Assembly: GCF_001428335.1 (NCBI RefSeq)
Contig: NZ_LMSG01000023.1
Coordinates: 1 to 64,000 of the forward strand
Reading direction: 5' to 3'
From: Arthrobacter sp. Soil762
Lineage (GTDB): Bacteria; Actinomycetota; Actinomycetes; Actinomycetales; Micrococcaceae
Length of the DNA stretch: 64,000 bases
In this document: piece by piece, positions 1 through 64,000 of the stretch
Layout of the letters: every line of letters starts with the position of its first letter
Position numbering within the stretch: position 1 is the first letter of the stretch
The notes under the pieces: model-generated
Database searches by the model: none
What the model saw: only the letters and a program-made list of their open reading frames with translations
What the model was told of the DNA's origin: nothing
Program-made: the position numbers and the translations under genes

Positions 1-1554
1 CCCACCGTGATCCTGGCCAAAACGGTCAAGGGCTACGGACTCGGACCCCACTTCGAGGGCCGCAACGCGACCCACCAGATGAAAAAGCTCACCCTCGATG
101 ACCTGAAGAAGTTCCGCGACCACCTGCGGATTCCGGTCACCGACGAGCAACTGGAGAAGGACCCGTACCAGCCCCCGTACTTCCACCCGGGCACCGATGC
201 GCCGGAGATCCAGTACATGATGGAACGCCGCGCCCAGCTGGGCGGTTCTGTTCCTGAGCGCCGCTCCAAGCACCAGGAGATCGCACTCCCCGAGGCAAAA
301 ACGTACGAGGTCGCCAAACGCGGTTCCGGCAAGCAGCAGGCAGCCACCACCATGGCGTTTGTCCGGCTCCTCAAGGACCTCATGCGGGACAAGAACTTCG
401 GCAAGCACATCGCGCCGATCATCCCCGATGAGGCCCGCACGTTCGGCATGGACGCGTTCTTCCCCACGGCCAAGATCTACAACCCCAAGGGCCAGAACTA
501 CCTGTCCGTGGACCGGGACCTGGTCCTTGCGTACAAGGAATCAGCCCAGGGCCAGTTGATCCACCCCGGCATCAACGAAGCAGGCGCGGTCGCGGCGTTC
601 ACCGCCGCCGGCACGGCCTACGCCACCCACGGCGTACCGCTGATCCCGGTGTACGTGTTCTACTCCATGTTCGGTTTCCAGCGCACCGGCGACGCCTTCT
701 GGGCCGCCGGGGACCAGATGGCCCGCGGGTTCATCATCGGCGCCACCGCCGGCCGCACCACGCTGACCGGCGAAGGCCTGCAGCACGCCGACGGCCACTC
801 CCCGCTGCTGGCCTCCACGAACCCGGCAGTGGTCACCTACGACCCCGCATACGGGTACGAGATGGGCCACATCATCCGGGACGGCATCGAGCGTATGTAC
901 GGGCCGGATTCGGCTGACCGGAACCTGATGTACTACATCACGGTCTACAACGAGCCCATCACGCAGCCCGCAGAACCCGAAGAGCTCGACGTGGAAGGTG
1001 TCCTCAAGGGCATCTACCTCCTGGCTCCGGCGAAGATCGACGGTCCCCGGACCCAGATCCTGGCCTCCGGCGTCTCGGTTCCCTGGGCCATCGAAGCCCA
1101 GCGGCTGCTCGCCGAGGACTGGGGCGTCTCCGCCGACGTCTGGTCCGTCACGTCCTGGAACGAGCTGCGCCGCGACGGTATGGCCGCCGAGGAAGAGGCG
1201 TTCCTGAACCCGGGCAAGCCCGCCCGTGTTCCGTTTGTGACCCAGCAGCTTGCCGGTGCCACAGGACCCGTGGTTGCGGTCTCGGACTACATGAAGGCCG
1301 TCCCGGACCAGATCCGCCAGTTTGTGCCGAACGAGTTCGCCACGCTGGGTGCGGATGGCTTCGGCTTCTCCGACACCCGCGCAGCTGCCCGCCGCTTCTT
1401 CAAGAACGACATCCACTCCATCGTGGTCCGTTCCCTGGAACTGCTGGCGCGCCGCGGCGAAGTTGATGCCCAGGCCCCGGCCCAGGCAATCGAGAAGTAC
1501 AAGCTGCACAACGTCAACGCCGGTTCCACCGGCAACGCGGGCGGCGAGTCCTGA
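1..1554 (+). CDS. aceE: pyruvate dehydrogenase E1 component, homodimeric type (3' part)
   Basis: This is the C-terminal ~517 residues of the large single-chain E1 subunit, which decarboxylates pyruvate with thiamine diphosphate and passes acetyl groups to the E2 lipoyl domains of the pyruvate dehydrogenase complex. The reading frame is open from the first base, so the gene starts upstream and about the first 400 residues, including the N-terminal cofactor region, are outside the window. Visible family sequence includes the transketolase-like stretch [20 protein letters not shown] and the central [17 protein letters not shown] region. It ends in TGA at 1552 and is followed by a strong terminator hairpin. 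The identification is secure; only the 5' end is missing. Confidence 0.96.
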
Positions 1555-1589
1555 TCAACTCCCGCTGACCTGCTTGTCAGCGGAAATGA

Positions 1590-1645
1590 ACGACGACGGC
1601 GACCCTCACCGAAAAGGCGAGGGTCGCCGTCGTCGTCCCCTGCCT
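1590..1645 (+). terminator. intrinsic terminator after aceE
   Basis: An 18-bp perfect inverted repeat has arms at 1590-1607 and 1619-1636 (ACGACGACGGCGACCCTC and its complement) and an 11-nt loop. A short pyrimidine tract (CCTTTCT) follows. It isolates aceE from the downstream regulator gene. Confidence 0.85.
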
Positions 1646-1685
1646 TTCTGGACATGAGGCAGCCTGTGATGCAGGTCCAACAACG

Positions 1686-1732
1686 TTGTAGCCTTTGCAC
1701 AAATGGAGCTTGCCGGGCAGGCACCGTATGCT
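1686..1732 (+). promoter_or_regulatory. promoter of the FasR-like gene with candidate operator
   Basis: A TATGCT -10 hexamer at 1727-1732 sits exactly 6 nt before the ATG at 1739, consistent with a leaderless transcript. Upstream, TTGTAG-N5-GCACAA at 1686-1702 resembles the TTGTAG-N5-CTACAA palindrome before fabD, so it may be an autoregulatory site. The regulatory role is inferred. Confidence 0.5.
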
Positions 1733-1738
1733 CGTAGG

Positions 1739-2983
1739 ATGCCAGAGCCAACCACCCCGCCCGTGAAGCGCAAGCCGTCCTCGCGCAGCATGACACCGGA
1801 GAAATCCGAAACCCTGAAAAAGCTCCGGGCAAGCGTGGGCCAACTCTCCACCACCACCCTTCGCCAGCTGGAAAAGTCGCTGCCGTGGTACTCGAGGCTC
1901 AGCTCCGACGAGCGCTCCGCCCTGGGCATGGTGGCGCAAAACGGCATCGCAGCATTTGTCACCTGGTATGAGCGGCCCAGCTCACCGTCGTGGATCCTCA
2001 CCGACGTTTTTGGGACGGCCCCCACCGAGCTGACGCGCTCCATCAGCCTCCAGAAGGCGCTCCAGCTCATCCGCATCGTGGTGGAAGTGGTGGAAGACCA
2101 GGTGCCGGTCATCGCCCCGGAAGCTGACCAGCCCTCCCTCCGCGAGGCGGTGCTGCGGTACTCGCGGGAAGTGGCCTTCGCGGCGGCAGACGTGTACGCG
2201 CGAGCGGCCGAGTCCCGCGGTTCCTGGGATACCCGGCTGGAAGCGCTGATCGTGGACGCCATCCTCCGTGGCGAAAACACGGACGCGCTGCGGTCCCGGA
2301 TCGCCGCGCTGGGTTGGAAGGCACAGGAGAGGTTCACCGTGATGGTGGGCAATTCGCCGTCTGAACCCAGTGCAAGCTACGTCAGCGAACTACGCCGCTT
2401 GGCAGGCCGCTACGCCGAGGACGCGTTGGTGGGCATCCAGGGCGACCGGCTGATCCTCATCCTTGGCGGCGTCCAGGACCGCGAGACCGCCTACCTGAAA
2501 CTCAGCGAAATGTTCGCCCCCGGCCCGGTGGTCTACGGCCCGGAAGCCGGTTCCCTGCTGGAGGCCAGCGGATCAGCGCAGTCTGCCTTTGCCGGCCTGA
2601 CCGCGGCAAGGGCGTGGCCCGCAGCTCCCCGGCCTGTGGCCGCCGATGACCTGTTGCCGGAACGCGTCATCTCCGGTGACGAAGCGGCGCGCCGTTCCCT
2701 TGTGAAGAACATCTACCGTCCGCTTGTCGCCGCCTCCAACGGGCTGGTGGAGACCCTGGGCACCTACCTGGAGCTGGGCCATTCCCTTGAGGCGACTGCC
2801 CGCGAATTGTTTGTCCACGCCAACACCGTCAGGTACCGGCTCAAGCGCGTCTGCGACGTCACGGGCTGGGATCCGCTGCTCCCCCGGGAGGCGTTTGTGC
2901 TGCAGGCGGCGTTGGTTGTCGGGCGGCTTTCCGCGCCGCCAAAAGCCCCGGCGGAGCGTCATCCGGCGCGGAATCAGCCGTGA
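1739..2983 (+). CDS. fasR: PucR/CdaR-type transcriptional regulator, FasR-like
   Basis: This 414-residue protein has a C-terminal PucR-type helix-turn-helix (about residues 352-385, ARELFVHANTVRYRLKRV) and an N-terminal sensor region without obvious catalytic motifs. In Streptomyces the regulator encoded immediately upstream of fabD-fabH-acpP-fabF is FasR, an activator of that operon. The same position and domain type here support the same role. I chose the ATG at 1739, preceded by a TATGCT hexamer at leaderless spacing, over an in-frame ATG at 1703 that has no ribosome-binding site. A TTGTAG-N5-CTACAA palindrome just before fabD is a plausible target. The family is certain; the fatty-acid role is inferred from context. 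Confidence 0.85.
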   Translation: MPEPTTPPVKRKPSSRSMTPEKSETLKKLRASVGQLSTTTLRQLEKSLPWYSRLSSDERSALGMVAQNGIAAFVTWYERPSSPSWILTDVFGTAPTELTRSISLQKALQLIRIVVEVVEDQVPVIAPEADQPSLREAVLRYSREVAFAAADVYARAAESRGSWDTRLEALIVDAILRGENTDALRSRIAALGWKAQERFTVMVGNSPSEPSASYVSELRRLAGRYAEDALVGIQGDRLILILGGVQDRETAYLKLSEMFAPGPVVYGPEAGSLLEASGSAQSAFAGLTAARAWPAAPRPVAADDLLPERVISGDEAARRSLVKNIYRPLVAASNGLVETLGTYLELGHSLEATARELFVHANTVRYRLKRVCDVTGWDPLLPREAFVLQAALVVGRLSAPPKAPAERHPARNQP

Positions 2984-2987
2984 GTCG

Positions 2988-3004
2988 TTGTAGACTTCCT
3001 ACAA
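2988..3004. promoter_or_regulatory. palindromic candidate operator upstream of fabD
   Basis: A perfect inverted repeat, TTGTAG-ACTTC-CTACAA, lies 5 bp after the regulator stop codon and 68 bp before the fabD start. A weak -10 (TAATTT, 3052-3057) lies downstream, so the site would be near -68, a position suited to activation. Binding by the FasR-like protein is inferred. Confidence 0.5.
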
Positions 3005-3071
3005 TCTGCCCCCTTGAGCTTGGTGCAGACAAACACCCCTGGATGACCCCGTAATTTGGAAAGCTGGATAC

Positions 3072-4001
3072 GTGCTTGCAATAGTCTGCCCTGGACAGGG
3101 CTCACAGACCCCGGGTTTTCTGGCCCCTTGGCTGGAACTGCCTTCGGTAGCAGGCCATCTGGCCTCCCTCAGTGAGATCGCAGGCATCGACCTGACAGCC
3201 CACGGGACCACCTCTGACGAGGACACCATCAAGGACACCGCCGTCGCGCAGCCCCTGATTGTTGCCGCCGGGCTGGTGGCCGCAAAGTCGCTGTTCGACG
3301 TCGAACTCGGCACGCTTCCCGTGATCCTTGCCGGCCACTCCGTCGGTGAAATCACCGCCTCGGCCCTCGCCGGCGTGCTCACCGAGCAGGAAGCCATGAC
3401 GTTCGTCCGTGAACGCGCCAACAGCATGGCCGCTGCCGCAGCTGTGACCCCCACCGGCATGAGCGCCGTGGTGGGCGGGGACCCTGCAGAGGTCCTGGCC
3501 GCCATAGAGGCTACCGGCGCGACACCGGCCAATGTCAATGGAGCGGGCCAGACCGTGGCAGCCGGAACCTTCGAACAGCTCAAGGCCCTGGCGGACAACC
3601 CGCCGGCCAAGGCGCGCGTGATCCCGCTGAAGGTGGCCGGAGCGTTCCACACCTCGCACATGTCCCCCGCCGTGAGCGCCCTCGAGGCGCTGAAGCCGGG
3701 CCTCAAGCCGCAGAAGCCGCAGGTACCCCTGCTGTCCAACTTTGACGGCCGGGAAGTGACCGACGGCGGCGCCGCCGTCGAGAGCCTCATCGCGCAGGTC
3801 TCCCGCCCGGTCCGCTGGGACCTCTGCATGGAAACGCTTGTGCAGCGCGGCGTCACCGGCGTCATTGAGCTGGCCCCGGCCGGCACCCTGGCCGGGCTCG
3901 CCAAGCGCGGCATGCCCGGCGTCAAGACCGTTGCAGTCAAAACCCCGGACGACCTCACGGCCGCACTGGCACTCTTCGCAGAACTGGAGGGAAATGCATG
4001 A
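3072..4001 (+). CDS. fabD: malonyl-CoA:ACP transacylase
   Basis: FabD transfers malonyl groups from CoA to acyl carrier protein in type II fatty-acid synthesis. The 309-residue protein has the usual N-terminal PGQGSQ motif, the nucleophile Ser90 in GHSVGE and the partner histidine in AFHTSHM (His193). It starts at GTG and overlaps fabH by 4 nt (ATGA), so the two are translationally coupled. It is the first gene of fabD-fabH-acpP-fabF and follows the FasR-like regulator by about 90 bp containing a palindrome. Length and motifs are normal for the family. Confidence 0.97.
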   Translation: MLAIVCPGQGSQTPGFLAPWLELPSVAGHLASLSEIAGIDLTAHGTTSDEDTIKDTAVAQPLIVAAGLVAAKSLFDVELGTLPVILAGHSVGEITASALAGVLTEQEAMTFVRERANSMAAAAAVTPTGMSAVVGGDPAEVLAAIEATGATPANVNGAGQTVAAGTFEQLKALADNPPAKARVIPLKVAGAFHTSHMSPAVSALEALKPGLKPQKPQVPLLSNFDGREVTDGGAAVESLIAQVSRPVRWDLCMETLVQRGVTGVIELAPAGTLAGLAKRGMPGVKTVAVKTPDDLTAALALFAELEGNA

Positions 4002-5059
4002 GCGTTCCCACGCTGAAACAGGTTCCCGTCAACGAATACAGCCGCATCCTCGGCCTCGGCGCATTCCGGCCAGACGTCATCGTCACCAACGATGACGTCT
4101 GCCAGTGGATTGATTCCTCGGACGAATGGATCCGCCAGCGGACCGGCATCGTGACCCGGCACCGGGCCGCTGCCGACGTCAGCGTCATCGATATGGCAGA
4201 GGGCGCTGCCCGGGAGGCCCTGCAGCAGGCAGGCATCGAAGCCTCCCAGCTTGGTGCCGTCATCGTTTCCACCGTCACCCACCCGTACGCCACACCGTCG
4301 GCCGCCGCCGCCCTGGCTGACCGCATCGGTGCGACGCCGGCTCCGGCCTTCGATATCTCGGCCGCCTGCGCCGGGTACTGCTACGGCATCGCCCAGGGTG
4401 ATGCCTTGGTCCGCTCCGGCACGGCCACCTACGTGCTGGTGGTCGGCGCGGAGAAGCTTTCCGACGTCATCGACAACCGGGAACGCACCATTTCCTTCCT
4501 GCTGGGCGACGGTGCGGGCGCTGTTGTCATCGGCCCGTCGGACACCCCCGGCATCGGACCCTCAGTGTGGGGTTCGGACGGCAGTAAGTGGGACGCCATC
4601 GGCATGACGCGTTCCATGCTCGATGTCCGCGACCTCAGCATGGCAGCCCGCCAGTCCGACGAATCCGGCGATTTTGCCCTGCTCGAAGAAGCGCAGGAGC
4701 TCTACCCCACCCTGCGCCAGGACGGGCAGACGGTCTTCCGTTGGGCGGTCTGGGAAATGGCAAAGATGGCACAGCAGGCTTTGGAGGCCGCGGGCGTCGA
4801 GGCTAAAGACCTTGTTGCGTTCATCCCCCACCAGGCCAACATGCGGATCATCGACGAGATGGTCAAAAAGCTGAAGCTTCCCGAATCCGTCACCGTTGCC
4901 CGGGACATCGCCGATGCCGGAAACACCTCGGCGGCCTCCATCCCCCTGGCCACCCACCGCCTGCTCAAGGAAAACCCTGAACTCAGCGGCGGCCTCGCAC
5001 TCCAGATCGGCTTCGGCGCCGGGCTGGTCTACGGTGCCCAGGTAATCGTCCTTCCTTAG
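3998..5059 (+). CDS. fabH: 3-oxoacyl-ACP synthase III
   Basis: FabH condenses an acyl-CoA primer with malonyl-ACP to start fatty-acid synthesis. In actinobacteria it usually prefers branched primers, which fits the anteiso/iso lipids of this group (known of the family, not shown here). The 353-residue protein has the triad Cys124 (ISAACAGYCYG), His278 (FIPHQANMR) and Asn309 (DAGNTSAAS). Its start overlaps the end of fabD by 4 nt. An approximately 80-bp gap separates it from acpP. Confidence 0.97.
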   Translation: MSVPTLKQVPVNEYSRILGLGAFRPDVIVTNDDVCQWIDSSDEWIRQRTGIVTRHRAAADVSVIDMAEGAAREALQQAGIEASQLGAVIVSTVTHPYATPSAAAALADRIGATPAPAFDISAACAGYCYGIAQGDALVRSGTATYVLVVGAEKLSDVIDNRERTISFLLGDGAGAVVIGPSDTPGIGPSVWGSDGSKWDAIGMTRSMLDVRDLSMAARQSDESGDFALLEEAQELYPTLRQDGQTVFRWAVWEMAKMAQQALEAAGVEAKDLVAFIPHQANMRIIDEMVKKLKLPESVTVARDIADAGNTSAASIPLATHRLLKENPELSGGLALQIGFGAGLVYGAQVIVLP

Positions 5060-5140
5060 GAACGCCCCACACAGGCCGCATCCGCGGGCTGCACCGTTTC
5101 CGGCACCCACTGCCGGCAATAACAAGAAAAGGAGCCATCA

Positions 5141-5386
5141 ATGGCTAGCAACGAAGAGATCCTGGCCGGCTTGGCTGAAATCGTCAACGAAGAAACCGGC
5201 CTTGCCCCGGAGGCTGTGGAACTGGACAAGTCCTTCACCGAGGACCTGGACATCGACTCCATCTCCATGATGACCATCGTGGTCAACGCCGAAGAGAAGT
5301 TCGGCGTGCGTATCCCGGACGAAGAGGTCAAGAACCTCAAGACCGTGGGCGACGCCGTCAGCTTCATCGCCGGCGCACAGGCCTAG
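5141..5386 (+). CDS. acpP: acyl carrier protein
   Basis: This 81-residue acidic carrier protein holds growing acyl chains on a phosphopantetheine arm attached to Ser40 in the LDIDSISMM motif. The start has a strong ribosome-binding site (AAGGAG, 6 nt before ATG). It lies between fabH and fabF in the fatty-acid operon. A terminator-like hairpin with five Ts follows directly, so acpP transcripts may greatly outnumber fabF transcripts, in keeping with the high cellular demand for ACP. Confidence 0.97.
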   Translation: MASNEEILAGLAEIVNEETGLAPEAVELDKSFTEDLDIDSISMMTIVVNAEEKFGVRIPDEEVKNLKTVGDAVSFIAGAQA

Positions 5387-5414
5387 CCAAGGCTTCAGCC
5401 CCTTAAGGCTGACT

Positions 5415-5462
5415 GGACTGCCGGTCCGTGCTCAGGCCGGACCGGCAGTCCACCACATTTTT
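5415..5462 (+). terminator. intra-operon terminator or attenuator between acpP and fabF
   Basis: A 14-bp perfect inverted repeat (GGACTGCCGGTCCG, 5415-5428, and its complement, 5438-5451) with a 9-nt loop is followed by a T5 run at 5458-5462. It sits between acpP and the fabF start at 5539. Partial termination is inferred, because no clear separate fabF promoter is visible. Confidence 0.75.
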
Positions 5463-5538
5463 CGGCAGCCAGCTGCCCCACACGCGGGACCCCGCCGGAC
5501 AACCGGATACGGCCTGCCCACCGACAGAGAGTGATCCA

Positions 5539-6774
5539 ATGACACGCAAAGTAGTCATTACCGGTCTGGGTGCCACCACGCCCATCGGCGGCGACGTACC
5601 CACCATGTGGAACAACGCGCTGAAGGGGGTCTCCGGTGCCCGCACGCTGGAAGACGAATGGGTCGCCAAGTACGAACTGCCTGTCCACTTCGCCGCCCGC
5701 TGCTCCACGCCGGCACTGTCGGTCCTGAGCCGCGTTGAGGCCAAGCGGATGGACCCGTCCACCCAGTTCGGCGTCATCGCCTCCCGTGAAGCCTGGGCCG
5801 ATTCCGGCATCACCGAGATTGACCCCGACCGCCTCGCCGTCGCCTTCGCCACCGGCATCGGCGGCGTCTGGACCCTGCTGGACGCGTGGGACACGCTGAA
5901 GGAAAAAGGCCCGCGCCGCGTCCTGCCCATGACGGTGCCCATGCTGATGCCCAACGGCGTCGCAGCAGCCGTCAGTCTTGACCTTGGCGCCCGTGCCGGC
6001 GCCCATACCCCCGTTTCGGCCTGCGCGTCGGGCACCGAGGCCCTTCACCTGGGCTTGGAGCTGATCCGCTCCGGCAAGGCCGACGTGGTGATGTGCGGCG
6101 GCGCCGAGGCAGCCATCCACCCCATGCCCCTGGCCGCCTTCTCGTCCATGCAGGCGCTCTCCCGCCGCAACGATGACCCCCAGGGTGCCTCACGCCCTTA
6201 CGATCTGGGCCGCGACGGCTTTGTGATGGGCGAAGGCGCCGGTGCGCTGGTGCTCGAAGCCGAGGAGCACGCCATTGCGCGCGGCGCCCGCATTTACGCC
6301 GAATTGGCCGGCACCTCAGTGACGGCCGATGCCTACCACATCACCGCCCCGGACCCCCAGGGCCTGGGCGCCACCCGCGCGCTGAAGGCCGCCATGTTCG
6401 ACGGCCGGATCCAGGCCGAGGACGTTGTCCACGTCAACGCGCACGCCACCTCCACTCCTGTCGGTGACAAGCCCGAGTACACGGCCCTCCGCGCGTCGCT
6501 GGGGAACCACCTCGACAACGTCGCAGTGTCCGCCACTAAATCACAGATGGGCCACCTCCTGGGCGCGTCCGGTGCCGTGGAGGCAGTACTCACCGTGCTG
6601 GCCGTGTACCACCGCAAGGCCCCGGTCACCATCAACCTCGAGAACCAGGACCCGGAGATCCCGCTCGACGTCGTCACGTCGGCGAGGGATCTGCCGGCAG
6701 GCGACATCGTGGCGCTGAGCAACTCGTTCGGCTTCGGCGGCCACAACGCCGTGATCGCTGTCCGCAGCATCTAG
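5539..6774 (+). CDS. fabF: 3-oxoacyl-ACP synthase II
   Basis: FabF catalyses chain elongation in type II fatty-acid synthesis. The ATG at 5539 starts the conserved MTRKVVITGLGATTPIGG sequence; the open frame reaches further upstream through the acpP-fabF hairpin and is not coding there. The 411-residue protein has the Cys-His-His active site: Cys162 (VSACASGTEAL), His302 (NAHATSTPVGD) and His339 (KSQMGHLLGASGA), plus Lys334. It ends the operon and is followed by a 14-bp-stem terminator. Weak Shine-Dalgarno pairing (GAGAG) precedes the start. Confidence 0.96.
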   Translation: MTRKVVITGLGATTPIGGDVPTMWNNALKGVSGARTLEDEWVAKYELPVHFAARCSTPALSVLSRVEAKRMDPSTQFGVIASREAWADSGITEIDPDRLAVAFATGIGGVWTLLDAWDTLKEKGPRRVLPMTVPMLMPNGVAAAVSLDLGARAGAHTPVSACASGTEALHLGLELIRSGKADVVMCGGAEAAIHPMPLAAFSSMQALSRRNDDPQGASRPYDLGRDGFVMGEGAGALVLEAEEHAIARGARIYAELAGTSVTADAYHITAPDPQGLGATRALKAAMFDGRIQAEDVVHVNAHATSTPVGDKPEYTALRASLGNHLDNVAVSATKSQMGHLLGASGAVEAVLTVLAVYHRKAPVTINLENQDPEIPLDVVTSARDLPAGDIVALSNSFGFGGHNAVIAVRSI

Positions 6775-6808
6775 CAGCAGCGCGGGAACAGCAAGTACCG
6801 CAGACGAA

Positions 6809-6843
6809 GCAGAGGCCCCGCCATGCGGCGGGGCCTCTGCTTT
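6809..6843 (+). terminator. terminator after fabF
   Basis: A 14-bp perfect stem (GCAGAGGCCCCGCC, 6809-6822, and its complement, 6827-6840) with an ATGC loop is followed by TTT. It separates the plus-strand fab operon from the convergent minus-strand DUF3145 gene. Confidence 0.85.
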
Positions 6844-6928
6844 GGCTATGGAGCGCCCCATTCCGATCCGGCACGGCTTCTGCCGGGACAGCGGACAGGA
6901 AGTACGACGTCGTGATGTCCGACGGCGG

Positions 6929-7432
6929 TCAGCCCACCTGGTGCAGCCAGCGGACCGGTGCGCCCTCGGCTGCGTGTCGGAACGGCTCGAGTTCCTCGTC
7001 CCAGGCCTCACCCAAAGCCAGGGAAAGCTCGTGGTACACGGCGGAGGGATCGCCGGCGCCCGATTCGTAGGCGTAACGGATGCGGTCCTCTGAGACCATG
7101 ATGTTGCCGTGGACATCCGTTGTAGCGTGGAAGATTCCCAGTTCGGGGGTATGCGACCAGCGGCCGCCGTCAACGCCCTGGCTCGGCTCTTCAGTGACCT
7201 CGTAGCGTAGATGGGCCCAGCCGCGAAGGGAGGAAGCCAACAGCGATCCGGTGCCCGGAGTTCCCGTCCAGGAGAGCTCGGCGCGGAACATTCCGGGCGC
7301 GGCAGGCTGAGGGGTCCACTCTAGATCCGTCCGCTTGTCCACGACGGATCCAATGGCCCACTCAACGTGCGGGCACAGTGCTGTAGGGGCTGAGTGAACA
7401 AACAGCACACCGCGGGTCATTGCAACAGACAT
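6929..7432 (-). CDS. DUF3145 family protein
   Basis: This 167-residue actinobacterial protein belongs to DUF3145, a conserved family of unknown function commonly found near the fab locus in actinobacteria. The sequence begins MSVAMTRGVLFVHSAPTALC and shows no signal peptide or membrane segment. The start at 7432 is preferred over the ATG four codons upstream because GGAGG lies 5 nt before it. It is monocistronic and convergent with fabF. No catalytic motif is recognised, so no function is proposed. Confidence 0.85.
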   Translation of the reverse strand: MSVAMTRGVLFVHSAPTALCPHVEWAIGSVVDKRTDLEWTPQPAAPGMFRAELSWTGTPGTGSLLASSLRGWAHLRYEVTEEPSQGVDGGRWSHTPELGIFHATTDVHGNIMVSEDRIRYAYESGAGDPSAVYHELSLALGEAWDEELEPFRHAAEGAPVRWLHQVG

Positions 7433-7693
7433 TCCATCCTCCATAGCTGTAGGTACGTCTTCCCCAACGACCTCTGCCTGGATGAAACTGCCCGGTGCTG
7501 TATGTTCCCTGCCTGATTATTAAGCTGTGTCCGGACTTGCGGGTGACGCGCGAAGCGAAATAGCTTCAAGCGAAACTTGAAAGTTGCCGGACGTGACTCT
7601 TATTGTGCCGTACGCCGCGTAATTACGCCAGTGCGATTCGCCATAGGTGACACGGTCCTGGAATTACCCCGTGTTGGCGGTAATCCCTGGCTC
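7433..7693. other. 261-bp intergenic region, no gene seen
   Basis: This stretch lies between xerC (3' side) and the start of DUF3145. It is less GC-rich than its surroundings. It contains one perfect short hairpin (TTCAAG-CGAAA-CTTGAA, about 7566-7582) and two related motifs (GGAATTACC and GGTAATCCC) near 7661-7687. I see no RNA gene, riboswitch or coding signal. Confidence 0.4.
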
Positions 7694-8620
7694 TCAGGCC
7701 CGGGGATGGGCCTGCCGGTAGCTGCTCCGAAGCCGCTCAACGGACACATGGGTGTAGATCTGCGTGGTGGCGAGGCTGCTGTGGCCCAGGATTTCCTGGA
7801 CCGCACGAAGATCGGCCCCGCCATCGAGCAGGTGCGTTGCCGCAGTATGCCTCAGCGCGTGCGGACCGGTTGCTGACGTGTCACCCAAAGCTTCGAAGAG
7901 AGCATTCACCACGGTCCTGACCTGGCGCTGGTCAACACGGTTTCCCCTGGTGCCCAGGAAAAGCGCCGGTCCGCTGTGGCCGGTGGCCAGGAGCGGCCTG
8001 GCCCTGCGTAGCCAGTCGTCCACGGCCACAGCGGCCGGGACGCCATAGGGAACCGTCCGTTCCTTGTTGCCCTTGCCGACCACCCGCAGGGTCCGGCGGT
8101 CCGGGTTGAGATCGTCCACATCCAAGGCGGCCAGCTCCCCCACGCGCAGACCTGTGGCGTATAGGAGCTCCACCATGGCCCGGTTGCGCACCGGCACCGG
8201 TGACCCGTCAGCCGCGGCTTCTTCCAGACTGTTCAGCAGCCTGAGGAGTTGTTGGGACTGCAGCACCCCGGGCAGTGACTTTTCCGCTTTGGGAGCCCTG
8301 AGACGGAGGGCAGGGTCGGTCTCGATGAGTTCTTCCCTCATGGCCCACGTAGTGAAGGAACGCGCTGTAGCCGATCTCCGCGCAAGGGTGGCCCGGGATA
8401 TCCCGGCCTGGCTCTGCGCCCCGAGCCAGCGTCGGAGAGTGCCCAGCTCCAGTTCCGGCAGATCCGTGACGCCCTCGGAGGTGGCGTATTCCAGGAGGCT
8501 TCGAAGATCGGACAGGTATGCCCGAAGCGTATGCCCGGACCGGGCCCGCTCGGCGGTCAGGTATCTGCCGAAGTCTGCAAGTGCCTGCTCAAATGCCCGG
8601 GACAGTTCCTGATTCTGCAC
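7694..8620 (-). CDS. xerC: site-specific tyrosine recombinase XerC
   Basis: XerC resolves chromosome dimers at dif together with XerD. The 308-residue protein has an N-terminal SAM-like core-binding domain (about 10-105) and a C-terminal catalytic domain with the full tyrosine-recombinase set: Arg159 (ATGLRVGEL), Lys183, His254 and Arg257 (HALRHTAATH), His280 (LGHSS) and Tyr289 (TQIYTHV). It starts at GTG. It is encoded downstream of dprA as in other actinobacteria, so it is a housekeeping recombinase and not an integrase of a mobile element. Confidence 0.92.
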   Translation of the reverse strand: MQNQELSRAFEQALADFGRYLTAERARSGHTLRAYLSDLRSLLEYATSEGVTDLPELELGTLRRWLGAQSQAGISRATLARRSATARSFTTWAMREELIETDPALRLRAPKAEKSLPGVLQSQQLLRLLNSLEEAAADGSPVPVRNRAMVELLYATGLRVGELAALDVDDLNPDRRTLRVVGKGNKERTVPYGVPAAVAVDDWLRRARPLLATGHSGPALFLGTRGNRVDQRQVRTVVNALFEALGDTSATGPHALRHTAATHLLDGGADLRAVQEILGHSSLATTQIYTHVSVERLRSSYRQAHPRA

Positions 8621-8670
8621 TGTTCCACTGTCCCAGAACTCCGCGGGAATCCCGTCCCGGACACAGGCAA

Positions 8671-9854
8671 CTACGCTAATTCCTTGGCCCGTTTCCAGCC
8701 GCCCCTTTCTGAAGCTGCGAGCCCCAGCAGGCCTAGCCTGCCCAACCCGGCCCGCACGGAGTCCGCACTGAGGCCGGCAACTGCGCAGAGCTTGTCCACG
8801 GACGTGGTGGACCGCAGCGGCAGGGCGTCCAGAAGGATCAGATCCTCCAAGGTCAGTCCGTCATGGTCGGCCGCATGCGCCGTGCCGGGCGCCGCAAGCC
8901 CCACGCCGCTTGGGGATGCCAGTTCGGCGATCTCCGCCGCGTCAGTCACGCAGACAGCCCCGCCATCCCGGAGCAGCCGGTGGCAGCCGGCGGAGTTGGC
9001 GCTGTGCACGGACCCCGGCACAGCTCCCACCGCGCGGCCGAGCGTCTCCGCGTGGTGGGCCGTATTCAGTGCACCGGACCGCCAACGGGCTTCCACCACC
9101 ACCGTCACGGCAGCCAGGGCCGCAATCAGCCTGTTCCGCTGCAGAAAGCGGTAGCGCGTGGGCGCCGACCCCGGCGGCACCTCGGCCAGCACCGCTCCCT
9201 GGTTGCAGACCGCCCGCAGGAGATCCTCGTTGCCGGACGGGTAGAACCGGTCCACACCACCAGCCATCACCGCGATGGTAGGCACCGCCGCTGATCCCCC
9301 GGCCAGTGCTGCCCGGTGCGCGTGGGCATCGATGCCGTACGCTCCCCCCGAGACCACGGTGAAGCCCCGCTGGGCCAGCGAGTAGGCCAGGTCCCCGGTC
9401 ACCGAGGCGCCGTAGTTGGTGCTGTCGCGGGACCCCACAGCGCCACACTCCGGGCAGGGCCGGGAAGCTCCTGTTCCAGACCACGCCACCACAGACAGAT
9501 AGGTTCCTGCATCCCAAGGTCGCCGAGCTGGGCAGGCCAGAGATCGTCCGACGGGACAATCAGCCGGCCACCAAGGCGTGCCATGGTGGCCAGGTCACGC
9601 TCGGGCGCCAGATCCGGAATGCGGGGCGCCCAGCGTTTCAGGCAGGCAGCCATCCCCGCCCAGCTGGTTCCGGCGCCGTTGTCCGCCAGCAGTCCGGTAA
9701 TCTCCCGCTCCAGTGCCGGGCCGGCGGCCGCCTGGCCCGTGGCGATTTTCAAGGCGTCGGGTGCGCCGGTGGCCTGTACTAGGGCCAGTCCGGCCGCGTC
9801 CTGCGGTTCCATGAGCCGCGACAGGGCGGCCCGGGCGATCCGTTCGTTGTCCAT
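8671..9854 (-). pseudogene. dprA: DNA-processing protein DprA, disrupted by a one-base frameshift
   Basis: DprA binds incoming single-stranded DNA and loads RecA during natural transformation. The N-terminal part (from ATG 9854, with an AAGGAAG ribosome site) and the C-terminal Rossmann part lie in different frames that join inside the conserved SVALVGSR motif. The coding strand reads GTGGCGCTG-TGGGGTCC where the family motif needs one more G. A one-base loss next to position 9438 therefore converts VALVGSRDSTNYG into an out-of-frame tail. Restoring the base gives about 394 residues, normal for DprA, with the GGAYGIDAHAHR region intact. It may be a true recent pseudogene or a sequencing error. 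Neighbours comM, yraN and xerC are intact. Confidence 0.85.
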
Positions 9855-9867
9855 GTGGCTTCTTCCT

Positions 9868-11412
9868 TCACGCAGCTGCCGAGGCAGCCTGCCGGAGGCC
9901 AAGGGCCTGGCCGATGTCGTTGGTGTCGGGCATGTCGCGGTGCGACAGGTCCGCCAGGGTCCAGGCCAGCCGGAGAACCCTGTCATAGCCCCTGGCGGTC
10001 AGCACGCCCCGCTCCAGTGAGTGGTCCAGGATCCGCGTGGCGCCGGCCGGCAACCGCAGGGCGCCGCGCAGAATCCGGCCGGGCACCTGCGAGTTCGTTT
10101 CCATTCCCAGCGGCCGCAGCCGTTCGGCCTGGCGCCGGCGTGCGTCGCCTACCCTCCGTGCCACGGCGGCTGTGTCTTCTTCGGCGCCCGCCTGGCCGAA
10201 GTCGGCCAGTGACACGCGCTCCACCTGCAGCTGGATATCCACCCGGTCCAGCAGCGGACCGGACATCCTGGCCACGTAGCGGCGCCGCATCATGGGCGTA
10301 CACGTGCAGTCCAGTCCCTTTCCCGAAGCCTTGCCGCAGGGACAGGGGTTGGCGGCAAGGACCAGCTGGAACCGGGCAGGGTAGGCTGCCGTTCCTGCCG
10401 AGCGGTGAATGACCAGCTCCCCGCTCTCCAGGGGCTGGCGAAGGGCGTCCAGGACGCGCCGTTCGTATTCCGGGGCCTCGTCCAGGAACAGGACACCGCG
10501 GTGTGCCCGCGACGCCGCACCCGGGCGTGGCAACCCCGATCCCCCGCCGATAATGGCGGCGGCTGTGGCCGAATGATGCGGGTTTTCGAACGGCGGCCGC
10601 CGCACAAGCTGTACGGCGGATGAGGGAAGGCCGCAGAGGGAGTGGATGGCAGTGACTTCCATGGCCTCATTGTCGGCAAGGTCCGGCAGGAGACCGGGAA
10701 GTCTTTCGGCCAGCATGGTCTTGCCCGCCCCCGGTGGTCCGGTCAGGAGCAGGTGGTGGGCCCCGGCAGCGGCCACCTCGAGTGCACGTCTGGCTTCGCC
10801 CTGGCCGGAGACGTCGGCCATGTCAGGAACAGCCTGGGCCCCCGGTTCGGAGTCCCCGTGACCGGCCTCGTCCTCCGGCTCGAAGTCCAGTGCGAGCTCT
10901 TGCGGGTCTGCACCGAAATCGAGCGCCAGCCGCGCCAGCGTGCGGTACCCCTTGACGTTGGCTCCGGGGACCAGCGATGCTTCGCCGAGGTTGGCGTGCG
11001 CGACCACCACGTCCGGGTAGCCGGCCTGCACCGATGCCATCACTGCCGGCAGGATGCCGCGCACCGGCCGTAGCCGGCCATCCAGCCCGAGTTCGGCGAT
11101 GAAGACGGTCCGGCCGGTGGGCTTGATGTCATTTGCGGCCCTCAGGACTGCCATGGTCACGGCAAGGTCGAAGCCGGAACCGCGTTTGGGCAGCGACGCA
11201 GGGATGAGGTTGGCCGTGATCTTCCGCCGGCTCAGCGGAATTCCAGAATTTCTGGCCGCGGAACGTATGCGTTCCTTGGCCTCGTTGAGGGCGGCGTCCG
11301 GGAGGCCCAGGATCACGAATGCCGGCAGTGTCTGGCCAATATCGGCTTCTACCTCGACGATGTACCCGTTCAATCCCACCAGCGCCACGGAGTAGGCCCG
11401 ACCCAGCGCCAT
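9868..11412 (-). CDS. comM: YifB/ComM-family Mg-chelatase-like AAA+ ATPase
   Basis: This 514-residue protein has an N-terminal Lon-like ChlI domain (about 20-140), a central AAA+ domain with Walker A GPPGAGKTM (225-233) and Walker B VLFLDE (307-312), and a C-terminal Mg-chelatase-type domain (about 400-510). ComM of Gram-negative bacteria is a hexameric branch-migration helicase that helps integrate transforming DNA; the actinobacterial homologues are less studied. A Cys-containing insert (CPCGKASGKGLDCTC, about 350-366) is typical of the family. It abuts yraN upstream and dprA 13 nt downstream, forming a DNA-uptake-type cluster. Confidence 0.9.
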   Translation of the reverse strand: MALGRAYSVALVGLNGYIVEVEADIGQTLPAFVILGLPDAALNEAKERIRSAARNSGIPLSRRKITANLIPASLPKRGSGFDLAVTMAVLRAANDIKPTGRTVFIAELGLDGRLRPVRGILPAVMASVQAGYPDVVVAHANLGEASLVPGANVKGYRTLARLALDFGADPQELALDFEPEDEAGHGDSEPGAQAVPDMADVSGQGEARRALEVAAAGAHHLLLTGPPGAGKTMLAERLPGLLPDLADNEAMEVTAIHSLCGLPSSAVQLVRRPPFENPHHSATAAAIIGGGSGLPRPGAASRAHRGVLFLDEAPEYERRVLDALRQPLESGELVIHRSAGTAAYPARFQLVLAANPCPCGKASGKGLDCTCTPMMRRRYVARMSGPLLDRVDIQLQVERVSLADFGQAGAEEDTAAVARRVGDARRRQAERLRPLGMETNSQVPGRILRGALRLPAGATRILDHSLERGVLTARGYDRVLRLAWTLADLSHRDMPDTNDIGQALGLRQAASAAA

Positions 11413-11769
11413 CTACCCCACCCCCTTGAGGTGTTCCACCAGGGGTTCGCCGCCGCCGTCGTCCACCACGGCGATGACGTCCACACGCCGTAGCGGCATC
11501 CGCAGCTCCCGGTCCCGGCACCATGCCGAACCAAGCCGATGCAGCCGTGCGAGTTTGTCCGGCCCCACGGCTTCGAACGGGTGCCCGTAGTCCAGGGAAC
11601 GGCGGGTTTTCACCTCTGCGATGACCAGGGCGTCGCCGTCCAGGGCCACAATGTCTATTTCACCCTCGGCGCAGCGCCAGTTGCGTTCCACCACCAGCAT
11701 GCCGAGCGATTCAAGATAACCGGCCGCGAGTTCCTCGCCGCGCCGGCCCAACAGGTCTTTGGATTTCAT
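11413..11769 (-). CDS. YraN/UPF0102 family predicted endonuclease
   Basis: This 118-residue protein has a restriction-endonuclease-like fold with the conserved GRRGEELAAGYLE start and the catalytic-type GEIDIVA...VIAEVKTR motif (Glu37, Asp39, Glu52, Lys54). Its substrate is unknown, but the family sits constantly next to comM and dprA in actinobacteria. The start has a strong site (GGAGG, 5 nt before ATG). Its stop codon directly abuts the comM start codon, so translation is coupled. Confidence 0.9.
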   Translation of the reverse strand: MKSKDLLGRRGEELAAGYLESLGMLVVERNWRCAEGEIDIVALDGDALVIAEVKTRRSLDYGHPFEAVGPDKLARLHRLGSAWCRDRELRMPLRRVDVIAVVDDGGGEPLVEHLKGVG

Positions 11770-11892
11770 TTCTACCTCCGCAACCAGCCTGCAGTGGCAG
11801 GACAGCGGAGGACAGCAGGCTATTCGCGTATGTGGGCAACCCGGGAAAACCGACCCAATACAGCGGGGCTGTGGAGGAGCAGTGGGCCGGCG

Positions 11893-12219
11893 TCAGTTGC
11901 CGAGGTCAGCGTCCTTCGGCAGGGCGAGTTCCTCGTTGCGGGGCAGTTCTTCGACGTTGACATCCTTGAACGTCAGGACACGGACTGTCTTCACGAACCG
12001 TGCCGAACGGTACACATCCCACACCCAGGCATCCTGGAGCGTCAGATCGAAGTAGACCTCGCCGTCGGCGCTTCGGGCCTGCAGGTCAACGTGATTTGCG
12101 AGGTAAAAGCGGCGTTCGGTCTCGACAACGTAACTGAAGAGCCCGACAACATCGCGGTATTCACGGTAGAGCTGCAGCTCCATGTCGGTTTCATAGTTTT
12201 CAAGATCCTCAGCACTCAT
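11893..12219 (-). CDS. DUF2469 family protein
   Basis: This is a 108-residue acidic cytoplasmic protein of DUF2469, found next to rnhB in most actinobacteria. The start at 12219 (MSAEDLENYETDMELQLYRE) fits the family N-terminus; the open frame upstream is not conserved. A CAAGAT hexamer lies 6 nt before the ATG, matching the leaderless promoter pattern seen repeatedly in this window. No catalytic motif is evident and the function is unknown. Confidence 0.88.
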   Translation of the reverse strand: MSAEDLENYETDMELQLYREYRDVVGLFSYVVETERRFYLANHVDLQARSADGEVYFDLTLQDAWVWDVYRSARFVKTVRVLTFKDVNVEELPRNEELALPKDADLGN

Positions 12220-12312
12220 GGTTCCATCTTGCACCATCCAGGGCGCCGCAGTCGCAGCGTCCGCGCCGCATGAGCCCCACAGCAGTGCGGCAGGCACTGG
12301 AGCGGCACGGAA

Positions 12313-13041
12313 TCAGAGTTCGCCGCCCAGGAGGTTCCAACTCACCCGATGGTAAGGCGTGGCTCCGGCGGCGCGGAGCGCGTCCCGGTGAATTGCCGTG
12401 GCGTAGCCCTTGTTGACGTCCCACCCAAACTCGGGGTATTCACTGTGCAGGCCCCGCATCTGCTCGTCGCGTTCCACCTTCGCAATCACGCTGGCGGCGG
12501 CCACGCTCAGGCACTGCATGTCCGCCTTGATCTTGGTGTGGACCGGGGCAAGGCACGCGAAATCCACGGGTGGCTCGTCAAACAGGGAAGGCTGCCCGGC
12601 GGGCGAGAGCCAGTTGTGGCTGCCATCGAGCAGCACCACATCTGGGCTGATGCCGGCCGCAAGGATGTCCTGCCAGGCGCGCGTACCGGCCAGCCGCAGC
12701 GCAGCAATGATGCCTATTGCGTCGATCTCCCGCGCGGAAGCGTGCCCGACGGCCGACGCAACACTCCAGTGTCTGACCAGCGGTTCCAGCCGTTCCCGTT
12801 CGGCGGGGCTGAGGAGCTTGCTGTCCCGCACACCGGCCAGGGGCTTCTGGGTGTGGAGGTCCACGACGGCGATTCCGACGCTCACAGGTCCTGCCAGCGC
12901 CCCCCGTCCCACTTCGTCCACGCCGGCCAGGTAACGGGCGCCCTGCGCTTTGAACGTCCGCTCGTGCCGGAGCGTCGGTGCTTTGGAGCGGACCCCGTCC
13001 GTCTGGCGGGCTGGAGCCTTGGACTCGGTGGCCGGTATCAC
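12313..13041 (-). CDS. rnhB: ribonuclease HII
   Basis: RNase HII cleaves RNA in RNA-DNA hybrids and excises misincorporated ribonucleotides. The carboxylate set is present: Asp and Glu in GVDEVGRG, Asp in [10 protein letters not shown] and Asp in TKIKADMQC. The protein is about 242 residues. I chose GTG at 13041 because AGGAG lies 8 nt before it; a GTG at 13050, three codons earlier, is possible but would abut the same Shine-Dalgarno. It follows the second lepB gene closely, as in Mycobacterium. Confidence 0.92.
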
Positions 13042-13052
13042 TGCGGACACTC

Positions 13053-13922
13053 CTAGCCTCCCGCAGGAACGTTCCGGAAGACGGCCGGATAATTGTCAAG
13101 GACAGTGATCCGGTTCAACGGCCATGCGATGACGGCGGCTTTGCCCTCTACGTCCACGAGGTCGACGAATCCGCCATTGGATTCCAGGTGCGACCGGGAA
13201 TCCGCGGAGTGGTTCCGGTTATCGCCCATGACCCAGACCTTTCCTTCCGGAACAACGACGTCGAAAGCACGGATCTGCGGTTCCTCAGCCCCGTTGACAT
13301 AGGTTTCATCAATAGGAGATCCATTGATGGTCAGTTTACCGCCGGCGTCGCAGCAGATCACGTGGTCACCGGGTAGCCCGACGACCCGTTTGACGAGGTG
13401 CTGTTCCGAGTTGTCCGGCAAAAGTCCCACAAATGTCAGACCGTCCTGGACCCAGGTGAAAGGTCCATTCGGTTCCACCGGTGCGGTGCTCAGCCAGCCC
13501 TTGGTGTCACGGAAGACCACAACGTCGCCGCGTGAGAGGGAAAACGGCTCGGGAACCAGCAGGTTCACGAAGATGCGGTCGTTGACGTCCAGGGTGCTGA
13601 CCATGGACTCGGACGGAATATAGAACGCGCGGAACAGGAACGTCTTGATCAGGAAGGACAGCACCACGGCGATCACCACTACCGTGGCAACCTCCTTCAG
13701 CCAGACAAAGAGCTGGCTGGGGGCGGCAGGCTCAGTCTGCGGCGCGGCTGATCGCCTTCCGGAAGCCGGCGCGGCAGGTCTGGCATCCGCCCCGCCGGAC
13801 GCCCCGCCGTCGGACATCCCGACGCTGGATGTCGCGCCTGCGGGCGGCGCTGAGATCCCGTCGGCAGTGCCGGGGGCTCCTTCGCGAGGCGGCTCAGGTG
13901 TCCGGGCATTGTTCTCGGGCAT
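13053..13922 (-). CDS. lepB: signal peptidase I (second of two tandem copies)
   Basis: Signal peptidase I cleaves Sec and Tat signal peptides at the outer face of the membrane. This 289-residue copy has a long Pro/Ala/Gly-rich cytoplasmic N-terminus (1-70), one membrane segment (about 78-98), the nucleophile Ser106 in YIPSESM and the general base Lys178 in [11 protein letters not shown]. It directly abuts the upstream lepB paralogue. The extended N-tail distinguishes it from that copy. All catalytic residues are present, so both copies appear active. Confidence 0.93.
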
Positions 13923-14600
13923 TTACTGTCCGTCCTCTGTTGTTGATCCTGCCGCTGGCGGCCGTAGTACTGCAGCAAATCTATCAAGTGGCCATACGAT
14001 CTGGACCGGCCTGCCGATGACACGGTCCATTGGCACCATGCCTCCGCCGGGCGCACCGAGCAGGCTGCGCGAATCAGCGGACGCGGAGCGGTGGTCACCG
14101 AGCAGCCAAAGCCTTCCGTCGGGCACCACGGCGCTGAAGATCTGCGTGCTTGGACTGTCTCCGTCGAACAGATACGGCTCGTCGAGTGCCTCGCCGTTGA
14201 CGGTGATCTTTCCGTCTGCATCGCAGCAAACCACGGTGTCCCCCGGCATGCCGATGACACGTTTGACGTACGTGGTGTCACTGCCGGCCAGGCCAAGCCA
14301 CTGCCCGGCCGCTGCAACGGAATCCAGAAGGGGGCCCTTCCCACTGTGCAGGGGAGCAAACGAACCCCTGCCGTCGAAGACCACAATGTCGCCCCGACGG
14401 ATGGGTTCGGCATGGAAGTCTGTCCTGGAGACCAGGATGCGGTCCCCGTTCGCAAGGACCGGCTCCATGGATTCGGACGGTATGTAATAGACATCCAGCC
14501 ACAGGGAACGGACCAGCCCGCTGATAGCCACGGCCAGGAGAACTGCCAGGAACGCAAAACGCCAGCCCATTCTTCTGGGCTGGCGTTTTGTCTGGTCCAT
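13923..14600 (-). CDS. lepB: signal peptidase I (first of two tandem copies)
   Basis: This compact 225-residue signal peptidase has a short cytoplasmic N-terminus, one membrane segment (about 13-33), nucleophile Ser44 (YIPSESMEPVL) and Lys113 (YVKRVIGMPGD). The start at 14600 gives the natural N-terminus MDQTKRQPRRMGWRF; the frame is open further upstream but overlaps rplS. Codons 4-15 form a 15-bp perfect hairpin in the mRNA. Its stop codon abuts the start of the second lepB. Confidence 0.92.
   Translation of the reverse strand: MDQTKRQPRRMGWRFAFLAVLLAVAISGLVRSLWLDVYYIPSESMEPVLANGDRILVSRTDFHAEPIRRGDIVVFDGRGSFAPLHSGKGPLLDSVAAAGQWLGLAGSDTTYVKRVIGMPGDTVVCCDADGKITVNGEALDEPYLFDGDSPSTQIFSAVVPDGRLWLLGDHRSASADSRSLLGAPGGGMVPMDRVIGRPVQIVWPLDRFAAVLRPPAAGSTTEDGQ
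14555..14590 (-). terminator. hairpin inside the lepB start, possible rplS terminator or attenuator
   Basis: A 15-bp perfect stem (CAAAACGCCAGCCCA on the transcript, 14569-14555 pairing with 14590-14576) encloses a 6-nt loop and ends in GTTTTG. It lies within codons 4-15 of lepB, about 95 nt after the rplS stop. It could reduce read-through from rplS or slow lepB translation; the role is inferred. Confidence 0.5.
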
Positions 14601-14685
14601 GATCCGTATTCCTGGGGCGCTGTTGCGAAGGGCTCCGGCGCTGGCCTGGTACGGCTGGGGCCTGCTTTGTAGGTCCCTGGGGACT

Positions 14686-15045
14686 TTACTTCTTGGGCTG
14701 GAAGTCGCGCTTTTCCTTGATCTTCGCAGCCTTGCCGCGCAGGTCGCGCATGTAGTACAGCTTCGCGCGGCGCACGTCACCCTTGGAGACAACTTCGATC
14801 TTGTCGATGATCGGGGAGTGCACCGGGAAGGTACGCTCCACACCGACGCCGAAGGAGACCTTGCGGATGGTGAAGGTTTCGCGAAGACCGTCGCCGTGGC
14901 GGCCCAGGACGAAGCCCTGGAATACCTGGACACGGGAGTTCTTGCCTTCGATGATGTTCACGTGAACCTTGAGGGTGTCACCCGCGCGGAAGACAGGAAC
15001 ATCGGTGCGCAGCGAGGCTGCATCTACGGAATCGAGAATATGCAT
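14686..15045 (-). CDS. rplS: 50S ribosomal protein L19
   Basis: L19 lies at the interface between the 30S and 50S subunits. The 119-residue protein begins [15 protein letters not shown] and contains the conserved [11 protein letters not shown] and [11 protein letters not shown] motifs. The start at 15045 is preceded by AGGAG; eight in-frame codons upstream are not conserved. It follows trmD with a 243-bp gap that probably holds its own promoter, and precedes the lepB pair. Confidence 0.96.
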
Positions 15046-15288
15046 AATTGCACTCCTGGTGAACGCCACAGGTCATTCACTTTGGGTCACGGCGGGCAAG
15101 CCCGGAAGTACCGGAAATTACCGCCGAAAATTAAGTGGGGCCGGTTCCTTCACTGATTGAAGGTCCCGGGGTGTCCAGCTGTTGGTTGCGCTCCCCCTGT
15201 GGCAGGTGCGGACCCAGCAGACACAAAGACTAATTTTGCCACACTCGTGGGCCTACAGCCAATCGCCTTGGACCACAGGCGCGCCGGT

Positions 15289-16161
15289 TCAGGTTGAGGC
15301 GTCGTTTCCAGTGTCCGTGCTGGTATCGGCCTGCCGTCGTGCCAGGAGGTGACCGTCGACGACGTCGTATCCGAGGTCGGCGAAAGCCGTCCGGTCGGCA
15401 CGTGGCAGCTTCCCGGCGTCGAACGTTTCCAGCAGGTCCGGACGGCGTTCCGCTGTCCGCCGGTACTGCTCGTGGCGGCGCCACTGCGCGATCTTCCCGT
15501 GGTTGCCGCTCAGCAGCACTGCCGGGACATCCCGGTCCCGCCAGCTGGCGGGCTTGGTATACACGGGGTATTCCAGCAGCCCGTCCGAATGCGACTCCTC
15601 CACCAGGGAATCAGGGTTGCCCACAACGCCCGGCAGCAGCCTGCCGATGGCTTCGACCATGGCCAAAACGGCCACTTCGCCGCCGTTCAGCACATAGTCA
15701 CCAAGGCTCATGGGGCGCACCGTGAAGTGCTCTTCCGCCCACTCGATGACACGCTCGTCGATGCCCTCATAGCGGCCGCAGGCAAAAACCAGCTGGTCCT
15801 CGTCTGCGAGCTCATGGGCCAAAGCCTGGTTGAAGCGCTCCCCTGCCGGCGACGGGACAATCAAAACCGGCTTGGTGGGCTCGGCCGCCGTGGCCTCGGC
15901 GCCCCCTGCGGCTTCACCGGCTCCGGCGACAGCAGTTGCGGCAACGGCAGCCAACGCCTGCGCCCAAGGCTCAGGCTTCATCACCATGCCGGCGCCGCCG
16001 CCGTACGGGGTGTCGTCCACTGAACGGTGCTTGTCGGTAGTGAAATCACGCAGGTCATGGACGCGCAGGTCCAACAGGCCGTCCTGGCGGGCCTTGCCAA
16101 TGAGCGAGAGCTCCAGGGGCGCCAGGTACTCCGGGAAGATACTGACGACGTCGATTCTCAT
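15289..16161 (-). CDS. trmD: tRNA (guanine-37-N1)-methyltransferase
   Basis: TrmD methylates G37 of tRNAs reading CNN codons, preventing +1 frameshifting. The SPOUT-class trefoil-knot motifs are present: [10 protein letters not shown] and [12 protein letters not shown]. The protein is 290 residues, longer than the E. coli enzyme (255). This is due to an Ala/Gly/Glu-rich insertion at about residues 72-97 in the first half and a polar C-terminal tail. It abuts rimM (1-nt spacing) in the conserved rpsP-khpA-rimM-trmD cluster. Confidence 0.95.
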
Positions 16162-16707
16162 CTACGCGTTTTCCTCCGCGTCACCGGGGCCGGCTTCGCC
16201 GTCGTTGACCTCAAAGAGACCGTCCGGCGGCGTCAGCAGGACGAAGCCGTCGGCCACATTGACCTCCGGAACGATCTGCTCCACAAACGGGACAAGGATT
16301 TCCTTGCCGTCCGGCGTTTCAACCACGAGCAGGTCCTGGACGGGCAAGGTGTGCAGGGCGGCGATCTTGCCGACGACCTGCGACCCGACGCGCGCCTCGA
16401 GCCCTACCAGTTCGTGCTCGTACCAGCCTTCGTCGTCGTCCTCGTCCAGCTCTTCGGTTTCGATGAAAAGCTTGGCGCCGCGCAGGGTCTCTGCCTGGTT
16501 GCGGGTCTCGATTCCTTCGAATGCGAGGAGCAGGATGTCCTTGTTCCAGCGCGCACCCTCAACAATGAGCGGGCCGGCCGATGCAGGCTCCACCACAAAC
16601 TCGGTACCTGGAACAAACCGGTCCCCCGGAGCGTCGGTCAGCACCTGGACCGTCACTTCGCCGCGGATTCCATGCGGTTTGCCGATTCGTGCCACCTGAA
16701 GCTGCAT
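16162..16707 (-). CDS. rimM: ribosome maturation factor RimM
   Basis: RimM assists late 30S subunit assembly, binding S19 near the 16S head domain. The 181-residue protein has the N-terminal RimM beta-barrel (VARIGKPHGIRGEVTVQVLTD) and a C-terminal PRC-barrel (about 95-170). The start at 16707 (MQLQVARIGKPHG) has a GAGG site 5 nt before it. An acidic loop (EELDEDDDEGWYEHE, about residue 85-100) is typical of actinobacterial forms. It directly abuts trmD. Confidence 0.95.
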   Translation of the reverse strand: MQLQVARIGKPHGIRGEVTVQVLTDAPGDRFVPGTEFVVEPASAGPLIVEGARWNKDILLLAFEGIETRNQAETLRGAKLFIETEELDEDDDEGWYEHELVGLEARVGSQVVGKIAALHTLPVQDLLVVETPDGKEILVPFVEQIVPEVNVADGFVLLTPPDGLFEVNDGEAGPGDAEENA

Positions 16708-16757
16708 CTGTTCCTCTGTCTGTGATCGTGCCGGGATTGGGCGATGTGGTGAAAGCA

Positions 16758-16795
16758 CTCCGGCCCCTCCACCGTTGCTGGTGGAAGGGCCGGAG
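16758..16795 (-). terminator. terminator between khpA and rimM
   Basis: A 16-bp stem (arms 16758-16773 and 16780-16795) with a 6-nt loop is fully paired, with one G-U pair, only when read on the minus strand. On the plus strand that position is a C-A mismatch. It therefore appears to act on rpsP-khpA transcripts and may partly uncouple them from rimM-trmD. Confidence 0.65.
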
Positions 16796-16819
16796 CAAAA
16801 AACTGATGTTGCCGAGCGC

Positions 16820-17062
16820 TTAGCGGCGGCGGTCGGTGTCGACGACGTCGACCCTGACCGGCTCGCCGTCTGCCAGTGCCGCCACCACGGTGCGCAATGC
16901 CCGTGCTGTGCGGCCCTGGCGGCCGATCACCCGTCCCAGGTCATCCTGATGAACACGAACCTCGAGGGTGTCCCCGCGGCGGTTGTTCTTCGAGCTGACC
17001 TTGACATCTTCCGGCGAATCAACGATTCCCCGGACGAGGTGTTCGAGCGCTTCTGCCAGCAA
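16820..17062 (-). CDS. khpA: KH-domain RNA-binding protein KhpA (YlqC family)
   Basis: This 80-residue single type-II KH-domain protein has the RNA-contact GxxG loop in VIGRQGRTARA. KhpA works with KhpB as an RNA chaperone and cell-size factor in Gram-positive bacteria. The start codon is TTG, one base after the rpsP stop, so translation is probably coupled to rpsP. It lies in the classic rpsP-khpA-rimM-trmD order. Confidence 0.92.
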   Translation of the reverse strand: MLAEALEHLVRGIVDSPEDVKVSSKNNRRGDTLEVRVHQDDLGRVIGRQGRTARALRTVVAALADGEPVRVDVVDTDRRR

Positions 17063-17063
17063 T

Positions 17064-17480
17064 CTACTCAGCCTCGGTGGTCTCTGCCTCGGCCGGGGCC
17101 TCGGCTGCGTCAGACTGCTTCGACTTCTTGGTGATGGCTTCCGGGATGATCACGGAACCCTTTTCCGGGGCAACAAAGGCAGCCTTCGGAGCTTTGGTCT
17201 TCAGGGTGCCTTCCTGGCCCGGCAGGCCCTTGAACTTCTGCCAGTCACCGGTGATCTTCAGGATCGCGGCAACCTGCTCGGACGGCTGTGCGCCGACGCC
17301 GAGCCAGTACTGGGCACGGTCCGTGTCCACCTCGATGTATGAGGGCTCTTCGGTGGGGTGGTACTTGCCGATCTCTTCGATGGCACGGCCGTCACGCTTG
17401 GAGCGTGCGTCCATGACGACGATGCGGTAGTACGGTGCGCGCATCTTGCCAAAGCGCTTAAGGCGAATCTTTACGGCCAC
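17064..17480 (-). CDS. rpsP: 30S ribosomal protein S16
   Basis: S16 is an early-binding 30S assembly protein. The typical family start [20 protein letters not shown] corresponds to the GTG at 17480, with AGGAG 11 nt upstream. A GTG at 17492 adds four codons but overlaps the Shine-Dalgarno. The 138-residue form carries a low-complexity Ala/Glu/Lys C-terminal extension after about residue 110, common in actinobacteria. It heads the khpA-rimM-trmD cluster. Confidence 0.95.
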
Positions 17481-17692
17481 TTTTGTGGTCACTCCTGTTT
17501 CAGAAAAGGGGTGAACCGACGTTCTGCACCCGTGGGGCGGGCCATACTTGAGGGTTCGAAGGACAGGATCCGGACGCGGAGAGAGGGGCCACGCAGATCG
17601 AGTACCTGTTTATTGTGCCAGATCAGCGTCCGGATTTCGACTTGACACGTCGGGATGGGGCAGCCGCGCGGACCCGGCGGGCCACGGCCGGC

Positions 17693-18130
17693 CTACGACG
17701 ACCAGACATACACGCCGGTGCGTGCGGCGTCATCGACGGAGTTGGCCAGCTCAGCGAACTGCTGGACATACGTCCGGGCCTCGGCCACGCCGAACGGCAT
17801 GTCATCCTGGGCGGCCCACTTTTCAGCGACGTCGTCCAGGACATTGCCTTCGCCTTCAGTCTCGTAGCTGAGCAGGTCCGCGAGCGCACGCACCATAGCC
17901 GGCGGGACCCCGAGGAGGGAATCACTGGCCACGTCAACCATGGCCAGTTCGTAGTCCGCGCCACCGGCGTGCACCGCAACGCCGGCAAGATCGCCAAGCT
18001 GCTCGATTTCGAAATCGCTGATTCCGGGAATCCGCAGGGCCTGGCCCGCCGGGGAGCCGCCTGCATCCAGGACGTCCGCCCGCTTCAGCGCGGCATCGTG
18101 AGTGGAAACAAAAATTTCAGTGAAGCCCAT
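17693..18130 (-). CDS. hypothetical protein
   Basis: This is a protein of about 145 residues (MGFTEIFVSTHDAALKRADV...) with no signal peptide, membrane segment or recognised motif. It is acidic and looks globular and cytoplasmic. The start is uncertain: ATG at 18130 has a GAGGG-like site 8 nt upstream, while ATG at 18145 would add five residues. It stands alone between rpsP and a VOC-family gene on the same strand. I do not recognise the family and propose no function. Confidence 0.65.
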   Translation of the reverse strand: MGFTEIFVSTHDAALKRADVLDAGGSPAGQALRIPGISDFEIEQLGDLAGVAVHAGGADYELAMVDVASDSLLGVPPAMVRALADLLSYETEGEGNVLDDVAEKWAAQDDMPFGVAEARTYVQQFAELANSVDDAARTGVYVWSS

Positions 18131-18243
18131 GGGAACAGCCCTCATTCCGTCGACGGTGCGGCCTGGAAGGGCAGCAGCAAGTGCCGCCCCGGCCGTTCAG
18201 AATCAGCCTAGTACAAGGCAGGCCGCACATTTGGCATCCGCAC

Positions 18244-19119
18244 TCAGCGGACGGCGACACGGATATTGTTGCGCCACGGGTCCTCGAAGCGCAGCTCGGC
18301 GCCCGTGTGGTGCGAGGCCACACCGGCGACCTTCAGGCGGTCGGCGAGCGCTCCGACGTCATCCCCGGAAGGGACCTCGATGAGCACTTCGCCGAGGCCC
18401 AGGGTGTCCTTGCGGGGACCGGCTCCGCGGCTGTTCCAGACGTTCATGGCCATGTGGTGGTGATACCGGCCCGCGGAGACAAACAGCGCCTGCCCGTGCC
18501 AGCCGGCGGTCTTTTCGAAGCCCAGCGTGCCCACGTAGAAATCGTGCGCTGACTGGACGTCGCCCACCTGGAGGTGGACGTGGCCCACACCGGCTTCGCT
18601 GGCCCGCTGGCCGGCCACGGATTCCTGGGTCAGGTGCTGCTCAAGGTAGCGCTGCGGCGGCAGTGCCAGGCTGTCCATCACTACAGCCTTCCCGTTCCAG
18701 GACCAGTTTTCGCGGGGCCTGTCCCAGTACAGTTCGACGCCGTTGCCTTCGGGGTCATTGAAGTAGAAGGCCTCGCTGACGAGGTGGTCGGCGCTGCCGG
18801 TGAAGGACCGGGGTTCGTACTGGGCGGCGGTGGCTACCGTGGCGGCCAGCGAAGCCTGGTCGTCAAACAGCAGTGCGGTGTGGAACAGCCCGGCCTCTCC
18901 CCTGCCCGGCAGATTCAAGGACGGGGCGGCCGCGAGATGGACCAGCGGGCGTTGAAGGCGGCCAAGATAGACGCCGCCGTCCTGTTCCGCGACGACCTCC
19001 AGGCCGAGCGCACGCTGGTAGTAGTCGGTCATCAGCTTCATGTCGCCCACCTTGAGCATCACGGTGCCCATGGAGAGGTCGGCAGGAAGGAGATCCCGGC
19101 TGGTGGCTTCTGCAGTCAT
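18244..19119 (-). CDS. VOC-family protein, two-domain extradiol-dioxygenase/glyoxalase type
   Basis: This 291-residue protein has two consecutive vicinal-oxygen-chelate domains (about 17-135 and 175-285), the layout of CatE-type catechol 2,3-dioxygenases. Candidate metal ligands include His in GRYHHHMAMN and GHVHLQVG and Glu in NGVELYWDRP. The substrate cannot be told from sequence; close relatives are annotated as ring-cleaving dioxygenases or glyoxalases. The start has a GGGAG site 7 nt upstream. It is divergent from the TPP-riboswitch-controlled thiC gene. Confidence 0.82.
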   Translation of the reverse strand: MTAEATSRDLLPADLSMGTVMLKVGDMKLMTDYYQRALGLEVVAEQDGGVYLGRLQRPLVHLAAAPSLNLPGRGEAGLFHTALLFDDQASLAATVATAAQYEPRSFTGSADHLVSEAFYFNDPEGNGVELYWDRPRENWSWNGKAVVMDSLALPPQRYLEQHLTQESVAGQRASEAGVGHVHLQVGDVQSAHDFYVGTLGFEKTAGWHGQALFVSAGRYHHHMAMNVWNSRGAGPRKDTLGLGEVLIEVPSGDDVGALADRLKVAGVASHHTGAELRFEDPWRNNIRVAVR

Positions 19120-19229
19120 TTGAAAACTCCCGGTCCGTTGGCCTTCGGATGGAAGGCGGCTATGGTTCTAATTTACTTGAAGCTTCAATTTAATTCAAGC
19201 GTTCCTGCAAAATCCTGCAGCGGCTGTGG

Positions 19230-19235
19230 TAGCTT
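19230..19235 (+). promoter_or_regulatory. -10 element of the thiC riboswitch transcript
   Basis: TAGCTT fits the TAnnnT actinobacterial -10 consensus and would place the transcription start near 19242, exactly where the TPP aptamer begins. No convincing -35 is visible. Confidence 0.5.
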
Positions 19236-19241
19236 CGACTT

Positions 19242-21154
<1,913 letters not shown>

Positions 21155-21158
21155 CGGC

Positions 21159-21893
21159 TCAGGAAGCCTGAACTGAGCGCGACCTGCCGACGTCGGCGAT
21201 GAAGGACCGGATGGCACGGTCACCTTCGGCAGAGTCCTGGGGCCGGTGTCCTCCCGCAGCGATGCGGTGCAGGGCACCGGTTTCCTGCAGATATCCGGCG
21301 ATCTCCTCGTAGAGCGGTTCCCATCCACCCGTCAGGACCAGGGTGGGGACGCCCGGAACAATATGCAGCGGGGCCTCCCAGGACGGCGCCTGCAACCGGA
21401 GCCGGCGCGCCGACCGTTTTTCCTCCGGCGTGGCGGGCTCCTGCAGGTCCGCCGCGAACATTCGCCGCACGAACTCCCGCTGGAAGTCTTCATCGCTGAG
21501 TTGGTGCCGGACGTCGAACAGCGGTTGCATCATGGCCCTGTGGGCAGACGTGGCCGGCAGTTCGGCGGTCAGGGACAAACACGCCGGTTCAACCAACGTG
21601 AGGGAAAACACCAGATCGGGGCGTTCGACGGCGGCCATCATGGCCGCAATGGCGCCCTGGGCGTGGGCGACGACATGGCCGCCGGCAGCCCCGCGGCCGT
21701 CATCGGCAAGTGAACGCAGGATGATGGCGGCGTCTTCAGCGAACGAGGACTCCACGGGTTCAGCCACAGGATCAAAGCCGTGCCGCCGCAGGAAGAGGGC
21801 GTCGTACGTCAGGGCCATTCCGTGCTGGCGCGGCCACGCCGCGGCACCGAAAGGTCCGGCGCCGTGCACGAACACTACCCGCTGTTTGAACAT
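21159..21893 (-). CDS. alpha/beta-hydrolase fold protein lacking the nucleophile serine
   Basis: This 244-residue protein has the alpha/beta-hydrolase start (VVFVHGAGPFG) and a C-terminal histidine (AAGGHRPQDS). The nucleophile elbow, normally GxSxG, reads A-H-A-Q-G (Ala78). The acid position after strand 7 (LTGGWEPLYEE) also lacks a clear Asp. It is therefore likely a non-catalytic or altered member. A TAGGGT hexamer 6 nt before the ATG suggests leaderless transcription. It lies downstream of ffh, and its stop is 4 nt from the convergent thiC stop. Confidence 0.75.
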   Translation of the reverse strand: MFKQRVVFVHGAGPFGAAAWPRQHGMALTYDALFLRRHGFDPVAEPVESSFAEDAAIILRSLADDGRGAAGGHVVAHAQGAIAAMMAAVERPDLVFSLTLVEPACLSLTAELPATSAHRAMMQPLFDVRHQLSDEDFQREFVRRMFAADLQEPATPEEKRSARRLRLQAPSWEAPLHIVPGVPTLVLTGGWEPLYEEIAGYLQETGALHRIAAGGHRPQDSAEGDRAIRSFIADVGRSRSVQAS

Positions 21894-21899
21894 GACCCA

Positions 21900-21905
21900 A
21901 CCCTA
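21900..21905 (-). promoter_or_regulatory. leaderless-type -10 of the hydrolase-fold gene
   Basis: On the minus strand TAGGGT is followed by TGGGTC and then the ATG at 21893, the same 6-nt spacing seen at other genes here. Confidence 0.45.
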
Positions 21906-21929
21906 TTCCACGGCATCGACATCCCAATC

Positions 21930-21981
21930 GGGCAGCAGCCAGTGTCGTTATGAGTGCTCACAACGACGCCTGCTGCTACCC
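21930..21981 (-). terminator. stem-loop downstream of ffh
   Basis: A 10-bp outer stem (GGGTAGCAGC with GCTGCTGCCC on the minus strand, one G-U pair) and an inner GTCGTT/AACGAC stem lie 16 bp after the ffh stop. There is no strong T tract, so termination strength is uncertain. Confidence 0.45.
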
Positions 21982-21996
21982 AGTCGGGAGGGGTGG

Positions 21997-23577
21997 TTAC
22001 TTGCCGAGGAACTTGTCGAATCCCTTGGGCAGGTTCAGCTGAGACGGGTCGAAGTCGCCGCCCTGTTGGCCGAACGCTGCCCCCGTGGGGAGCGCCTTCG
22101 CCGCGCCGGCCCGCCGGGCCTCGGCGTCCTTCAGCTCCTGGGCAGCCTTGGCAGGGTTGCCTGAGCGGGCCTTCTTCTTCGGTGCGTTCTTGCCGCCCTT
22201 CCGCGCACCGCCGGGGCCGCCCATGCCAGGCATCCCGGGCATTCCGGGCATGCCGCCGCCCTGGGCCATCTTCTTCATCATCTTCTGGGCCTGGCCGAAG
22301 CGCTCCAGCAGGCCGTTGACCTCGGAGACATGCACGCCGGAACCCCGGGCAATGCGTGCCCGGCGGGAGCCGTTGATGATCTTCGGGGCGACGCGTTCGT
22401 GCGGCGTCATGGAACGCACGATCGCCTCGACACGGTCGATCTCGCGCTCGTCAAAGTTCTCCAGCTGCTCGCGGATGTTCTGCGCACCGGGCATCATCAT
22501 GAGCATCTTCTTCATGGAGCCCATGTTGCGGATCTGCTGCATTTGGGAGAGGAAGTCATCCAGGGTGAAGTCTTCCTGGTCGGCGAATTTCTTCGCCATC
22601 CGGGCGGCTTCGTCCTTGTCCCAGTTCTTTTCGGCCTGCTCAATCAGGGTGAGGACGTCACCCATGTCCAGGATGCGGGAGGCCATGCGGTCCGGGTGGA
22701 ACAGCTCAAAGTCATCCACGCCTTCGCCGGTGGAGGCGAACATAACCGGCTTACCGGTGACCGATGCAACCGAGAGTGCGGCACCGCCGCGGGCGTCGCC
22801 GTCGAGCTTTGACAGCACGATTCCGGTGAAGTTCACACCCTCGTCAAACGCCACAGCCGTGTTCACGGCGTCCTGCCCGATCATGGCGTCGATCACGAAC
22901 AGCACTTCATTGGGGACGATGGCGCGGCGGATTTCGCTCGCCTGCTCCATCATCTCGGCGTCAACACCGAGGCGCCCGGCGGTGTCAACAATTACGACGT
23001 CGTGCAGCTTCTGGCGCGCTTCCTCAACGCCGGCGCGGGCGACGGCGACCGGGTCACCGGCGGGGTGCTCCAGTTCCGAAGTGGCTCCGGGGTGCGGCGC
23101 GAAAACGGGCACGCCAGCGCGGTTGCCGACAACCTGGAGCTGGGTGACGGCATTGGGCCGCTGGAGATCACATGCCACCAGCAGGGGGCTGTGGCCTTGG
23201 GCCTTGAGCCATTTGGCGAGCTTGCCCGCCAGGGTGGTCTTACCGGCACCCTGGAGGCCGGCCAGCATGATGATAGTGGGACCGGTCTTGGCAAGGCGGA
23301 TCCGGCGGGTCTCGCCACCGAGGATCTCAACGAGTTCCTCATTGACGATCTTGACGATCTGCTGGCTGGGGTTCAACGCCCCCGATACCTCTGCCCCGAG
23401 GGCACGCTCGCGGACGCGGGCCGTAAACTCACGCACCACGGGAACGGCGACATCGGCATCCAGGAGGGCGCGGCGGATCTCCCGGACTGTGGCATCGACG
23501 TCGGCCTCAGTGAGGCGGCCCTTGCCACGGAGATTCTTGAAGGTTGCTGTCAACCGGTCAGAGAGTGAATTGAACAC
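21997..23577 (-). CDS. ffh: signal recognition particle protein Ffh
   Basis: Ffh binds signal sequences and 4.5S RNA and, with FtsY, targets ribosomes to the membrane. The 526-residue protein has the N domain (1-90), the GTPase G domain with GLQGAGKTT (107-115), DTAGRLG and TKLDG-type motif SKLDGDARGG, and a C-terminal Met-rich M domain. The C-tail contains an unusual repeated GMPGMPGMPGM segment (about 448-460) followed by a basic Lys/Arg stretch. It starts at GTG. In other actinobacteria glnD lies between glnB and ffh; here it does not. Confidence 0.96.
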   Translation of the reverse strand: MFNSLSDRLTATFKNLRGKGRLTEADVDATVREIRRALLDADVAVPVVREFTARVRERALGAEVSGALNPSQQIVKIVNEELVEILGGETRRIRLAKTGPTIIMLAGLQGAGKTTLAGKLAKWLKAQGHSPLLVACDLQRPNAVTQLQVVGNRAGVPVFAPHPGATSELEHPAGDPVAVARAGVEEARQKLHDVVIVDTAGRLGVDAEMMEQASEIRRAIVPNEVLFVIDAMIGQDAVNTAVAFDEGVNFTGIVLSKLDGDARGGAALSVASVTGKPVMFASTGEGVDDFELFHPDRMASRILDMGDVLTLIEQAEKNWDKDEAARMAKKFADQEDFTLDDFLSQMQQIRNMGSMKKMLMMMPGAQNIREQLENFDEREIDRVEAIVRSMTPHERVAPKIINGSRRARIARGSGVHVSEVNGLLERFGQAQKMMKKMAQGGGMPGMPGMPGMGGPGGARKGGKNAPKKKARSGNPAKAAQELKDAEARRAGAAKALPTGAAFGQQGGDFDPSQLNLPKGFDKFLGK

Positions 23578-23653
23578 GCGCCGCGCACTTCTTTCAGTGG
23601 ATTTACAGGGGGGACTCGACTATCTAGGGTACCAAGTCGGGCTTGCCGGATGG

Positions 23654-23659
23654 CATGCT
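23654..23659 (+). promoter_or_regulatory. leaderless-type -10 of the G6PD-family gene
   Basis: CATGCT lies 6 nt (GGCAGG) before the GTG start at 23666, an arrangement nearly identical to TATGCT before the FasR-like gene. Confidence 0.4.
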
Positions 23660-23665
23660 GGCAGG

Positions 23666-25069
23666 GTGACCAGCCAAACAAGTGTAAAAACCCTGCTCAT
23701 TCTGGGTGCCTCAGGCGATCTGACGGGACGCCTTCTGCTCCCGGGACTGGCCCGGCTGGTGGCGAGCGGCCGCGCCGATGGCCTGACCCTGGTGGGCGCC
23801 GGCTCCGATGCCTGGACGCCGGGCCAGTGGCGGGCCAGGGTCCACGAGGCCTTCGCCCCCGCCGCGGAGGCCGCCGACGCGGCCGGCAAGAAGGCACTCA
23901 CGGCCTTGGCGGAAGCTACCCCCTATCACCAGCTGGATGTTACGGCGGACGGAGCCCTGGCGGCATTGTTGGCAGGCCTGGAAGGCCCCACCGCGATCTA
24001 TTTTGCGCTGCCTCCCCATGTCAGCCAGCTGGCTTGCGAGTCCCTGCACCGTGACCAGGTTCCGGCCGGAACACGGCTGGTGATGGAGAAGCCGTTCGGC
24101 GCAAGTGTTGCCTCGGCCCGTTCCCTCAATCAAACACTCGCCGCGCTGGTGCCGGAGGACCACATTCACCGGGTGGACCACTTCCTGGGCAAGGCGACGG
24201 TGCTCAACATCCTGGGCCTGCGCTTTGCGAACAATTTCCTGGAACCCGTATGGAACCGCGAGCACGTGGAAAAGGTCGAGATCATCTTCGACGAGGACCT
24301 GGCACTGGAGGGAAGGGCGCGGTATTACGACAACGCCGGCGCCCTGCGCGACATGATCCAGAGCCACCTGCTCCAGATCATGGCCCTGATGGCCATTGAG
24401 CCGCCGGCCACCATCGGGGAGCGGGACCTCCGCGACGCTATCGCAGCCGTGCTGCGCGCCAGCAGCATCAGCGCGCCGTACGCGAACTCCACCCGCCGGG
24501 CCACGTATACGGCGGGTTCGATTGCCGGCCGGAACGTCCCGGACTATGCGCAGGAAGAAGGGGTGGACGCAGCCCGCGGGACAGAGACCCTGGCGGAAGT
24601 CCGGGTGGACATCGACAACTGGCGCTGGAAGGGGGTCCCGTTCATCCTGCGTTCGGGCAAGGCCCTCGGGGTGAAACGCAAGGAAGCCGTGGTCACGTTC
24701 CGCCCTGTCCCGCATCTGCCGGGAGGATTCACCGGCGTGGACTCCCCCAACCAGCTGCGGATCGGGTTCGGGCCGGATACCCTGGCGTTCGACGTCGACG
24801 TCAACGGCCCCGGCAGCATCTTCAGCCTGAGCCGCACAACGCTGAATGCGGAGCTGAGCGCTTCTGAGCTGCTGCCCTATGGCGAAGTGCTGGAGGGCGT
24901 CCTGAGCGGCGACCCGCTGCTCTCGGTGCGCGGCGACACCGCGGAGGAATGCTGGCGGATTCTTGAGCCGGTGCTGAAGGCCTGGCAGCGGGGCACGGTG
25001 CCGCTGGAAAAGTACGACGCCGGTTCGGCCGGCCCCGCCGGATGGCCGGGTTCCGCGCCGGCTGGCTAA
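23666..25069 (+). CDS. zwf: glucose-6-phosphate dehydrogenase family protein
   Basis: This enzyme oxidises glucose 6-phosphate to 6-phosphogluconolactone with NADP. The 467-residue protein has the N-terminal dinucleotide motif GASGDLT (14-20), the substrate motif RVDHFLGK (169-176, usually RIDHYLGK) and the catalytic-His segment ALRDMIQSHLLQ. I place the start at GTG 23666; the much longer open frame upstream runs antisense through ffh and is not coding. It lacks the usual tal/opcA neighbours, so it may be a second paralogue. It occupies the place of glnD and points toward glnB. Confidence 0.88.
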   Translation: MTSQTSVKTLLILGASGDLTGRLLLPGLARLVASGRADGLTLVGAGSDAWTPGQWRARVHEAFAPAAEAADAAGKKALTALAEATPYHQLDVTADGALAALLAGLEGPTAIYFALPPHVSQLACESLHRDQVPAGTRLVMEKPFGASVASARSLNQTLAALVPEDHIHRVDHFLGKATVLNILGLRFANNFLEPVWNREHVEKVEIIFDEDLALEGRARYYDNAGALRDMIQSHLLQIMALMAIEPPATIGERDLRDAIAAVLRASSISAPYANSTRRATYTAGSIAGRNVPDYAQEEGVDAARGTETLAEVRVDIDNWRWKGVPFILRSGKALGVKRKEAVVTFRPVPHLPGGFTGVDSPNQLRIGFGPDTLAFDVDVNGPGSIFSLSRTTLNAELSASELLPYGEVLEGVLSGDPLLSVRGDTAEECWRILEPVLKAWQRGTVPLEKYDAGSAGPAGWPGSAPAG

Positions 25070-25096
25070 GGCTGGCTGGCTATGCCAGAACAAACA

Positions 25097-25142
25097 GAGC
25101 GGGCAGGGAACCTTTCGAGGTTCCCTGCCCGCTCTTTCGTTT
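25097..25142. terminator. bidirectional terminator between zwf-like gene and glnB
   Basis: A 16-bp perfect stem (GAGCGGGCAGGGAACC, 25097-25112, and 25119-25134) with a TTTCGA loop is followed on the plus strand by TTTCGTTT. It sits between the convergent G6PD-family and glnB genes. Confidence 0.9.
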
Positions 25143-25182
25143 GGAACAGTCTGCTTTGCCGATCAATCAGCTTCCGGCACTG

Positions 25183-25521
25183 CTAGATGGCGGCGACGCC
25201 GCGTTCGCCGGTCCGGACCCTTACCGCTTCGAAGACGTCCACGGTCCAGACCTTGCCATCGCCGGCGCGGCCGGTGTTGGAGCTGGCGATGATGACGTCC
25301 AGGATGTCATCGGCCTGTTCGTCCGTGGCGAGGACTTCAACCCGGATCTTGGGCAGGAGGTCCACGTTGTATTCAGCTCCGCGGTAGACCTCCGTGTAGC
25401 CGCGCTGGCGGCCGTAGCCGCTGGCCGCGCTGACCGTCAGCCCCTGGACGCCGTAGGACTCCAGGCCTTCCCGGATGGCTTCGAGCTTCTCCGGGCGGAC
25501 GATGGCAGTGATCAGTTTCAT
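25183..25521 (-). CDS. glnB: nitrogen regulatory protein PII
   Basis: PII senses 2-oxoglutarate and ATP/ADP and controls ammonium transport and nitrogen regulators. The 112-residue protein has the full T-loop TEVYRGAEYNVDLLPK with Tyr51, the residue uridylylated or adenylylated by GlnD in other bacteria, and the ATP-binding GKVWTVDVFEAVRVRTGERG region. It overlaps amtB by 4 nt (ATGA), so it is the GlnK-type partner that can bind and block AmtB. No glnD gene follows, unlike in Mycobacterium and Corynebacterium. Confidence 0.96.
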   Translation of the reverse strand: MKLITAIVRPEKLEAIREGLESYGVQGLTVSAASGYGRQRGYTEVYRGAEYNVDLLPKIRVEVLATDEQADDILDVIIASSNTGRAGDGKVWTVDVFEAVRVRTGERGVAAI

Positions 25522-26867
25522 GCTTCCACGCTTTCCTTGCCCGCTGCCGGTGCGGTCTTCTTTGCGCCGGCTGCTTCGCCGTCAGTGGCCGAACCCTTGC
25601 CCTTGATCAGTTCGTGGAGCGGCTGGAAGCTCCCGCCGTGGCCGCCCACTCCGAACTCGTACGCCGTCTCGGCGTGCAGGCTGAGGTCAACACCAACGAC
25701 TTCCTGCTCCTGCGAGACGCGGAAGCCCATGGTCTTGTGGATGGCGTAGGCGATGATTGCGGTGAGGATTGCCGAGTAAGCGATGGCGATGCCTGCTGCT
25801 GCGAGCTGGGCCCAAAGCTGGGCCGGACCGCCGCCATAGAAGAGGCCGCCGCCCACACCGTCGGTTGGGAGGGCGATGAAGCCCAGGGCAACCGTTCCGA
25901 TGATGCCGGAGACAAGGTGAACGCCCACAACATCCAGGGAGTCATCGAAGCCCCAGCGGAACTTGAGACCGACGGCCAGGGCCGAGGCGACACCGGCGAT
26001 GACACCGAGGCCGAGCGCGCCCACCGGGCTGACGTTGGCACAGGCCGGGGTGATGGCGACCAGGCCGGCAACAACACCGGAGGCGGCACCAAGGGAGGTG
26101 GGGTGGCCGTCGCGGATGCGTTCGGTGACGAGCCAGCCGAGCATTGCCGCGGCCGGGGCTGCGAGGGTGTTGATCCAGATCAGGCCGCCCTGCTCAGCAG
26201 TGGTGGCGGCGCCGCCGTTGAAGCCGAACCAGCCGAACCACAGGATGGCTGCACCGAGCATCACGAACGGGATGTTGTGCGGGCGGTGGTTGGGGTCCTT
26301 GCCGAAGCCGCGGCGGTTGCCGATGATCAGGACCAGGACGAGGGCTGCCACACCGGCGTTGATGTGGACCACGGTGCCGCCGGCGAAGTCGATGGCCGGG
26401 CCGAGTGCCTGGCCAATGGCGCCTTCAGGGCCGAAGAGGCCTCCGCCCCAGACCATGTAGGCCAGGGGGCAGTAAACGAGGGTGACCCAGACGGGGACGA
26501 AGAGGGCCCAGGCGCCGAACTTGGCGCGGTCAGCGATCGCGCCGCTGATGAGGGCGACGGTGATGATGGCGAAGGTGGCGGCGTAGCCGACCTTGATGAG
26601 CCCGTCCGGCGTGGTGATGCCTTCAAGGCCGAACGTGGCGAACGGGTTACCGACAATCTGCAGGAAGCCCTCGCCGGAGCTCATCGAAGCGCCCCAGAGG
26701 ACCCAGACCACGCCGACCATACCGATGGAGATGAAGCTCATCATCATCATGTTCAATGCAGCTTTGGCGCGCGTCATGCCGCCGTAGAAAAATGCCAGAC
26801 CTGGTGTCATGAACAGCACGAGTGCTGCTGCCACCATGAGCCATACGTGACCTGCGGTAAGTTCCAT
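25518..26867 (-). CDS. amtB: ammonium transporter AmtB
   Basis: This 449-residue Amt-family channel imports ammonium. It has about 11 membrane segments, the twin pore histidines in VVHINAGVAAL and VHLVSGIIGT, and an N-terminal Met-rich segment ALNMMMMSF. The start has GGAGG 9 nt upstream. It forms a translationally coupled pair with glnB. The 228-bp divergent region upstream has two 12-bp direct repeats containing GlnR-box-like half-sites, in keeping with nitrogen control. Confidence 0.96.
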   Translation of the reverse strand: MELTAGHVWLMVAAALVLFMTPGLAFFYGGMTRAKAALNMMMMSFISIGMVGVVWVLWGASMSSGEGFLQIVGNPFATFGLEGITTPDGLIKVGYAATFAIITVALISGAIADRAKFGAWALFVPVWVTLVYCPLAYMVWGGGLFGPEGAIGQALGPAIDFAGGTVVHINAGVAALVLVLIIGNRRGFGKDPNHRPHNIPFVMLGAAILWFGWFGFNGGAATTAEQGGLIWINTLAAPAAAMLGWLVTERIRDGHPTSLGAASGVVAGLVAITPACANVSPVGALGLGVIAGVASALAVGLKFRWGFDDSLDVVGVHLVSGIIGTVALGFIALPTDGVGGGLFYGGGPAQLWAQLAAAGIAIAYSAILTAIIAYAIHKTMGFRVSQEQEVVGVDLSLHAETAYEFGVGGHGGSFQPLHELIKGKGSATDGEAAGAKKTAPAAGKESVEA

Positions 26868-26980
26868 GGTGCACGTCCTCCCTATGATCGATGCTGCGGA
26901 ATGCTCCGCCTTACTAACGCCTTTTGCGTCCTGTATCGAGTCTGTCGCTGCCGTGTTTCGCCCGCAGAGGATTTACATTG

Positions 26981-27046
26981 CTGGCTTGTTACAACAACCT
27001 CCCGGAAGTAAATGGTGCATATCTGGCTTGTTACGGTTATGTTTCA
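26981..27046. promoter_or_regulatory. direct repeats with GlnR-like half-sites in the amtB upstream region
   Basis: CTGGCTTGTTAC occurs twice, at 26981-26992 and 27023-27034, 42 bp apart (about four helical turns). On the amtB strand each gives GTAAC followed by six bases. GAAAC-N6-GTAAC at about 27030-27045 fits GlnR box spacing (GTnAC-N6-GAAAC). Which regulator binds is inferred. Confidence 0.45.
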
Positions 27047-27094
27047 CCACTGCCGCCGACCCCCGGCCGCCTACCTTGCAAGGAAACCCGCCCC

Positions 27095-28336
27095 ATGACG
27101 GCACCATCACGCGTGAGCCGCGCCACAACGCGGATTTTTTCCGTTATCCGCCCGCAGAGGCCCACGCTTCCGCGCGACATCAAGGTGATGCTCGCTGCGG
27201 CGTTCCTGATTGCCCTCGGTTTTGGGCTGGTGGCGCCGGTCCTGCCCCAGTTCGCCACCACTTTCGACGTCGGGGCAACGGCAGCCGCCGTGATCGTGAG
27301 CATCTTCGCCTTCATGCGGCTGGTGTTCGCGCCGGCGGGCGGGGCCCTGATCGGCCGATGGGGTGAGCGGCCCGTATATGTGGCGGGGCTGCTGATTGTG
27401 GCGGTATCAACGGCGGCGTGCGCTTTTGCCCAGGACTATTGGCAGCTGCTGGTCTTCCGGGGGCTCGGCGGCGTGGGCTCGGTGATGTTCACGGTGGCCT
27501 CCATGGCCCTTGTGGTGCGGCTGGCGCCGCCGGAAAGCCGGGGCAGGGTATCCGGCGCTTACGCGTCCGCGTTCCTGATCGGCAGCGTCCTGGGCCCGGT
27601 GGTAGGCGGTCTGCTCGCCGGATTCGGCTTGCGGGTGCCGTTCCTTTGCTACGCCGCCGCGCTGATCCTTGCTGCCGCGGTGGTGCAGACCCAACTCAGC
27701 CACGCGCCGTCCGCGGACCGGTCCACAGTGGGCCGCGCCCCGGACATGCGCTTCGCCGAGGCCTGGGGAATTGGTGTGTACCGCTCGGCGTTGCTGTCCA
27801 GCTTCGCCAACGGCTGGGCCACATTTGGTGTGCGGATGGCCACCGTCCCGCTGTTTGCCGTTGCTGCGCTGGGTGCCGGTCCCGAGGCCGCCGGCCTTGC
27901 GCTGGCCGTTTTCGCCGCGGGCAATGCCGCCGCACTGACATTCTCCGGCCGGCTGGCGGACAGCATGGGCAGGCGGCCGTTGATGGTCGTAGGGCTCCTG
28001 GTCGCCGGGCTCGCCACGGCCGCCATCGGCTTCACGTCCCACCTGGGCTGGTTCCTCGCCGCGTCGGTTGTGGCCGGTGTGGGGTCCGGACTTCTGGGAC
28101 CTGCCCAGCAGGCCGCCGTCGCGGATGTCATCGGCAATGAGCGGTCCGGCGGGCGGGTCCTGGCCGCCTACCAGATGACCTCGGACGTCGGGGCTATTGC
28201 CGGACCGGTGCTCGTGGGCGTCCTGGCGGACCGGCTGGGCTACGGCTGGGCTTTCGGCGTCACCGGCGGTGTGCTGGTGCTCGCGGCGGCTTGCTGGTCC
28301 GTGACGCGCGAGCCGCTGAAACGCGTCGAGGGGTGA
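27095..28336 (+). CDS. MFS transporter, drug/solute exporter type
   Basis: This 413-residue major facilitator superfamily protein has about 12 membrane segments. Motif A-type loops lie after TM2 (GRWGERPVYVAG) and in the second half (GRLADSMGRRPLMV), a layout typical of drug:H+ antiporters. I start it at ATG 27095, which gives a normal cytoplasmic N-terminus; the frame is open further upstream without support. The substrate is unknown. It is divergent from amtB, and its stop codon lies within a long terminator stem shared with ftsY. Confidence 0.85.
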   Translation: MTAPSRVSRATTRIFSVIRPQRPTLPRDIKVMLAAAFLIALGFGLVAPVLPQFATTFDVGATAAAVIVSIFAFMRLVFAPAGGALIGRWGERPVYVAGLLIVAVSTAACAFAQDYWQLLVFRGLGGVGSVMFTVASMALVVRLAPPESRGRVSGAYASAFLIGSVLGPVVGGLLAGFGLRVPFLCYAAALILAAAVVQTQLSHAPSADRSTVGRAPDMRFAEAWGIGVYRSALLSSFANGWATFGVRMATVPLFAVAALGAGPEAAGLALAVFAAGNAAALTFSGRLADSMGRRPLMVVGLLVAGLATAAIGFTSHLGWFLAASVVAGVGSGLLGPAQQAAVADVIGNERSGGRVLAAYQMTSDVGAIAGPVLVGVLADRLGYGWAFGVTGGVLVLAAACWSVTREPLKRVEG

Positions 28337-28382
28337 GATCCCGCCGCTAAAGCCTCGGCTTAGCGGCGGGATCTCACCCCTC
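28328..28382. terminator. long bidirectional terminator between MFS gene and ftsY
   Basis: A stem of about 26 bp begins GAGGGGTGAGATCCCGCCGC on both strands, with a single bulged A and a 3-nt loop. It spans the MFS stop codon (28334-28336) and precedes the convergent ftsY stop at 28414. A GTTTGT tract follows on the plus strand. Confidence 0.88.
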
Positions 28383-28413
28383 GTTTGTGTAAACCCCGGT
28401 GTCGACCCGGTTA

Positions 28414-29622
28414 CTAGTTCAGCAGGGCGTCGACGAAGCTCTCGACTTCAAACGGAGCCAGGTCATCGGCGCCTTCGCCAAGACCGATCAGCTTGACCGG
28501 CACGCCGAGTGATTTCTGGATGGCCACCACGATGCCGCCCTTGGCGGTGCCGTCCAGCTTGGTCAGGACAATGCCGGTGATGTTCACTACCTCGGAGAAG
28601 ACACGGGCCTGGTTCAGGCCGTTCTGGCCGGTGGTGGCGTCCAGAACCAGCAGAACCTCGTCAACCTCCGCCAGCTTTTCGATGACGCGCTTGACCTTGC
28701 CAAGTTCGTCCATGAGGCCGGTCTTGTTCTGCAGGCGGCCGGCGGTGTCGATCATAACAACGTCGACTTCCTGGTCAATGCCGGCCTTGACCGCTTCATA
28801 GGCGACGGACGCCGGGTCTGCGCCGTCGACGTCGGACTTCACGGTGGGAACGCCCACCCGCTGGCCCCACGTAGCCAGCTGCTCGGCGGCCGCGGCGCGG
28901 AACGTGTCCGCCGCGCCCAGCAGGACGTCCTTGTCCTCGGCAACGAGCACGCGGGCGAGCTTGCCCACGGTGGTGGTCTTGCCCACGCCATTGACGCCTA
29001 CCACCAGCACGACGGCCGGCTTGTCCGCGTGCCGGTCGGTGCGCAGGGCGCGGTCCATGGTGGGGTCCACCAGCTTGATCAGTTCCTCGCGGAGCAGAGC
29101 CTTGACCTGCTCGGGGGTCCTGGTGCCGAGTATTTTCACGCGCTCCCGGAGGGCGTCGACCAGCTGCATGGTGGGTTCGGTGCCGAGGTCGGCCAGCAGG
29201 AGGGTCTCCTCCACTTCATCCCAGACGTTCTCGTCGATCTTGTCGCTGGACAGCAGCGCCAGCAGGCTCTTGCCGAGGATGTTGTTCGACCGGACCAAAC
29301 GCTCGCGGAGCCGGGTCAGGCGGCCGGCAACGGGAAGGGGGGTCTCAACCTGGATGGTTTCCAGGCCCGCCACGTCATCAGGAACATCGGTGACTTCGAG
29401 GTCTTCGAGGTCGACGCCGGCGGGAGTGTTGCGCTCGGCCGGAACCACGGGCGCGTCCTCGAGCAGGGTTCCCCCGCCTTGCGGGGTGGCCGGATCATTG
29501 GCGTCGCGCGTACCGGGGTACTGGGTGATGTTCTTCCGCGTCTTCAACAGGACCGGGATCAGCCCGCCAATAACCGCCAGGGCAGCAACAATGGACAGAA
29601 TAATGGGGAGGATGTCATTCAC
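28414..29622 (-). CDS. ftsY: signal recognition particle receptor FtsY
   Basis: FtsY docks SRP-ribosome complexes at the membrane. The 402-residue protein has an N-terminal membrane segment (about 4-26, an actinobacterial trait), an acidic linker (55-95) and the NG GTPase domain with GVNGVGKTT (209-217), DTFRAAAAEQL, DTAGRLQNKT and TKLDGTAKGG. GGGGAG lies 3 nt before the ATG. It follows smc by about 55 bp, the standard rnc-mutM-smc-ftsY order. Confidence 0.96.
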   Translation of the reverse strand: MNDILPIILSIVAALAVIGGLIPVLLKTRKNITQYPGTRDANDPATPQGGGTLLEDAPVVPAERNTPAGVDLEDLEVTDVPDDVAGLETIQVETPLPVAGRLTRLRERLVRSNNILGKSLLALLSSDKIDENVWDEVEETLLLADLGTEPTMQLVDALRERVKILGTRTPEQVKALLREELIKLVDPTMDRALRTDRHADKPAVVLVVGVNGVGKTTTVGKLARVLVAEDKDVLLGAADTFRAAAAEQLATWGQRVGVPTVKSDVDGADPASVAYEAVKAGIDQEVDVVMIDTAGRLQNKTGLMDELGKVKRVIEKLAEVDEVLLVLDATTGQNGLNQARVFSEVVNITGIVLTKLDGTAKGGIVVAIQKSLGVPVKLIGLGEGADDLAPFEVESFVDALLN

Positions 29623-29677
29623 TCCCCTAGCTTCTCACAAACGCGGCAGGCGTTCGGGGCTGCCATCTGCGCGGACG

Positions 29678-32600
29678 CTAGACGTCGACGCCCAGCCGCT
29701 GGCTGATGACGGTGGACACGCCGTCCCCGCGCATGGTGACGCCGTATAGCGCATCAGCCACTTCCATGGTCCGTTTCTGGTGGGTGATCACGATCAGCTG
29801 GCTGGACTCCCGGAGCTCTTGGAAGATGGTGATGAGCCGGCCGAGGTTGGTGTCATCAAGTGCCGCTTCGACTTCGTCCATCACATAGAACGGCGAGGGG
29901 CGGGCCTTGAAGATGGCCACCAGGAGGGCGACGGCGGTGAGCGACCGTTCGCCTCCAGACAACAGTGAGAGCCGCTTGATTTTCTTGCCGGCAGGTCGCG
30001 CTTCGACTTCGATTCCGGTGGTGAGCATGTCCGAAGGGTCTGTGAGGACCAGCCGGCCTTCGCCGCCGGGAAAGAGGCGCTCAAACACGTGGACGAACTG
30101 GTCGCGGGTGTCCTCAAAGGCCTCGGTAAAGACCCGCTGGACCCGGTCATCCACTTCCTTGATGATGTCCAGCAGGTCCTTACGGCTGGATTTCAGGTCC
30201 TCCAACTGGGTGCTGAGGAACTGGTGGCGTTCCTCCAGGGCCGCAAACTCCTCCAGCGCCAGCGGGTTGACCTTGCCCAGGGCTGACAGGTCCCTCTCGG
30301 CGTTCCGGAGGCGCTTCTCCTGCTCCTCGCGGACAAACGGCTTGCCTTCGGGGACCGGTGTGCCGTCGTCGTCCACGGGTGTCCGCAGTGCCGCCCATTT
30401 GTCCCCGCTTTCCTCCGCGGGGACGGGCACGGGAACGTCCGGGCCGAAGTCCGCCACCAGCACGTCGGGGGTGATCCCGAGTTCCTCGATGGAACGTGTT
30501 TCCAGGGCTTCAATCCGTGCCCGCTGCTGGGCGCGGGCCAGTTCGTCCCGGTGAACCGAGTCGGTCAGCTCCGCCAGTTCGCGGGCCAGCGCATCATTGG
30601 TTGTCCGGGTCGCCAGCAGCGCACGGTCCCGCTCTTCCCGGTTCCCTTCGGCGAGGTCACGTTCATGCCGGGCCAGCTCAACAGAAACATCGATGAACCG
30701 GATTGCCAGCTCCACCGCAGCGGAGACGGCGGCCGCCCGTCTGGCCTGGATCCGACGGCGGCGCGCCCGTTCTGCAGCCTCTTCACGCGCCCGTCGTTCG
30801 GTGGCCGCTGCCCGCTCCAGCGATAGGGCCCGGTTGCGGGTGGCGGTCAGCTGCTCTTCGGTGCTGCGCAGCGAGAGCCTCGCGTCCATCTCCGCAGACC
30901 TGGCCAGCGATGCGGCCAGTGCGAGCGCATCGCGCTGTTCGGTGGAGGGTTCCTTTTCGGCGGGCGCCTCCTGCGCGGCAGCCAGCCGCGCCGCAACGGC
31001 GGCGAGCGCCTGTTCCTCGGTAATAACATTGGCCTCGGCCCTGGCCAACGAAGTGGCCAGCCTGTCGCTTTCGCCGACGGCGCTGCGCAGGATGGAGTTC
31101 AGGTGGCCGAGCTTTTCGGCCACGGCCGCGAGCCGGGCGTCAGAATCGTGCAGGCGGTCCAGGGCAGCTTCTGCCCTCGTCAGGGCCTCGGCGCGCCGGA
31201 CCTCGGTGCCTGCCAGGGCGAACCTGTTCCGTTCCAGATCCGCGGTGACAACGGCCAGCCGGGCCTCGGCGTCGTCCACGGCGGCCTGCACCTCGAGCAG
31301 GGACGGCGCCTTCGCCGAGCCGCCAGTCACCGTGAGGACAGTAAACACGTCCCCGGCCCGGGTCACGGCTGTCAGGTCCGGACGTTCGGCAACCAGCAGC
31401 CCCGCCCCATCCAGGTCTTCAACAACTGCCACCCCGGTCAGGAGCGCGGCCACGGCGGGGGCGGGCCCGCCCCCGCCGGATGCCAGGTCCACAGCCCAGC
31501 GTGCGCCCGCCGGCAAAGGTCCGCCCGTGCCGGAGACTGCATCCGGCAAGGGCAGAGCAGACGCCAGCAGCAGGGAGGCCCGCCCGGCATCGTCGTCCTT
31601 CAGACGTTGCACCACGATGGCGGCCGCGGCTGGATCCCGGACCACTATCGCTTCGGAGGCGTCGCCCAGTGCCGCGGCTATCGCCGTCTCATAACCCGGC
31701 TGAATGGTGAGGCCCGCGGCAAGCGTGCCCACAACGCCGTCCAGCCCGGAGTTGAGGGCGTGCGCCGCGCCGTCTTTTCGGTTAAGGCCGAGCTGCAGTG
31801 CGTCCCGTCGGGCCACGAGGGCGTCACGTTGGCGGACAGCTTCTCCCCCTGCGGAGGTCAGATCGGCAATCTCCTGGACGACGGCGTCGAGCTCTGCGCT
31901 GGCGTCCTCGTAGTCGGCGTCGAGGCTTTCCTCCCCCTCTTCGACCCCCGCCACCTGCGTTTCCAGGGCGGTGAACTCCGACTGGGCCCGGCGGCGGCGT
32001 TCCTGTCCGGCGGCGAGTGATTCCCGCAGCCTGCCCAGCTCGGCCTGCGCGGATTCAACCCGCGATCTTGCCGCACCAACCTGTCCGGCAAGTTTCGCCA
32101 GGCCCTCGCGCCGGTCCGCTGCGGCCCGCAGGACGGCAGTGAGTCTTTTTTCCTCGGCAGACGCCTCGAGTTCGGCCCCGGTCTTCGCAGCCGTCGCTGA
32201 GTCCAGCGCGCTGCGCCGGTCCAGGATGTGGCGCTCCAGCTCCGTCAGCTCGTCCCGGACCCGGACGGCCTGCCGTTCCAGCTGCTCAGGATCCCGGCCC
32301 GAGTACGGTTCAGCATCAACTGCGCCCAGCAGCCGGCCGCGTTCCTGGGCCAGCGAGCCCAGCGAACGGAGCCGTTCCCTGGAAGCGGAGAGCCGGTACC
32401 AGGTATCCCGCGCGGCGTTGAGCTTTGGCGTGGCCTCGGCGGCGAGCTGTTCCACAGCTGCCTGCTGGCGGCGCCCCTCCTCCAGCTGCTGCTCCACTAC
32501 GGCACGGCGGGCCTTCAGCGCCGTTTCGTCCGCCACGTCCTGCTCGAGTGAACTCTGCTGCTGCACGAGGTCGTCGGCCAACAGCCGTGCGCGTGCGTCC

Positions 32601-33268
32601 CGGACATCGAACTGGACCCGCTGGGCGCGGCGCGCCACATCAGCCTGCTTGCCGAGTGGTGTGAGCTGGCGCCTGATCTCCCCCGTCAGGTCGCTCAGCC
32701 GTTGCAGGTTCGCCTGCATGGCCTCAAGCTTGCGGACCGTTTTTTCCTTGCGGCGGCGGTGCTTGAGGATCCCGGCCGCCTCCTCGATGAAGCCGCGGCG
32801 GTCCTCCGGAGTGGCATGCAGGACCTTGTCCAGCTGCCCCTGGCCCACGATGACATGCATTTCCCGGCCCATACCGGAATCCGAGAGCAGTTCCTGGATG
32901 TCGAGCAGGCGGCAGCTGGCGCCGTTAATGGCGTATTCAGAGCCCCCGGTGCGGAAGAGGGTCCGCGAAATGGTGACCTCGCTGTATTCGATGGGCAGCG
33001 CCCCGTCAGCGTTGTCGATGGTCAGGGACACATGGGCCCGGCCCAGCGGCGGCCGCCCGGAAGTCCCGGCAAAAATGACGTCCTCCATTTTGCCGCCGCG
33101 GAGCGTTTTGGCTCCCTGCTCCCCCATCACCCAGGAGAGGGCGTCCACCACGTTGGACTTGCCGGAACCGTTCGGCCCCACCACTGCCGTGACTCCGGGC
33201 TCAAAATCGAAGGTCGTGGCCGACGCAAACGACTTGAACCCACGGACGGTAAGGCTTTTGAGGTGCAA
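29678..33268 (-). CDS. smc: chromosome segregation protein SMC
   Basis: SMC is the ATPase of the condensin complex that compacts and segregates chromosomes with ScpA and ScpB. The 1196-residue protein has an N-terminal Walker A (GPNGSGKSN, 31-39), two long coiled coils (about 170-500 and 660-1010), a hinge (about 510-640), the ABC signature LSGGERS (near 1103) and Walker B (FYVMDEVEAALDD, near 1127). The start is TTG with GGAG 12 nt upstream. A TAGATT hexamer near 33317-33322 could be its -10. The scp genes are not in this window. Confidence 0.97.
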   Translation of the reverse strand: MHLKSLTVRGFKSFASATTFDFEPGVTAVVGPNGSGKSNVVDALSWVMGEQGAKTLRGGKMEDVIFAGTSGRPPLGRAHVSLTIDNADGALPIEYSEVTISRTLFRTGGSEYAINGASCRLLDIQELLSDSGMGREMHVIVGQGQLDKVLHATPEDRRGFIEEAAGILKHRRRKEKTVRKLEAMQANLQRLSDLTGEIRRQLTPLGKQADVARRAQRVQFDVRDARARLLADDLVQQQSSLEQDVADETALKARRAVVEQQLEEGRRQQAAVEQLAAEATPKLNAARDTWYRLSASRERLRSLGSLAQERGRLLGAVDAEPYSGRDPEQLERQAVRVRDELTELERHILDRRSALDSATAAKTGAELEASAEEKRLTAVLRAAADRREGLAKLAGQVGAARSRVESAQAELGRLRESLAAGQERRRRAQSEFTALETQVAGVEEGEESLDADYEDASAELDAVVQEIADLTSAGGEAVRQRDALVARRDALQLGLNRKDGAAHALNSGLDGVVGTLAAGLTIQPGYETAIAAALGDASEAIVVRDPAAAAIVVQRLKDDDAGRASLLLASALPLPDAVSGTGGPLPAGARWAVDLASGGGGPAPAVAALLTGVAVVEDLDGAGLLVAERPDLTAVTRAGDVFTVLTVTGGSAKAPSLLEVQAAVDDAEARLAVVTADLERNRFALAGTEVRRAEALTRAEAALDRLHDSDARLAAVAEKLGHLNSILRSAVGESDRLATSLARAEANVITEEQALAAVAARLAAAQEAPAEKEPSTEQRDALALAASLARSAEMDARLSLRSTEEQLTATRNRALSLERAAATERRAREEAAERARRRRIQARRAAAVSAAVELAIRFIDVSVELARHERDLAEGNREERDRALLATRTTNDALARELAELTDSVHRDELARAQQRARIEALETRSIEELGITPDVLVADFGPDVPVPVPAEESGDKWAALRTPVDDDGTPVPEGKPFVREEQEKRLRNAERDLSALGKVNPLALEEFAALEERHQFLSTQLEDLKSSRKDLLDIIKEVDDRVQRVFTEAFEDTRDQFVHVFERLFPGGEGRLVLTDPSDMLTTGIEVEARPAGKKIKRLSLLSGGERSLTAVALLVAIFKARPSPFYVMDEVEAALDDTNLGRLITIFQELRESSQLIVITHQKRTMEVADALYGVTMRGDGVSTVISQRLGVDV

Positions 33269-33409
33269 GGTGTTTCTGGTCTCCTGAATGGCTGAAGCGG
33301 CTGCTTTGCTGCCCCAAATCTACTGCGTCCCTGCGGGTTTCCACGGATTTCCGGGTGTCTGTCCCTGCAGCGGAAAGCGCCCGATCATGGCCGGCAGGGC
33401 GACGGCGGC

Positions 33410-34357
33410 CTACCAGCGGCCGTTGCGCGGGCGCGGCTGACAGACCGGGCAGGTGTAGGACGAGCGGTTCATGAACAGCTCGCGGCGGAGTACGGAGTTA
33501 GTCCCGACGGCGGCACAACGGCTGCAGGGTTTCCCTTCCCGCCCGTAGGCGTTCAGGGAGCGGTCGAAGTAACCAGAGGCCCCGTTGACGTTGACGTACA
33601 ACGAATCAAAGCTGGTACAGCCGGCGGCAAGTGCGTCCAGCATGACTTCGCGCGCGCTGGTGATGAGCCGTTCCGCATCCCCGCGTCGCAGCGTATCGGT
33701 GGGCCTGGCGTAATGCAGTTTTGCCCGCCACAGGGACTCGTCGGCATAGATGTTGCCGATGCCTGATACGAGACCCTGGTCCAACAGGGCGCGTTTGAGG
33801 CCCGTCTTGCGCTTCCGCAGCCGGCTGTAAAAAAGGTCAAAGGAAAACGCCGGATCCAGGGGATCCCGGGCGATGTGGGAGGCTTCCTCGGCGATGAACG
33901 CAACGGGAGATTCCGCCTCGCCGCCCGGGCCGCCGTCGTCCGTGGGAACCATGCCGGTGACGAACAGCCCGCCGAAAATCCGCTGATCCACAAACCGGAG
34001 CTGTTCAGGCATACCGGCCACGGGACTCAGGCGCAGCCTGACCTTGAGGTGTTTCTCGTCGGGCACGTCCGCGTCCTGCATCAGGAGCTGGCCGCTCATC
34101 CCGAGGTGGGCCATCAGTGCGACAGACCGCGTGCCAGTGGCGCCGGGTGTCTCACTCAGCGGCATCCAGAGGAATTTTCCGCGGCGCACCACGTCCACAA
34201 CCGTGGCACCCTGGAGGTTGCCTCTGAAATCCTCGGTGCCCAGGGCATGGCGGCGGAGCGAACGCGGGTCCAGCACGTCCACCGATGTGATGGTCCGGCC
34301 GCGGACCCAACTCACCAGTCCGCGGCGGACTACTTCGACTTCAGGCAGTTCGGGCAC
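33410..34357 (-). CDS. mutM: formamidopyrimidine-DNA glycosylase (Fpg/MutM)
   Basis: MutM removes 8-oxoguanine and ring-opened purines from DNA and nicks the abasic site. The 315-residue protein begins PELPEVEVV after Met, with the catalytic N-terminal Pro and Glu, and has the helix-two-turn-helix segment [12 protein letters not shown]. Its C-terminal zinc finger ligands are Cys278, Cys281, Cys303 and Cys306. It starts at GTG, 8 nt after rnc, and precedes smc. The C-terminus extends a few residues past the finger. Confidence 0.95.
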
Positions 34358-34365
34358 GGCTCAGC

Positions 34366-35109
34366 CTAGACGCTGCGGGAGGACTCTGGTGATGCGCCCT
34401 CCGCCGCTGAGGCCACGGCGGTTCCCGCGCTTGGGGAGAGCTGCCGCCAGGCGTCCGCGGCAGCTTCCTGCTCCGCTTCCTTCTTCGAATGGCCTGACCC
34501 ATTGCCGTATGGCTTGCCGCCGATATTCAGGACAGCCCTGAAAGTACGGGCGTGGTCCGGCCCGGCCCCCTCAACGGCGTAGTAGATAGTGCCCATCTGC
34601 CGGCTGGCTGCCAGTTCCTGGATGCTGGTCTTCCAGTCCGTGCCGGCGCCGAGTGCGCCCGCATCCTTAAGGAGCGGCCCAATCAGGCGCATAACCAGCT
34701 GGCGGGCAGTCTCTATGTCGTTGGACACGTAAGTGGCACCAATGAGTGCCTCCATGGTGTCCGCCAGGATGGAGGCCTTGTTCTTGCCCTCGGTGAGCTT
34801 TTCGCCCTGCCCCAGGTAGATATAGTCCCCGATGCCCAGGCTGCGGCCGATGCCGGCGAGGGCGCGCGTGCTGACCACCGCAGAACGGCGTTTGGCGAGG
34901 TCGCCTTCGGGCAGTGTGGGGTTGTCCCGGTACAGGGCATCGGTCACGGAGAAGCCCAGGATGGAGTCGCCCAGGAATTCGAGCCGCTCGTTGGTGGGGA
35001 TGCCGCCGTTTTCGTAGGCATAGGAACGGTGTGTGAGAGCAAGACGAAGCGTCCCGGCGTCAATGGAGACACCGAGACGCTTCAGAAGCTCTTCAGTTGA
35101 AGACATCAT
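34366..35109 (-). CDS. rnc: ribonuclease III
   Basis: RNase III cleaves double-stranded RNA, including rRNA precursors. The 247-residue protein has the signature NERLEFLGDSILGF (about 40-53) and the second metal-site segment ILADTMEALIGATY, followed by a double-stranded RNA-binding domain (about 160-230). The C-tail is Ala/Ser-rich. Two adjacent ATG codons (35109 and 35106) cannot be told apart. It sits between rpmF and mutM as is usual for actinobacteria. Confidence 0.96.
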   Translation of the reverse strand: MMSSTEELLKRLGVSIDAGTLRLALTHRSYAYENGGIPTNERLEFLGDSILGFSVTDALYRDNPTLPEGDLAKRRSAVVSTRALAGIGRSLGIGDYIYLGQGEKLTEGKNKASILADTMEALIGATYVSNDIETARQLVMRLIGPLLKDAGALGAGTDWKTSIQELAASRQMGTIYYAVEGAGPDHARTFRAVLNIGGKPYGNGSGHSKKEAEQEAAADAWRQLSPSAGTAVASAAEGASPESSRSV

Positions 35110-35127
35110 GTCAGCCCAAGCGGCCGA

Positions 35128-35331
35128 TTAGACGTCTGCTACCTTGCGGCCCTTGTACTCAAGGAACAGCGCGGTGCCAGCCGAGTCGGTAACGACCTTT
35201 GCCTGGTGCGGCAGGCTGTAGGTAACCTGGCCGTTTTCGACAGTCTTCACCAAGTGGGGGGCAGTTGCCTTCCACTGGGAGCGGCGGGCGCGGGTATTCG
35301 AGCGAGACATTTTCCGCTTCGGGACAGCCAC
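35128..35331 (-). CDS. rpmF: 50S ribosomal protein L32 (zinc-free type)
   Basis: This 67-residue L32 begins [20 protein letters not shown]. It has no cysteine, so it is the C-minus form that does not bind zinc, in contrast to zinc-ribbon L32. It lies between yceD and rnc in the conserved yceD-rpmF-rnc order. yceD and rpmF are often co-transcribed, and the 36-bp gap fits this. Confidence 0.95.
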
Positions 35332-35367
35332 GGCTAACTCATTTCTCTCTAGACAAACACGTACAAA

Positions 35368-35892
35368 TCAGTTTTGCCGGTCAGGCTTAGCCAAGTCGGC
35401 TAGGGCAGCCCAGCGAGGATCTACGATCTCGTGGTGATGCCCCGGCTCGTCTTCCAGGCGGACTCCACATTCGGAGCAAAGGCCCTGGCAGTCTTCCCGG
35501 CACACCGGCTGGAACGGCAGCATGGTTACAACTGCGTCCCGCAACACCGGCTCAAGATCGATAACATCGCGCTCGACTCGATATTGCTCTTCTTCGTCTT
35601 CTTCGTCCGACAGCACAACGCCCTCGTAGAAGAAAAGTTCTTGCACATTGACCTCAAGGTCATACGCAAGGGGATCCAGGCATCTGCCGCATTCGCCTTT
35701 TACTTCGGCGACTGCGGTTCCTGATACCAGGATTCCTTCGTGTACGGCCTCAAGCCTCAGATCCAGCTCGATGTCCGAGCCTTCCTGAACGCCAATGAGT
35801 GCCACACCAAGATCACTTGGTGCGGGTACATGTTCCTTCAGTGTCCGCATGCTGCCCGGGCTGCGCCCGAGATCCTTGACGTCGAACGCCAA
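35368..35892 (-). CDS. YceD family (DUF177) protein
   Basis: This protein of at least 174 residues has two Cys clusters, CGRC (about 68-71) and CREDCQGLCSEC (about 132-143), which suggest a metal site. YceD is linked to 23S rRNA processing in E. coli and plants. The first standard start is TTG at 35892. The frame, however, extends eight codons upstream to an ATT at 35916 that is preceded at ideal spacing by AGGAG, and the extra residues (IKRDASSP) look family-like. The true start may therefore be ATT. It precedes rpmF, as usual. Confidence 0.88.
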   Translation of the reverse strand: MAFDVKDLGRSPGSMRTLKEHVPAPSDLGVALIGVQEGSDIELDLRLEAVHEGILVSGTAVAEVKGECGRCLDPLAYDLEVNVQELFFYEGVVLSDEEDEEEQYRVERDVIDLEPVLRDAVVTMLPFQPVCREDCQGLCSECGVRLEDEPGHHHEIVDPRWAALADLAKPDRQN

Positions 35893-36016
35893 GGGCGAAC
35901 TAGCATCTCGTTTAATGAGAACTCCTGTTGAACATATGACCGACGTACCATCTTAGCCTGAAGAACCGCAGGGACTCAAACCAGGCGACGGACGGCCGTC
36001 GAAGTACCGGACTAGC

Positions 36017-36517
36017 CTACCCTCTTGGCGGCTGATCGGGCGCAGACGCGCCCGCGAGCAACCTTTTATGTACCGACCGGGGCACATAGTCGGACACGCT
36101 GCCACCCAGACCGGCCACCTCTTTGATCAGGGTGGATGACAAATGCAGGTAGTGCGCCTCCGCCGGCAGGAACACCGTTTCCACGCCGCTGAGCTGGCGG
36201 TTCATCGTGGCCATCGGAAGTTCGTAGTCGAAGTCTGAGGATGAGCGGAGACCTTTGACGATCGCGGAGACACCGCGCTGGCGGCAGTACTCGGCCAGGA
36301 GACCGTCGCCCACCGGTTCCACCACAATGCCTTTGAGGGATGCCAGGGTTTCGCGCGCCATATCCAGGCGGTCCCCCAGGCTGAACATGTACTTCTTCGC
36401 ATAGTTGGTCGAAACCGCCACGATCACCTCATCGAAGAGGCCGGCGGCACGGGCGATGACCTCGAGATGGCCGTTGTGAATGGGGTCAAAGGATCCGGGG
36501 CAGACAGCGCGTCTCAT
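36017..36517 (-). CDS. coaD: phosphopantetheine adenylyltransferase
   Basis: CoaD makes dephospho-CoA, the fourth step of CoA synthesis. The 166-residue protein has the nucleotidyltransferase motif PGSFDPIHNGHL near the N-terminus and the HLSSTLIKE motif (normally ISSxxxR/K) near residue 125. The start codon lies 6 nt after a TAGGTT hexamer (36524-36529), so the mRNA may be leaderless. It is divergent from the aminotransferase gene, and the two candidate -10 elements are only about 20 bp apart. Confidence 0.96.
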   Translation of the reverse strand: MRRAVCPGSFDPIHNGHLEVIARAAGLFDEVIVAVSTNYAKKYMFSLGDRLDMARETLASLKGIVVEPVGDGLLAEYCRQRGVSAIVKGLRSSSDFDYELPMATMNRQLSGVETVFLPAEAHYLHLSSTLIKEVAGLGGSVSDYVPRSVHKRLLAGASAPDQPPRG

Positions 36518-36523
36518 GCACCG

Positions 36524-36554
36524 AACCTACCGCATGGGGCGGCCGGGATACCAT
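36524..36554. promoter_or_regulatory. divergent leaderless-type promoters, coaD and aminotransferase
   Basis: TAGGTT on the minus strand (36529-36524) is 6 nt before the coaD ATG, and TACCAT on the plus strand (36549-36554) is 6 nt before the ATG at 36561. The 43-bp region between the two start codons therefore holds two face-to-face promoters with no room for leaders. Confidence 0.5.
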
Positions 36555-36560
36555 GACTGG

Positions 36561-37790
36561 ATGCATCCACCACGGGACCTTTCCATGCCCAGCGTGCCTG
36601 CCCCGTGGCAGCGCACCGCCTCAGGCGCCAATCTGCTGGGACCTGCCGGCCAACTGGGCGTCACCATCTTCGAAGAGATGACCACGCTGGCGGCGCAGAC
36701 CGGCGCCATCAACCTTGGGCAGGGCTTTCCCGACGAGGACGGACCGCGGGAAATCAAGGCGGCAGCGATGGCCGCCATCGAAGCCGGTGCCAACCAGTAC
36801 GCGCCCGGCAAGGGCATCCTGAAACTGCGTGAGGCCGTGGCTGCCCACCAGGAGCGGTTCTACGGGCTGGCCCCGGACCCACACACAGAGGTCATCATCA
36901 CTACCGGCGCCACAGAGGGGATCGCCGCAGCGTTGCTGGCGTTCGTCAGCCCTGGCGACGAGGTGCTGACTTTCGAACCGTTTTATGACTCGTACGGCGC
37001 CGTCATCGGCTTGTCAGGCGCCACCCACGTCACCGCCCCGCTGCTGGCTCCCGACTTTTACCCCGACATGACGGCCATGGAGGCAGCCTTCACCGACCGC
37101 ACCAGGGTGGTGCTGTTGAACAACCCGCACAATCCCACCGGTGCCGTCTTCCCCCGCCATGTCCTGCAGCGCGTCGTTGAGCTTGCCATAAAGCATGACT
37201 GCCTCATCATCACCGACGAAGTGTATGAGCACCTCACCTTCGGCGCCAGGCACATTCCTGTCGCCACCCTGCCGGGTGCAGCGGAGCGGACCATCACCAT
37301 CTCGTCTGCCGGAAAGACCTTCTCCTTCACTGGCTGGAAGATCGGTTGGCTGACCGGCCCGGATCATCTGGTGGCGGCTGTCCGGACGGTCAAGCAGTTC
37401 CTGACTTACAGCTCCGGTACACCGTTCCAGGCAGCCATTGCGACCGGCCTCGCACTGCCGGATGAGTTTTACCAGGGCATTGCGGCCACTCTCCAGAAAA
37501 AACGGGACATCCTCAGCGAAGGCCTTCGCGCCGCAGGATTCGACGTTTACACGCCGCAGGGAACCTATTTCGTCAACGTGGACACCGCACCCCTTGGCAT
37601 TGGCGACTCCGTGGACCTGGCCCGCAGGCTGCCCGGACTGGTGGGAGTGGCCGCGATCCCCGTCCCCGTCTTCTGCCACCCGGAGGGCGCGGAACGGACA
37701 CGGAGCCTGCTCAGATTCGCATTCTGCAAGAAAGTGGAGCTCCTCGAGGAGGCCGCCGCCCGGCTGGCGACCCTCAGCGGAAAGCTCTGA
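36561..37790 (+). CDS. PLP-dependent class I/II aminotransferase
   Basis: This 409-residue fold-type I aminotransferase has the PLP lysine in SSAGKTFSFTGWKIGW (Lys252), the NNPHNPTG motif (187-194) and DEVYEHL (219-225). It resembles the YbdL/kynurenine aminotransferase and DapC-like group; substrates in this group range from methionine to N-succinyl-diaminopimelate, and sequence alone does not decide. I chose ATG 36561 because TACCAT lies 6 nt upstream; an earlier ATG at 36480 would run into coaD. Its stop overlaps the next start (TGATG). Confidence 0.88.
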   Translation: MHPPRDLSMPSVPAPWQRTASGANLLGPAGQLGVTIFEEMTTLAAQTGAINLGQGFPDEDGPREIKAAAMAAIEAGANQYAPGKGILKLREAVAAHQERFYGLAPDPHTEVIITTGATEGIAAALLAFVSPGDEVLTFEPFYDSYGAVIGLSGATHVTAPLLAPDFYPDMTAMEAAFTDRTRVVLLNNPHNPTGAVFPRHVLQRVVELAIKHDCLIITDEVYEHLTFGARHIPVATLPGAAERTITISSAGKTFSFTGWKIGWLTGPDHLVAAVRTVKQFLTYSSGTPFQAAIATGLALPDEFYQGIAATLQKKRDILSEGLRAAGFDVYTPQGTYFVNVDTAPLGIGDSVDLARRLPGLVGVAAIPVPVFCHPEGAERTRSLLRFAFCKKVELLEEAAARLATLSGKL

Positions 37791-38578
37791 TGTCGGAGCC
37801 CCGCGGCACACGTTCCACGCGGTTCCTGCGGACCACCGGACAGCACGCCTCCATCGAGCCCGATGCTTTCACCGACGGCGGCTACGTCCTGAGCATCGGC
37901 GGGGCCGAGCAGTCCCATGTTAACCTGGCGCATCCTGAGGAGATCTTCTACGAGTACCTGCGACGGATCGGCCACATTGTGGACCTCGCCGCTCCCGAAG
38001 GCCAGCCAATCACCGCGCTCCATCTCGGGGCCGGAGCCCTGACCCTTGCGCGCTACATCCAGGCGACGAGGCCCGGATCCGTCCAGTATGCGGTGGAGCT
38101 GGAACGCGAGCTCCTCGACTTTGTCCTGCAGCAACTCCCCCTGCCTGACGGTACCGAGCTGCACACCGTCATCGGCGATGCCCGTGACGCCCTGGCGGAC
38201 CTGGACCCGGCACTTCAGTTCGACGTCGTGATCCTGGACATCTTCTCCGGACCGGAAGCCCCGGCCCACATCGCCTGCGAGGAGTTCTACCAGGAGGCCC
38301 GTGCACGCCTTGCACCGGAAGGTTTGTTGATCGTCAACGTGGGCGATGAACCCGGCCTGACCCTGGTACGAAGCCAGGTCGCCGCCATACGCCGCGCCAT
38401 GGCCGACGTGGCGGCCTTCGCCGAAACCGGGATGTTCGCGGGCCGCTACCCCGGCAACATCATCCTCGCCGGAACGCAGACTCCGTGGCCCGAAGCCTGG
38501 ACAGCCGAACTGACGGCACGCGGCCCCCACCCCGCGGAGGTTCTCGCCGGCGTGGACCTGGATAAGCTGGCCGGCTGA
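37790..38578 (+). CDS. spermidine synthase-like SAM-binding protein
   Basis: This 262-residue protein has a Rossmann-type methyltransferase/aminopropyltransferase fold: LHLGAGALTLARYI binds the cofactor, VELERELLDFV follows, and FDVVILDIFSG matches the polyamine-synthase-like motif. Many actinobacterial relatives are called fused or spermidine synthase-like proteins without proof of polyamine synthesis. It overlaps the aminotransferase by 1 nt (TGATG), so the two are translationally coupled and probably act in one pathway, which is unknown. Confidence 0.8.
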   Translation: MSEPRGTRSTRFLRTTGQHASIEPDAFTDGGYVLSIGGAEQSHVNLAHPEEIFYEYLRRIGHIVDLAAPEGQPITALHLGAGALTLARYIQATRPGSVQYAVELERELLDFVLQQLPLPDGTELHTVIGDARDALADLDPALQFDVVILDIFSGPEAPAHIACEEFYQEARARLAPEGLLIVNVGDEPGLTLVRSQVAAIRRAMADVAAFAETGMFAGRYPGNIILAGTQTPWPEAWTAELTARGPHPAEVLAGVDLDKLAG

Positions 38579-38618
38579 GCCGCAGACTCCCCGCGTCCCA
38601 GGCGTCCCGAGCCAGGCC

Positions 38619-39242
38619 CTAAACCTGCTTCGGCGACTGCTCCTCAATAACGACGTCCGGCGCGATGGCGTCCGGCACAAATGGCTCCGCGAACCAGAGC
38701 CGCGTTTCGCCGTACTTCTTCTCGGCAAACCGTTCCAGGCCGGCGGGCCAGAACGGCTCCGGTGAACGCGAGGACCGCTCCACCACCACCACGGCCGCCG
38801 GAGCCAGATGATCGGCGAGTTTGCCCAGCACCGCCGACAGGGCAGGGTCATCCAGCGGATAGGGCGGGTCCAGGAACACCAGGTCCCAGCTGGCCGTCTC
38901 CGCCGTGCGCTCCAGGAAGGACTCCACCTTGGACCGGTGGACAGTCACCGCTTTGCGGCCCAGCACGCCGTTGATCAGGTCCGCGTTGCGTTGGCACACG
39001 GAACTGGCCTTGGCATCGAATTCCACGAGGTCGACGGCCTCAGCGCCCCGGCTGCCGCTCTCCACGCCCAACGATCCGGACCCTGCGTACAGGTCCAGGA
39101 CCCTGGCACCGGCAATGATCCCGAATGCGTCGAGCCGGGAGAACAGTGCTTCCTTCACGCGGTCGGTAGTGGGCCTGGTCAGGGAGCCGGGGACGCTGAC
39201 CAGGGGGGTCCCGCCTGCGGCGCCCGCGATGATGCGGCTCAT
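38619..39242 (-). CDS. rsmD: 16S rRNA (guanine-966-N2)-methyltransferase
   Basis: RsmD methylates G966 of 16S rRNA. The 207-residue protein has RIIAGAAGGTPL at the start, the SAM motif LDLYAGSGSLGVE and the catalytic FLDPPYPLDD. GGAGG lies 5 nt before the ATG. It follows recG by 9 nt. In related genomes recG-rsmD-coaD are consecutive; here the aminotransferase pair is inserted between rsmD and coaD, on the other strand. Confidence 0.95.
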   Translation of the reverse strand: MSRIIAGAAGGTPLVSVPGSLTRPTTDRVKEALFSRLDAFGIIAGARVLDLYAGSGSLGVESGSRGAEAVDLVEFDAKASSVCQRNADLINGVLGRKAVTVHRSKVESFLERTAETASWDLVFLDPPYPLDDPALSAVLGKLADHLAPAAVVVVERSSRSPEPFWPAGLERFAEKKYGETRLWFAEPFVPDAIAPDVVIEEQSPKQV

Positions 39243-39251
39243 GTCCGCCTC

Positions 39252-41534
39252 CTATCCGCGCTCAAGGAACGCCTCCTTCTCGGGGTTCAAGTACTCGTCA
39301 ATGGCCTCCGCCAACCGCGGATGCCGCGCCAGGGCCGGATCCGAGCCCACAATTTCCTGGGCGTCCTGGCGCGCCTGCGCAATGATGTCCTCGTGTTCCA
39401 GCACGCGCAGCAGTTTCAGGGTGGAGCGGCCGCCGGACTGCGACGCGCCCAGGATGTCGCCCTCGCGGCGCAGCTTCAAATCCTCCTGCGATAGCTCGAA
39501 GCCGTCGGTGGTTGCCGCCACGGCATCGAGCCGGCGCCGGCTCGGGTGCCCGCGTTCGAGGTTGGTGACCAGCAGGCATGTTCCGGGAAGCCCGCCACGG
39601 CCCACCCGGCCGCGCAGCTGGTGCAGCTGGGAAATGCCGAAACGGTCGGCGTCGAGGATCACCATCAAGGTGGCGTTATGGACGTCGACGCCGACTTCGA
39701 TAACGGTGGTGGAGACCAGGAGCTTGGTCCGGTTGGCGGTGAAGTCGGCCATCGCGGCGGACTTCACTGCCGTGTCCAAACGGCCGTGCATCGGCCCAAG
39801 GGGCACACCGGCCAGGGCTGGCTCCTGCTGGAGATGTTCGACGACGGCGGTCACCGACGCGAGCTCCCGCGCACCGCCGTCGCCCGCCAGGTCAGCCGCG
39901 GAAGGTTCCGCTTCCCCGGGGCTGAAGTCGCCGTCGTCGTCCGTTCCGATCCTGGGGCACACCACGTACACCTGGTGCCCGGCGTCGATCTCCTCACGGG
40001 AACGGGACCAGATGCGGTCTGCCCAGCCGGGGTTCTCGGCGAGGCCCACCACATGCGTGGAAATCGGCGCCCGGCCAGCCGGCAGCTCGTCCAGGACGGA
40101 CGTTTCGAGGTCGCCGAAGACCGTCATGGCCACGGTGCGTGGAATGGGCGTGGCCGTCATGACCAGCAGGTGCGGCGGTTTGTTGGCCTTTGACCTGAGG
40201 ACGTCCCGCTGCTCCACACCGAACCGGTGCTGTTCGTCCACCACGATCAGGCCAAGGTCGTAGAACGCGACGTTGTCGCTGAGCAGCGCGTGCGTGCCAA
40301 TCACAATCCCGGCGGCGCCGGATGCGGCGTCCAGCATGGCCCGTTTCCGGGCGCCGGTGGGCATGGAGCCGGTGAGGAGGGTGACCTGCACCGCCCCTTC
40401 GGCCAGGCTGCCCAGCAGCCCGTCCGCGGACAGCATCGGGTCGCGGGACAGGGAGCCCAGGGTCCGCCGGATGGATTCGAAGTGCTGGGCGGCGAGGACC
40501 TCGGTGGGCGCCAGGAGGGCCGCCTGCCCGCCGGCATCCACTACCTGCAGCATGGCCCGCAGCGCGACGATGGTTTTGCCCGAGCCGACCTCACCCTGCA
40601 GCAGCCGGTTCATGGGGCTGTCCTGCGCCAGCTCCGTGGCCAGCGTTTTTCCGACGGCGGCCTGGCCGCCGGTGAGCGTGAAGGGCAGCTGCCTGTCGAA
40701 CGCCGCCAGCAGCCCGTCCGTGGCCGGGCGCCGCGCCGTGGCTTCCTCGGCCGCAAGCTGGGCACGGCGCCGCGCCAAGGCCGCCTGCAGGACCAGGGCC
40801 TCCTGGTAGCGCAATCGCTCCTGGGCCTTCATCCAGTCAGCCTGCGATTCCGGCCTATGGATGAGCCGGTAGGCCTCGGCCACGGGAAGGAATTTCTCCC
40901 TACGGGCCACAGCCTCCGGCAGCGGATCCGGCAGGGCATCCAGATCCACGGTTTCCAGGAGCGTGGCGATGACTTTCTGAATCGACCAGCTGGTGAGCTT
41001 TGCGGTGGCCGGGTAGACCGGGATGGGCATCGCGGCGAGCTTTTCGGGGTCCATGGCCGGCATGTCCGGGTCCTCGTCGAGGAGGTGGAAGTCCGGGTTG
41101 GTCAAGCCCAGGGACGCTCCGTAGCGCGTCACCTTGCCGGAGAACATCACGCGCCGGCCCGGCAGGAGCTGCGCCTGTGCCCGGTGTCCGCTAAAAAAGG
41201 TGATCTTGAGCGTGCCGTGCCCGCTGCCGGGGCCTACCGCGGAAAGGCGCGGACGGCCGTGGGAGGCGGCGTCGTCGGTGATCACCACATCGGTGATGGA
41301 ACCACGGCGCGTATGCATCTTGCGCGTGCTGTTGGAGAGCACCCGCGCAAAAAGCGTGACCTCTTCATCCAGCGGCAACTCGCTGATGGGCGTCAGTTCA
41401 CCGCGGTTCAGGTAGCGGCGCGGGAAGTAGTTCAGGAGGCCGCCGACTGTGGCGATGCCCAGGTGCTTCTCAATGGCCGACGCTGACCGCTTTCCGATCA
41501 GGCGTTCCAGGCCCAGGTCCAGTTCAGCGCTCAT
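39252..41534 (-). CDS. recG: ATP-dependent DNA helicase RecG
   Basis: RecG reverses stalled forks and processes Holliday junctions and R-loops. The protein of about 760 residues has an N-terminal wedge/OB domain (about 60-170), a helicase domain with Walker A GEVGSGKT and DEQH motif (VVDEQHRFGVEQR), the second RecA-like domain with MHGRLDT and QLRGRVGRG, and the C-terminal RecG tail. It starts within the 3' end of the DhaL-domain gene (11-nt overlap); a GTG two codons earlier is also possible. Confidence 0.96.
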   Translation of the reverse strand: MSAELDLGLERLIGKRSASAIEKHLGIATVGGLLNYFPRRYLNRGELTPISELPLDEEVTLFARVLSNSTRKMHTRRGSITDVVITDDAASHGRPRLSAVGPGSGHGTLKITFFSGHRAQAQLLPGRRVMFSGKVTRYGASLGLTNPDFHLLDEDPDMPAMDPEKLAAMPIPVYPATAKLTSWSIQKVIATLLETVDLDALPDPLPEAVARREKFLPVAEAYRLIHRPESQADWMKAQERLRYQEALVLQAALARRRAQLAAEEATARRPATDGLLAAFDRQLPFTLTGGQAAVGKTLATELAQDSPMNRLLQGEVGSGKTIVALRAMLQVVDAGGQAALLAPTEVLAAQHFESIRRTLGSLSRDPMLSADGLLGSLAEGAVQVTLLTGSMPTGARKRAMLDAASGAAGIVIGTHALLSDNVAFYDLGLIVVDEQHRFGVEQRDVLRSKANKPPHLLVMTATPIPRTVAMTVFGDLETSVLDELPAGRAPISTHVVGLAENPGWADRIWSRSREEIDAGHQVYVVCPRIGTDDDGDFSPGEAEPSAADLAGDGGARELASVTAVVEHLQQEPALAGVPLGPMHGRLDTAVKSAAMADFTANRTKLLVSTTVIEVGVDVHNATLMVILDADRFGISQLHQLRGRVGRGGLPGTCLLVTNLERGHPSRRRLDAVAATTDGFELSQEDLKLRREGDILGASQSGGRSTLKLLRVLEHEDIIAQARQDAQEIVGSDPALARHPRLAEAIDEYLNPEKEAFLERG

Positions 41535-42534
41535 GCCCACTGGAGTTCACCGGAGCTGGTTCGGGTTCGCGGGCCAGGGCGAGTTCGCTGACCGAAATGT
41601 CGCTGGGCTCGCCGAGGGAACGGATCAGGGCGACCGCGGGAGCGGCGTCAGGGACGTGGACATGGACGCGCCACCGGTAGCTGCCCTCAGCATCGGCCAT
41701 ACTGTCCACCTGGCTCATGATGACGGACTCGCCGACCTCGTCGAGCCGCTGGCGCAGCGTGGCCGCGCTGAGCGGCGAAAGGCTGATGGTGCACATGACC
41801 TCAACGCCGTCGTCAGCCGGCATATCAGCGTGGATGTGGGGGTCCTGGACGTCATATCCGTGCAGCCCGTCGAGGAGTTCATCCTGCAGCTCCTCGCCAA
41901 GGACGGCGGAGCGAAGGCAGTCGAGGATGAGCAGCATACCAACGCCCCCGGCATCGACCACATGCGCGGCTTCAAGGGCCGCCAACTGGCTCTCGGTGCT
42001 GACTACTGCTTTCAGCGCGCCGTTGACTGCAGCGTCGAGGGCTTTGCCCAGGGCATGGTTGCTGTCGTTGCCGTTGTGTCCGGCGTCCACTGCCGCGGCG
42101 GCCCGGGCCGCGGCTTCCATTACCGAAAGCATGGTGCCTGGCACGGGGTCGCTCAACGCGGACCAGGCCCGGATCTGGGCACGGTTCAGCGCGGCGGCCA
42201 AGAGGGTTGACGTCAGGCGGGTGTGACCGGCCAGGGGTTCAGCCGCGGCGCAGAGAAAGACTGAGAAGAGGGTTCCGGAATTGCCGCGGGCCTGCTCCAT
42301 CGCGGCCCTTCCGGCACGCGCCAGCACCGCTCCGACATCCGCCTGGCCGGCGTCAGCCGGGACTGCCGCGCCTAGGACCGCAGGGCCGGTGTGCAGGGCA
42401 CGGGCGGCCGCCCGAACGGTCAGGTAAAGGTTGGTGCCGGTGTCACCGTCCGCCACGGGGAAGATGTTGATGGCATTGAGGCGGTCGCTGTGGTTGGCAA
42501 TGGCGGTTTCAGCCTTGTCCAACCACCGCTTCAT
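41524..42534 (-). CDS. DAK2/DhaL-domain protein, short FakA-like
   Basis: This protein of about 336 residues has an N-terminal DhaL (DAK2) nucleotide-binding domain with the metal motif VADGDTGTN (about 28-36) and EQARGNSGT. A middle domain of the FakA/YloV type follows (about 245-325). FakA phosphorylates FakB-bound fatty acids. The usual C-terminal DegV-contact domain is missing, so the protein is about 200 residues shorter than typical FakA. The start is uncertain: ATG 42534, or TTG 42567 overlapping the thiL stop. It lies between thiL and recG, as in other actinobacteria. Confidence 0.8.
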   Translation of the reverse strand: MKRWLDKAETAIANHSDRLNAINIFPVADGDTGTNLYLTVRAAARALHTGPAVLGAAVPADAGQADVGAVLARAGRAAMEQARGNSGTLFSVFLCAAAEPLAGHTRLTSTLLAAALNRAQIRAWSALSDPVPGTMLSVMEAAARAAAAVDAGHNGNDSNHALGKALDAAVNGALKAVVSTESQLAALEAAHVVDAGGVGMLLILDCLRSAVLGEELQDELLDGLHGYDVQDPHIHADMPADDGVEVMCTISLSPLSAATLRQRLDEVGESVIMSQVDSMADAEGSYRWRVHVHVPDAAPAVALIRSLGEPSDISVSELALAREPEPAPVNSSGHER

Positions 42535-42556
42535 CGCTTGCGCGTTGGCGGCAACC

Positions 42557-43597
42557 TTAGTCTGCAAAGTGATCCCATCCCCCGGTGCCAACGGCGTGGC
42601 CCGCAATTGTGACGCCCGGAAGTGTGGCGCTTCCCAAGGCTTGTACTGAGCCTATCGCAGTGAATCCGGCAGGCAGCTGAACGCCGGCCGGAAATGTGGC
42701 CAGGAGCCCGTGGTCCTCTCCCCCGCCCAGCACCCAGGCCATGGGGTCAGCCCTGAGAAGGTCCGACGCCGGACGCAGGGCTTCCGCGAGGGGTTTCAAT
42801 GCCGCGGGGTCAAGGTCAAGGACGACGCCGCTGGCGGCGGCGAGGCGGCCGCCGTCGCGCATCAGGCCGTCCGATATATCCAGCATGGCAGTGGCTCCTG
42901 CTGACCTGGCCAGCGGCCCCGCGGACAGTGGCGGCCGTGGCCTGCACTGCACTTCCACGAGCGCCCATTGCGCGGGCGCCAGGGATTGCACAGCAGCCTC
43001 TGCTTCCAGGAGCGCAAGCCCGGCCGCGGCCCTGCCCACCGTACCGGCCAGGGCCACAACGTCGCCTGCACGGGCCCCCGACCGCAGGACCGCGTTGCCG
43101 CCAGCCAATGAGCCCAGCACGGCGACTGTCACGGAGATTTCCCTGCCGCGGCCCAAATCGCCCCCCGCCACCGAACAGTCTGTGGCCCCGAGTTCCCGGA
43201 TTCCCGCAGTCAGGCCGTCGGCCAGGTCCGCCACCCAGCTGACAGGGGTGTCGGGCGGCAACGTCAGGCTCACCACCAGCGACGTGGCCACGCCGCCCAT
43301 GGCGTTGATATCGCTGAGGTTCTGGGCCGCCGCCTTCCAGCCGACGTCGAAGCCCGTGGTGCGGTACCCGTTGGGCCATTGGAGCCGGAAGTCCTGGTCC
43401 TGCACCTGGGTATCGATGCTGATTACTGTCCTGCCATCCGGAGCGGCGATAATGGCGGCATCGTCTCCCGGGCCAAGCAGGGTTGCCGAACCGTGCGTTC
43501 CGGCCATTTCCAGCCGCGGAAAGATCCGGGCCAGCAGTTCGGCTTCGGACAGCGCGGCGACAGTCAGCGTTTCTTCAGTCAACGGAATTTCAGGCAC
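42557..43597 (-). CDS. thiL: thiamine-monophosphate kinase
   Basis: ThiL phosphorylates thiamine monophosphate to the active cofactor TPP, the ligand of the riboswitch before thiC. The 346-residue protein has the PurM-like motifs LLGPGDDAAII, the NINAMGG-type motif SDINAMGGVA and the ISDGLMRDGGR segment. It starts at GTG with TAGCGT exactly 6 nt upstream (43604-43609), consistent with a leaderless mRNA. It heads thiL-(FakA-like)-recG-rsmD. Confidence 0.95.
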   Translation of the reverse strand: MPEIPLTEETLTVAALSEAELLARIFPRLEMAGTHGSATLLGPGDDAAIIAAPDGRTVISIDTQVQDQDFRLQWPNGYRTTGFDVGWKAAAQNLSDINAMGGVATSLVVSLTLPPDTPVSWVADLADGLTAGIRELGATDCSVAGGDLGRGREISVTVAVLGSLAGGNAVLRSGARAGDVVALAGTVGRAAAGLALLEAEAAVQSLAPAQWALVEVQCRPRPPLSAGPLARSAGATAMLDISDGLMRDGGRLAAASGVVLDLDPAALKPLAEALRPASDLLRADPMAWVLGGGEDHGLLATFPAGVQLPAGFTAIGSVQALGSATLPGVTIAGHAVGTGGWDHFAD

Positions 43598-43603
43598 CTC
43601 CCT

Positions 43604-43609
43604 ACGCTA
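43604..43609 (-). promoter_or_regulatory. leaderless-type -10 of thiL
   Basis: On the minus strand TAGCGT is followed by AGGGAG and then GTG at 43597. The AGGGAG could be read as a Shine-Dalgarno, but it touches the start codon, so leaderless initiation fits better. Confidence 0.45.
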
Positions 43610-43706
43610 CAGCGCGGCACCGACATTGCTGGTCCGCCCCTTGTTGTGGAGGGCCTTGCACGGGCGTCCGGTCCTTCCTGCGTCCCGCTCCATACGGCGG
43701 CGACGC

Positions 43707-43712
43707 TAGGCT
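43707..43712 (+). promoter_or_regulatory. leaderless-type -10 of the DUF3515 gene
   Basis: TAGGCT is followed by GGATGG and then ATG at 43719. The hexamer is identical to that before the DUF1697 and FAH-family genes. Confidence 0.5.
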
Positions 43713-43718
43713 GGATGG

Positions 43719-44222
43719 ATGCGCAATCCCCGTTTTCCCTTGCCTGTCCGCGTGTCCGGAATCCTGCTGACCGCGGCCGTCACTGGAGCCGCTTTGTCCG
43801 CCTGTGCCCCGACTGTGGATGTCACCGCCGCGGGCGACGCGGCGAACCCGGCCTGCGCTCCGATGATGGTGGCCCTCCCGGACGCCATCGGCGATGCTGC
43901 CCTGCGGAAAACCAACAGCCAGGCCACCGCCGCCTGGGGGGACCCCTCACAGGTGATCCTGCGCTGCGGCGTCAACGTTCCAGGCCCGACGACGGACCGG
44001 TGCGTCAGCGTCAACGGCATCGACTGGGTCATCAAAGAGGGCGATCCGGTGTGGACCCTGACTACCTTCGGCCGCGAACCCGCCACGGAAATCCTGATGG
44101 ATCCGGAGAAGATCAGCTCCGCGACGGTCCTGGCGGATCTTTCCGCCTCAGCCGGAAAGATCCCGGCCAGCAGGAACTGCGTGGGTCAGGAAGACCTGCA
44201 GAACCTGCCGTCCAGTCAGTAG
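43719..44222 (+). CDS. DUF3515 family lipoprotein
   Basis: This 167-residue exported protein has a basic N-terminus, a hydrophobic segment (about 10-27) and a lipobox-like LSAC (Cys29) followed by CAPTVDV, so it is a likely lipoprotein. DUF3515 is a conserved actinobacterial family of unknown function, often near ddl and thiL. Two further cysteines (in CGVNVPG and DRCVSV) may form a disulfide. It is divergent from thiL and convergent with ddl. Confidence 0.85.
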   Translation: MRNPRFPLPVRVSGILLTAAVTGAALSACAPTVDVTAAGDAANPACAPMMVALPDAIGDAALRKTNSQATAAWGDPSQVILRCGVNVPGPTTDRCVSVNGIDWVIKEGDPVWTLTTFGREPATEILMDPEKISSATVLADLSASAGKIPASRNCVGQEDLQNLPSSQ

Positions 44223-44324
44223 GTCGCGACACGCTCGACCTCCGGGGACAGGCTTGAGCACCGGGTTTCGACAGGCTCGACCACCGAAAGTCCGCCCGGG
44301 GGTTTCGACAGGCTCAACCTCCGG
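44222..44324. repeat. short direct repeats, GGTTTCGACAGGCTC type
   Basis: Two near-identical units, GGTTTCGACAGGCTCGACCA (44264-44283) and GGTTTCGACAGGCTCAACCT (44301-44320), are 37 bp apart. A diverged copy (GGTCGCGACACGCTCGACCT) begins at 44222. They fill the gap between the convergent DUF3515 and ddl genes. Similar intergenic repeats are frequent in Micrococcales genomes; no coding or terminator role is evident. Confidence 0.75.
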
Positions 44325-45473
44325 CTACCGCAGGCCTGTCTTCCGGTTCAAGGCCAGATGGATCAGCTCATCAATCAGGTCCGCGTAGTTCAGGCCTGAT
44401 GCTGCCCACATCTGCGGGTACATGCTTTTGGGCGTAAACCCGGGCATGGTGTTGATCTCGTTGATGATCAGTTCGCCGTCGGGCGTGTAGAAGAAGTCCA
44501 CTCGGCTCAGGCCTTCCGCACCCACAGCGTCGAAGGCAGCTGCCGCGAGTTCCCGGACCCGCACGATGGCTTCCTCGGGAATGTCGGCGGGGCAGCTCAG
44601 CGCGGCGGCGTCGTCCTCAACATACTTCGCGTTGAAATCGTAGAATTCGTGCGTTCCGGCGGCGACGGAAATTTCGCCCGGCATGGATGTCCGGGGGGAA
44701 TCGGTCCCGCGTCCTTCCAAGACCGCGCACTCAATCTCACGCCCTACGATGCCAGCCTCGATGACCAGTTTGAGGTCGTGGCGCCGGGCTTCCTCGACGG
44801 CGGCGTCGAGTCCCTCGAGCGAGTCAACTTTGGAGATCCCCATGGACGAACCCGCCCGCGCCGGCTTGACGAACACTGGAAAGCCGAGCTGGTCCACCTG
44901 TTTGCGGACGGCCTCCGCGTCCTTGACCCACTGCCGGTCCGTGACGGCAATGTAGGGCCCCACGTGCAGCCCGGCGGACTCGAACACAACTTTCATGTAG
45001 TGCTTGTCCATGCCCACAGCCGACGCAAGCACGCCGGCGCCGACGTAGCGGGTGTCGGACAGTTCCAGGAGTCCTTGGATGGTGCCGTCCTCGCCAAAGG
45101 GACCGTGAAGCAGCGGAAACACCACGTCCACCGTGCCGAGTTCCTGCGGGACCTGGTTCGGCGAGGCCACGATCAGCTGATGCTCGCCGCCGATCTCGGC
45201 CAGTGTCACGGTTTGTGATGACGGAGCGACCTCCGGCAGCGACGACGCGGACAGCGACCACTGGGCGGTATCCCCCGAAGCCAGCACCCACTGCCCCGAT
45301 TTGGCGATGCCGATGGGGATGACTTCGTACTTGTCTTTGTTGATGGCGCCCAGCACGCCGGCGGCGGTCACGCAGCTCACGGCATGCTCGCTGGACCGGC
45401 CACCAAAAAGCACCGCGACACGGGGTTTGGCCCGGGGGGCTGAGTCCGCTGCGGTCAGGTTATCGTCGGACAT
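44325..45473 (-). CDS. ddl: D-alanine--D-alanine ligase
   Basis: Ddl joins two D-Ala for peptidoglycan precursors. The 382-residue ATP-grasp protein has LFGGRSSEHAVS at the N-terminus, LLHGPFGEDGTIQG, the ATP-grasp KPARAGSSMGISK segment and the C-terminal metal site INEINTMPGFTPKSMYPQ. It is encoded 2 nt after gpsA in the murA-plsC-gpsA-ddl string. The second Tyr/Phe specificity residue cannot be assigned with certainty here, but the surrounding genes fit the D-Ala-D-Ala type. Confidence 0.95.
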   Translation of the reverse strand: MSDDNLTAADSAPRAKPRVAVLFGGRSSEHAVSCVTAAGVLGAINKDKYEVIPIGIAKSGQWVLASGDTAQWSLSASSLPEVAPSSQTVTLAEIGGEHQLIVASPNQVPQELGTVDVVFPLLHGPFGEDGTIQGLLELSDTRYVGAGVLASAVGMDKHYMKVVFESAGLHVGPYIAVTDRQWVKDAEAVRKQVDQLGFPVFVKPARAGSSMGISKVDSLEGLDAAVEEARRHDLKLVIEAGIVGREIECAVLEGRGTDSPRTSMPGEISVAAGTHEFYDFNAKYVEDDAAALSCPADIPEEAIVRVRELAAAAFDAVGAEGLSRVDFFYTPDGELIINEINTMPGFTPKSMYPQMWAASGLNYADLIDELIHLALNRKTGLR

Positions 45474-45475
45474 CG

Positions 45476-46525
45476 TCAGTAATCGCCTTCGGGTTTCAGG
45501 TCCCGGGCCAGCAGCAGCGGCCCCAGTTGGTCAACGGACAGTTTGCCGGCCAGGACGGCTACGACGGCGGCAGTAATGGGCATTTCGACACCCAGCTTCC
45601 CCGCAAGTTCGTGCACGGCCTGGCCGGATTTAATACCTTCGGCGGTCTGCGTCATCTTCAGCGCCAGCTCATCAAGCGTGAGGCCCTCGCCCAGCAACCG
45701 CCCGGCAGTGTGGTTTCGGGACAGCGGTGAGGAGCAGGTGGCCACCAGATCCCCCAGGCCCGCCAGCCCGGCCATGGTCCGTGCCTCGCCACCAAGGGCA
45801 AGGGCGAGCCTGGATGTTTCGGCCAAACCCCGGGTGATCACGGAGGCCTTGGTATTGTCCCCCATCTGTTTACCTTCACAGATGCCCACGGCCAGCGCTA
45901 TGACGTTCTTGACGATACCGCCAATTTCCACGCCGACGACATCCGCCGTGGTGTACGGACGGAAGTACGGTGCGGTGCAGCTCCTCGCGATCCAGCCCGC
46001 GGCCGCCGCATCGGAACAGGCCACCACAGAAGCAGTCGGTTCCTCCCGGGCGATCTCCATGGCCAGGTTGGGACCGGAAACCACGGCAATGCGGTCCTTG
46101 GGAATACCCAGTTCGTCGCTGATCACCTCACTCATCCGGGAGTCCGTGCCGAGCTCGAGGCCCTTCATCAGGGACACCACCATGGCGTCAGCGGCGATCA
46201 GCGGCTTCCATTCACGGAGCTGGAGTCGCAGTGACTGTGCAGGAACGGCCAGAACCACCAGGTCTGCGCCCGCCAGCACGTCACGGACGTCTGTGGACGC
46301 CGTGATGCTGGGCGGCAGCTCTGTGTCCTTCAGGTACTGGACGTTTCGGTGGGAGCTGTTTATCTGTTCCACCACTTCGCTGCGGCGGCCCCAGATCCGG
46401 ATGCTCCGTTCTTCCCCCGCTGCCCGAGCTGCATCGGCGAGGATCTTGGCGAATGTGGTTCCCCAGGAACCGGCGCCCAGGACGGCGACGGAGCGGGCGG
46501 AACCCTGACGGCTTCCGTCGGCCAT
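45476..46525 (-). CDS. gpsA: glycerol-3-phosphate dehydrogenase [NAD(P)+]
   Basis: GpsA reduces dihydroxyacetone phosphate to sn-glycerol 3-phosphate, the backbone for phospholipids. The 349-residue protein has the Rossmann motif VLGAGSWGTTFA (about 15-26) and the catalytic-Lys segment GGIVKNVIALAVGI. Its start codon overlaps the plsC stop by 1 nt, coupling backbone synthesis to the acyltransferase that uses it downstream. Confidence 0.96.
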   Translation of the reverse strand: MADGSRQGSARSVAVLGAGSWGTTFAKILADAARAAGEERSIRIWGRRSEVVEQINSSHRNVQYLKDTELPPSITASTDVRDVLAGADLVVLAVPAQSLRLQLREWKPLIAADAMVVSLMKGLELGTDSRMSEVISDELGIPKDRIAVVSGPNLAMEIAREEPTASVVACSDAAAAGWIARSCTAPYFRPYTTADVVGVEIGGIVKNVIALAVGICEGKQMGDNTKASVITRGLAETSRLALALGGEARTMAGLAGLGDLVATCSSPLSRNHTAGRLLGEGLTLDELALKMTQTAEGIKSGQAVHELAGKLGVEMPITAAVVAVLAGKLSVDQLGPLLLARDLKPEGDY

Positions 46526-47292
46526 CAGGTGGCATCCGCAGCGTCGTCAGGATTTTCCCGCACAACGAAGCGACCGTGCGTGGCTTGATTGTGCTTGGAA
46601 GGGTCCCAGCGTTCAGCTGGCGGCTCCTCCCCGCGGATGTCGGCCAGCAAACCGGTCACGGCATCCATGATCTTCTCGGTAGCCGCGGTCAGCGTTGCTT
46701 TGTCCAGTGGCCGGCCCATGAACTGGCTGAGGTCAACGGGCTTGCCCACCATCACCCTGGACGTCCTGCGCGGGAAAAGGTGGAACCGCTTCGCATAACG
46801 CGGGAACACCTCATGGGCGCCCCAGTGCGCGATCGGTACCACGGGAATGCCGCCTTCCAAGGCAAGGCGGGCAGCGCCGGTGTGGCCCTTCATCGGCCAC
46901 AGCGCGGGATCGCGGGTGAGTGTGCCTTCGGGGTAGATGATGATGGCCCCGCCGTCCGCCACAATCTGCTGGGCGAGCTGCAACGAGCGGTTCGCTCCCG
47001 CCGTCGAACGTTCCACCGGGATCTGCCGGGTGGCCCGCAGGACCGCGCCCAGGACCGGAACCTTGAACAGCCCGGCCTTCGCCAGGAAGTGCGGGGCGCG
47101 CTTCTGGTTGTAGAGAATGTGCCCCACGATCAGCGGATCGATTTCCGTGCAATGGTTAGGCGCGGCAATAAACCCGCCGGCGGGGAGGTTCTCGAGGCCT
47201 TCCCACTTCTTGTTCATCATTGCGTTCAGCACCGTGCGCACTATGGCCGCGACCACAACGAATGTGGCCTGGCTCTTGGCCGTTTCCTTCAC
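46525..47292 (-). CDS. plsC: 1-acyl-sn-glycerol-3-phosphate acyltransferase
   Basis: PlsC makes phosphatidic acid from lysophosphatidate. The 255-residue protein has one N-terminal hydrophobic segment (about 6-25), the HxxxxD catalytic motif NHCTEID (about 46-52) and the acyltransferase block IIYPEGTLTRD. I chose GTG 47292, 11 nt after the murA stop; the frame is open further upstream inside murA. It overlaps gpsA by 1 nt. Function follows from motifs and position between murA and gpsA. Confidence 0.9.
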   Translation of the reverse strand: MKETAKSQATFVVVAAIVRTVLNAMMNKKWEGLENLPAGGFIAAPNHCTEIDPLIVGHILYNQKRAPHFLAKAGLFKVPVLGAVLRATRQIPVERSTAGANRSLQLAQQIVADGGAIIIYPEGTLTRDPALWPMKGHTGAARLALEGGIPVVPIAHWGAHEVFPRYAKRFHLFPRRTSRVMVGKPVDLSQFMGRPLDKATLTAATEKIMDAVTGLLADIRGEEPPAERWDPSKHNQATHGRFVVRENPDDAADAT

Positions 47293-47302
47293 GTGCCCAC
47301 CG

Positions 47303-48628
47303 CTACTTTGTCGAGGTGATGTCGAAGTCGGCACCGAGGCCGGACAGCTTTTCGGTGAAACGTTCGTAGCCGCGGTTGATGATGTCGATCCCGGTGACGC
47401 GCGACGTGCCCGAAGCGGCCAGCGCCGCGATCAGGTGGCTGAAGCCGCCACGCAGGTCCGGTACGTCGATGTCGGCGCCCTTGAGCTGGGTGGGACCGGA
47501 GATGACGGCGGAGTGGAGGAAGTTGCGCTGGCCGAAGCGGCACGGCACGCTGCCCAGGCACTCGCGGTGCACCTGGATGCTCGCGCCCATCCGGATGAGC
47601 GCGTCGGTGAAGCCGAACCTGTTTTCATAGACGGTCTCGTGGACGATCGACACGCCTTCGGCCTGGGTCAGGGCCACGACCAGCGGCTGCTGCCAGTCGG
47701 TCATAAAGCCGGGGTGCACATCCGTTTCCAGGACCAGCGGGTTGAGCTTGCCGCCCCGGTGGTAGAAGCGGATGCCGTCCTCGCCGATGTCCATGCCGCC
47801 GCCTACCTTCCGGTAGGTATTCAGGAACGTCATCATGTCCCGCTGCGAGGCGCCTTCGACGAAGATGTCACCGCGGGTCACCAATGCTGCCGAAGCCCAC
47901 GACGCCGATTCGTTGCGGTCCGAGAGGGCGCGGTGGTTGTAGCCGCCCAGGTCCCGGACGCCTTCAATGCGGATGGTCCGGTCGGTCTGGACGCTGATGA
48001 TGGCGCCCATCTTCTGCAGCACTGCAATGAGGTCGATGATCTCAGGTTCCGTGGCAGCGCCGGAAAGCTCCGTGATCCCTTCGGCGCGGGTGGCGCTGAG
48101 CAGAACCTGCTCCGTGGCGCCGACCGAGGGATACGGCAGATTGATCTTGGCGCCATGCAGGCCCTTGGGCGCAGAAATGTGAATGCCGCCCGGGCGCTTT
48201 TCCACCACGGCGCCGAACTGGCGGAGCACGTTCAGGTGGTAGTCGATGGGCCGGTCACCGATCTTGCAGCCGCCAAGGTCCGGAATGAAGGCCTCACCGA
48301 TCGCATGGATCAGGGGTCCGCAGAGCAGGATGGGGATCCGCGAATCACCGGCGTGGGCATCGATCGCCGTGCTCGGGGCGGTTTTGGCCGCCTTCGGATC
48401 CAGGGTGAGGTCGCCGCTGACGGGATCCTTGACCACCGTCACTCCGTGCAGCTGCAGGAGCGAGGTGACAACCTCGACGTCCTTGATCTCCGGAACGTTC
48501 CGCAACACCGACGGCTCGTTGCCCAGCAATGCTGCCACCATTGCCTTCGGAACAAGGTTTTTGGCCCCCCGGACGCTGACGCGGCCTGTAAGCGGGACTC
48601 CGCCGCGGATTGTCAGAACACTACTCAT
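47303..48628 (-). CDS. murA: UDP-N-acetylglucosamine 1-carboxyvinyltransferase
   Basis: MurA commits UDP-GlcNAc to peptidoglycan by adding enolpyruvate. The 441-residue protein has Lys23-Asn24 (RGAKNLVPK) and the catalytic Cys121 in DLGGCKIGDRPIDYH, so it should be fosfomycin-sensitive by that criterion. Residues such as MSSVLTIRGGVPLTG match the actinobacterial short form. AAGGA lies 9 nt before the ATG. It starts the murA-plsC-gpsA-ddl set and is separated from leuD by 158 bp. Confidence 0.96.
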   Translation of the reverse strand: MSSVLTIRGGVPLTGRVSVRGAKNLVPKAMVAALLGNEPSVLRNVPEIKDVEVVTSLLQLHGVTVVKDPVSGDLTLDPKAAKTAPSTAIDAHAGDSRIPILLCGPLIHAIGEAFIPDLGGCKIGDRPIDYHLNVLRQFGAVVEKRPGGIHISAPKGLHGAKINLPYPSVGATEQVLLSATRAEGITELSGAATEPEIIDLIAVLQKMGAIISVQTDRTIRIEGVRDLGGYNHRALSDRNESASWASAALVTRGDIFVEGASQRDMMTFLNTYRKVGGGMDIGEDGIRFYHRGGKLNPLVLETDVHPGFMTDWQQPLVVALTQAEGVSIVHETVYENRFGFTDALIRMGASIQVHRECLGSVPCRFGQRNFLHSAVISGPTQLKGADIDVPDLRGGFSHLIAALAASGTSRVTGIDIINRGYERFTEKLSGLGADFDITSTK

Positions 48629-48682
48629 ATACCGGTTTCCTTACGATTACTCGCCCCAAAATCCTTGCAAAGGCTCCAGCTA

Positions 48683-48711
48683 AGCATAGGAGGTTGCGTT
48701 ACCGAACCGAA
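48683..48711 (-). promoter_or_regulatory. candidate murA promoter
   Basis: TTCGGT (48711-48706) and TATGCT (48688-48683) are separated by 17 bp on the minus strand. This would give a leader of about 48 nt before the murA ATG. Confidence 0.4.
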
Positions 48712-48786
48712 ATACGGGCGCCGAAAGCCTCCGGCGCGGCGCCGTGAAGGCGGCTCCGTCCGGGGCGGGAAATTCCGGGCTCCGGC

Positions 48787-49389
48787 TCAGGAAAGGCGGG
48801 CCGGAAGCGTTGTGGGCATGAAGGCCGGACGGGTGGCTTCGAAGGCCGTGATGTCCTCTTCGTGCTGGAGTGTCAGGCCAATGTCGTCCAGGCCCTCCAG
48901 GAGGCGCCAGCGTGTGTAATCGTCGATTTCAAAGGGTGCCACGATGCTGCCGCAGATGACAGTCTTGGAGACGAGGTCAACGGTAACTTCGGTGCCGGGG
49001 GCATTCTCGAGCTCTTTCCAGATCAGCTCGATGTCGTCCTGGGCGAGCTCGGCGGCCAGCAGCCCCTGCTTGCCGGAGTTGCCGCGGAAAATGTCGGCGA
49101 AGCGTGATGACAGGACCGTCTTGAAGCCGTAGTCCTTCAGCGCCCAGACGGCGTGCTCGCGGGACGATCCCGTGCCGAAGTCCGGCCCGGCCACCAGCAC
49201 GGAACCGGCACTGAAGGGCGCCTGGTTCAGGATGAAGGCCGGGTCCTTGCGCCAGGCGGAGAACAGGGCGTCTTCGAAGCCGGTACGGGTGATCCGCTTG
49301 AGGTAGACCGCGGGGATGATCTGGTCCGTGTCAACGTTGCTCTGGCGCAGCGGGACGCCGATGCCCGTGTGGGTGGTGAACTTTTCCAT
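48787..49389 (-). CDS. leuD: 3-isopropylmalate dehydratase small subunit
   Basis: LeuD pairs with LeuC to isomerise 2- to 3-isopropylmalate in leucine synthesis. The 200-residue protein has the family start [27 protein letters not shown] and the [18 protein letters not shown] swivel motif. The start has TAGGAGG 6 nt upstream, which overlaps the leuC stop codon, so the two are coupled. No leuB follows; leuB is at the right edge of the window next to ilvE. Confidence 0.96.
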
Positions 49390-49398
49390 GGCGGCCTC

Positions 49399-50859
49399 CT
49401 AGGCTGCGTCGGTGCGGATGGCGGCGGATTCGGGAGCCGGATCTAGGTCCGACGGCGAACTCAGGGTGCCACGGATGGCTGTGGCCGCTGCCACCACCGG
49501 CGACACCAGGTGGGTGCGGCCGCCCTTGCCCTGGCGGCCTTCGAAGTTGCGGTTGGAGGTCGAGGCGCAGCGCTCCCCCACCTCGAGCTGGTCCGGGTTC
49601 ATGCCCAGGCACATCGAGCAGCCGGCGAAGCGCCACTCGGCACCGAAGTCCTTAAAGACTTTGTCCAGGCCTTCAGCCTCTGCTTCCAGCCGCACGCGGG
49701 CCGAACCGGGTACCACCAGCATCCGGATATTGGGGTCCTTCTGGCGGCCACGGATGATATCCGCGGCGGCGCGGAGGTCCTCCATGCGTGAGTTGGTGCA
49801 GGAGCCCAGGAAGACGGTGTCCACCCGGATCTCCTTCATGGGCGTACCGGCGGCCAGGCCCATGTACTGCAGGGCGCGTTCGGCGGCCGCCTTGGCGTTT
49901 TCGTCGCCGAAGTCCTCCGGGGACGGCACCTTGGCGGAAAGCGAAACGCCCTGCCCCGGGTTCGTGCCCCAGGTGACAAACGGCTCCAGCGTGTCGGCGT
50001 CCAGGTGCACCTCGACGTCAAACGTCGCGTCGTCGTCGGTCCTCAGCGTGTTCCAGTACTCGACGGCGGCATCCCATTCGGCGCCCTGTGGCGCGTGCGG
50101 GCGGCCGTTCATGTAGTCGTAGGTGATCTGGTCCGGGGCCACCAGTCCGGCGCGGGCACCGGCTTCGATGGACATGTTGCAGATGGTCATCCGCGCATCC
50201 ATGGACAGCGCGCGGATGGCGGAACCGCGGTATTCGAGGACGTAGCCCTGGCCTCCGCCGGTGCCGATCTTGGCAATCACGGCAAGGATGATGTCCTTGG
50301 CGGTGACGCCGGGGCGCAGGGTGCCTTCGACATTGATCGCCATGGTCTTGAAGGGCTTCAGGGACAGCGTCTGGGTGGCCATGACGTGCTCCACCTCGGA
50401 CGTGCCGATGCCCATCGCCAGGGCACCGAACGCGCCGTGGGTGGAGGTATGGGAGTCGCCGCAGACTACGGTCATGCCAGGCTGCGTGAGGCCAAGCTGC
50501 GGGCCAACCACGTGCACGATGCCCTGTTCCGCGTCGCCGAGCGAGTGCAGGCGAACGCCGAACTCCGCGCAGTTGTTGCGCAGCGTCTGAATCTGGGTGC
50601 GGCTGGTGAGATCGGCAATGGGCTTATGGATGTCCAGCGTGGGAGTGTTGTGGTCCTCCGTGGCGATGGTGAGGTCAGGGCGGCGCAGCTTGCGGCCGGC
50701 CAGTCGCAGACCTTCAAATGCCTGCGGAGACGTCACCTCATGGACAAGGTGAAGGTCAATGAAGAGGAGGTCGGGCTGGGCATTGGCTCCTTCGCCCTCG
50801 CCTTTGCGCACCACATGTGCGTCCCAGACTTTCTCGGCCAGTGTCTTTGCCACGGCCAT
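49399..50859 (-). CDS. leuC: 3-isopropylmalate dehydratase large subunit
   Basis: LeuC is the aconitase-type iron-sulfur subunit. The 486-residue protein has the cluster ligands in FLGSCTNSR and [10 protein letters not shown]. At the annotated ATG the Shine-Dalgarno GAAGGGAG touches the start; GTG two codons later (50853) has better spacing and is a possible alternative. A leader element shared with ilvE lies 26 nt upstream, and a palindrome overlaps the probable -10 region. It is divergent from the LtbR/NdgR-type regulator. Confidence 0.96.
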
Positions 50860-50868
50860 CTCCCTTCA

Positions 50869-50918
50869 CTGCTGTTTGGCTGTTTGGTTCCACTGAACCA
50901 GCAGGGCTGCATTTTGTG
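50869..50918 (-). promoter_or_regulatory. leuC leader element related to the ilvE leader
   Basis: In the leuC 5' region GGTTC-AGTG-GAACC forms a hairpin. It is preceded by ATGCAGCCCTGCT and followed by a CAGCAG segment able to pair with CTGCTG, just before the GAAGGGAG ribosome site. The core aligns with 63695-63728 before ilvE with only a few differences. A structured leader or common protein site is inferred. Confidence 0.5.
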
Positions 50919-50936
50919 CCAGCCCAAAGATTTGCA

Positions 50937-50951
50937 TCTCAGATAATGAGA
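50937..50951. promoter_or_regulatory. palindrome between leuC and the IclR regulator
   Basis: TCTCA-GATAA-TGAGA is a perfect 5-bp-arm inverted repeat, 16 bp before the regulator start. On the other strand it overlaps the likely leuC -10 region (CATTAT). It is a good candidate site for the adjacent IclR protein. Confidence 0.55.
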
Positions 50952-50966
50952 CGGCAATATCATTAC

Positions 50967-51686
50967 ATGGACAATTCTAGTGGAGTCGGTGTCATTGATA
51001 AAGCGGCCCATGTGCTTGATGCATTGGAGGCCGGCCCCACCACGCTGGCACAGCTGGTGGCCGCCACGGGCCTGGCCCGGCCCACCGTGCACAGGCTCGC
51101 CCTGGCCCTGATCCATCACCGGCTTGTAAGCCGCGACATCCAGGGCCGGTTTGTCCTCGGCAGCCGCCTGGTGGAGCTGGCCTCCGCCGCCGGCGAGGAC
51201 CGTCTCATCGCTTCCGCCGGGCCGGTCCTGATGCAGCTGCGCGACGCCACCGGCGAAAGCTCCCAGATCTTCCGCCGCCAGGGCGAATGGCGTATTTGTG
51301 TCGCCTCCGCGGAACGCCCCATCGGCCTGCGCGACACCATCCCCGTGGGCACCAAACTCTCCATGAAGGCCGGCTCCGCCGCGCAGGTGCTGCTCGCCTG
51401 GGAAGACCACGACCGGCTTCTGGAGGGCCTGCAGGCCGCCCGCTTCACGCCCACCGTGCTGGCAGGCGTACGACGGCGGGGCTGGGGCCAGAGCCTCGGC
51501 GAACGCGAGCCCGGGGTCGCCTCAGTCTCGGCACCGGTCCGGGGACCGTCCGGACGCGTGATCGCCGCGGTCTCGATCTCCGGCCCCATTGAGCGGCTCA
51601 CCCGCCAGCCGGGCCGCCTCCACGCCGAGGTGGTTTGCAACGCCGCACGGCTCCTCACCGAGGCCCTGCGCAAGGGCAACGACTGA
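50967..51686 (+). CDS. ltbR: IclR-family regulator, LtbR/NdgR type
   Basis: This 239-residue protein has an N-terminal winged helix-turn-helix (about 10-65, TLAQLVAATGLARPTVHRLA) and a C-terminal IclR effector domain. It is encoded divergently from leuCD, the conserved place of LtbR in Corynebacterium and NdgR in Streptomyces, which control leucine and other amino-acid genes. The start at ATG 50967 matches family N-termini (GVGVIDKAAHVLDALE); the open frame further upstream overlaps leuC. Regulation of leuCD is inferred from position. Confidence 0.88.
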   Translation: MDNSSGVGVIDKAAHVLDALEAGPTTLAQLVAATGLARPTVHRLALALIHHRLVSRDIQGRFVLGSRLVELASAAGEDRLIASAGPVLMQLRDATGESSQIFRRQGEWRICVASAERPIGLRDTIPVGTKLSMKAGSAAQVLLAWEDHDRLLEGLQAARFTPTVLAGVRRRGWGQSLGEREPGVASVSAPVRGPSGRVIAAVSISGPIERLTRQPGRLHAEVVCNAARLLTEALRKGND

Positions 51687-51720
51687 GGCCCCGCCTCCGT
51701 CCAGGCCTGGCTGCCCCGGC

Positions 51721-51726
51721 TAGGCT
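51721..51726 (+). promoter_or_regulatory. leaderless-type -10 of the DUF1697 gene
   Basis: TAGGCT is followed by GTCGGC and then ATG at 51733. Confidence 0.5.
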
Positions 51727-51732
51727 GTCGGC

Positions 51733-52272
51733 ATGAACAGCTACGCGGTCTTCCTCCGCGGGATCAATGTCGGAGGGATCAACATCAAGATGGCTGACCT
51801 CAAGAATGCCCTCGCATCGCAGGGGTTCGCGGAAGTCAAGACACTGCTGGCCAGCGGCAACGTGGTGCTTGCCAGCGACGAGGATCCTGCCGCCGTCAAA
51901 CGGACATTTGAGAAGTGCCTGCGTGACGCGTTCGGCTACGATGCCTGGGTGGTGATTTTGACGGCCCAGCGGGTCTCCGAACTCGTGGCGGCCTGCCCGT
52001 ACCCGGCGGACGACAGGGCAACACACGCCTACATCACGCTGGCCTCAGACACCGCCATGCTCGATGAGCTGGACGCGGCAGGCGCAGCCCTTGACGGGAC
52101 TGAACAGAAACGCCTCGGCCCGGAGGCACTGGCCTGGCTGGCCCCGGCCGGCGGGACGTTGGACAGCCCGTTCAGCAAGATTTCGTCCAAGGCCAGGTTT
52201 AAGGCAACCACTACCACCCGGAACCTGCGGACGCTGATCAAGGTCAGGGACGCCGCAACCGCCCTGGCGTAG
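51733..52272 (+). CDS. DUF1697 family protein
   Basis: This 179-residue protein begins YAVFLRGINVGGINIKMADL, the hallmark of DUF1697, and contains a LLASGNVVLAS segment. The family is widespread and of unknown function; no catalytic site is evident. It is transcribed alone, probably leaderless, and is convergent with the dynamin-like GTPase genes 5 bp away. Confidence 0.88.
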   Translation: MNSYAVFLRGINVGGINIKMADLKNALASQGFAEVKTLLASGNVVLASDEDPAAVKRTFEKCLRDAFGYDAWVVILTAQRVSELVAACPYPADDRATHAYITLASDTAMLDELDAAGAALDGTEQKRLGPEALAWLAPAGGTLDSPFSKISSKARFKATTTTRNLRTLIKVRDAATALA

Positions 52273-52277
52273 CGGCC

Positions 52278-53894
52278 TTAGTTTCCGCCCGCAACTTTCA
52301 GTGCGGCGTTGAAGGACGCGAGCCTGCTGACCTCAATTTCCACCGGCTCCACCACGAGGTCCCGGGCAACCTCGCCCACCGCTGCCCTCAGCCGTTTCCT
52401 GGCCCTGGCTGCGCGCGCCCTCGCGGCTCCTGACCCAATGAATTTTCCAGTCAGCGCCAGGAAGATCCCCAGCACCACACCGCTGCCAATCACCAACGTC
52501 GGCACCGGCCAGCCCTCCACCTTCGGAACCTCCGGCACGGGCAGCTGGAGATAGCCGAGCCCGGCCAGCACGCCAAGCCAACCCAGGCCGCCCAGGACTG
52601 TCACCAGCGCGAGCCACTGGACCACGTTGAACACGCCCCACCACCAGGACTTCCGGGACGCCATCAGGTCCGTGCCTGCGATGGCCTGGTCCAAGGCATC
52701 CGGCAACGCCTCCCGCCCTTCCCGGGCAGCACCCCTGATCGCGGCACGCCACGGCCCGGGTGCGCCCGCACTCGCCGCGTCCGCAAACTCACGGACAGCA
52801 GCATCCGTCCGGGCGCGTTCCGGGGCGCCCGCGGCCGGGAGCGAGGTCCGGTTAAGCTGGGACGGAGAAGAACTTCTCAGATTGAGCCGGCGGAGCGGAT
52901 CAGGCCGGAACCGCACCAGCCATCGCGTCACCGGCCACCCCGTGCGGCGCGTCGACTCGATGCGGTAGGACCGCGCAACTGCGTCCACCACCACGGGCAC
53001 GTTGGCGGCCGTTGCCAGCTCATCGGTGAGCCGGGATCTCGACGCCGGCCTGACACCGGCGGCTTCCCCAGCGCCGGCGGCTTCCCGGAGTTGCCCCGAG
53101 GCCCGCGAAACGTCCGCGGCCAGACGCTGCGAAAGTGCCTGGCGCTGCACCACCACACCGCGGATGGCGCTCCGGACCTTGTCCACGCCGGTGCCCTTCA
53201 GGGCGGAGGCACCCAGGACCTGAACCTTTCCCAGCCCGTCGCGGGCAAGGATCCCTTTCAAGGACTCCAGCACAGGCTGCACGTCCCGTTCGGGCAACCG
53301 GTCCACCTGGTTAAGGACCACCAGGGTCACGGCTCCATGTGCGGCCAGGGGCGTGAGGAAATCATTGTGGACCGCCGCATCGGCGTACTTTTGCGGATCC
53401 AGGACCCAGACCAGGACATCAACCAGGCCAACCATGCGCTCCACGATCTCGCGGTTTGCGGTCCTGGTGGAGTCGAAGTCCGGCAGGTCCAGCAGGATCA
53501 GCCCCGTGCGGTCGTCCGCGAAGCCTGCCACGGGCTCCGCATGGTGGCGGTTGCCCACCTCAAGCCAGTCCAGCAACGGCTCGCTGCCGTCCGCTCCCCA
53601 GACACCAGCCAAAGGTTCCGACGTTGTGGGCCGGCGGGCGGCCGCCGTCGCGATTTCAGCGCCGCTGACCGCGTTGAAGAGTGACGATTTTCCGCTGCCG
53701 GTGGCACCGAAGAACCCAACAACGGTGTGATCAGCCGACAGTGACCGGCGAGAGCTCGCGCGTTCGAGGAGCTGGAACACCTCCTCGAGTGCAGCATCCG
53801 GCAAGACGCCTTCGGCGAGTTCGCGGGCATCATTGAGGGCTTCGAGCCTGCGGTCCAGCTGCGACGCTTCACGGGCTACGCTGTGGCGGCTCAT
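52278..53894 (-). CDS. dynamin-like GTPase, second of a pair
   Basis: This 538-residue protein has an N-terminal GTPase domain: P-loop GATGSGKS (63-70), a DxxG-type motif LLDLPDFDSTRTANR and an NQVD (NKxD) base motif. A helical middle region follows, then two C-terminal hydrophobic segments (about 425-450 and 465-490), a layout like bacterial dynamin-like proteins. The start at 53894 overlaps the stop of the upstream GTPase gene (ATGA), so the two are co-translated. Streptomyces DynA/DynB act at division septa; equivalence here is inferred. Confidence 0.75.
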   Translation of the reverse strand: MSRHSVAREASQLDRRLEALNDARELAEGVLPDAALEEVFQLLERASSRRSLSADHTVVGFFGATGSGKSSLFNAVSGAEIATAAARRPTTSEPLAGVWGADGSEPLLDWLEVGNRHHAEPVAGFADDRTGLILLDLPDFDSTRTANREIVERMVGLVDVLVWVLDPQKYADAAVHNDFLTPLAAHGAVTLVVLNQVDRLPERDVQPVLESLKGILARDGLGKVQVLGASALKGTGVDKVRSAIRGVVVQRQALSQRLAADVSRASGQLREAAGAGEAAGVRPASRSRLTDELATAANVPVVVDAVARSYRIESTRRTGWPVTRWLVRFRPDPLRRLNLRSSSPSQLNRTSLPAAGAPERARTDAAVREFADAASAGAPGPWRAAIRGAAREGREALPDALDQAIAGTDLMASRKSWWWGVFNVVQWLALVTVLGGLGWLGVLAGLGYLQLPVPEVPKVEGWPVPTLVIGSGVVLGIFLALTGKFIGSGAARARAARARKRLRAAVGEVARDLVVEPVEIEVSRLASFNAALKVAGGN

Positions 53895-55705
53895 GCCTTG
53901 TCCGCCAGCCGGGCCAGGGCAGCGGCGTGGTCGGTCAGGATCCGGCCAGTGTCCGCGCCGCCCTCCGGCAGGCGTTGGATGAATTTCTGCTGCTCTGCCT
54001 GCAGCAGCCGCTGGCAACGGGCATGGAGGTCATTCCGCGCAGTCTGCGCAAGTCGGCGGACAGCGTCTTCGCCGAACACTGCCTCGAGCAGTTTCTGGCC
54101 GACGACGGCGGTACCGCCCGCCACGCCGATCTCCAGCCCGGTGAGGCCGGCGGTCATGGAAAACACCACGATCATCAGCGCGGCACCCAGGCCGTTGATC
54201 CCGAAGGAAAGCCATCTCGCCTGCGTGCGCTTGCCCTGCCCTTCCGTGCGGATCAGTTCCATCAGGCCGGTCTGCCAGGCCCGGATCTCCGCCGCAGCCA
54301 CCTCGGCAAAGCCTGGGCTGGTGCCGGACAGATCCTCCGTCCCCAGGAGCCCGCGGCCGGCCGGGTCCGAGCGCCACCGCCGGTCAGTCTCTTCGCCGGC
54401 GTTGGCGGCCTCGTCCAGGATGACGGCCTGCAACCCCGTTTCGATGGCGGCCTCAACCCGGACGGCCGGCGTCGGCTCGCCCCGGAAGAACGCTCCCACG
54501 CGGTCCCGCAGCCGTCCGATGTTCTGCTCCAGCGCCCGGAAGAATTCCCCTGTTCCGACGAAGTCCTGCCAGCGCGCCAGTACTTCGCCACGGAGGAGGG
54601 CGCCGTCCTTTGTTGCGTCCAGGATCCGGGCCCCGGCATCGCGGTAGGCGGCCTCAGCGCCTGCACGGAGCGCGTCCGCGGCACGCTCCTGCCCCTGGAC
54701 CGCGTGCGCCACCGCACCGACCCGCCCGGACAGCGCCTTCACCGTCCCGTTGAGGGTCCGGCGGGCAATGTCGGACCGCCCCGCGGCGTCGGCTGCAAGT
54801 TCCTGCAGCCAGCGCCGCAGCGGCTCCACTGCGCTCGATGGCAGCATGCCAAGATGGTCCAGGTCCGTCTCCGGCACAATGAACAGTCCGGCATCGCCGA
54901 GGCCTTCCTGCCGCAGCAGCGCGCGGAGATCTGCACTGACTTCGGCTTCCGCCTCCGCCGGCACACGGTCCAGGACCACGGCCACCATGATGTCCCGCGA
55001 GGACGCGTCCAGGAGAAGCTTCCACGGGACCGCGTCCGCGTAGCGGTTGGCGGTGGTCACAAAAACCCAGAGGTCCGCGGCGGCCAGCAATTGACCGGCG
55101 AGCCTGCGGTTGTCGTCGGAAATGGAGTCGACGTCGGGGGCGTCAAGCAGTGCGATCCCCTGCGGAACAGCCTGGTCCGCTACCAGTACCAGGGACGAAG
55201 TGGCTTCTGCATCGGGTGTTGCGCCGGCCCGGCTGGCCGGAACGGGTTCCCTGGAGACGGTGCCCCGGATCCGGTTGAGGGTGGGCAGCACGCGGTGGCC
55301 TTCGAACCAGCCGGCATCGGCCGGGTGGTGCAGCAGAATTGGCTGCCGGGTGGTGGGCCTGATGGCCCCGGAGCGTGTGACCGGGTGCCCCACCAGGGCG
55401 TTGACCAGCGTTGACTTGCCGGCACCCGTGGAACCCCCGACGACGGCAAGGAGCGGTGCGTCCAGGCTGCGGTACCGCGGCAGGATGTAGTCGTCCAGCT
55501 GGGCGACGGCGTTCCGAGTGTCCTGGCGCGCCTGTTCCACGTCAGCAAGGGCGAGCGGCAACGACACTGCGGACAGATCCCCACGCACGGCCTCGAGCAA
55601 GGCCACGGCCGGCTCCGACGCAGCGTCGGGCCGGCCCGGCTGCGTTCTCGGTGCGCGCTTAGGCGACGGAGGCTGCGTGGGACGAAGCCCGTCTGAGGAG
55701 GTCAC
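53891..55705 (-). CDS. dynamin-like GTPase, first of a pair
   Basis: This 604-residue protein has a Pro-rich N-terminus, P-loop GGSTGAGKS (90-98), a LLDAPDVDSIS switch-type motif, long helical segments and two adjacent hydrophobic segments near the C-terminus (about 500-540). GTP hydrolysis with membrane binding is likely. It starts at GTG with CATGAT 6 nt upstream, fitting the leaderless pattern. It overlaps the second GTPase gene by 4 nt; paired genes of this kind often make hetero-oligomers. Confidence 0.75.
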   Translation of the reverse strand: MTSSDGLRPTQPPSPKRAPRTQPGRPDAASEPAVALLEAVRGDLSAVSLPLALADVEQARQDTRNAVAQLDDYILPRYRSLDAPLLAVVGGSTGAGKSTLVNALVGHPVTRSGAIRPTTRQPILLHHPADAGWFEGHRVLPTLNRIRGTVSREPVPASRAGATPDAEATSSLVLVADQAVPQGIALLDAPDVDSISDDNRRLAGQLLAAADLWVFVTTANRYADAVPWKLLLDASSRDIMVAVVLDRVPAEAEAEVSADLRALLRQEGLGDAGLFIVPETDLDHLGMLPSSAVEPLRRWLQELAADAAGRSDIARRTLNGTVKALSGRVGAVAHAVQGQERAADALRAGAEAAYRDAGARILDATKDGALLRGEVLARWQDFVGTGEFFRALEQNIGRLRDRVGAFFRGEPTPAVRVEAAIETGLQAVILDEAANAGEETDRRWRSDPAGRGLLGTEDLSGTSPGFAEVAAAEIRAWQTGLMELIRTEGQGKRTQARWLSFGINGLGAALMIVVFSMTAGLTGLEIGVAGGTAVVGQKLLEAVFGEDAVRRLAQTARNDLHARCQRLLQAEQQKFIQRLPEGGADTGRILTDHAAALARLADKA

Positions 55706-55711
55706 AGGATC

Positions 55712-55717
55712 ATCATG
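55712..55717 (-). promoter_or_regulatory. leaderless-type -10 of the GTPase pair
   Basis: On the minus strand CATGAT is followed by GATCCT and then GTG at 55705. Confidence 0.4.
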
Positions 55718-55784
55718 CCAGCTGCGCCGGCTTTTCCACCGGGCCCCGGTTTTGTCCTATAACCCGCAGCGCAGCCTCCACAAC

Positions 55785-55819
55785 GAAAAAACGGTCCCGG
55801 GCTGATGCCCGGGACCGTT
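55785..55819 (-). terminator. terminator after tRNA-Glu
   Basis: A 13-bp perfect stem (AACGGTCCCGGGC, arms 55790-55802 and 55807-55819) with a 4-nt loop ends in a run of six Ts on the minus strand. It lies just downstream of the tRNA-Glu CCA end. Confidence 0.92.
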
Positions 55820-55822
55820 CGT

Positions 55823-55898
55823 TGGTGACCCCAGCGGGATTCGAACCCGCGTTACCGCCGTGAGAGGGCAGCGTACTAGGCCGCTATACGATGGGGCC
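55823..55898 (-). tRNA. tRNA-Glu (anticodon CTC)
   Basis: The cloverleaf is complete: acceptor stem GGCCCCA/TGGGGTC, anticodon loop CT-CTC-AC and T-arm GCGGGTTCGAATCCCGC. The CCA end is encoded (55823-55825). The body is 73 nt, 55826-55898. Confidence 0.95.
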
Positions 55899-56041
55899 GC
55901 GTACTTCCAGGAAGTTTTCACTTCCAACCGGCGCCAGGCCGGTTTGCTAAGTGAGTATTTCATACACTCAGCGCGTGTTTCAAATCGGCGAACCGATCTG
56001 AAACCACTGATTTGCCGCGGTTAGCCTGCGACCAAACAGAG
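55899..56041 (-). other. structured spacer between tRNA-Gln and tRNA-Glu
   Basis: This 143-bp spacer contains two clear hairpins: AACCGGC-GCCAG-GCCGGTT (55926-55944) and TTTCAAATCGG-CGAA-CCGATCTGAAA (55978-56003, one mismatch). An imperfect TGAGTAT/ATACACTCA pair lies near 55952-55970. These may be processing signals or a terminator for tRNA-Gln; no gene is seen. Confidence 0.5.
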
Positions 56042-56113
56042 CTGGGATACCAGGACTCGAACCTAGAATGACGGTACCAGAAACCGTAGTGTTGCCAATT
56101 ACACCATATCCCA
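56042..56113 (-). tRNA. tRNA-Gln (anticodon CTG)
   Basis: The acceptor stem is TGGGATA/TATCCCA, with the U1-A72 pair typical of tRNA-Gln. The anticodon stem-loop is ACGGT-TTCTGGT-ACCGT and the T-arm is CTAGGTTCGAGTCCTGG. The discriminator is G, and CCA is not encoded. The length is 72 nt. Confidence 0.95.
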
Positions 56114-56262
56114 ATGATACTTTCGGGCCGGAGTTTCGGGCTTTAAGCCGTGCTCCGTGCGCCTCAGCACGAGAAATTACTTTACCCGAGACTTTGGGCT
56201 GGCACAAATCGGCACCGAAGACCCAAGGGCCTGAACCTCTTGCCAGATCACCCGGAATAAGT

Positions 56263-56290
56263 TTACTCTCGGTAAGTTACCCGAGAGTAA
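56263..56290. promoter_or_regulatory. inverted repeat upstream of the heptad-repeat protein gene
   Basis: TTACTCTCGG (56263-56272) and its complement CCGAGAGTAA (56281-56290) are separated by 8 nt, about 120 bp before the GTG start. It may be a regulator-binding site or a leader hairpin. The rest of the 297-bp gap shows no gene. Confidence 0.45.
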
Positions 56291-56410
56291 CCACCCACTG
56301 CCTTTGCTGCAGGCCCTTCGGAATGTCGTTTTGCGTCCGGACTGCCACCCTGGTCCAGGTGGGTGGCCGGCAGATTTCACACTGCCGGCAAACCGTCGAG
56401 AGGACCCACC

Positions 56411-57805
56411 GTGACACAAAGTCGTGCCGCCGCGCCCACCAAGACCCGAACCCGGGCACAGCAGCTTGCTGTCGCCGTCCTGGCCCTGATGCTGATTGCT
56501 TTGCTTGGGTTTTACACCCTGGTCACCGGCAGGATCACCGACGGATCGGCCAAGCTGATGGACGGTGCGGGCCAGGCCTCGGCCGGCGCTGAGCAGCTCA
56601 AGGACGGCGCCGGCCAGCTGGCGGCCGGCGCGGGCCTGGCCGACACCGGTGCCGGCAAGCTCTCCTCCGGCGCCGACAAAGTCCTCCTGGGTGTCAGCGA
56701 GAAGCTGGCCCCGGGCGCTGAAAGACTGCAGTCCGGTGCAGACCAGCTCGCCGCCGGAGCCGTCAAGATCGAAACTGACGTCAACAACAAGCTCGCGCCC
56801 GGCGTGTACAAAGCGGACGATGGCGCCCGAAAGCTCGCCGCCGGAGCCACCCAGCTCGCCGCGGCGCTGACGCCTACGGCCGCCGGAAATGCCGAGAACA
56901 ATCTGGCGGACGGCGCGACTGCGCTGGATGCAGGTGCGGCCCGCCTGGCCTCGGGAACCGGCGAACTGGCCGCCGGAACGGCCGAGCTGAAAGGCTACCG
57001 GGGAGCAAACAACTCCCCCGAGGCAGGTACCGGAACGGCAGCCTTGGCGCAGGCCCTTGAGCTGCTGGAGGCGGCAGCCTCGGACCCGCTTCAGGGTCTG
57101 GTGCCGCTGGCCGTAGTCAAGGACAAGATCGCCAAGATCACCGCTGGAGCCCATAGGCTCGACGCCGGGGCGCAGCAACTGCAGGCTGGCGCGGGGAAGC
57201 TCAATGACGGAGCGGCACAGTTGCACACTGGAACAGGGCGCCTCACCGCCGGCTTCGCCACCCTGGGTGAAAAGCTCAACAGTCGCGATCCCAACAACCC
57301 TGGTGTTGTGCTCGGTACCGAACTGCTGGCCGCCGGAACTGCCCAGATCCGCACCGGCATGGACGGCGTGCCCGGCAATGCCGACCGCCCGGGCCTGATC
57401 AACGCCGTCGCCACTATTACTGAGGGCACCTCACGGCTGGCGGACGGCACGTTGGCGTTGAATGCCGGGATCAAGGGCGATCCGGCCGATCCCTCAAACC
57501 CCGGCCTGCTCCACGGCTCCCAGGCACTGGCTGCGGGCGCTTCGGAGCTTGCCACAGGCAACACCAAGCTGGCCACGGGATCGACAGAGCTGGCCACGGG
57601 TGCCGAGAAACTTGCTGATGGCAATGCCCGGATTGCGGATGGCACGGACACCCTGTACAGCAGTGCAGCGGCCGTCTCGCCCACCAGTACGGTGGGGAAG
57701 TCCGATACCGCCGTTGCCCTCTGCCTGCTTGCTGTGCTTGTGCTCGGATCCGTGGGCATCTACCTGGTGCTGTGGAACAGGCGAAGGCTGCAGTCTGCGG
57801 AGTAA
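56411..57805 (+). CDS. membrane-anchored heptad-repeat protein, YhgE/Pip-like repeat region
   Basis: This 464-residue protein has a membrane segment near each end (about 19-40 and 433-455). Between them is a long run of seven-residue units of the form xLxxGAx (for example QLKDGAG, KLSSGAD, RLQSGAD, QLAAGAV, KLADGNA), broken near residues 195-235 and 290-345. Such repeats form helical rods in the extracellular part of YhgE/Pip proteins, but the ABC-2-type membrane domain of those proteins is absent. Both ends would be cytoplasmic with the repeat region outside. The GTG start has GAGAGG 7 nt upstream. Its function is unknown. Confidence 0.78.
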   Translation: MTQSRAAAPTKTRTRAQQLAVAVLALMLIALLGFYTLVTGRITDGSAKLMDGAGQASAGAEQLKDGAGQLAAGAGLADTGAGKLSSGADKVLLGVSEKLAPGAERLQSGADQLAAGAVKIETDVNNKLAPGVYKADDGARKLAAGATQLAAALTPTAAGNAENNLADGATALDAGAARLASGTGELAAGTAELKGYRGANNSPEAGTGTAALAQALELLEAAASDPLQGLVPLAVVKDKIAKITAGAHRLDAGAQQLQAGAGKLNDGAAQLHTGTGRLTAGFATLGEKLNSRDPNNPGVVLGTELLAAGTAQIRTGMDGVPGNADRPGLINAVATITEGTSRLADGTLALNAGIKGDPADPSNPGLLHGSQALAAGASELATGNTKLATGSTELATGAEKLADGNARIADGTDTLYSSAAAVSPTSTVGKSDTAVALCLLAVLVLGSVGIYLVLWNRRRLQSAE

Positions 57806-57813
57806 GCGGCCGG

Positions 57814-58551
57814 TCAGCCCAGCAACTGCTCCAGTGAGGTGATCTTGTGACCGGTGAAATCCGGCGCGGGCTCCCCCACCCTGTCGAGCCAGACGCCTAT
57901 CAGGCCCGCCGCCGTCGAACCTTCAGCGTCCAGCATCCTGTTGTCACCCACGTAGAGCGTCTCCTCCGGGGCAGTCCCCAGCAGGCGGACTCCTTCGAGG
58001 TAGATGGCCGGCTCGGGCTTGGCAACGCCTACCGTGTCCGTACCAACCAGGCGGCGGACGCGTTCCAGTCCAGCGCCGTCGAGCTTGGCCCGCTGGTAGT
58101 CGTGCACGTTGTTACTGACGGCACCGTAGGGGATGCCGGCAGCATCCAGCAGGTCCAGGAGCGGCAGAACGTCCTCAAAGGCACGTACATACGTGGGCTG
58201 CAGCCGGCCGTAGGCCGAGAGCCACCCGTGCGCTTCTTCACCGTCGGCAAGATCCACACCGAAGTGCCCCAGGGCGGCGCGTCCCCGCAGGAGGCGCTGG
58301 TCGTTGAAGGTCAGCTCCCCCGCCAGGTACCGGTCGTAGTAGTGCGTGGTCTCGTGCGTGAAGATCCTGCCGAAACGCTCCCACCCGGTCTGGTCCAGAC
58401 CGGGCAGAAGGTGCTCGCTGACCTCACGCAGGGCGGTGGTCATGGCGTATTCGAGGTCCACCAGGGTGTCGTCGATGTCGAAGAGGACGCCCCGGATGGA
58501 CCCGAAACGTGTGCTCAGGACTCCGTCAGCCGTCGTGCCGGTGGTAGACAT
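57814..58551 (-). CDS. HAD-family hydrolase
   Basis: This 245-residue haloacid-dehalogenase-type phosphatase has the catalytic motif VLFDIDDTL (Asp25 and Asp27), a helical cap, the motif II-like AVSNNVH, the Lys motif GVAKPEPAIY and the acidic motif YVGDNRMLDAEG. The substrate is unknown; close forms include phosphoglycolate- and nucleotide-type phosphatases. It overlaps the gltX stop by 1 nt, so it is co-translated with glutamyl-tRNA synthetase. Confidence 0.88.
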   Translation of the reverse strand: MSTTGTTADGVLSTRFGSIRGVLFDIDDTLVDLEYAMTTALREVSEHLLPGLDQTGWERFGRIFTHETTHYYDRYLAGELTFNDQRLLRGRAALGHFGVDLADGEEAHGWLSAYGRLQPTYVRAFEDVLPLLDLLDAAGIPYGAVSNNVHDYQRAKLDGAGLERVRRLVGTDTVGVAKPEPAIYLEGVRLLGTAPEETLYVGDNRMLDAEGSTAAGLIGVWLDRVGEPAPDFTGHKITSLEQLLG

Positions 58552-60065
58552 CAGCCGCGGAAGGTACGGAGCCGGCTCAGGGACGAGCCCTTGCCCAGGA
58601 TCACCATGGATTCGAAGAGCGGCGGCGAGATCCGGCGCCCGGAGATGGCCGTGCGGACAGGACCGAAGGCCAGCCGCGGCTTCAGCCCGAGGTCCTCCAC
58701 GAGTGCCTGCTTCAGGGCCGTCTGAATCTCCTCCGGGTTCCAGTCCTGAATGGGCTCAAGGGCAGCAAGGGCGGCGTCGAGGACTTCGGTCAGGTTGGCG
58801 GGCAGGCCCTTAAGGGCATCGTCCGCGACGTCGATGGCGTCGTCGGCCTTGAACAGGAAGGCGAGCATCTCCGGGGCTTCCCCGAGCAGGGTGATCCGCT
58901 CCTGGACGAGGGGTGCAGCCTCGGTGAGGATCTCTTCCTCCCGGTCCGTGAGGATTTCCCCGACCAGGCCCGCGGCCCGGAGGTACGGCACCAGGCGCGC
59001 ACGGAAGTCAGCCGCTTCGAGCAGCCGGACGTGCGTGCCGTTGATGGCCTCGGCCTTCTTCAGGTCAAAGCGGGCCGGGTTGGCGAGCACATCGTGGATG
59101 TCGAAGTGCTCCACGAGCTGCTTGACGGTGAAGATGTCCTCGTCGGCGCTCAGGGACCAGCCCAGGAGGGACAGGTAGTTCAGCAGGCCCTCGGGAATGA
59201 AGCCGCGTTCGCGGTGCAGGAACAGGCTGGATTCGGGGTCGCGCTTGGAGAGCTTCTTGTTGCCCTGGCCCATGACGTAGGGAAGGTGGCCGAACTCGGG
59301 CATGTACTCGGCCACGCCGATGGCGTAGAGGGCGCGGTACAGGGCGATCTGGCGGGGCGTGGAACTGAGCAGGTCTTCGCCGCGCAGCACGTGGGTGATT
59401 CCCATCAGGGCATCGTCCACCGGGTTTACCAGCGTGTACAACGGCGCGCCGTTGGCACGGACCACCGCGAAGTCCGGCACGGATCCGGCCTTGAACGTGA
59501 TTTCGCCGCGGACGAGGTCCTTGAACGTGAGGTCCTCGTCCGGCATCCGGAGGCGCAGCACGGCCTGGCGGCCCTCTGCCTTGTACTGGGCCAGCTGTTC
59601 CTCGGTGATGTGCCGGTCAAACCCGTCATAACCCAGCTTGGGGTCCCGGGAGGCCGCACGGTGGCGGGCTTCGATTTCAGCCGGGGTGGAGTAGGACTCG
59701 TAAATGTGGCCGCCGGCCTTCAGCCGCGCGATGACGTCCTGGTAGATGTCGCTGCGCTGCGACTGGCGGTACGGCTCGTGCGGGCCGCCCACTTCGACAC
59801 CCTCGTCCCAGGTGATGCCCAGCCACTTCAGCGCGTCCAGCAGCTGGTGGTAGCTTTCCTCGCTGTCCCGCTCCGAGTCCGTGTCCTCGATGCGGAAGAC
59901 CAGGGTGCCCTTGGTGTGCCGGGCATAGGCCCAGTTGAACAGCGCCGTGCGGATCAGGCCCACGTGCGGGGTGCCCGTGGGTGACGGGCAGAACCGCACC
60001 CGGACCGGGGTTTCGGCAGTGACGGACGGGATGGCGGCAGGGTTCAGCGCGGAGGCAGTAGTCAT
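58551..60065 (-). CDS. gltX: glutamyl-tRNA synthetase
   Basis: GltX charges tRNA-Glu. In most actinobacteria it also charges tRNA-Gln, which is then amidated by GatCAB (established for the group, not shown here). The 504-residue class I enzyme has the HIGH-type motif [11 protein letters not shown] (about 29-39) and the KMSKS-type motif KKLSKRD (about 263-269), plus the C-terminal anticodon-binding domain. tRNA-Glu and tRNA-Gln genes lie nearby at 55.8-56.1 kb. Confidence 0.96.
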
Positions 60066-60085
60066 AGTGGTTCCAACTTTACCCG

Positions 60086-60862
60086 TCAGCGGCGGACCAC
60101 CGGGTTGGACAGGCGACCGATGCCCTCGATCTCCACGTCATAGCGGTCCCCCGCGGTGACCAGGTCGACGCCGGCCGGGGTGCCGGTCATGATGACATCC
60201 CCGGGGAGCAGGGTGAAGGCCTGGGACACGATGGAGACGATTTCCCGGACGCCGCGGATCATCTGGCTGGTGCTGCCGTCCTGGCGCAGTTCGCCGTTGA
60301 GCCAGCCCTTGATGGCCAGGTCTTCGGTGTCCAGCTCGGTCTCAATCCAGGGTCCGAGGGGTGCCGAGGTGTCGAAGCCCTTGGCCCGGGCCCACTGCAG
60401 GTCCGTTTTCTGGACATCGCGGGCGGTGAGGTCGTTGCCGCAGGTGTAGCCGAAGATGACTTCGTCGACGCGGTCTTCCGGGACGTCCTTACAGATCCGG
60501 CCGATGACCACACACAGTTCGGCCTCGAACGAAACCTCGTCTGAGAATTCCGGCAGCACGATGGGGTCGCCGGGGCCGATGACAGAGGTGTTCGGCTTCA
60601 GGAACAGCAGCGGCTGCTGCGGGACCTCATTGCCCAGCTCGGCGGCGTGCTCGGCGAAGTTTCGGCCCACGCCGATCACCTTGCTGCGGGGAATGATCGG
60701 CGCCAGGAGCCGGACATCTTCAAGCTTGTGCTTGACGTGCGTGCGCTCCACGCCGTGGAAGAAGGGGTCACCGTTAATGACAGTGATTTCCTCACTGCCG
60801 GGCTCGCCTTCAACAACGCCGTAGAGGGGATCAGAATCGACTACAAACCTGGCAATACGCAT
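60086..60862 (-). CDS. fumarylacetoacetate hydrolase family protein
   Basis: This 258-residue FAH-fold protein has the metal-ligand region [12 protein letters not shown] (two acidic residues) and [14 protein letters not shown], and the C-terminal [14 protein letters not shown]. Family members include acylpyruvases, oxaloacetate decarboxylases and aromatic-pathway hydratases; no pathway genes are adjacent, so the substrate is open. It precedes gltX by about 20 bp on the same strand. A TAGGCT hexamer lies 7 nt before the ATG. Confidence 0.88.
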
Positions 60863-60869
60863 GGTTGTT

Positions 60870-60875
60870 AGCCTA
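60870..60875 (-). promoter_or_regulatory. -10 element of the FAH-family gene
   Basis: On the minus strand TAGGCT is followed by AACAACC and then ATG at 60862. The 7-nt gap would give a leader of 0-1 nt. Confidence 0.45.
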
Positions 60876-60917
60876 CCGTCTTGAGCGGCGGCAGCTGCCC
60901 TGGGTCACGCCGTCCTG

Positions 60918-61715
60918 TCAGCCGCCGGGGAGCCCACGCAGGTAGTCAAGCTGCGCGGCCACCGACATTTCGGCTGCCCGCCGGACGGAAGGTTCGACGT
61001 CGGCGTACACGTCGTCTGCCACGTCAACCACCGTCGCGTCCCCGCCATGCCGGACAAGTGCCGCGCGGATCTGCGCCAGCCGCTCGTGCCGGTGCTCGCG
61101 GTAGGCACGGGCAATGGCCGCTAGGGAGGGAAGTACCGGCCCGTGGGCCGGCAGGACGGTGGCCGGGCCAAGGGCTTCGAGCCGGTCCAGGGACCGCAGG
61201 TAATCCCCCAGCCTGCCGTCCGGGTAGTCCAGCATGGTGGTCCCGCGGCCCAGGATAGTGTCGCCGGTCAGCACTGAGCCGTGCGGGCCGTCGTCGGGAA
61301 GGTGGAAGCAGGCGGAATCCGAGGTGTGGCCCGGCGTGGCCAGGACCCGGACCGCCACTCCCGCTGCCTGGATGGTTTCGCCGTCCTGCAGTGGCTCGCC
61401 GCCGCCGTGGCAGTGGCGGGGATCGGCGGCGCGGACCGGGGCGCCGGTGAGCTCATGGAGCCGCTGGGAGCCTGCCGTGTGGTCGGCGTGCCGGTGCGTC
61501 ACGAGAATGAGTTCCACGGGGCCCACATCCGCGAGGCGGCGAAGGTGGCCCTCGTCCGCCGGACCCGGATCCACCACCACGGATGTACTGGCGCCGGGGG
61601 CGGAGACGACGTACGAATTGGTGCCGTCCAGGCTCATCGGCCCGGGGTTGGGTGCCAGGAAGAAAGCCGTCAGTGGGCTGGCAGCGACTGGAATGCCGCT
61701 CGAGGTGGAGTTCAC
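60918..61715 (-). CDS. metallo-beta-lactamase fold hydrolase
   Basis: This 265-residue protein has the zinc motif THRHADHTAG (His74, His76, Asp78, His79), further ligands in TPGHTSDS and LTGDTILG, and PAHGPV near the end. It resembles the LACTB2/glyoxalase II-like group (MBL with a C-terminal winged-helix-type region). The substrate is unknown. It starts at GTG with GAAGAT 6 nt upstream. It is followed by the FAH-family gene after about 55 bp. Confidence 0.88.
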   Translation of the reverse strand: MNSTSSGIPVAASPLTAFFLAPNPGPMSLDGTNSYVVSAPGASTSVVVDPGPADEGHLRRLADVGPVELILVTHRHADHTAGSQRLHELTGAPVRAADPRHCHGGGEPLQDGETIQAAGVAVRVLATPGHTSDSACFHLPDDGPHGSVLTGDTILGRGTTMLDYPDGRLGDYLRSLDRLEALGPATVLPAHGPVLPSLAAIARAYREHRHERLAQIRAALVRHGGDATVVDVADDVYADVEPSVRRAAEMSVAAQLDYLRGLPGG

Positions 61716-61814
61716 TGCACCATCTTCGCATCAGGACGGCACGGAATAACCGCACCCCCGGGGCGGGTTATGGCTGGTGAACCCACCGCCCAGAGAGAGC
61801 AGCCAGGCGCCACC

Positions 61815-62417
61815 ATGAGCACTTCACCCACCATCTCATTGTCCGAACTGTTGTCCGGCGCCGACGCCGCGGGACACGACCATGCACTGACGGAGAAGAA
61901 CAGCGGCCTACAGCACATCCACAACCACGCGACCGGGGCCATCGTCTGGTTTCCCACGTGGCAGAAGTTCCGTGAGACCAACGACTGGCGCGAGGCGGTG
62001 GACGGTGTCGCCGAGGATTTCCGGTCACATATCGAAGACGTCGACGAATGGGCGGCCACGTTCCTGGCTGAAGATCTGGCCCTACTCCTGGAGCGCGCTG
62101 CTGCCTCCGGCGACGCGAACGTTTTTGTCCAGGACAATCTCACGCACCACCTGACGCGGACCTGGGCTATTGCCGACGCCGTCGCCGAGGCAACGGGGAA
62201 GGACCTGCCCACCGGAGGCACCAAACAGACCATCTTTGCTGACTATCCCTATGACGTTTACGCCCAGGACGGCGGTGCCTTCGCCACCGCACTCTGGAAC
62301 GACATCATCGATGCCCACCGCAACCGTGCCCTGGCCGACGAAGCGGCACGCAAGGCCCTGAAGCCGGTCTCGCGCAAGGCCCTGAAGAACGCTGCCCGGA
62401 AGGCCGCCCGCCGCTGA
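61815..62417 (+). CDS. hypothetical protein
   Basis: This 200-residue soluble protein (MSTSPTISLSELLSGADAAG...) is rich in His and Trp in its first third (LQHIHNHATGAIVWFPTW) and ends in a basic Lys/Arg/Ala tail (SRKALKNAARKAARR) that could bind nucleic acid or membrane. There is no signal peptide or membrane segment. The start is uncertain: ATG 61815, or ATG 61770 with 15 more residues. It is divergent from the MBL-fold gene and convergent with ilvE. I do not recognise the family. Confidence 0.65.
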   Translation: MSTSPTISLSELLSGADAAGHDHALTEKNSGLQHIHNHATGAIVWFPTWQKFRETNDWREAVDGVAEDFRSHIEDVDEWAATFLAEDLALLLERAAASGDANVFVQDNLTHHLTRTWAIADAVAEATGKDLPTGGTKQTIFADYPYDVYAQDGGAFATALWNDIIDAHRNRALADEAARKALKPVSRKALKNAARKAARR

Positions 62418-62453
62418 GGCCGGGGCTCCCTACAAACGGAAAACCGAGTTAAC

Positions 62454-62506
62454 GGACGACGGCGGTTGCCCGGCACTGTGTTGAACTTCCCACAGTGCCG
62501 GCCAGC
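62454..62506. terminator. bidirectional terminator between the hypothetical gene and ilvE
   Basis: A long interrupted stem pairs GACGACGGCGG (62454-62464) with CCGCCGTCGT (62495-62504), with an inner CCGGCACTGTG/CACAGTGCCGG stem. It sits between the convergent stops at 62417 and 62550. Confidence 0.8.
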
Positions 62507-62549
62507 CGCCGTCGTTATTTCCTATGTGCGTTGCCTGCCTAGGCCGTGC

Positions 62550-63662
62550 TTAGGCCAGACGCGTCAGCCAGCCGTGGGTATCCGGCACGGTTCCGGTCTG
62601 GATGCCCAGGAGCTGTTCGCGGATGGCCATGGTGGTCTCCCCCGCCTTCGCGTCCTCGGAGCCGATGAATTCGGTGGTGTCTTTCAGGACACCGATCGGG
62701 GTGATCACCGCTGCGGTGCCGCATGCGAAGACCTCGGCGATCTCACCGGAGGCCACGCCGTCGCGCCATTCATCCAGGGTGATCTTGCGTTCGGCGACCT
62801 CGCGGCCCATGTCCTTGGCAACCTGGATAACGGACATCCTGGTGATTCCTTCCAGGATGGTTCCGGTGAGTGCAGGAGTCACGAGAGATCCGTCCTTCAT
62901 CACAAAGAACACGTTCATGCCGCCGAGCTCTTCGACGGCGTTGTCGTTGAACTGGTCCAGGAAGAGGACCTGCTTGCAGCCGTTGGCCTCAGCCTCCTGC
63001 TGGGCGATGAGGGAGGCTGCGTAGTTGCCCCCGCATTTGGCGTCGCCTGTGCCACCGCGTCCGGCGCGGGCATACTCCCGCGAGATCCAGATGGACACGG
63101 GCTTGAGTTCGCCGCCGAAGTAGTTGCCGGCGGGCGATGCGATGACCCGGAAGGACACTTCCCGCGCTGCCCGGACACCCAGGAACGCCTCGGTGGCGAT
63201 CATGAACGGGCGCAGGTACAGGGCCTCGCCGTCACCGGCGGGAACCCATTCCTTGTCCGCCTGCACCAGTTCCCGGATGGCGCCCAGGAAGTACTCCTGG
63301 GGCAGTTCCGGAAGCGCAAGACGTCGTGCCGACTTGTTCAGGCGGGCCGCATTCGCCTCCGGACGGAACGTCCAGATTGAGCCGTCAGCGTGGCGGTATG
63401 CCTTGAGGCCTTCGAAGATCTCCTGGCCGTAGTGCAGCACCGCGGCAGACGGGTCCAGGGAGATGGGTCCGTAGGCCTCAACGCGCGCGTTGTGCCAGCC
63501 ACCCTCACCTTGCTCGTCGACGCTGTAGTCGACGACGGCGGTGTGGTCGGTGAAGTAGTTGCCAAATCCCGGGTTCGCCAGGATGGCTGCACGCTCTTCA
63601 GCTGACTTCGGGGTTGCCGAGAGCTGCTGGTTAAATTCGACGCCATGGGCGGTCTGAGTCAT
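62550..63662 (-). CDS. ilvE: branched-chain amino acid aminotransferase
   Basis: IlvE catalyses the last step of leucine, isoleucine and valine synthesis. The 370-residue fold-type IV enzyme has the PLP lysine Lys209 in GTGDAKCGGNYA, HYGQEIFEGLKAYR and the C-terminal VFACGTAAVITP. I chose ATG 63662, with GGAGG 4 nt upstream; an in-frame ATG at 63722 lies inside the leader element shared with leuC and would add 20 unconserved residues. Its own promoter (TAAGCT, 63739-63744) separates it from leuB. Confidence 0.96.
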   Translation of the reverse strand: MTQTAHGVEFNQQLSATPKSAEERAAILANPGFGNYFTDHTAVVDYSVDEQGEGGWHNARVEAYGPISLDPSAAVLHYGQEIFEGLKAYRHADGSIWTFRPEANAARLNKSARRLALPELPQEYFLGAIRELVQADKEWVPAGDGEALYLRPFMIATEAFLGVRAAREVSFRVIASPAGNYFGGELKPVSIWISREYARAGRGGTGDAKCGGNYAASLIAQQEAEANGCKQVLFLDQFNDNAVEELGGMNVFFVMKDGSLVTPALTGTILEGITRMSVIQVAKDMGREVAERKITLDEWRDGVASGEIAEVFACGTAAVITPIGVLKDTTEFIGSEDAKAGETTMAIREQLLGIQTGTVPDTHGWLTRLA

Positions 63663-63678
63663 GGTTCCTCCACGATCG

Positions 63679-63728
63679 GCTGCCTTCTGAATGTGGTTCA
63701 GCACTGAACCGCAGGGCAGCATTTGGTG
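63679..63728 (-). promoter_or_regulatory. ilvE leader element related to the leuC leader
   Basis: The leader contains ATGCTGCCCTGC followed by the hairpin GGTTCAG-TG-CTGAACC. A downstream GGCAGC (63684-63679) can pair with GCTGCC (63720-63715), enclosing that hairpin. The element begins just after the expected transcription start. The similarity to 50886-50918 before leuC is clear by eye; its regulatory role is inferred. Confidence 0.5.
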
Positions 63729-63738
63729 ATTCGAAACT

Positions 63739-63765
63739 AGCTTACGCCGCTTAACCGAGTCTCAA
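63739..63765 (-). promoter_or_regulatory. ilvE promoter
   Basis: TAAGCT (63744-63739) fits the -10 consensus. TTGAGA (63765-63760) is a -35-like hexamer at 15-bp spacing. Transcription would start near 63732, giving a leader of about 70 nt that carries the shared element. Confidence 0.5.
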
Positions 63766-63774
63766 GAGCAGGGC

Positions 63775-64000
<226 letters not shown>

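Follow-up and report, generated by a model that had tools for sequence, protein, structure and literature searches.

Gene pair, overlap, and chromosomal neighborhood

The window (i.e., the whole 64,000-nucleotide stretch of Arthrobacter sp. Soil762 DNA analyzed here) carries two minus-strand open reading frames, genes A and B, which share the tetranucleotide ATGA (Table 1). An initial sequence-only reading had described them as an overlapping pair of 604 and 538 residues, and the wider genome comparison bore this out. Gene A was located directly upstream of B on the same strand in 79 of the 80 genome loci that were found through B; the exception (L038) begins within B, at a contig end. The pairing is therefore not due to chance. 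Measured from the end of the A stop codon, a B start codon falls at −4 in 72 of 79 loci; four loci (L060, L064, L073, and L084) exhibited a different spacing, and three (L013, L056, and L065), which have a stop or frame break within the match, were left out of the spacing assessment. Among 28 further loci picked for matching, all 28 carried A and B on the same strand within one short stretch. On the basis of the ATGA overlap, we infer that A and B are cotranslated. A terminator-like hairpin separates tRNA-Glu from gene A, which suggests that the pair has its own transcript.

Table 1. Features of the A-B locus in the window
Feature	Coordinates	Strand	Remarks
Gene A, probable DynA ortholog, dynamin-like	53891..55705	-	GTG start, 604 aa
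Gene B, probable DynB ortholog, dynamin-like	52278..53894	-	ATG start, 538 aa
ATGA overlap, B start codon inside A 3' end	53891..53894	-	-4 B start in 72/79 relatives
Terminator-like hairpin, 14 pairs, between tRNA-Glu and gene A	55789..55820	-	Consensus match only
A P-loop (G1) GGSTGAGKST, residues 90-99	55409..55438	-	
A G3-like motif DAPDVDS, residues 188-194	55124..55144	-	Asp replaces Gly of DxxG
A hydrophobic hairpin region, residues 499-545	54071..54211	-	499-517 strong, remainder below threshold
B P-loop (G1) GATGSGKS, residues 63-70	53685..53708	-	
B G3-like motif DLPDFDS, residues 136-142	53469..53489	-	
B G4 motif NQVD (NQxD-type), residues 195-198	53301..53312	-	
B hydrophobic segment 1, residues 420-438	52581..52637	-	Peak 2.06 in aligned segment
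B hydrophobic segment 2, residues 464-482	52449..52505	-	Peak 2.14 in aligned segment

The neighbors in the 80 loci included genes for an IclR regulator (69 loci), leuC and leuD (68), gltX (64), and tRNA-Glu (63), with short loci scored as misses. In the relatives, the pair sits among tRNA, leuCD, and murA genes. Close to the window pair, the sole regulator gene is an IclR gene, divergently oriented and adjoining leuC.

Superfamily, predicted fold, and motifs

Both proteins passed the curated Pfam cut-off of 27 bits for Dynamin_N (A, 42.4 bits; B, 32.5 bits). Yeast mitofusin Fzo1 was the best structural match of both predicted models (A, 9kfd, Z = 23.2, rmsd = 4.6, 328 residues; B, 9kfe, Z = 22.6, rmsd = 3.1, 289 residues), and the alignments cover the GTPase domain plus helices in each. 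In the models, the helices flanking the G domain on its N- and C-terminal sides form a bundle (Fzo1 alignment end points, 24/604 in A and 1/538 in B). The long helices noticed from the sequence were also predicted (A, residues 307-366, 417-446, 466-489, and 546-576; B, 417-448 and 464-535). As modeled, A and B are thus mitofusin/BDLP-like members of the dynamin superfamily, as first proposed. An Era/YfjP-type fold without dynamin helices, which had been named as the result that would speak against this assignment, was looked for in the predicted models and not seen, and it was rejected, with Fzo1 the best match over the GTPase domain plus helices.

The G3 motif reads DxPD in both A and B, versus the canonical DxxG. 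A recognizable G4 motif was missing in 105 of 108 A rows, including the window protein, and A is for this reason only a candidate GTPase. Across the actinobacterial sequences examined, A has kept the P-loop and lost the guanine-specificity motif.

Paired C-terminal hydrophobic segments had been claimed for both proteins. At a scan threshold of 1.6, the claim held for B (residues 420-438 and 464-482), in line with most B family rows, which have two membrane segments. It did not hold for A, in which only residues 499-517 passed (peak, 1.87; neighboring peak, 1.26); the A model has low pLDDT at residues 503-533, within the hydrophobic hairpin region. The A C-terminal segment reached at least 1.6 in 90 of 91 assessable non-Streptomyces-like rows and in none of the 15 Streptomyces-like A rows. 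Since the segment is kept here and missing in those 15 relatives, function may have shifted.

Orthology with Streptomyces DynA and DynB

The suggested comparison with Streptomyces DynA/DynB proved apt, and a tree together with genome presence extends it to probable orthology. A G-domain tree of 56 rows (25 A, 25 B, and 6 IniA/IniC, with seven Streptomyces-like rows in each of A and B) separated A (support, 95/85), B (97/94), and IniA/IniC (98/95); the tree tool issued a long-branch warning for the connection between B and Ini. Neither A nor B fell within the IniA/IniC clade in this tree.

The 15 Streptomyces-like genomes used here had been picked earlier for carrying the window-type pair. This choice was biased, and an unselected draw of 121 genomes of the genus was therefore made. 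B was matched in 119 of them (in G536 and G562 by weak matches only); the genomes without a match (G493 and G515) are split into 1300 and 1770 contigs. The genus is presumed to be Streptomyces on the basis of SsgA-family matches (3 to 12 per genome; n = 15) and the pair itself. The Streptomyces-like pair was named DynA/DynB by exclusion, operon order, and neighbors: in 14 of the 15 genomes, it is the only pair of adjacent dynamin genes to exceed the Pfam cut-off. The exclusion argument is imperfect because the remaining genome (G128) has three further dynamin genes. The IniA/IniC genes on contig 18 of the window genome were also considered as DynA/DynB orthologs and were rejected on the Streptomyces-like genomes, with an IniA-type match in 1 of the 15 (G128; E = 1.7e-12) among the matches listed.

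We take SVEN_2472 to be DynA and S. coelicolor SCO2683 to be SsbB; no paper supporting the latter was found in the literature search, and in one Streptomyces-like locus, B is followed directly by an SSB gene. SCO2685 and SVEN_2472 are given as homologs annotated "putative ATP-binding protein" in the portion of PMC3765725 drawn on here. In S. venezuelae, DynA (vnz_12110) and DynB (vnz_12105) form a single operon with a single BldC peak (PMC6428758, in excerpt), and DynB has two membrane segments (PMC8748795, in excerpt). A and B are most likely orthologs of the DynA and DynB proteins of Streptomyces. A search of 197 genomes of the class failed to find the pair in 109, and division in general therefore does not require it.

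Candidate partner genes

SepX and SsgB are partners of DynB, SepF also counts among the partner proteins of DynA/DynB, and GlpR and SepX presumably constitute one family, which the NCBIfam name SepX_GlpR_2 bears out. In the window genome, a SepX/GlpR-like gene adjoins rimJ-like and galU genes. Its match to SepX_GlpR_2 is weak (E = 5.7e-8; 33 bits versus a curated cut-off of 150), and its protein gave weak partial matches in 2 of the 15 Streptomyces-like genomes. A Streptomyces-like SepX/GlpR scoring above the cut-off occupies the same place beside galU; this counterpart was found via that position and then by NCBIfam. The window genome also contains SepF. The search for the SsgA/SsgB family, which was positive in all 15 Streptomyces-like genomes, found no member there, which leaves the genome without one of the known DynB partners. 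The MoeA-like protein Glp, with which GlpR partners, was sought as well and not identified; the genome has two MoeA_N genes, neither beside galU or the rimJ-like gene, and both adjoin other molybdenum-cofactor-type genes (named by eye). A separate iniR-iniB-iniA-iniC-like locus lies elsewhere in the genome, on contig 18.

Proposed role and alternatives

DynA and DynB have reportedly been studied so far as sporulation-septum factors, and the sequence-only reading held that a nonsporulating organism would need another use for the pair. This was not supported: co-occurrence of sepX and dynB in unicellular actinobacteria is already published (PMC8748795, in the part cited), and SepF and the weakly matching SepX/GlpR-like gene are present here. 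For these reasons, division is the simplest reading. We consider it reasonably probable that A and B are DynA/DynB orthologs that act as a translationally coupled heteromer on the inner membrane face and stabilize the Z-ring and the membrane at the ordinary division septum. Production of the two proteins would probably be coupled at translation, and they would probably assemble as a heteromer, with B anchored through its two membrane segments and A through its hydrophobic segment or hairpin. The mitofusin/BDLP-like GTPase domains and helical bundles should then allow side-by-side assembly of the pair, with a putative nucleotide cycle, and either bending or bracing of the membrane. The pair would most likely steady the Z-ring and septal membrane in concert with SepF and the SepX/GlpR-like protein, with recruitment to the septum proceeding without SsgB. 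In the literature searched, we found no paper joining dynamin-like proteins, Arthrobacter, and FtsZ, and none joining YfjP, GTPase, and dynamin.

A tentative alternative, which we hold to be possible though doubtful, is an asymmetric dynamin in which B would be the GTP-hydrolyzing half and A a non-GTPase half (i.e., ATP-binding, nucleotide-locked, or regulatory). The family would be septal in unicellular actinobacteria, and Streptomyces would later have dropped the A membrane segment in adapting the pair to sporulation.

A role in membrane surveillance or repair under envelope stress, in which the pair tethers, fuses, or severs bilayers at sites of damage, seems unlikely. Such a role is said to have been proposed for Bacillus DynA and mycobacterial IniA, and the shared superfamily and mitofusin-like predicted fold are consistent with it. 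In Campylobacter, membranes are tethered by the DLP pair, which is speculated to act in their repair and whose knockout has no obvious division defect, according to the sections of PMC6104087 used. However, repair by A and B is less needed because the iniBAC-like dynamin pair, of the stress type, exists elsewhere in the genome; moreover, the divergent IclR gene and the tRNA, leuCD, and murA surroundings argue against it.

Fixed chromosomal places are unusual for defense cassettes, and the pair holds one place across the 80 loci. We thus regard as very improbable a phage defense by the pair through delayed lysis or blocked release, as reported for Bacillus subtilis DynA. A Bacillus dynamin-like protein confers population-level phage resistance (PMC8844932, in excerpt), and the LeoBC and LeoA models were hit weakly (E = 3.1e-5 to 8.5e-5), but these hits lie within or extend up to the G domain (A, LeoBC at residues 91-119 with the best E of 3.1e-5; B, LeoBC at 13-79 and LeoA at 43-200), and unrelated P-loop models were hit too. 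No defense-model match for A or B extended beyond the shared G domain. Specific support for this role is absent, and the G-domain-only matches and conserved place speak against it.

That A and B are translation-type (Era/YfjP/HflX) GTPases mislabeled as dynamins is least credible of all: Era is the top NCBIfam match of B (E = 5.5e-9; 35.7 bits versus a cut-off of 237) and aligns well with its GTPase domain (7c1o; Z = 18.7 over 167 residues; A, Z = 15.6 over 164), but this match is confined to the G domain, the Fzo1 match is longer, and both the long helices with C-terminal hydrophobic segments and the Dynamin_N scores oppose it.

A unicellular actinobacterium that combines a DynAB-type pair with SepF and with a gene of the SepX/GlpR type, in whose genome SsgA/SsgB was not found and the iniBAC-like locus is separate, offers a simple system for asking what the pair does in plain binary fission. 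The conserved G4 loss in A and the loss of its hydrophobic segment in Streptomyces-like relatives provide concrete handles on the division of labor in a two-part bacterial dynamin.

Comparison with known systems

As in mitofusin/Fzo1 and Nostoc BDLP1, A and B are predicted to have a GTPase domain, a bundle of N- and C-terminal helices, and a hydrophobic part near the C terminus. The identity of A and B to Fzo1 is only about 12 to 13% over aligned residues. Campylobacter Cj-DLP1/Cj-DLP2 are likewise encoded by an adjacent gene pair and form a hetero-oligomer; unlike the division role proposed here, their knockout is described without an obvious division defect (both PMC6104087, in excerpt). Cj-DLP (5oxf_C) gave A its highest query TM-score (0.41) among the bacterial rows listed, with about 10% identity in that alignment. 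Mycobacterial IniA/IniC are also a dynamin pair, and the IniA/IniC-like genes on contig 18 overlap by 4 bases, as A and B do. However, they form a separate tree group, have a DxPG G3 motif versus DxPDxDS in A and B, and are accompanied by genes for IniR-like and IniB proteins, neither of which occurs at the window locus. Streptomyces DynA/DynB differ in that the window A keeps the C-terminal hydrophobic segment that Streptomyces-like A rows lack and in that the SsgA/SsgB family was not found in the window genome; to our knowledge, members of this genus are not expected to sporulate. They resemble the window pair in that A adjoins B on one strand, B has two membrane segments, and both proteins share clades with the Streptomyces-like copies.

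Organization and conservation of the gene pair

Genes A and B overlap by four bases (ATGA), and the coordinates of both frames bear out the sequence-only reading of two overlapping products of 604 and 538 residues. Because a terminator-like hairpin separates tRNA-Glu from gene A, the pair probably has its own transcript, separate from the upstream tRNAs. DUF1697 and IclR genes lie downstream on the opposite strand, followed by what we take, by eye from the window sequences, to be leuC, leuD, and murA. The tRNA genes lie near gltX, an arrangement shared by many Micrococcaceae loci. Elsewhere in the window, a frame built from repeated X-X-X-Leu-X-X-Gly heptads (NCBIfam TIGR03057; E = 7.6e-40) is matched at 24 of the 80 loci from relatives.

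Coordinates of the gene pair, its neighbors, and related features in other contigs and genomes
Feature	Location	Strand	Remark
Gene A	window 53891-55705	minus	GTG start, 604 aa
Gene B	window 52278-53894	minus	ATG start, 538 aa; after gene A
Terminator-like hairpin, strong	window 55820-55789	minus	between tRNA-Glu and gene A
tRNA-Glu	window 55823-55898	minus	upstream of gene A
tRNA-Gln	window 56041-56113	minus	upstream of gene A
Heptad-repeat frame	window 56363-57805	plus	480 aa
gltX	window 58551-60065		
SepX/GlpR-like gene	L120 (contig 12) 6638-7567	minus	adjoins rimJ-like and galU genes
iniBAC-like locus	L095 (contig 18) 2137-11188		same genome as the window
B frame, Streptomyces-like	L104 8258-10537		apparent start tentative
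B frame, Streptomyces-like	L105 8870-10960		apparent start tentative
Three Dynamin_N genes	G128 (Streptomyces-like), contig 1, 6512468-6516813		besides the dynA/dynB-type pair

The nearest relatives found were Pseudarthrobacter strains (L007 and L039; 96 to 97% identity for A, 96% for B). Searching with B located 80 loci in genomes of named records. In 79 of them A lies just upstream of B (the exception, L038, starts inside B at a contig end), and a B start codon is at -4 in 72 of these 79 (four other spacings; three not assessable). The chromosomal place of the pair is conserved among these relatives (IclR in 69 loci, leuC and leuD in 68, gltX in 64, tRNA-Glu in 63, and murA in 62, short loci being scored as misses); these neighbors are mostly absent from loci outside Micrococcaceae. 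Another 28 loci were selected for their matches in phylum- and class-wide draws; all carry A and B on one strand within the same short stretch, and 15 have a start at -4 (L111 and L147 have no start in the range inspected). Fifteen of the 28 are Streptomyces-like (i.e., from genus g7, presumably Streptomyces); in two Streptomyces-like loci (L104 and L105) the B frame has a long low-complexity N-terminal part before the conserved part, rich in His, Glu, Asp, and Arg in L104. B matches occurred in 56 of 296 phylum genomes (single-sequence query, E ≤ 0.001; a few are weak G-domain-only matches) and in 88 of 197 class genomes (profile, E ≤ 1e-10).

Predicted fold and sequence motifs

Both proteins exceed the Pfam Dynamin_N cut-off, and their AlphaFold2 models (28 sequences each; pLDDT, 79.9 for A and 86.7 for B) contain very long helices. 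The top VIA-align match of each is the yeast mitofusin Fzo1 (A, Z = 23.2, rmsd 4.6, 328 residues; B, Z = 22.6, rmsd 3.1, 289 residues), while alignments to Era (7c1o) stay within the G domain (A, Z = 15.6, 164 residues; B, Z = 18.7, 167 residues). On these grounds, the predicted models support the proposed dynamin-like fold, and an Era/YfjP-type fold without dynamin stalk helices was not seen. For A, the top Foldseek rows were BDLP, IniA, OPA1, SynDLP, and the Campylobacter pair; for B, they were IniA, the Campylobacter pair, and BDLP. Whole-chain TM-scores among these were low (0.20 to 0.41), perhaps reflecting hinged proteins.

Over 186 columns of the G domain, the A and B profiles match each other with 30% identity (probability, 99.5). 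G3 reads D-x-P-D-x-D-S in 106 of 108 aligned A sequences (the exceptions, L048 and L079, are fragments) and in all 108 B sequences, whereas a second, IniA/IniC-like pair on contig 18 of the same genome has DxPG. The G4 of B is of the NQxD type in 105 of 108 sequences (NHxD in two; another match in one). A G4-like motif was absent from 105 of 108 A sequences (two not assessable; one other match), and in the profile alignment A is gapped between VVL and DR where B reads NQV; the loss of G4 from nearly all A sequences puts A's nucleotide in question. A bolder reading, possible but doubtful, is that the pair forms an asymmetric dynamin in which A is the non-GTPase half.

Paired hydrophobic segments, proposed for both proteins, held for B only (scan threshold, 1.6). 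Among the 92 assessable non-Streptomyces-like sequences, B segment 1 reaches at least 1.6 in 91 and B segment 2 in all 92; among the 15 Streptomyces-like ones, they do so in 12 and 13, respectively (L131 is far below in both). The first A segment reaches the threshold in 90 of 91 assessable non-Streptomyces-like sequences (window, 1.87) and in none of 15 Streptomyces-like ones; the second is under threshold in every sequence (window, 1.26).

Relationship to DynA/DynB and IniA/IniC

One member of the contig 18 pair matches Mycobacterium smegmatis IniA (E = 1.7e-139); its dynamin-like neighbor (BDLP, E = 5.3e-11; IniA, E = 9.6e-8) is called IniC by its place. This iniBAC-like locus of a non-mycobacterial genome encodes the N-terminal domain of IniB (66.4 bits, above the cut-off of 40) and, upstream, an Hsp70-like gene and an IniR-like regulator (385.9 bits, under the cut-off of 750). 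A 56-row tree separated three supported groups (A with Streptomyces-like A, 95/85; B with Streptomyces-like B, 97/94; IniA/IniC, 98/95), with a long-branch warning between the B and Ini groups. In a draw of 121 g7 genomes, a B match was present in 119. Among 15 g7 genomes picked earlier because they matched, all carry SsgA-family genes and 14 lack a further adjacent dynamin pair over the cut-off; the remaining rows above it are isolated hits of short, partial extent and probably represent ribosomal-type GTPases. One of the 15 (G128) has a cluster of three more Dynamin_N genes. Passages of PMC6428758 describe Streptomyces DynA (vnz_12110) and DynB (vnz_12105) as one BldC-repressed operon, and passages of PMC8748795 describe DynB as having two membrane segments and binding SepX. 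On the basis of the tree groups, the g7 distribution, and these operon and membrane-segment data, the window pair is most likely the DynA/DynB orthologue, judged via Streptomyces-like copies rather than named sequences. With one query sequence, 37 of 197 class genomes yielded IniA-type proteins; by list comparison, both kinds occur in 11 of the 197.

Candidate division partners and role

Co-occurrence of sepX and dynB has been reported in unicellular actinobacteria (PMC8748795). The window genome has one SepF, and contig 12 encodes a 309-aa protein whose NCBIfam SepX/GlpR match (E = 5.7e-8) falls well short of the curated cut-off. This protein matches no Pfam family and has three hydrophobic segments by scan, one barely above a lowered threshold. 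Passages of PMC10522489 give GlpR three membrane helices and two disordered regions. At the same place, four Streptomyces-like genomes encode proteins that share an N terminus; the one scored exceeds the SepX/GlpR cut-off (240.9 versus 150). No MoeA-like Glp gene lies beside the contig 12 gene, which may encode a GlpR without a gephyrin-like partner in this genome. No SsgA/SsgB family member was found in the window genome.

The best-supported role, and a reasonably likely one, is that A and B would act with SepF and SepX/GlpR, without SsgB, to stabilize the septum of ordinary division; against it stand the weak SepX score and the 109 of 197 class genomes in which the profile search (E ≤ 1e-10) did not find the pair. 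Membrane repair by the pair is possible but rather unlikely, and less needed given the iniBAC-like locus elsewhere in the genome. Phage defence is very improbable: the PADLOC models match only weakly, in the G domains, and the housekeeping location speaks against it. A ribosome-type GTPase, contradicted by the predicted fold, is scarcely credible.

We found no paper combining dynamin-like, Arthrobacter, and FtsZ, and no experimental study of the pair outside Streptomyces among the matches listed in the open-licence literature. The A-B pair is a further example of an already known type of dynamin pair.
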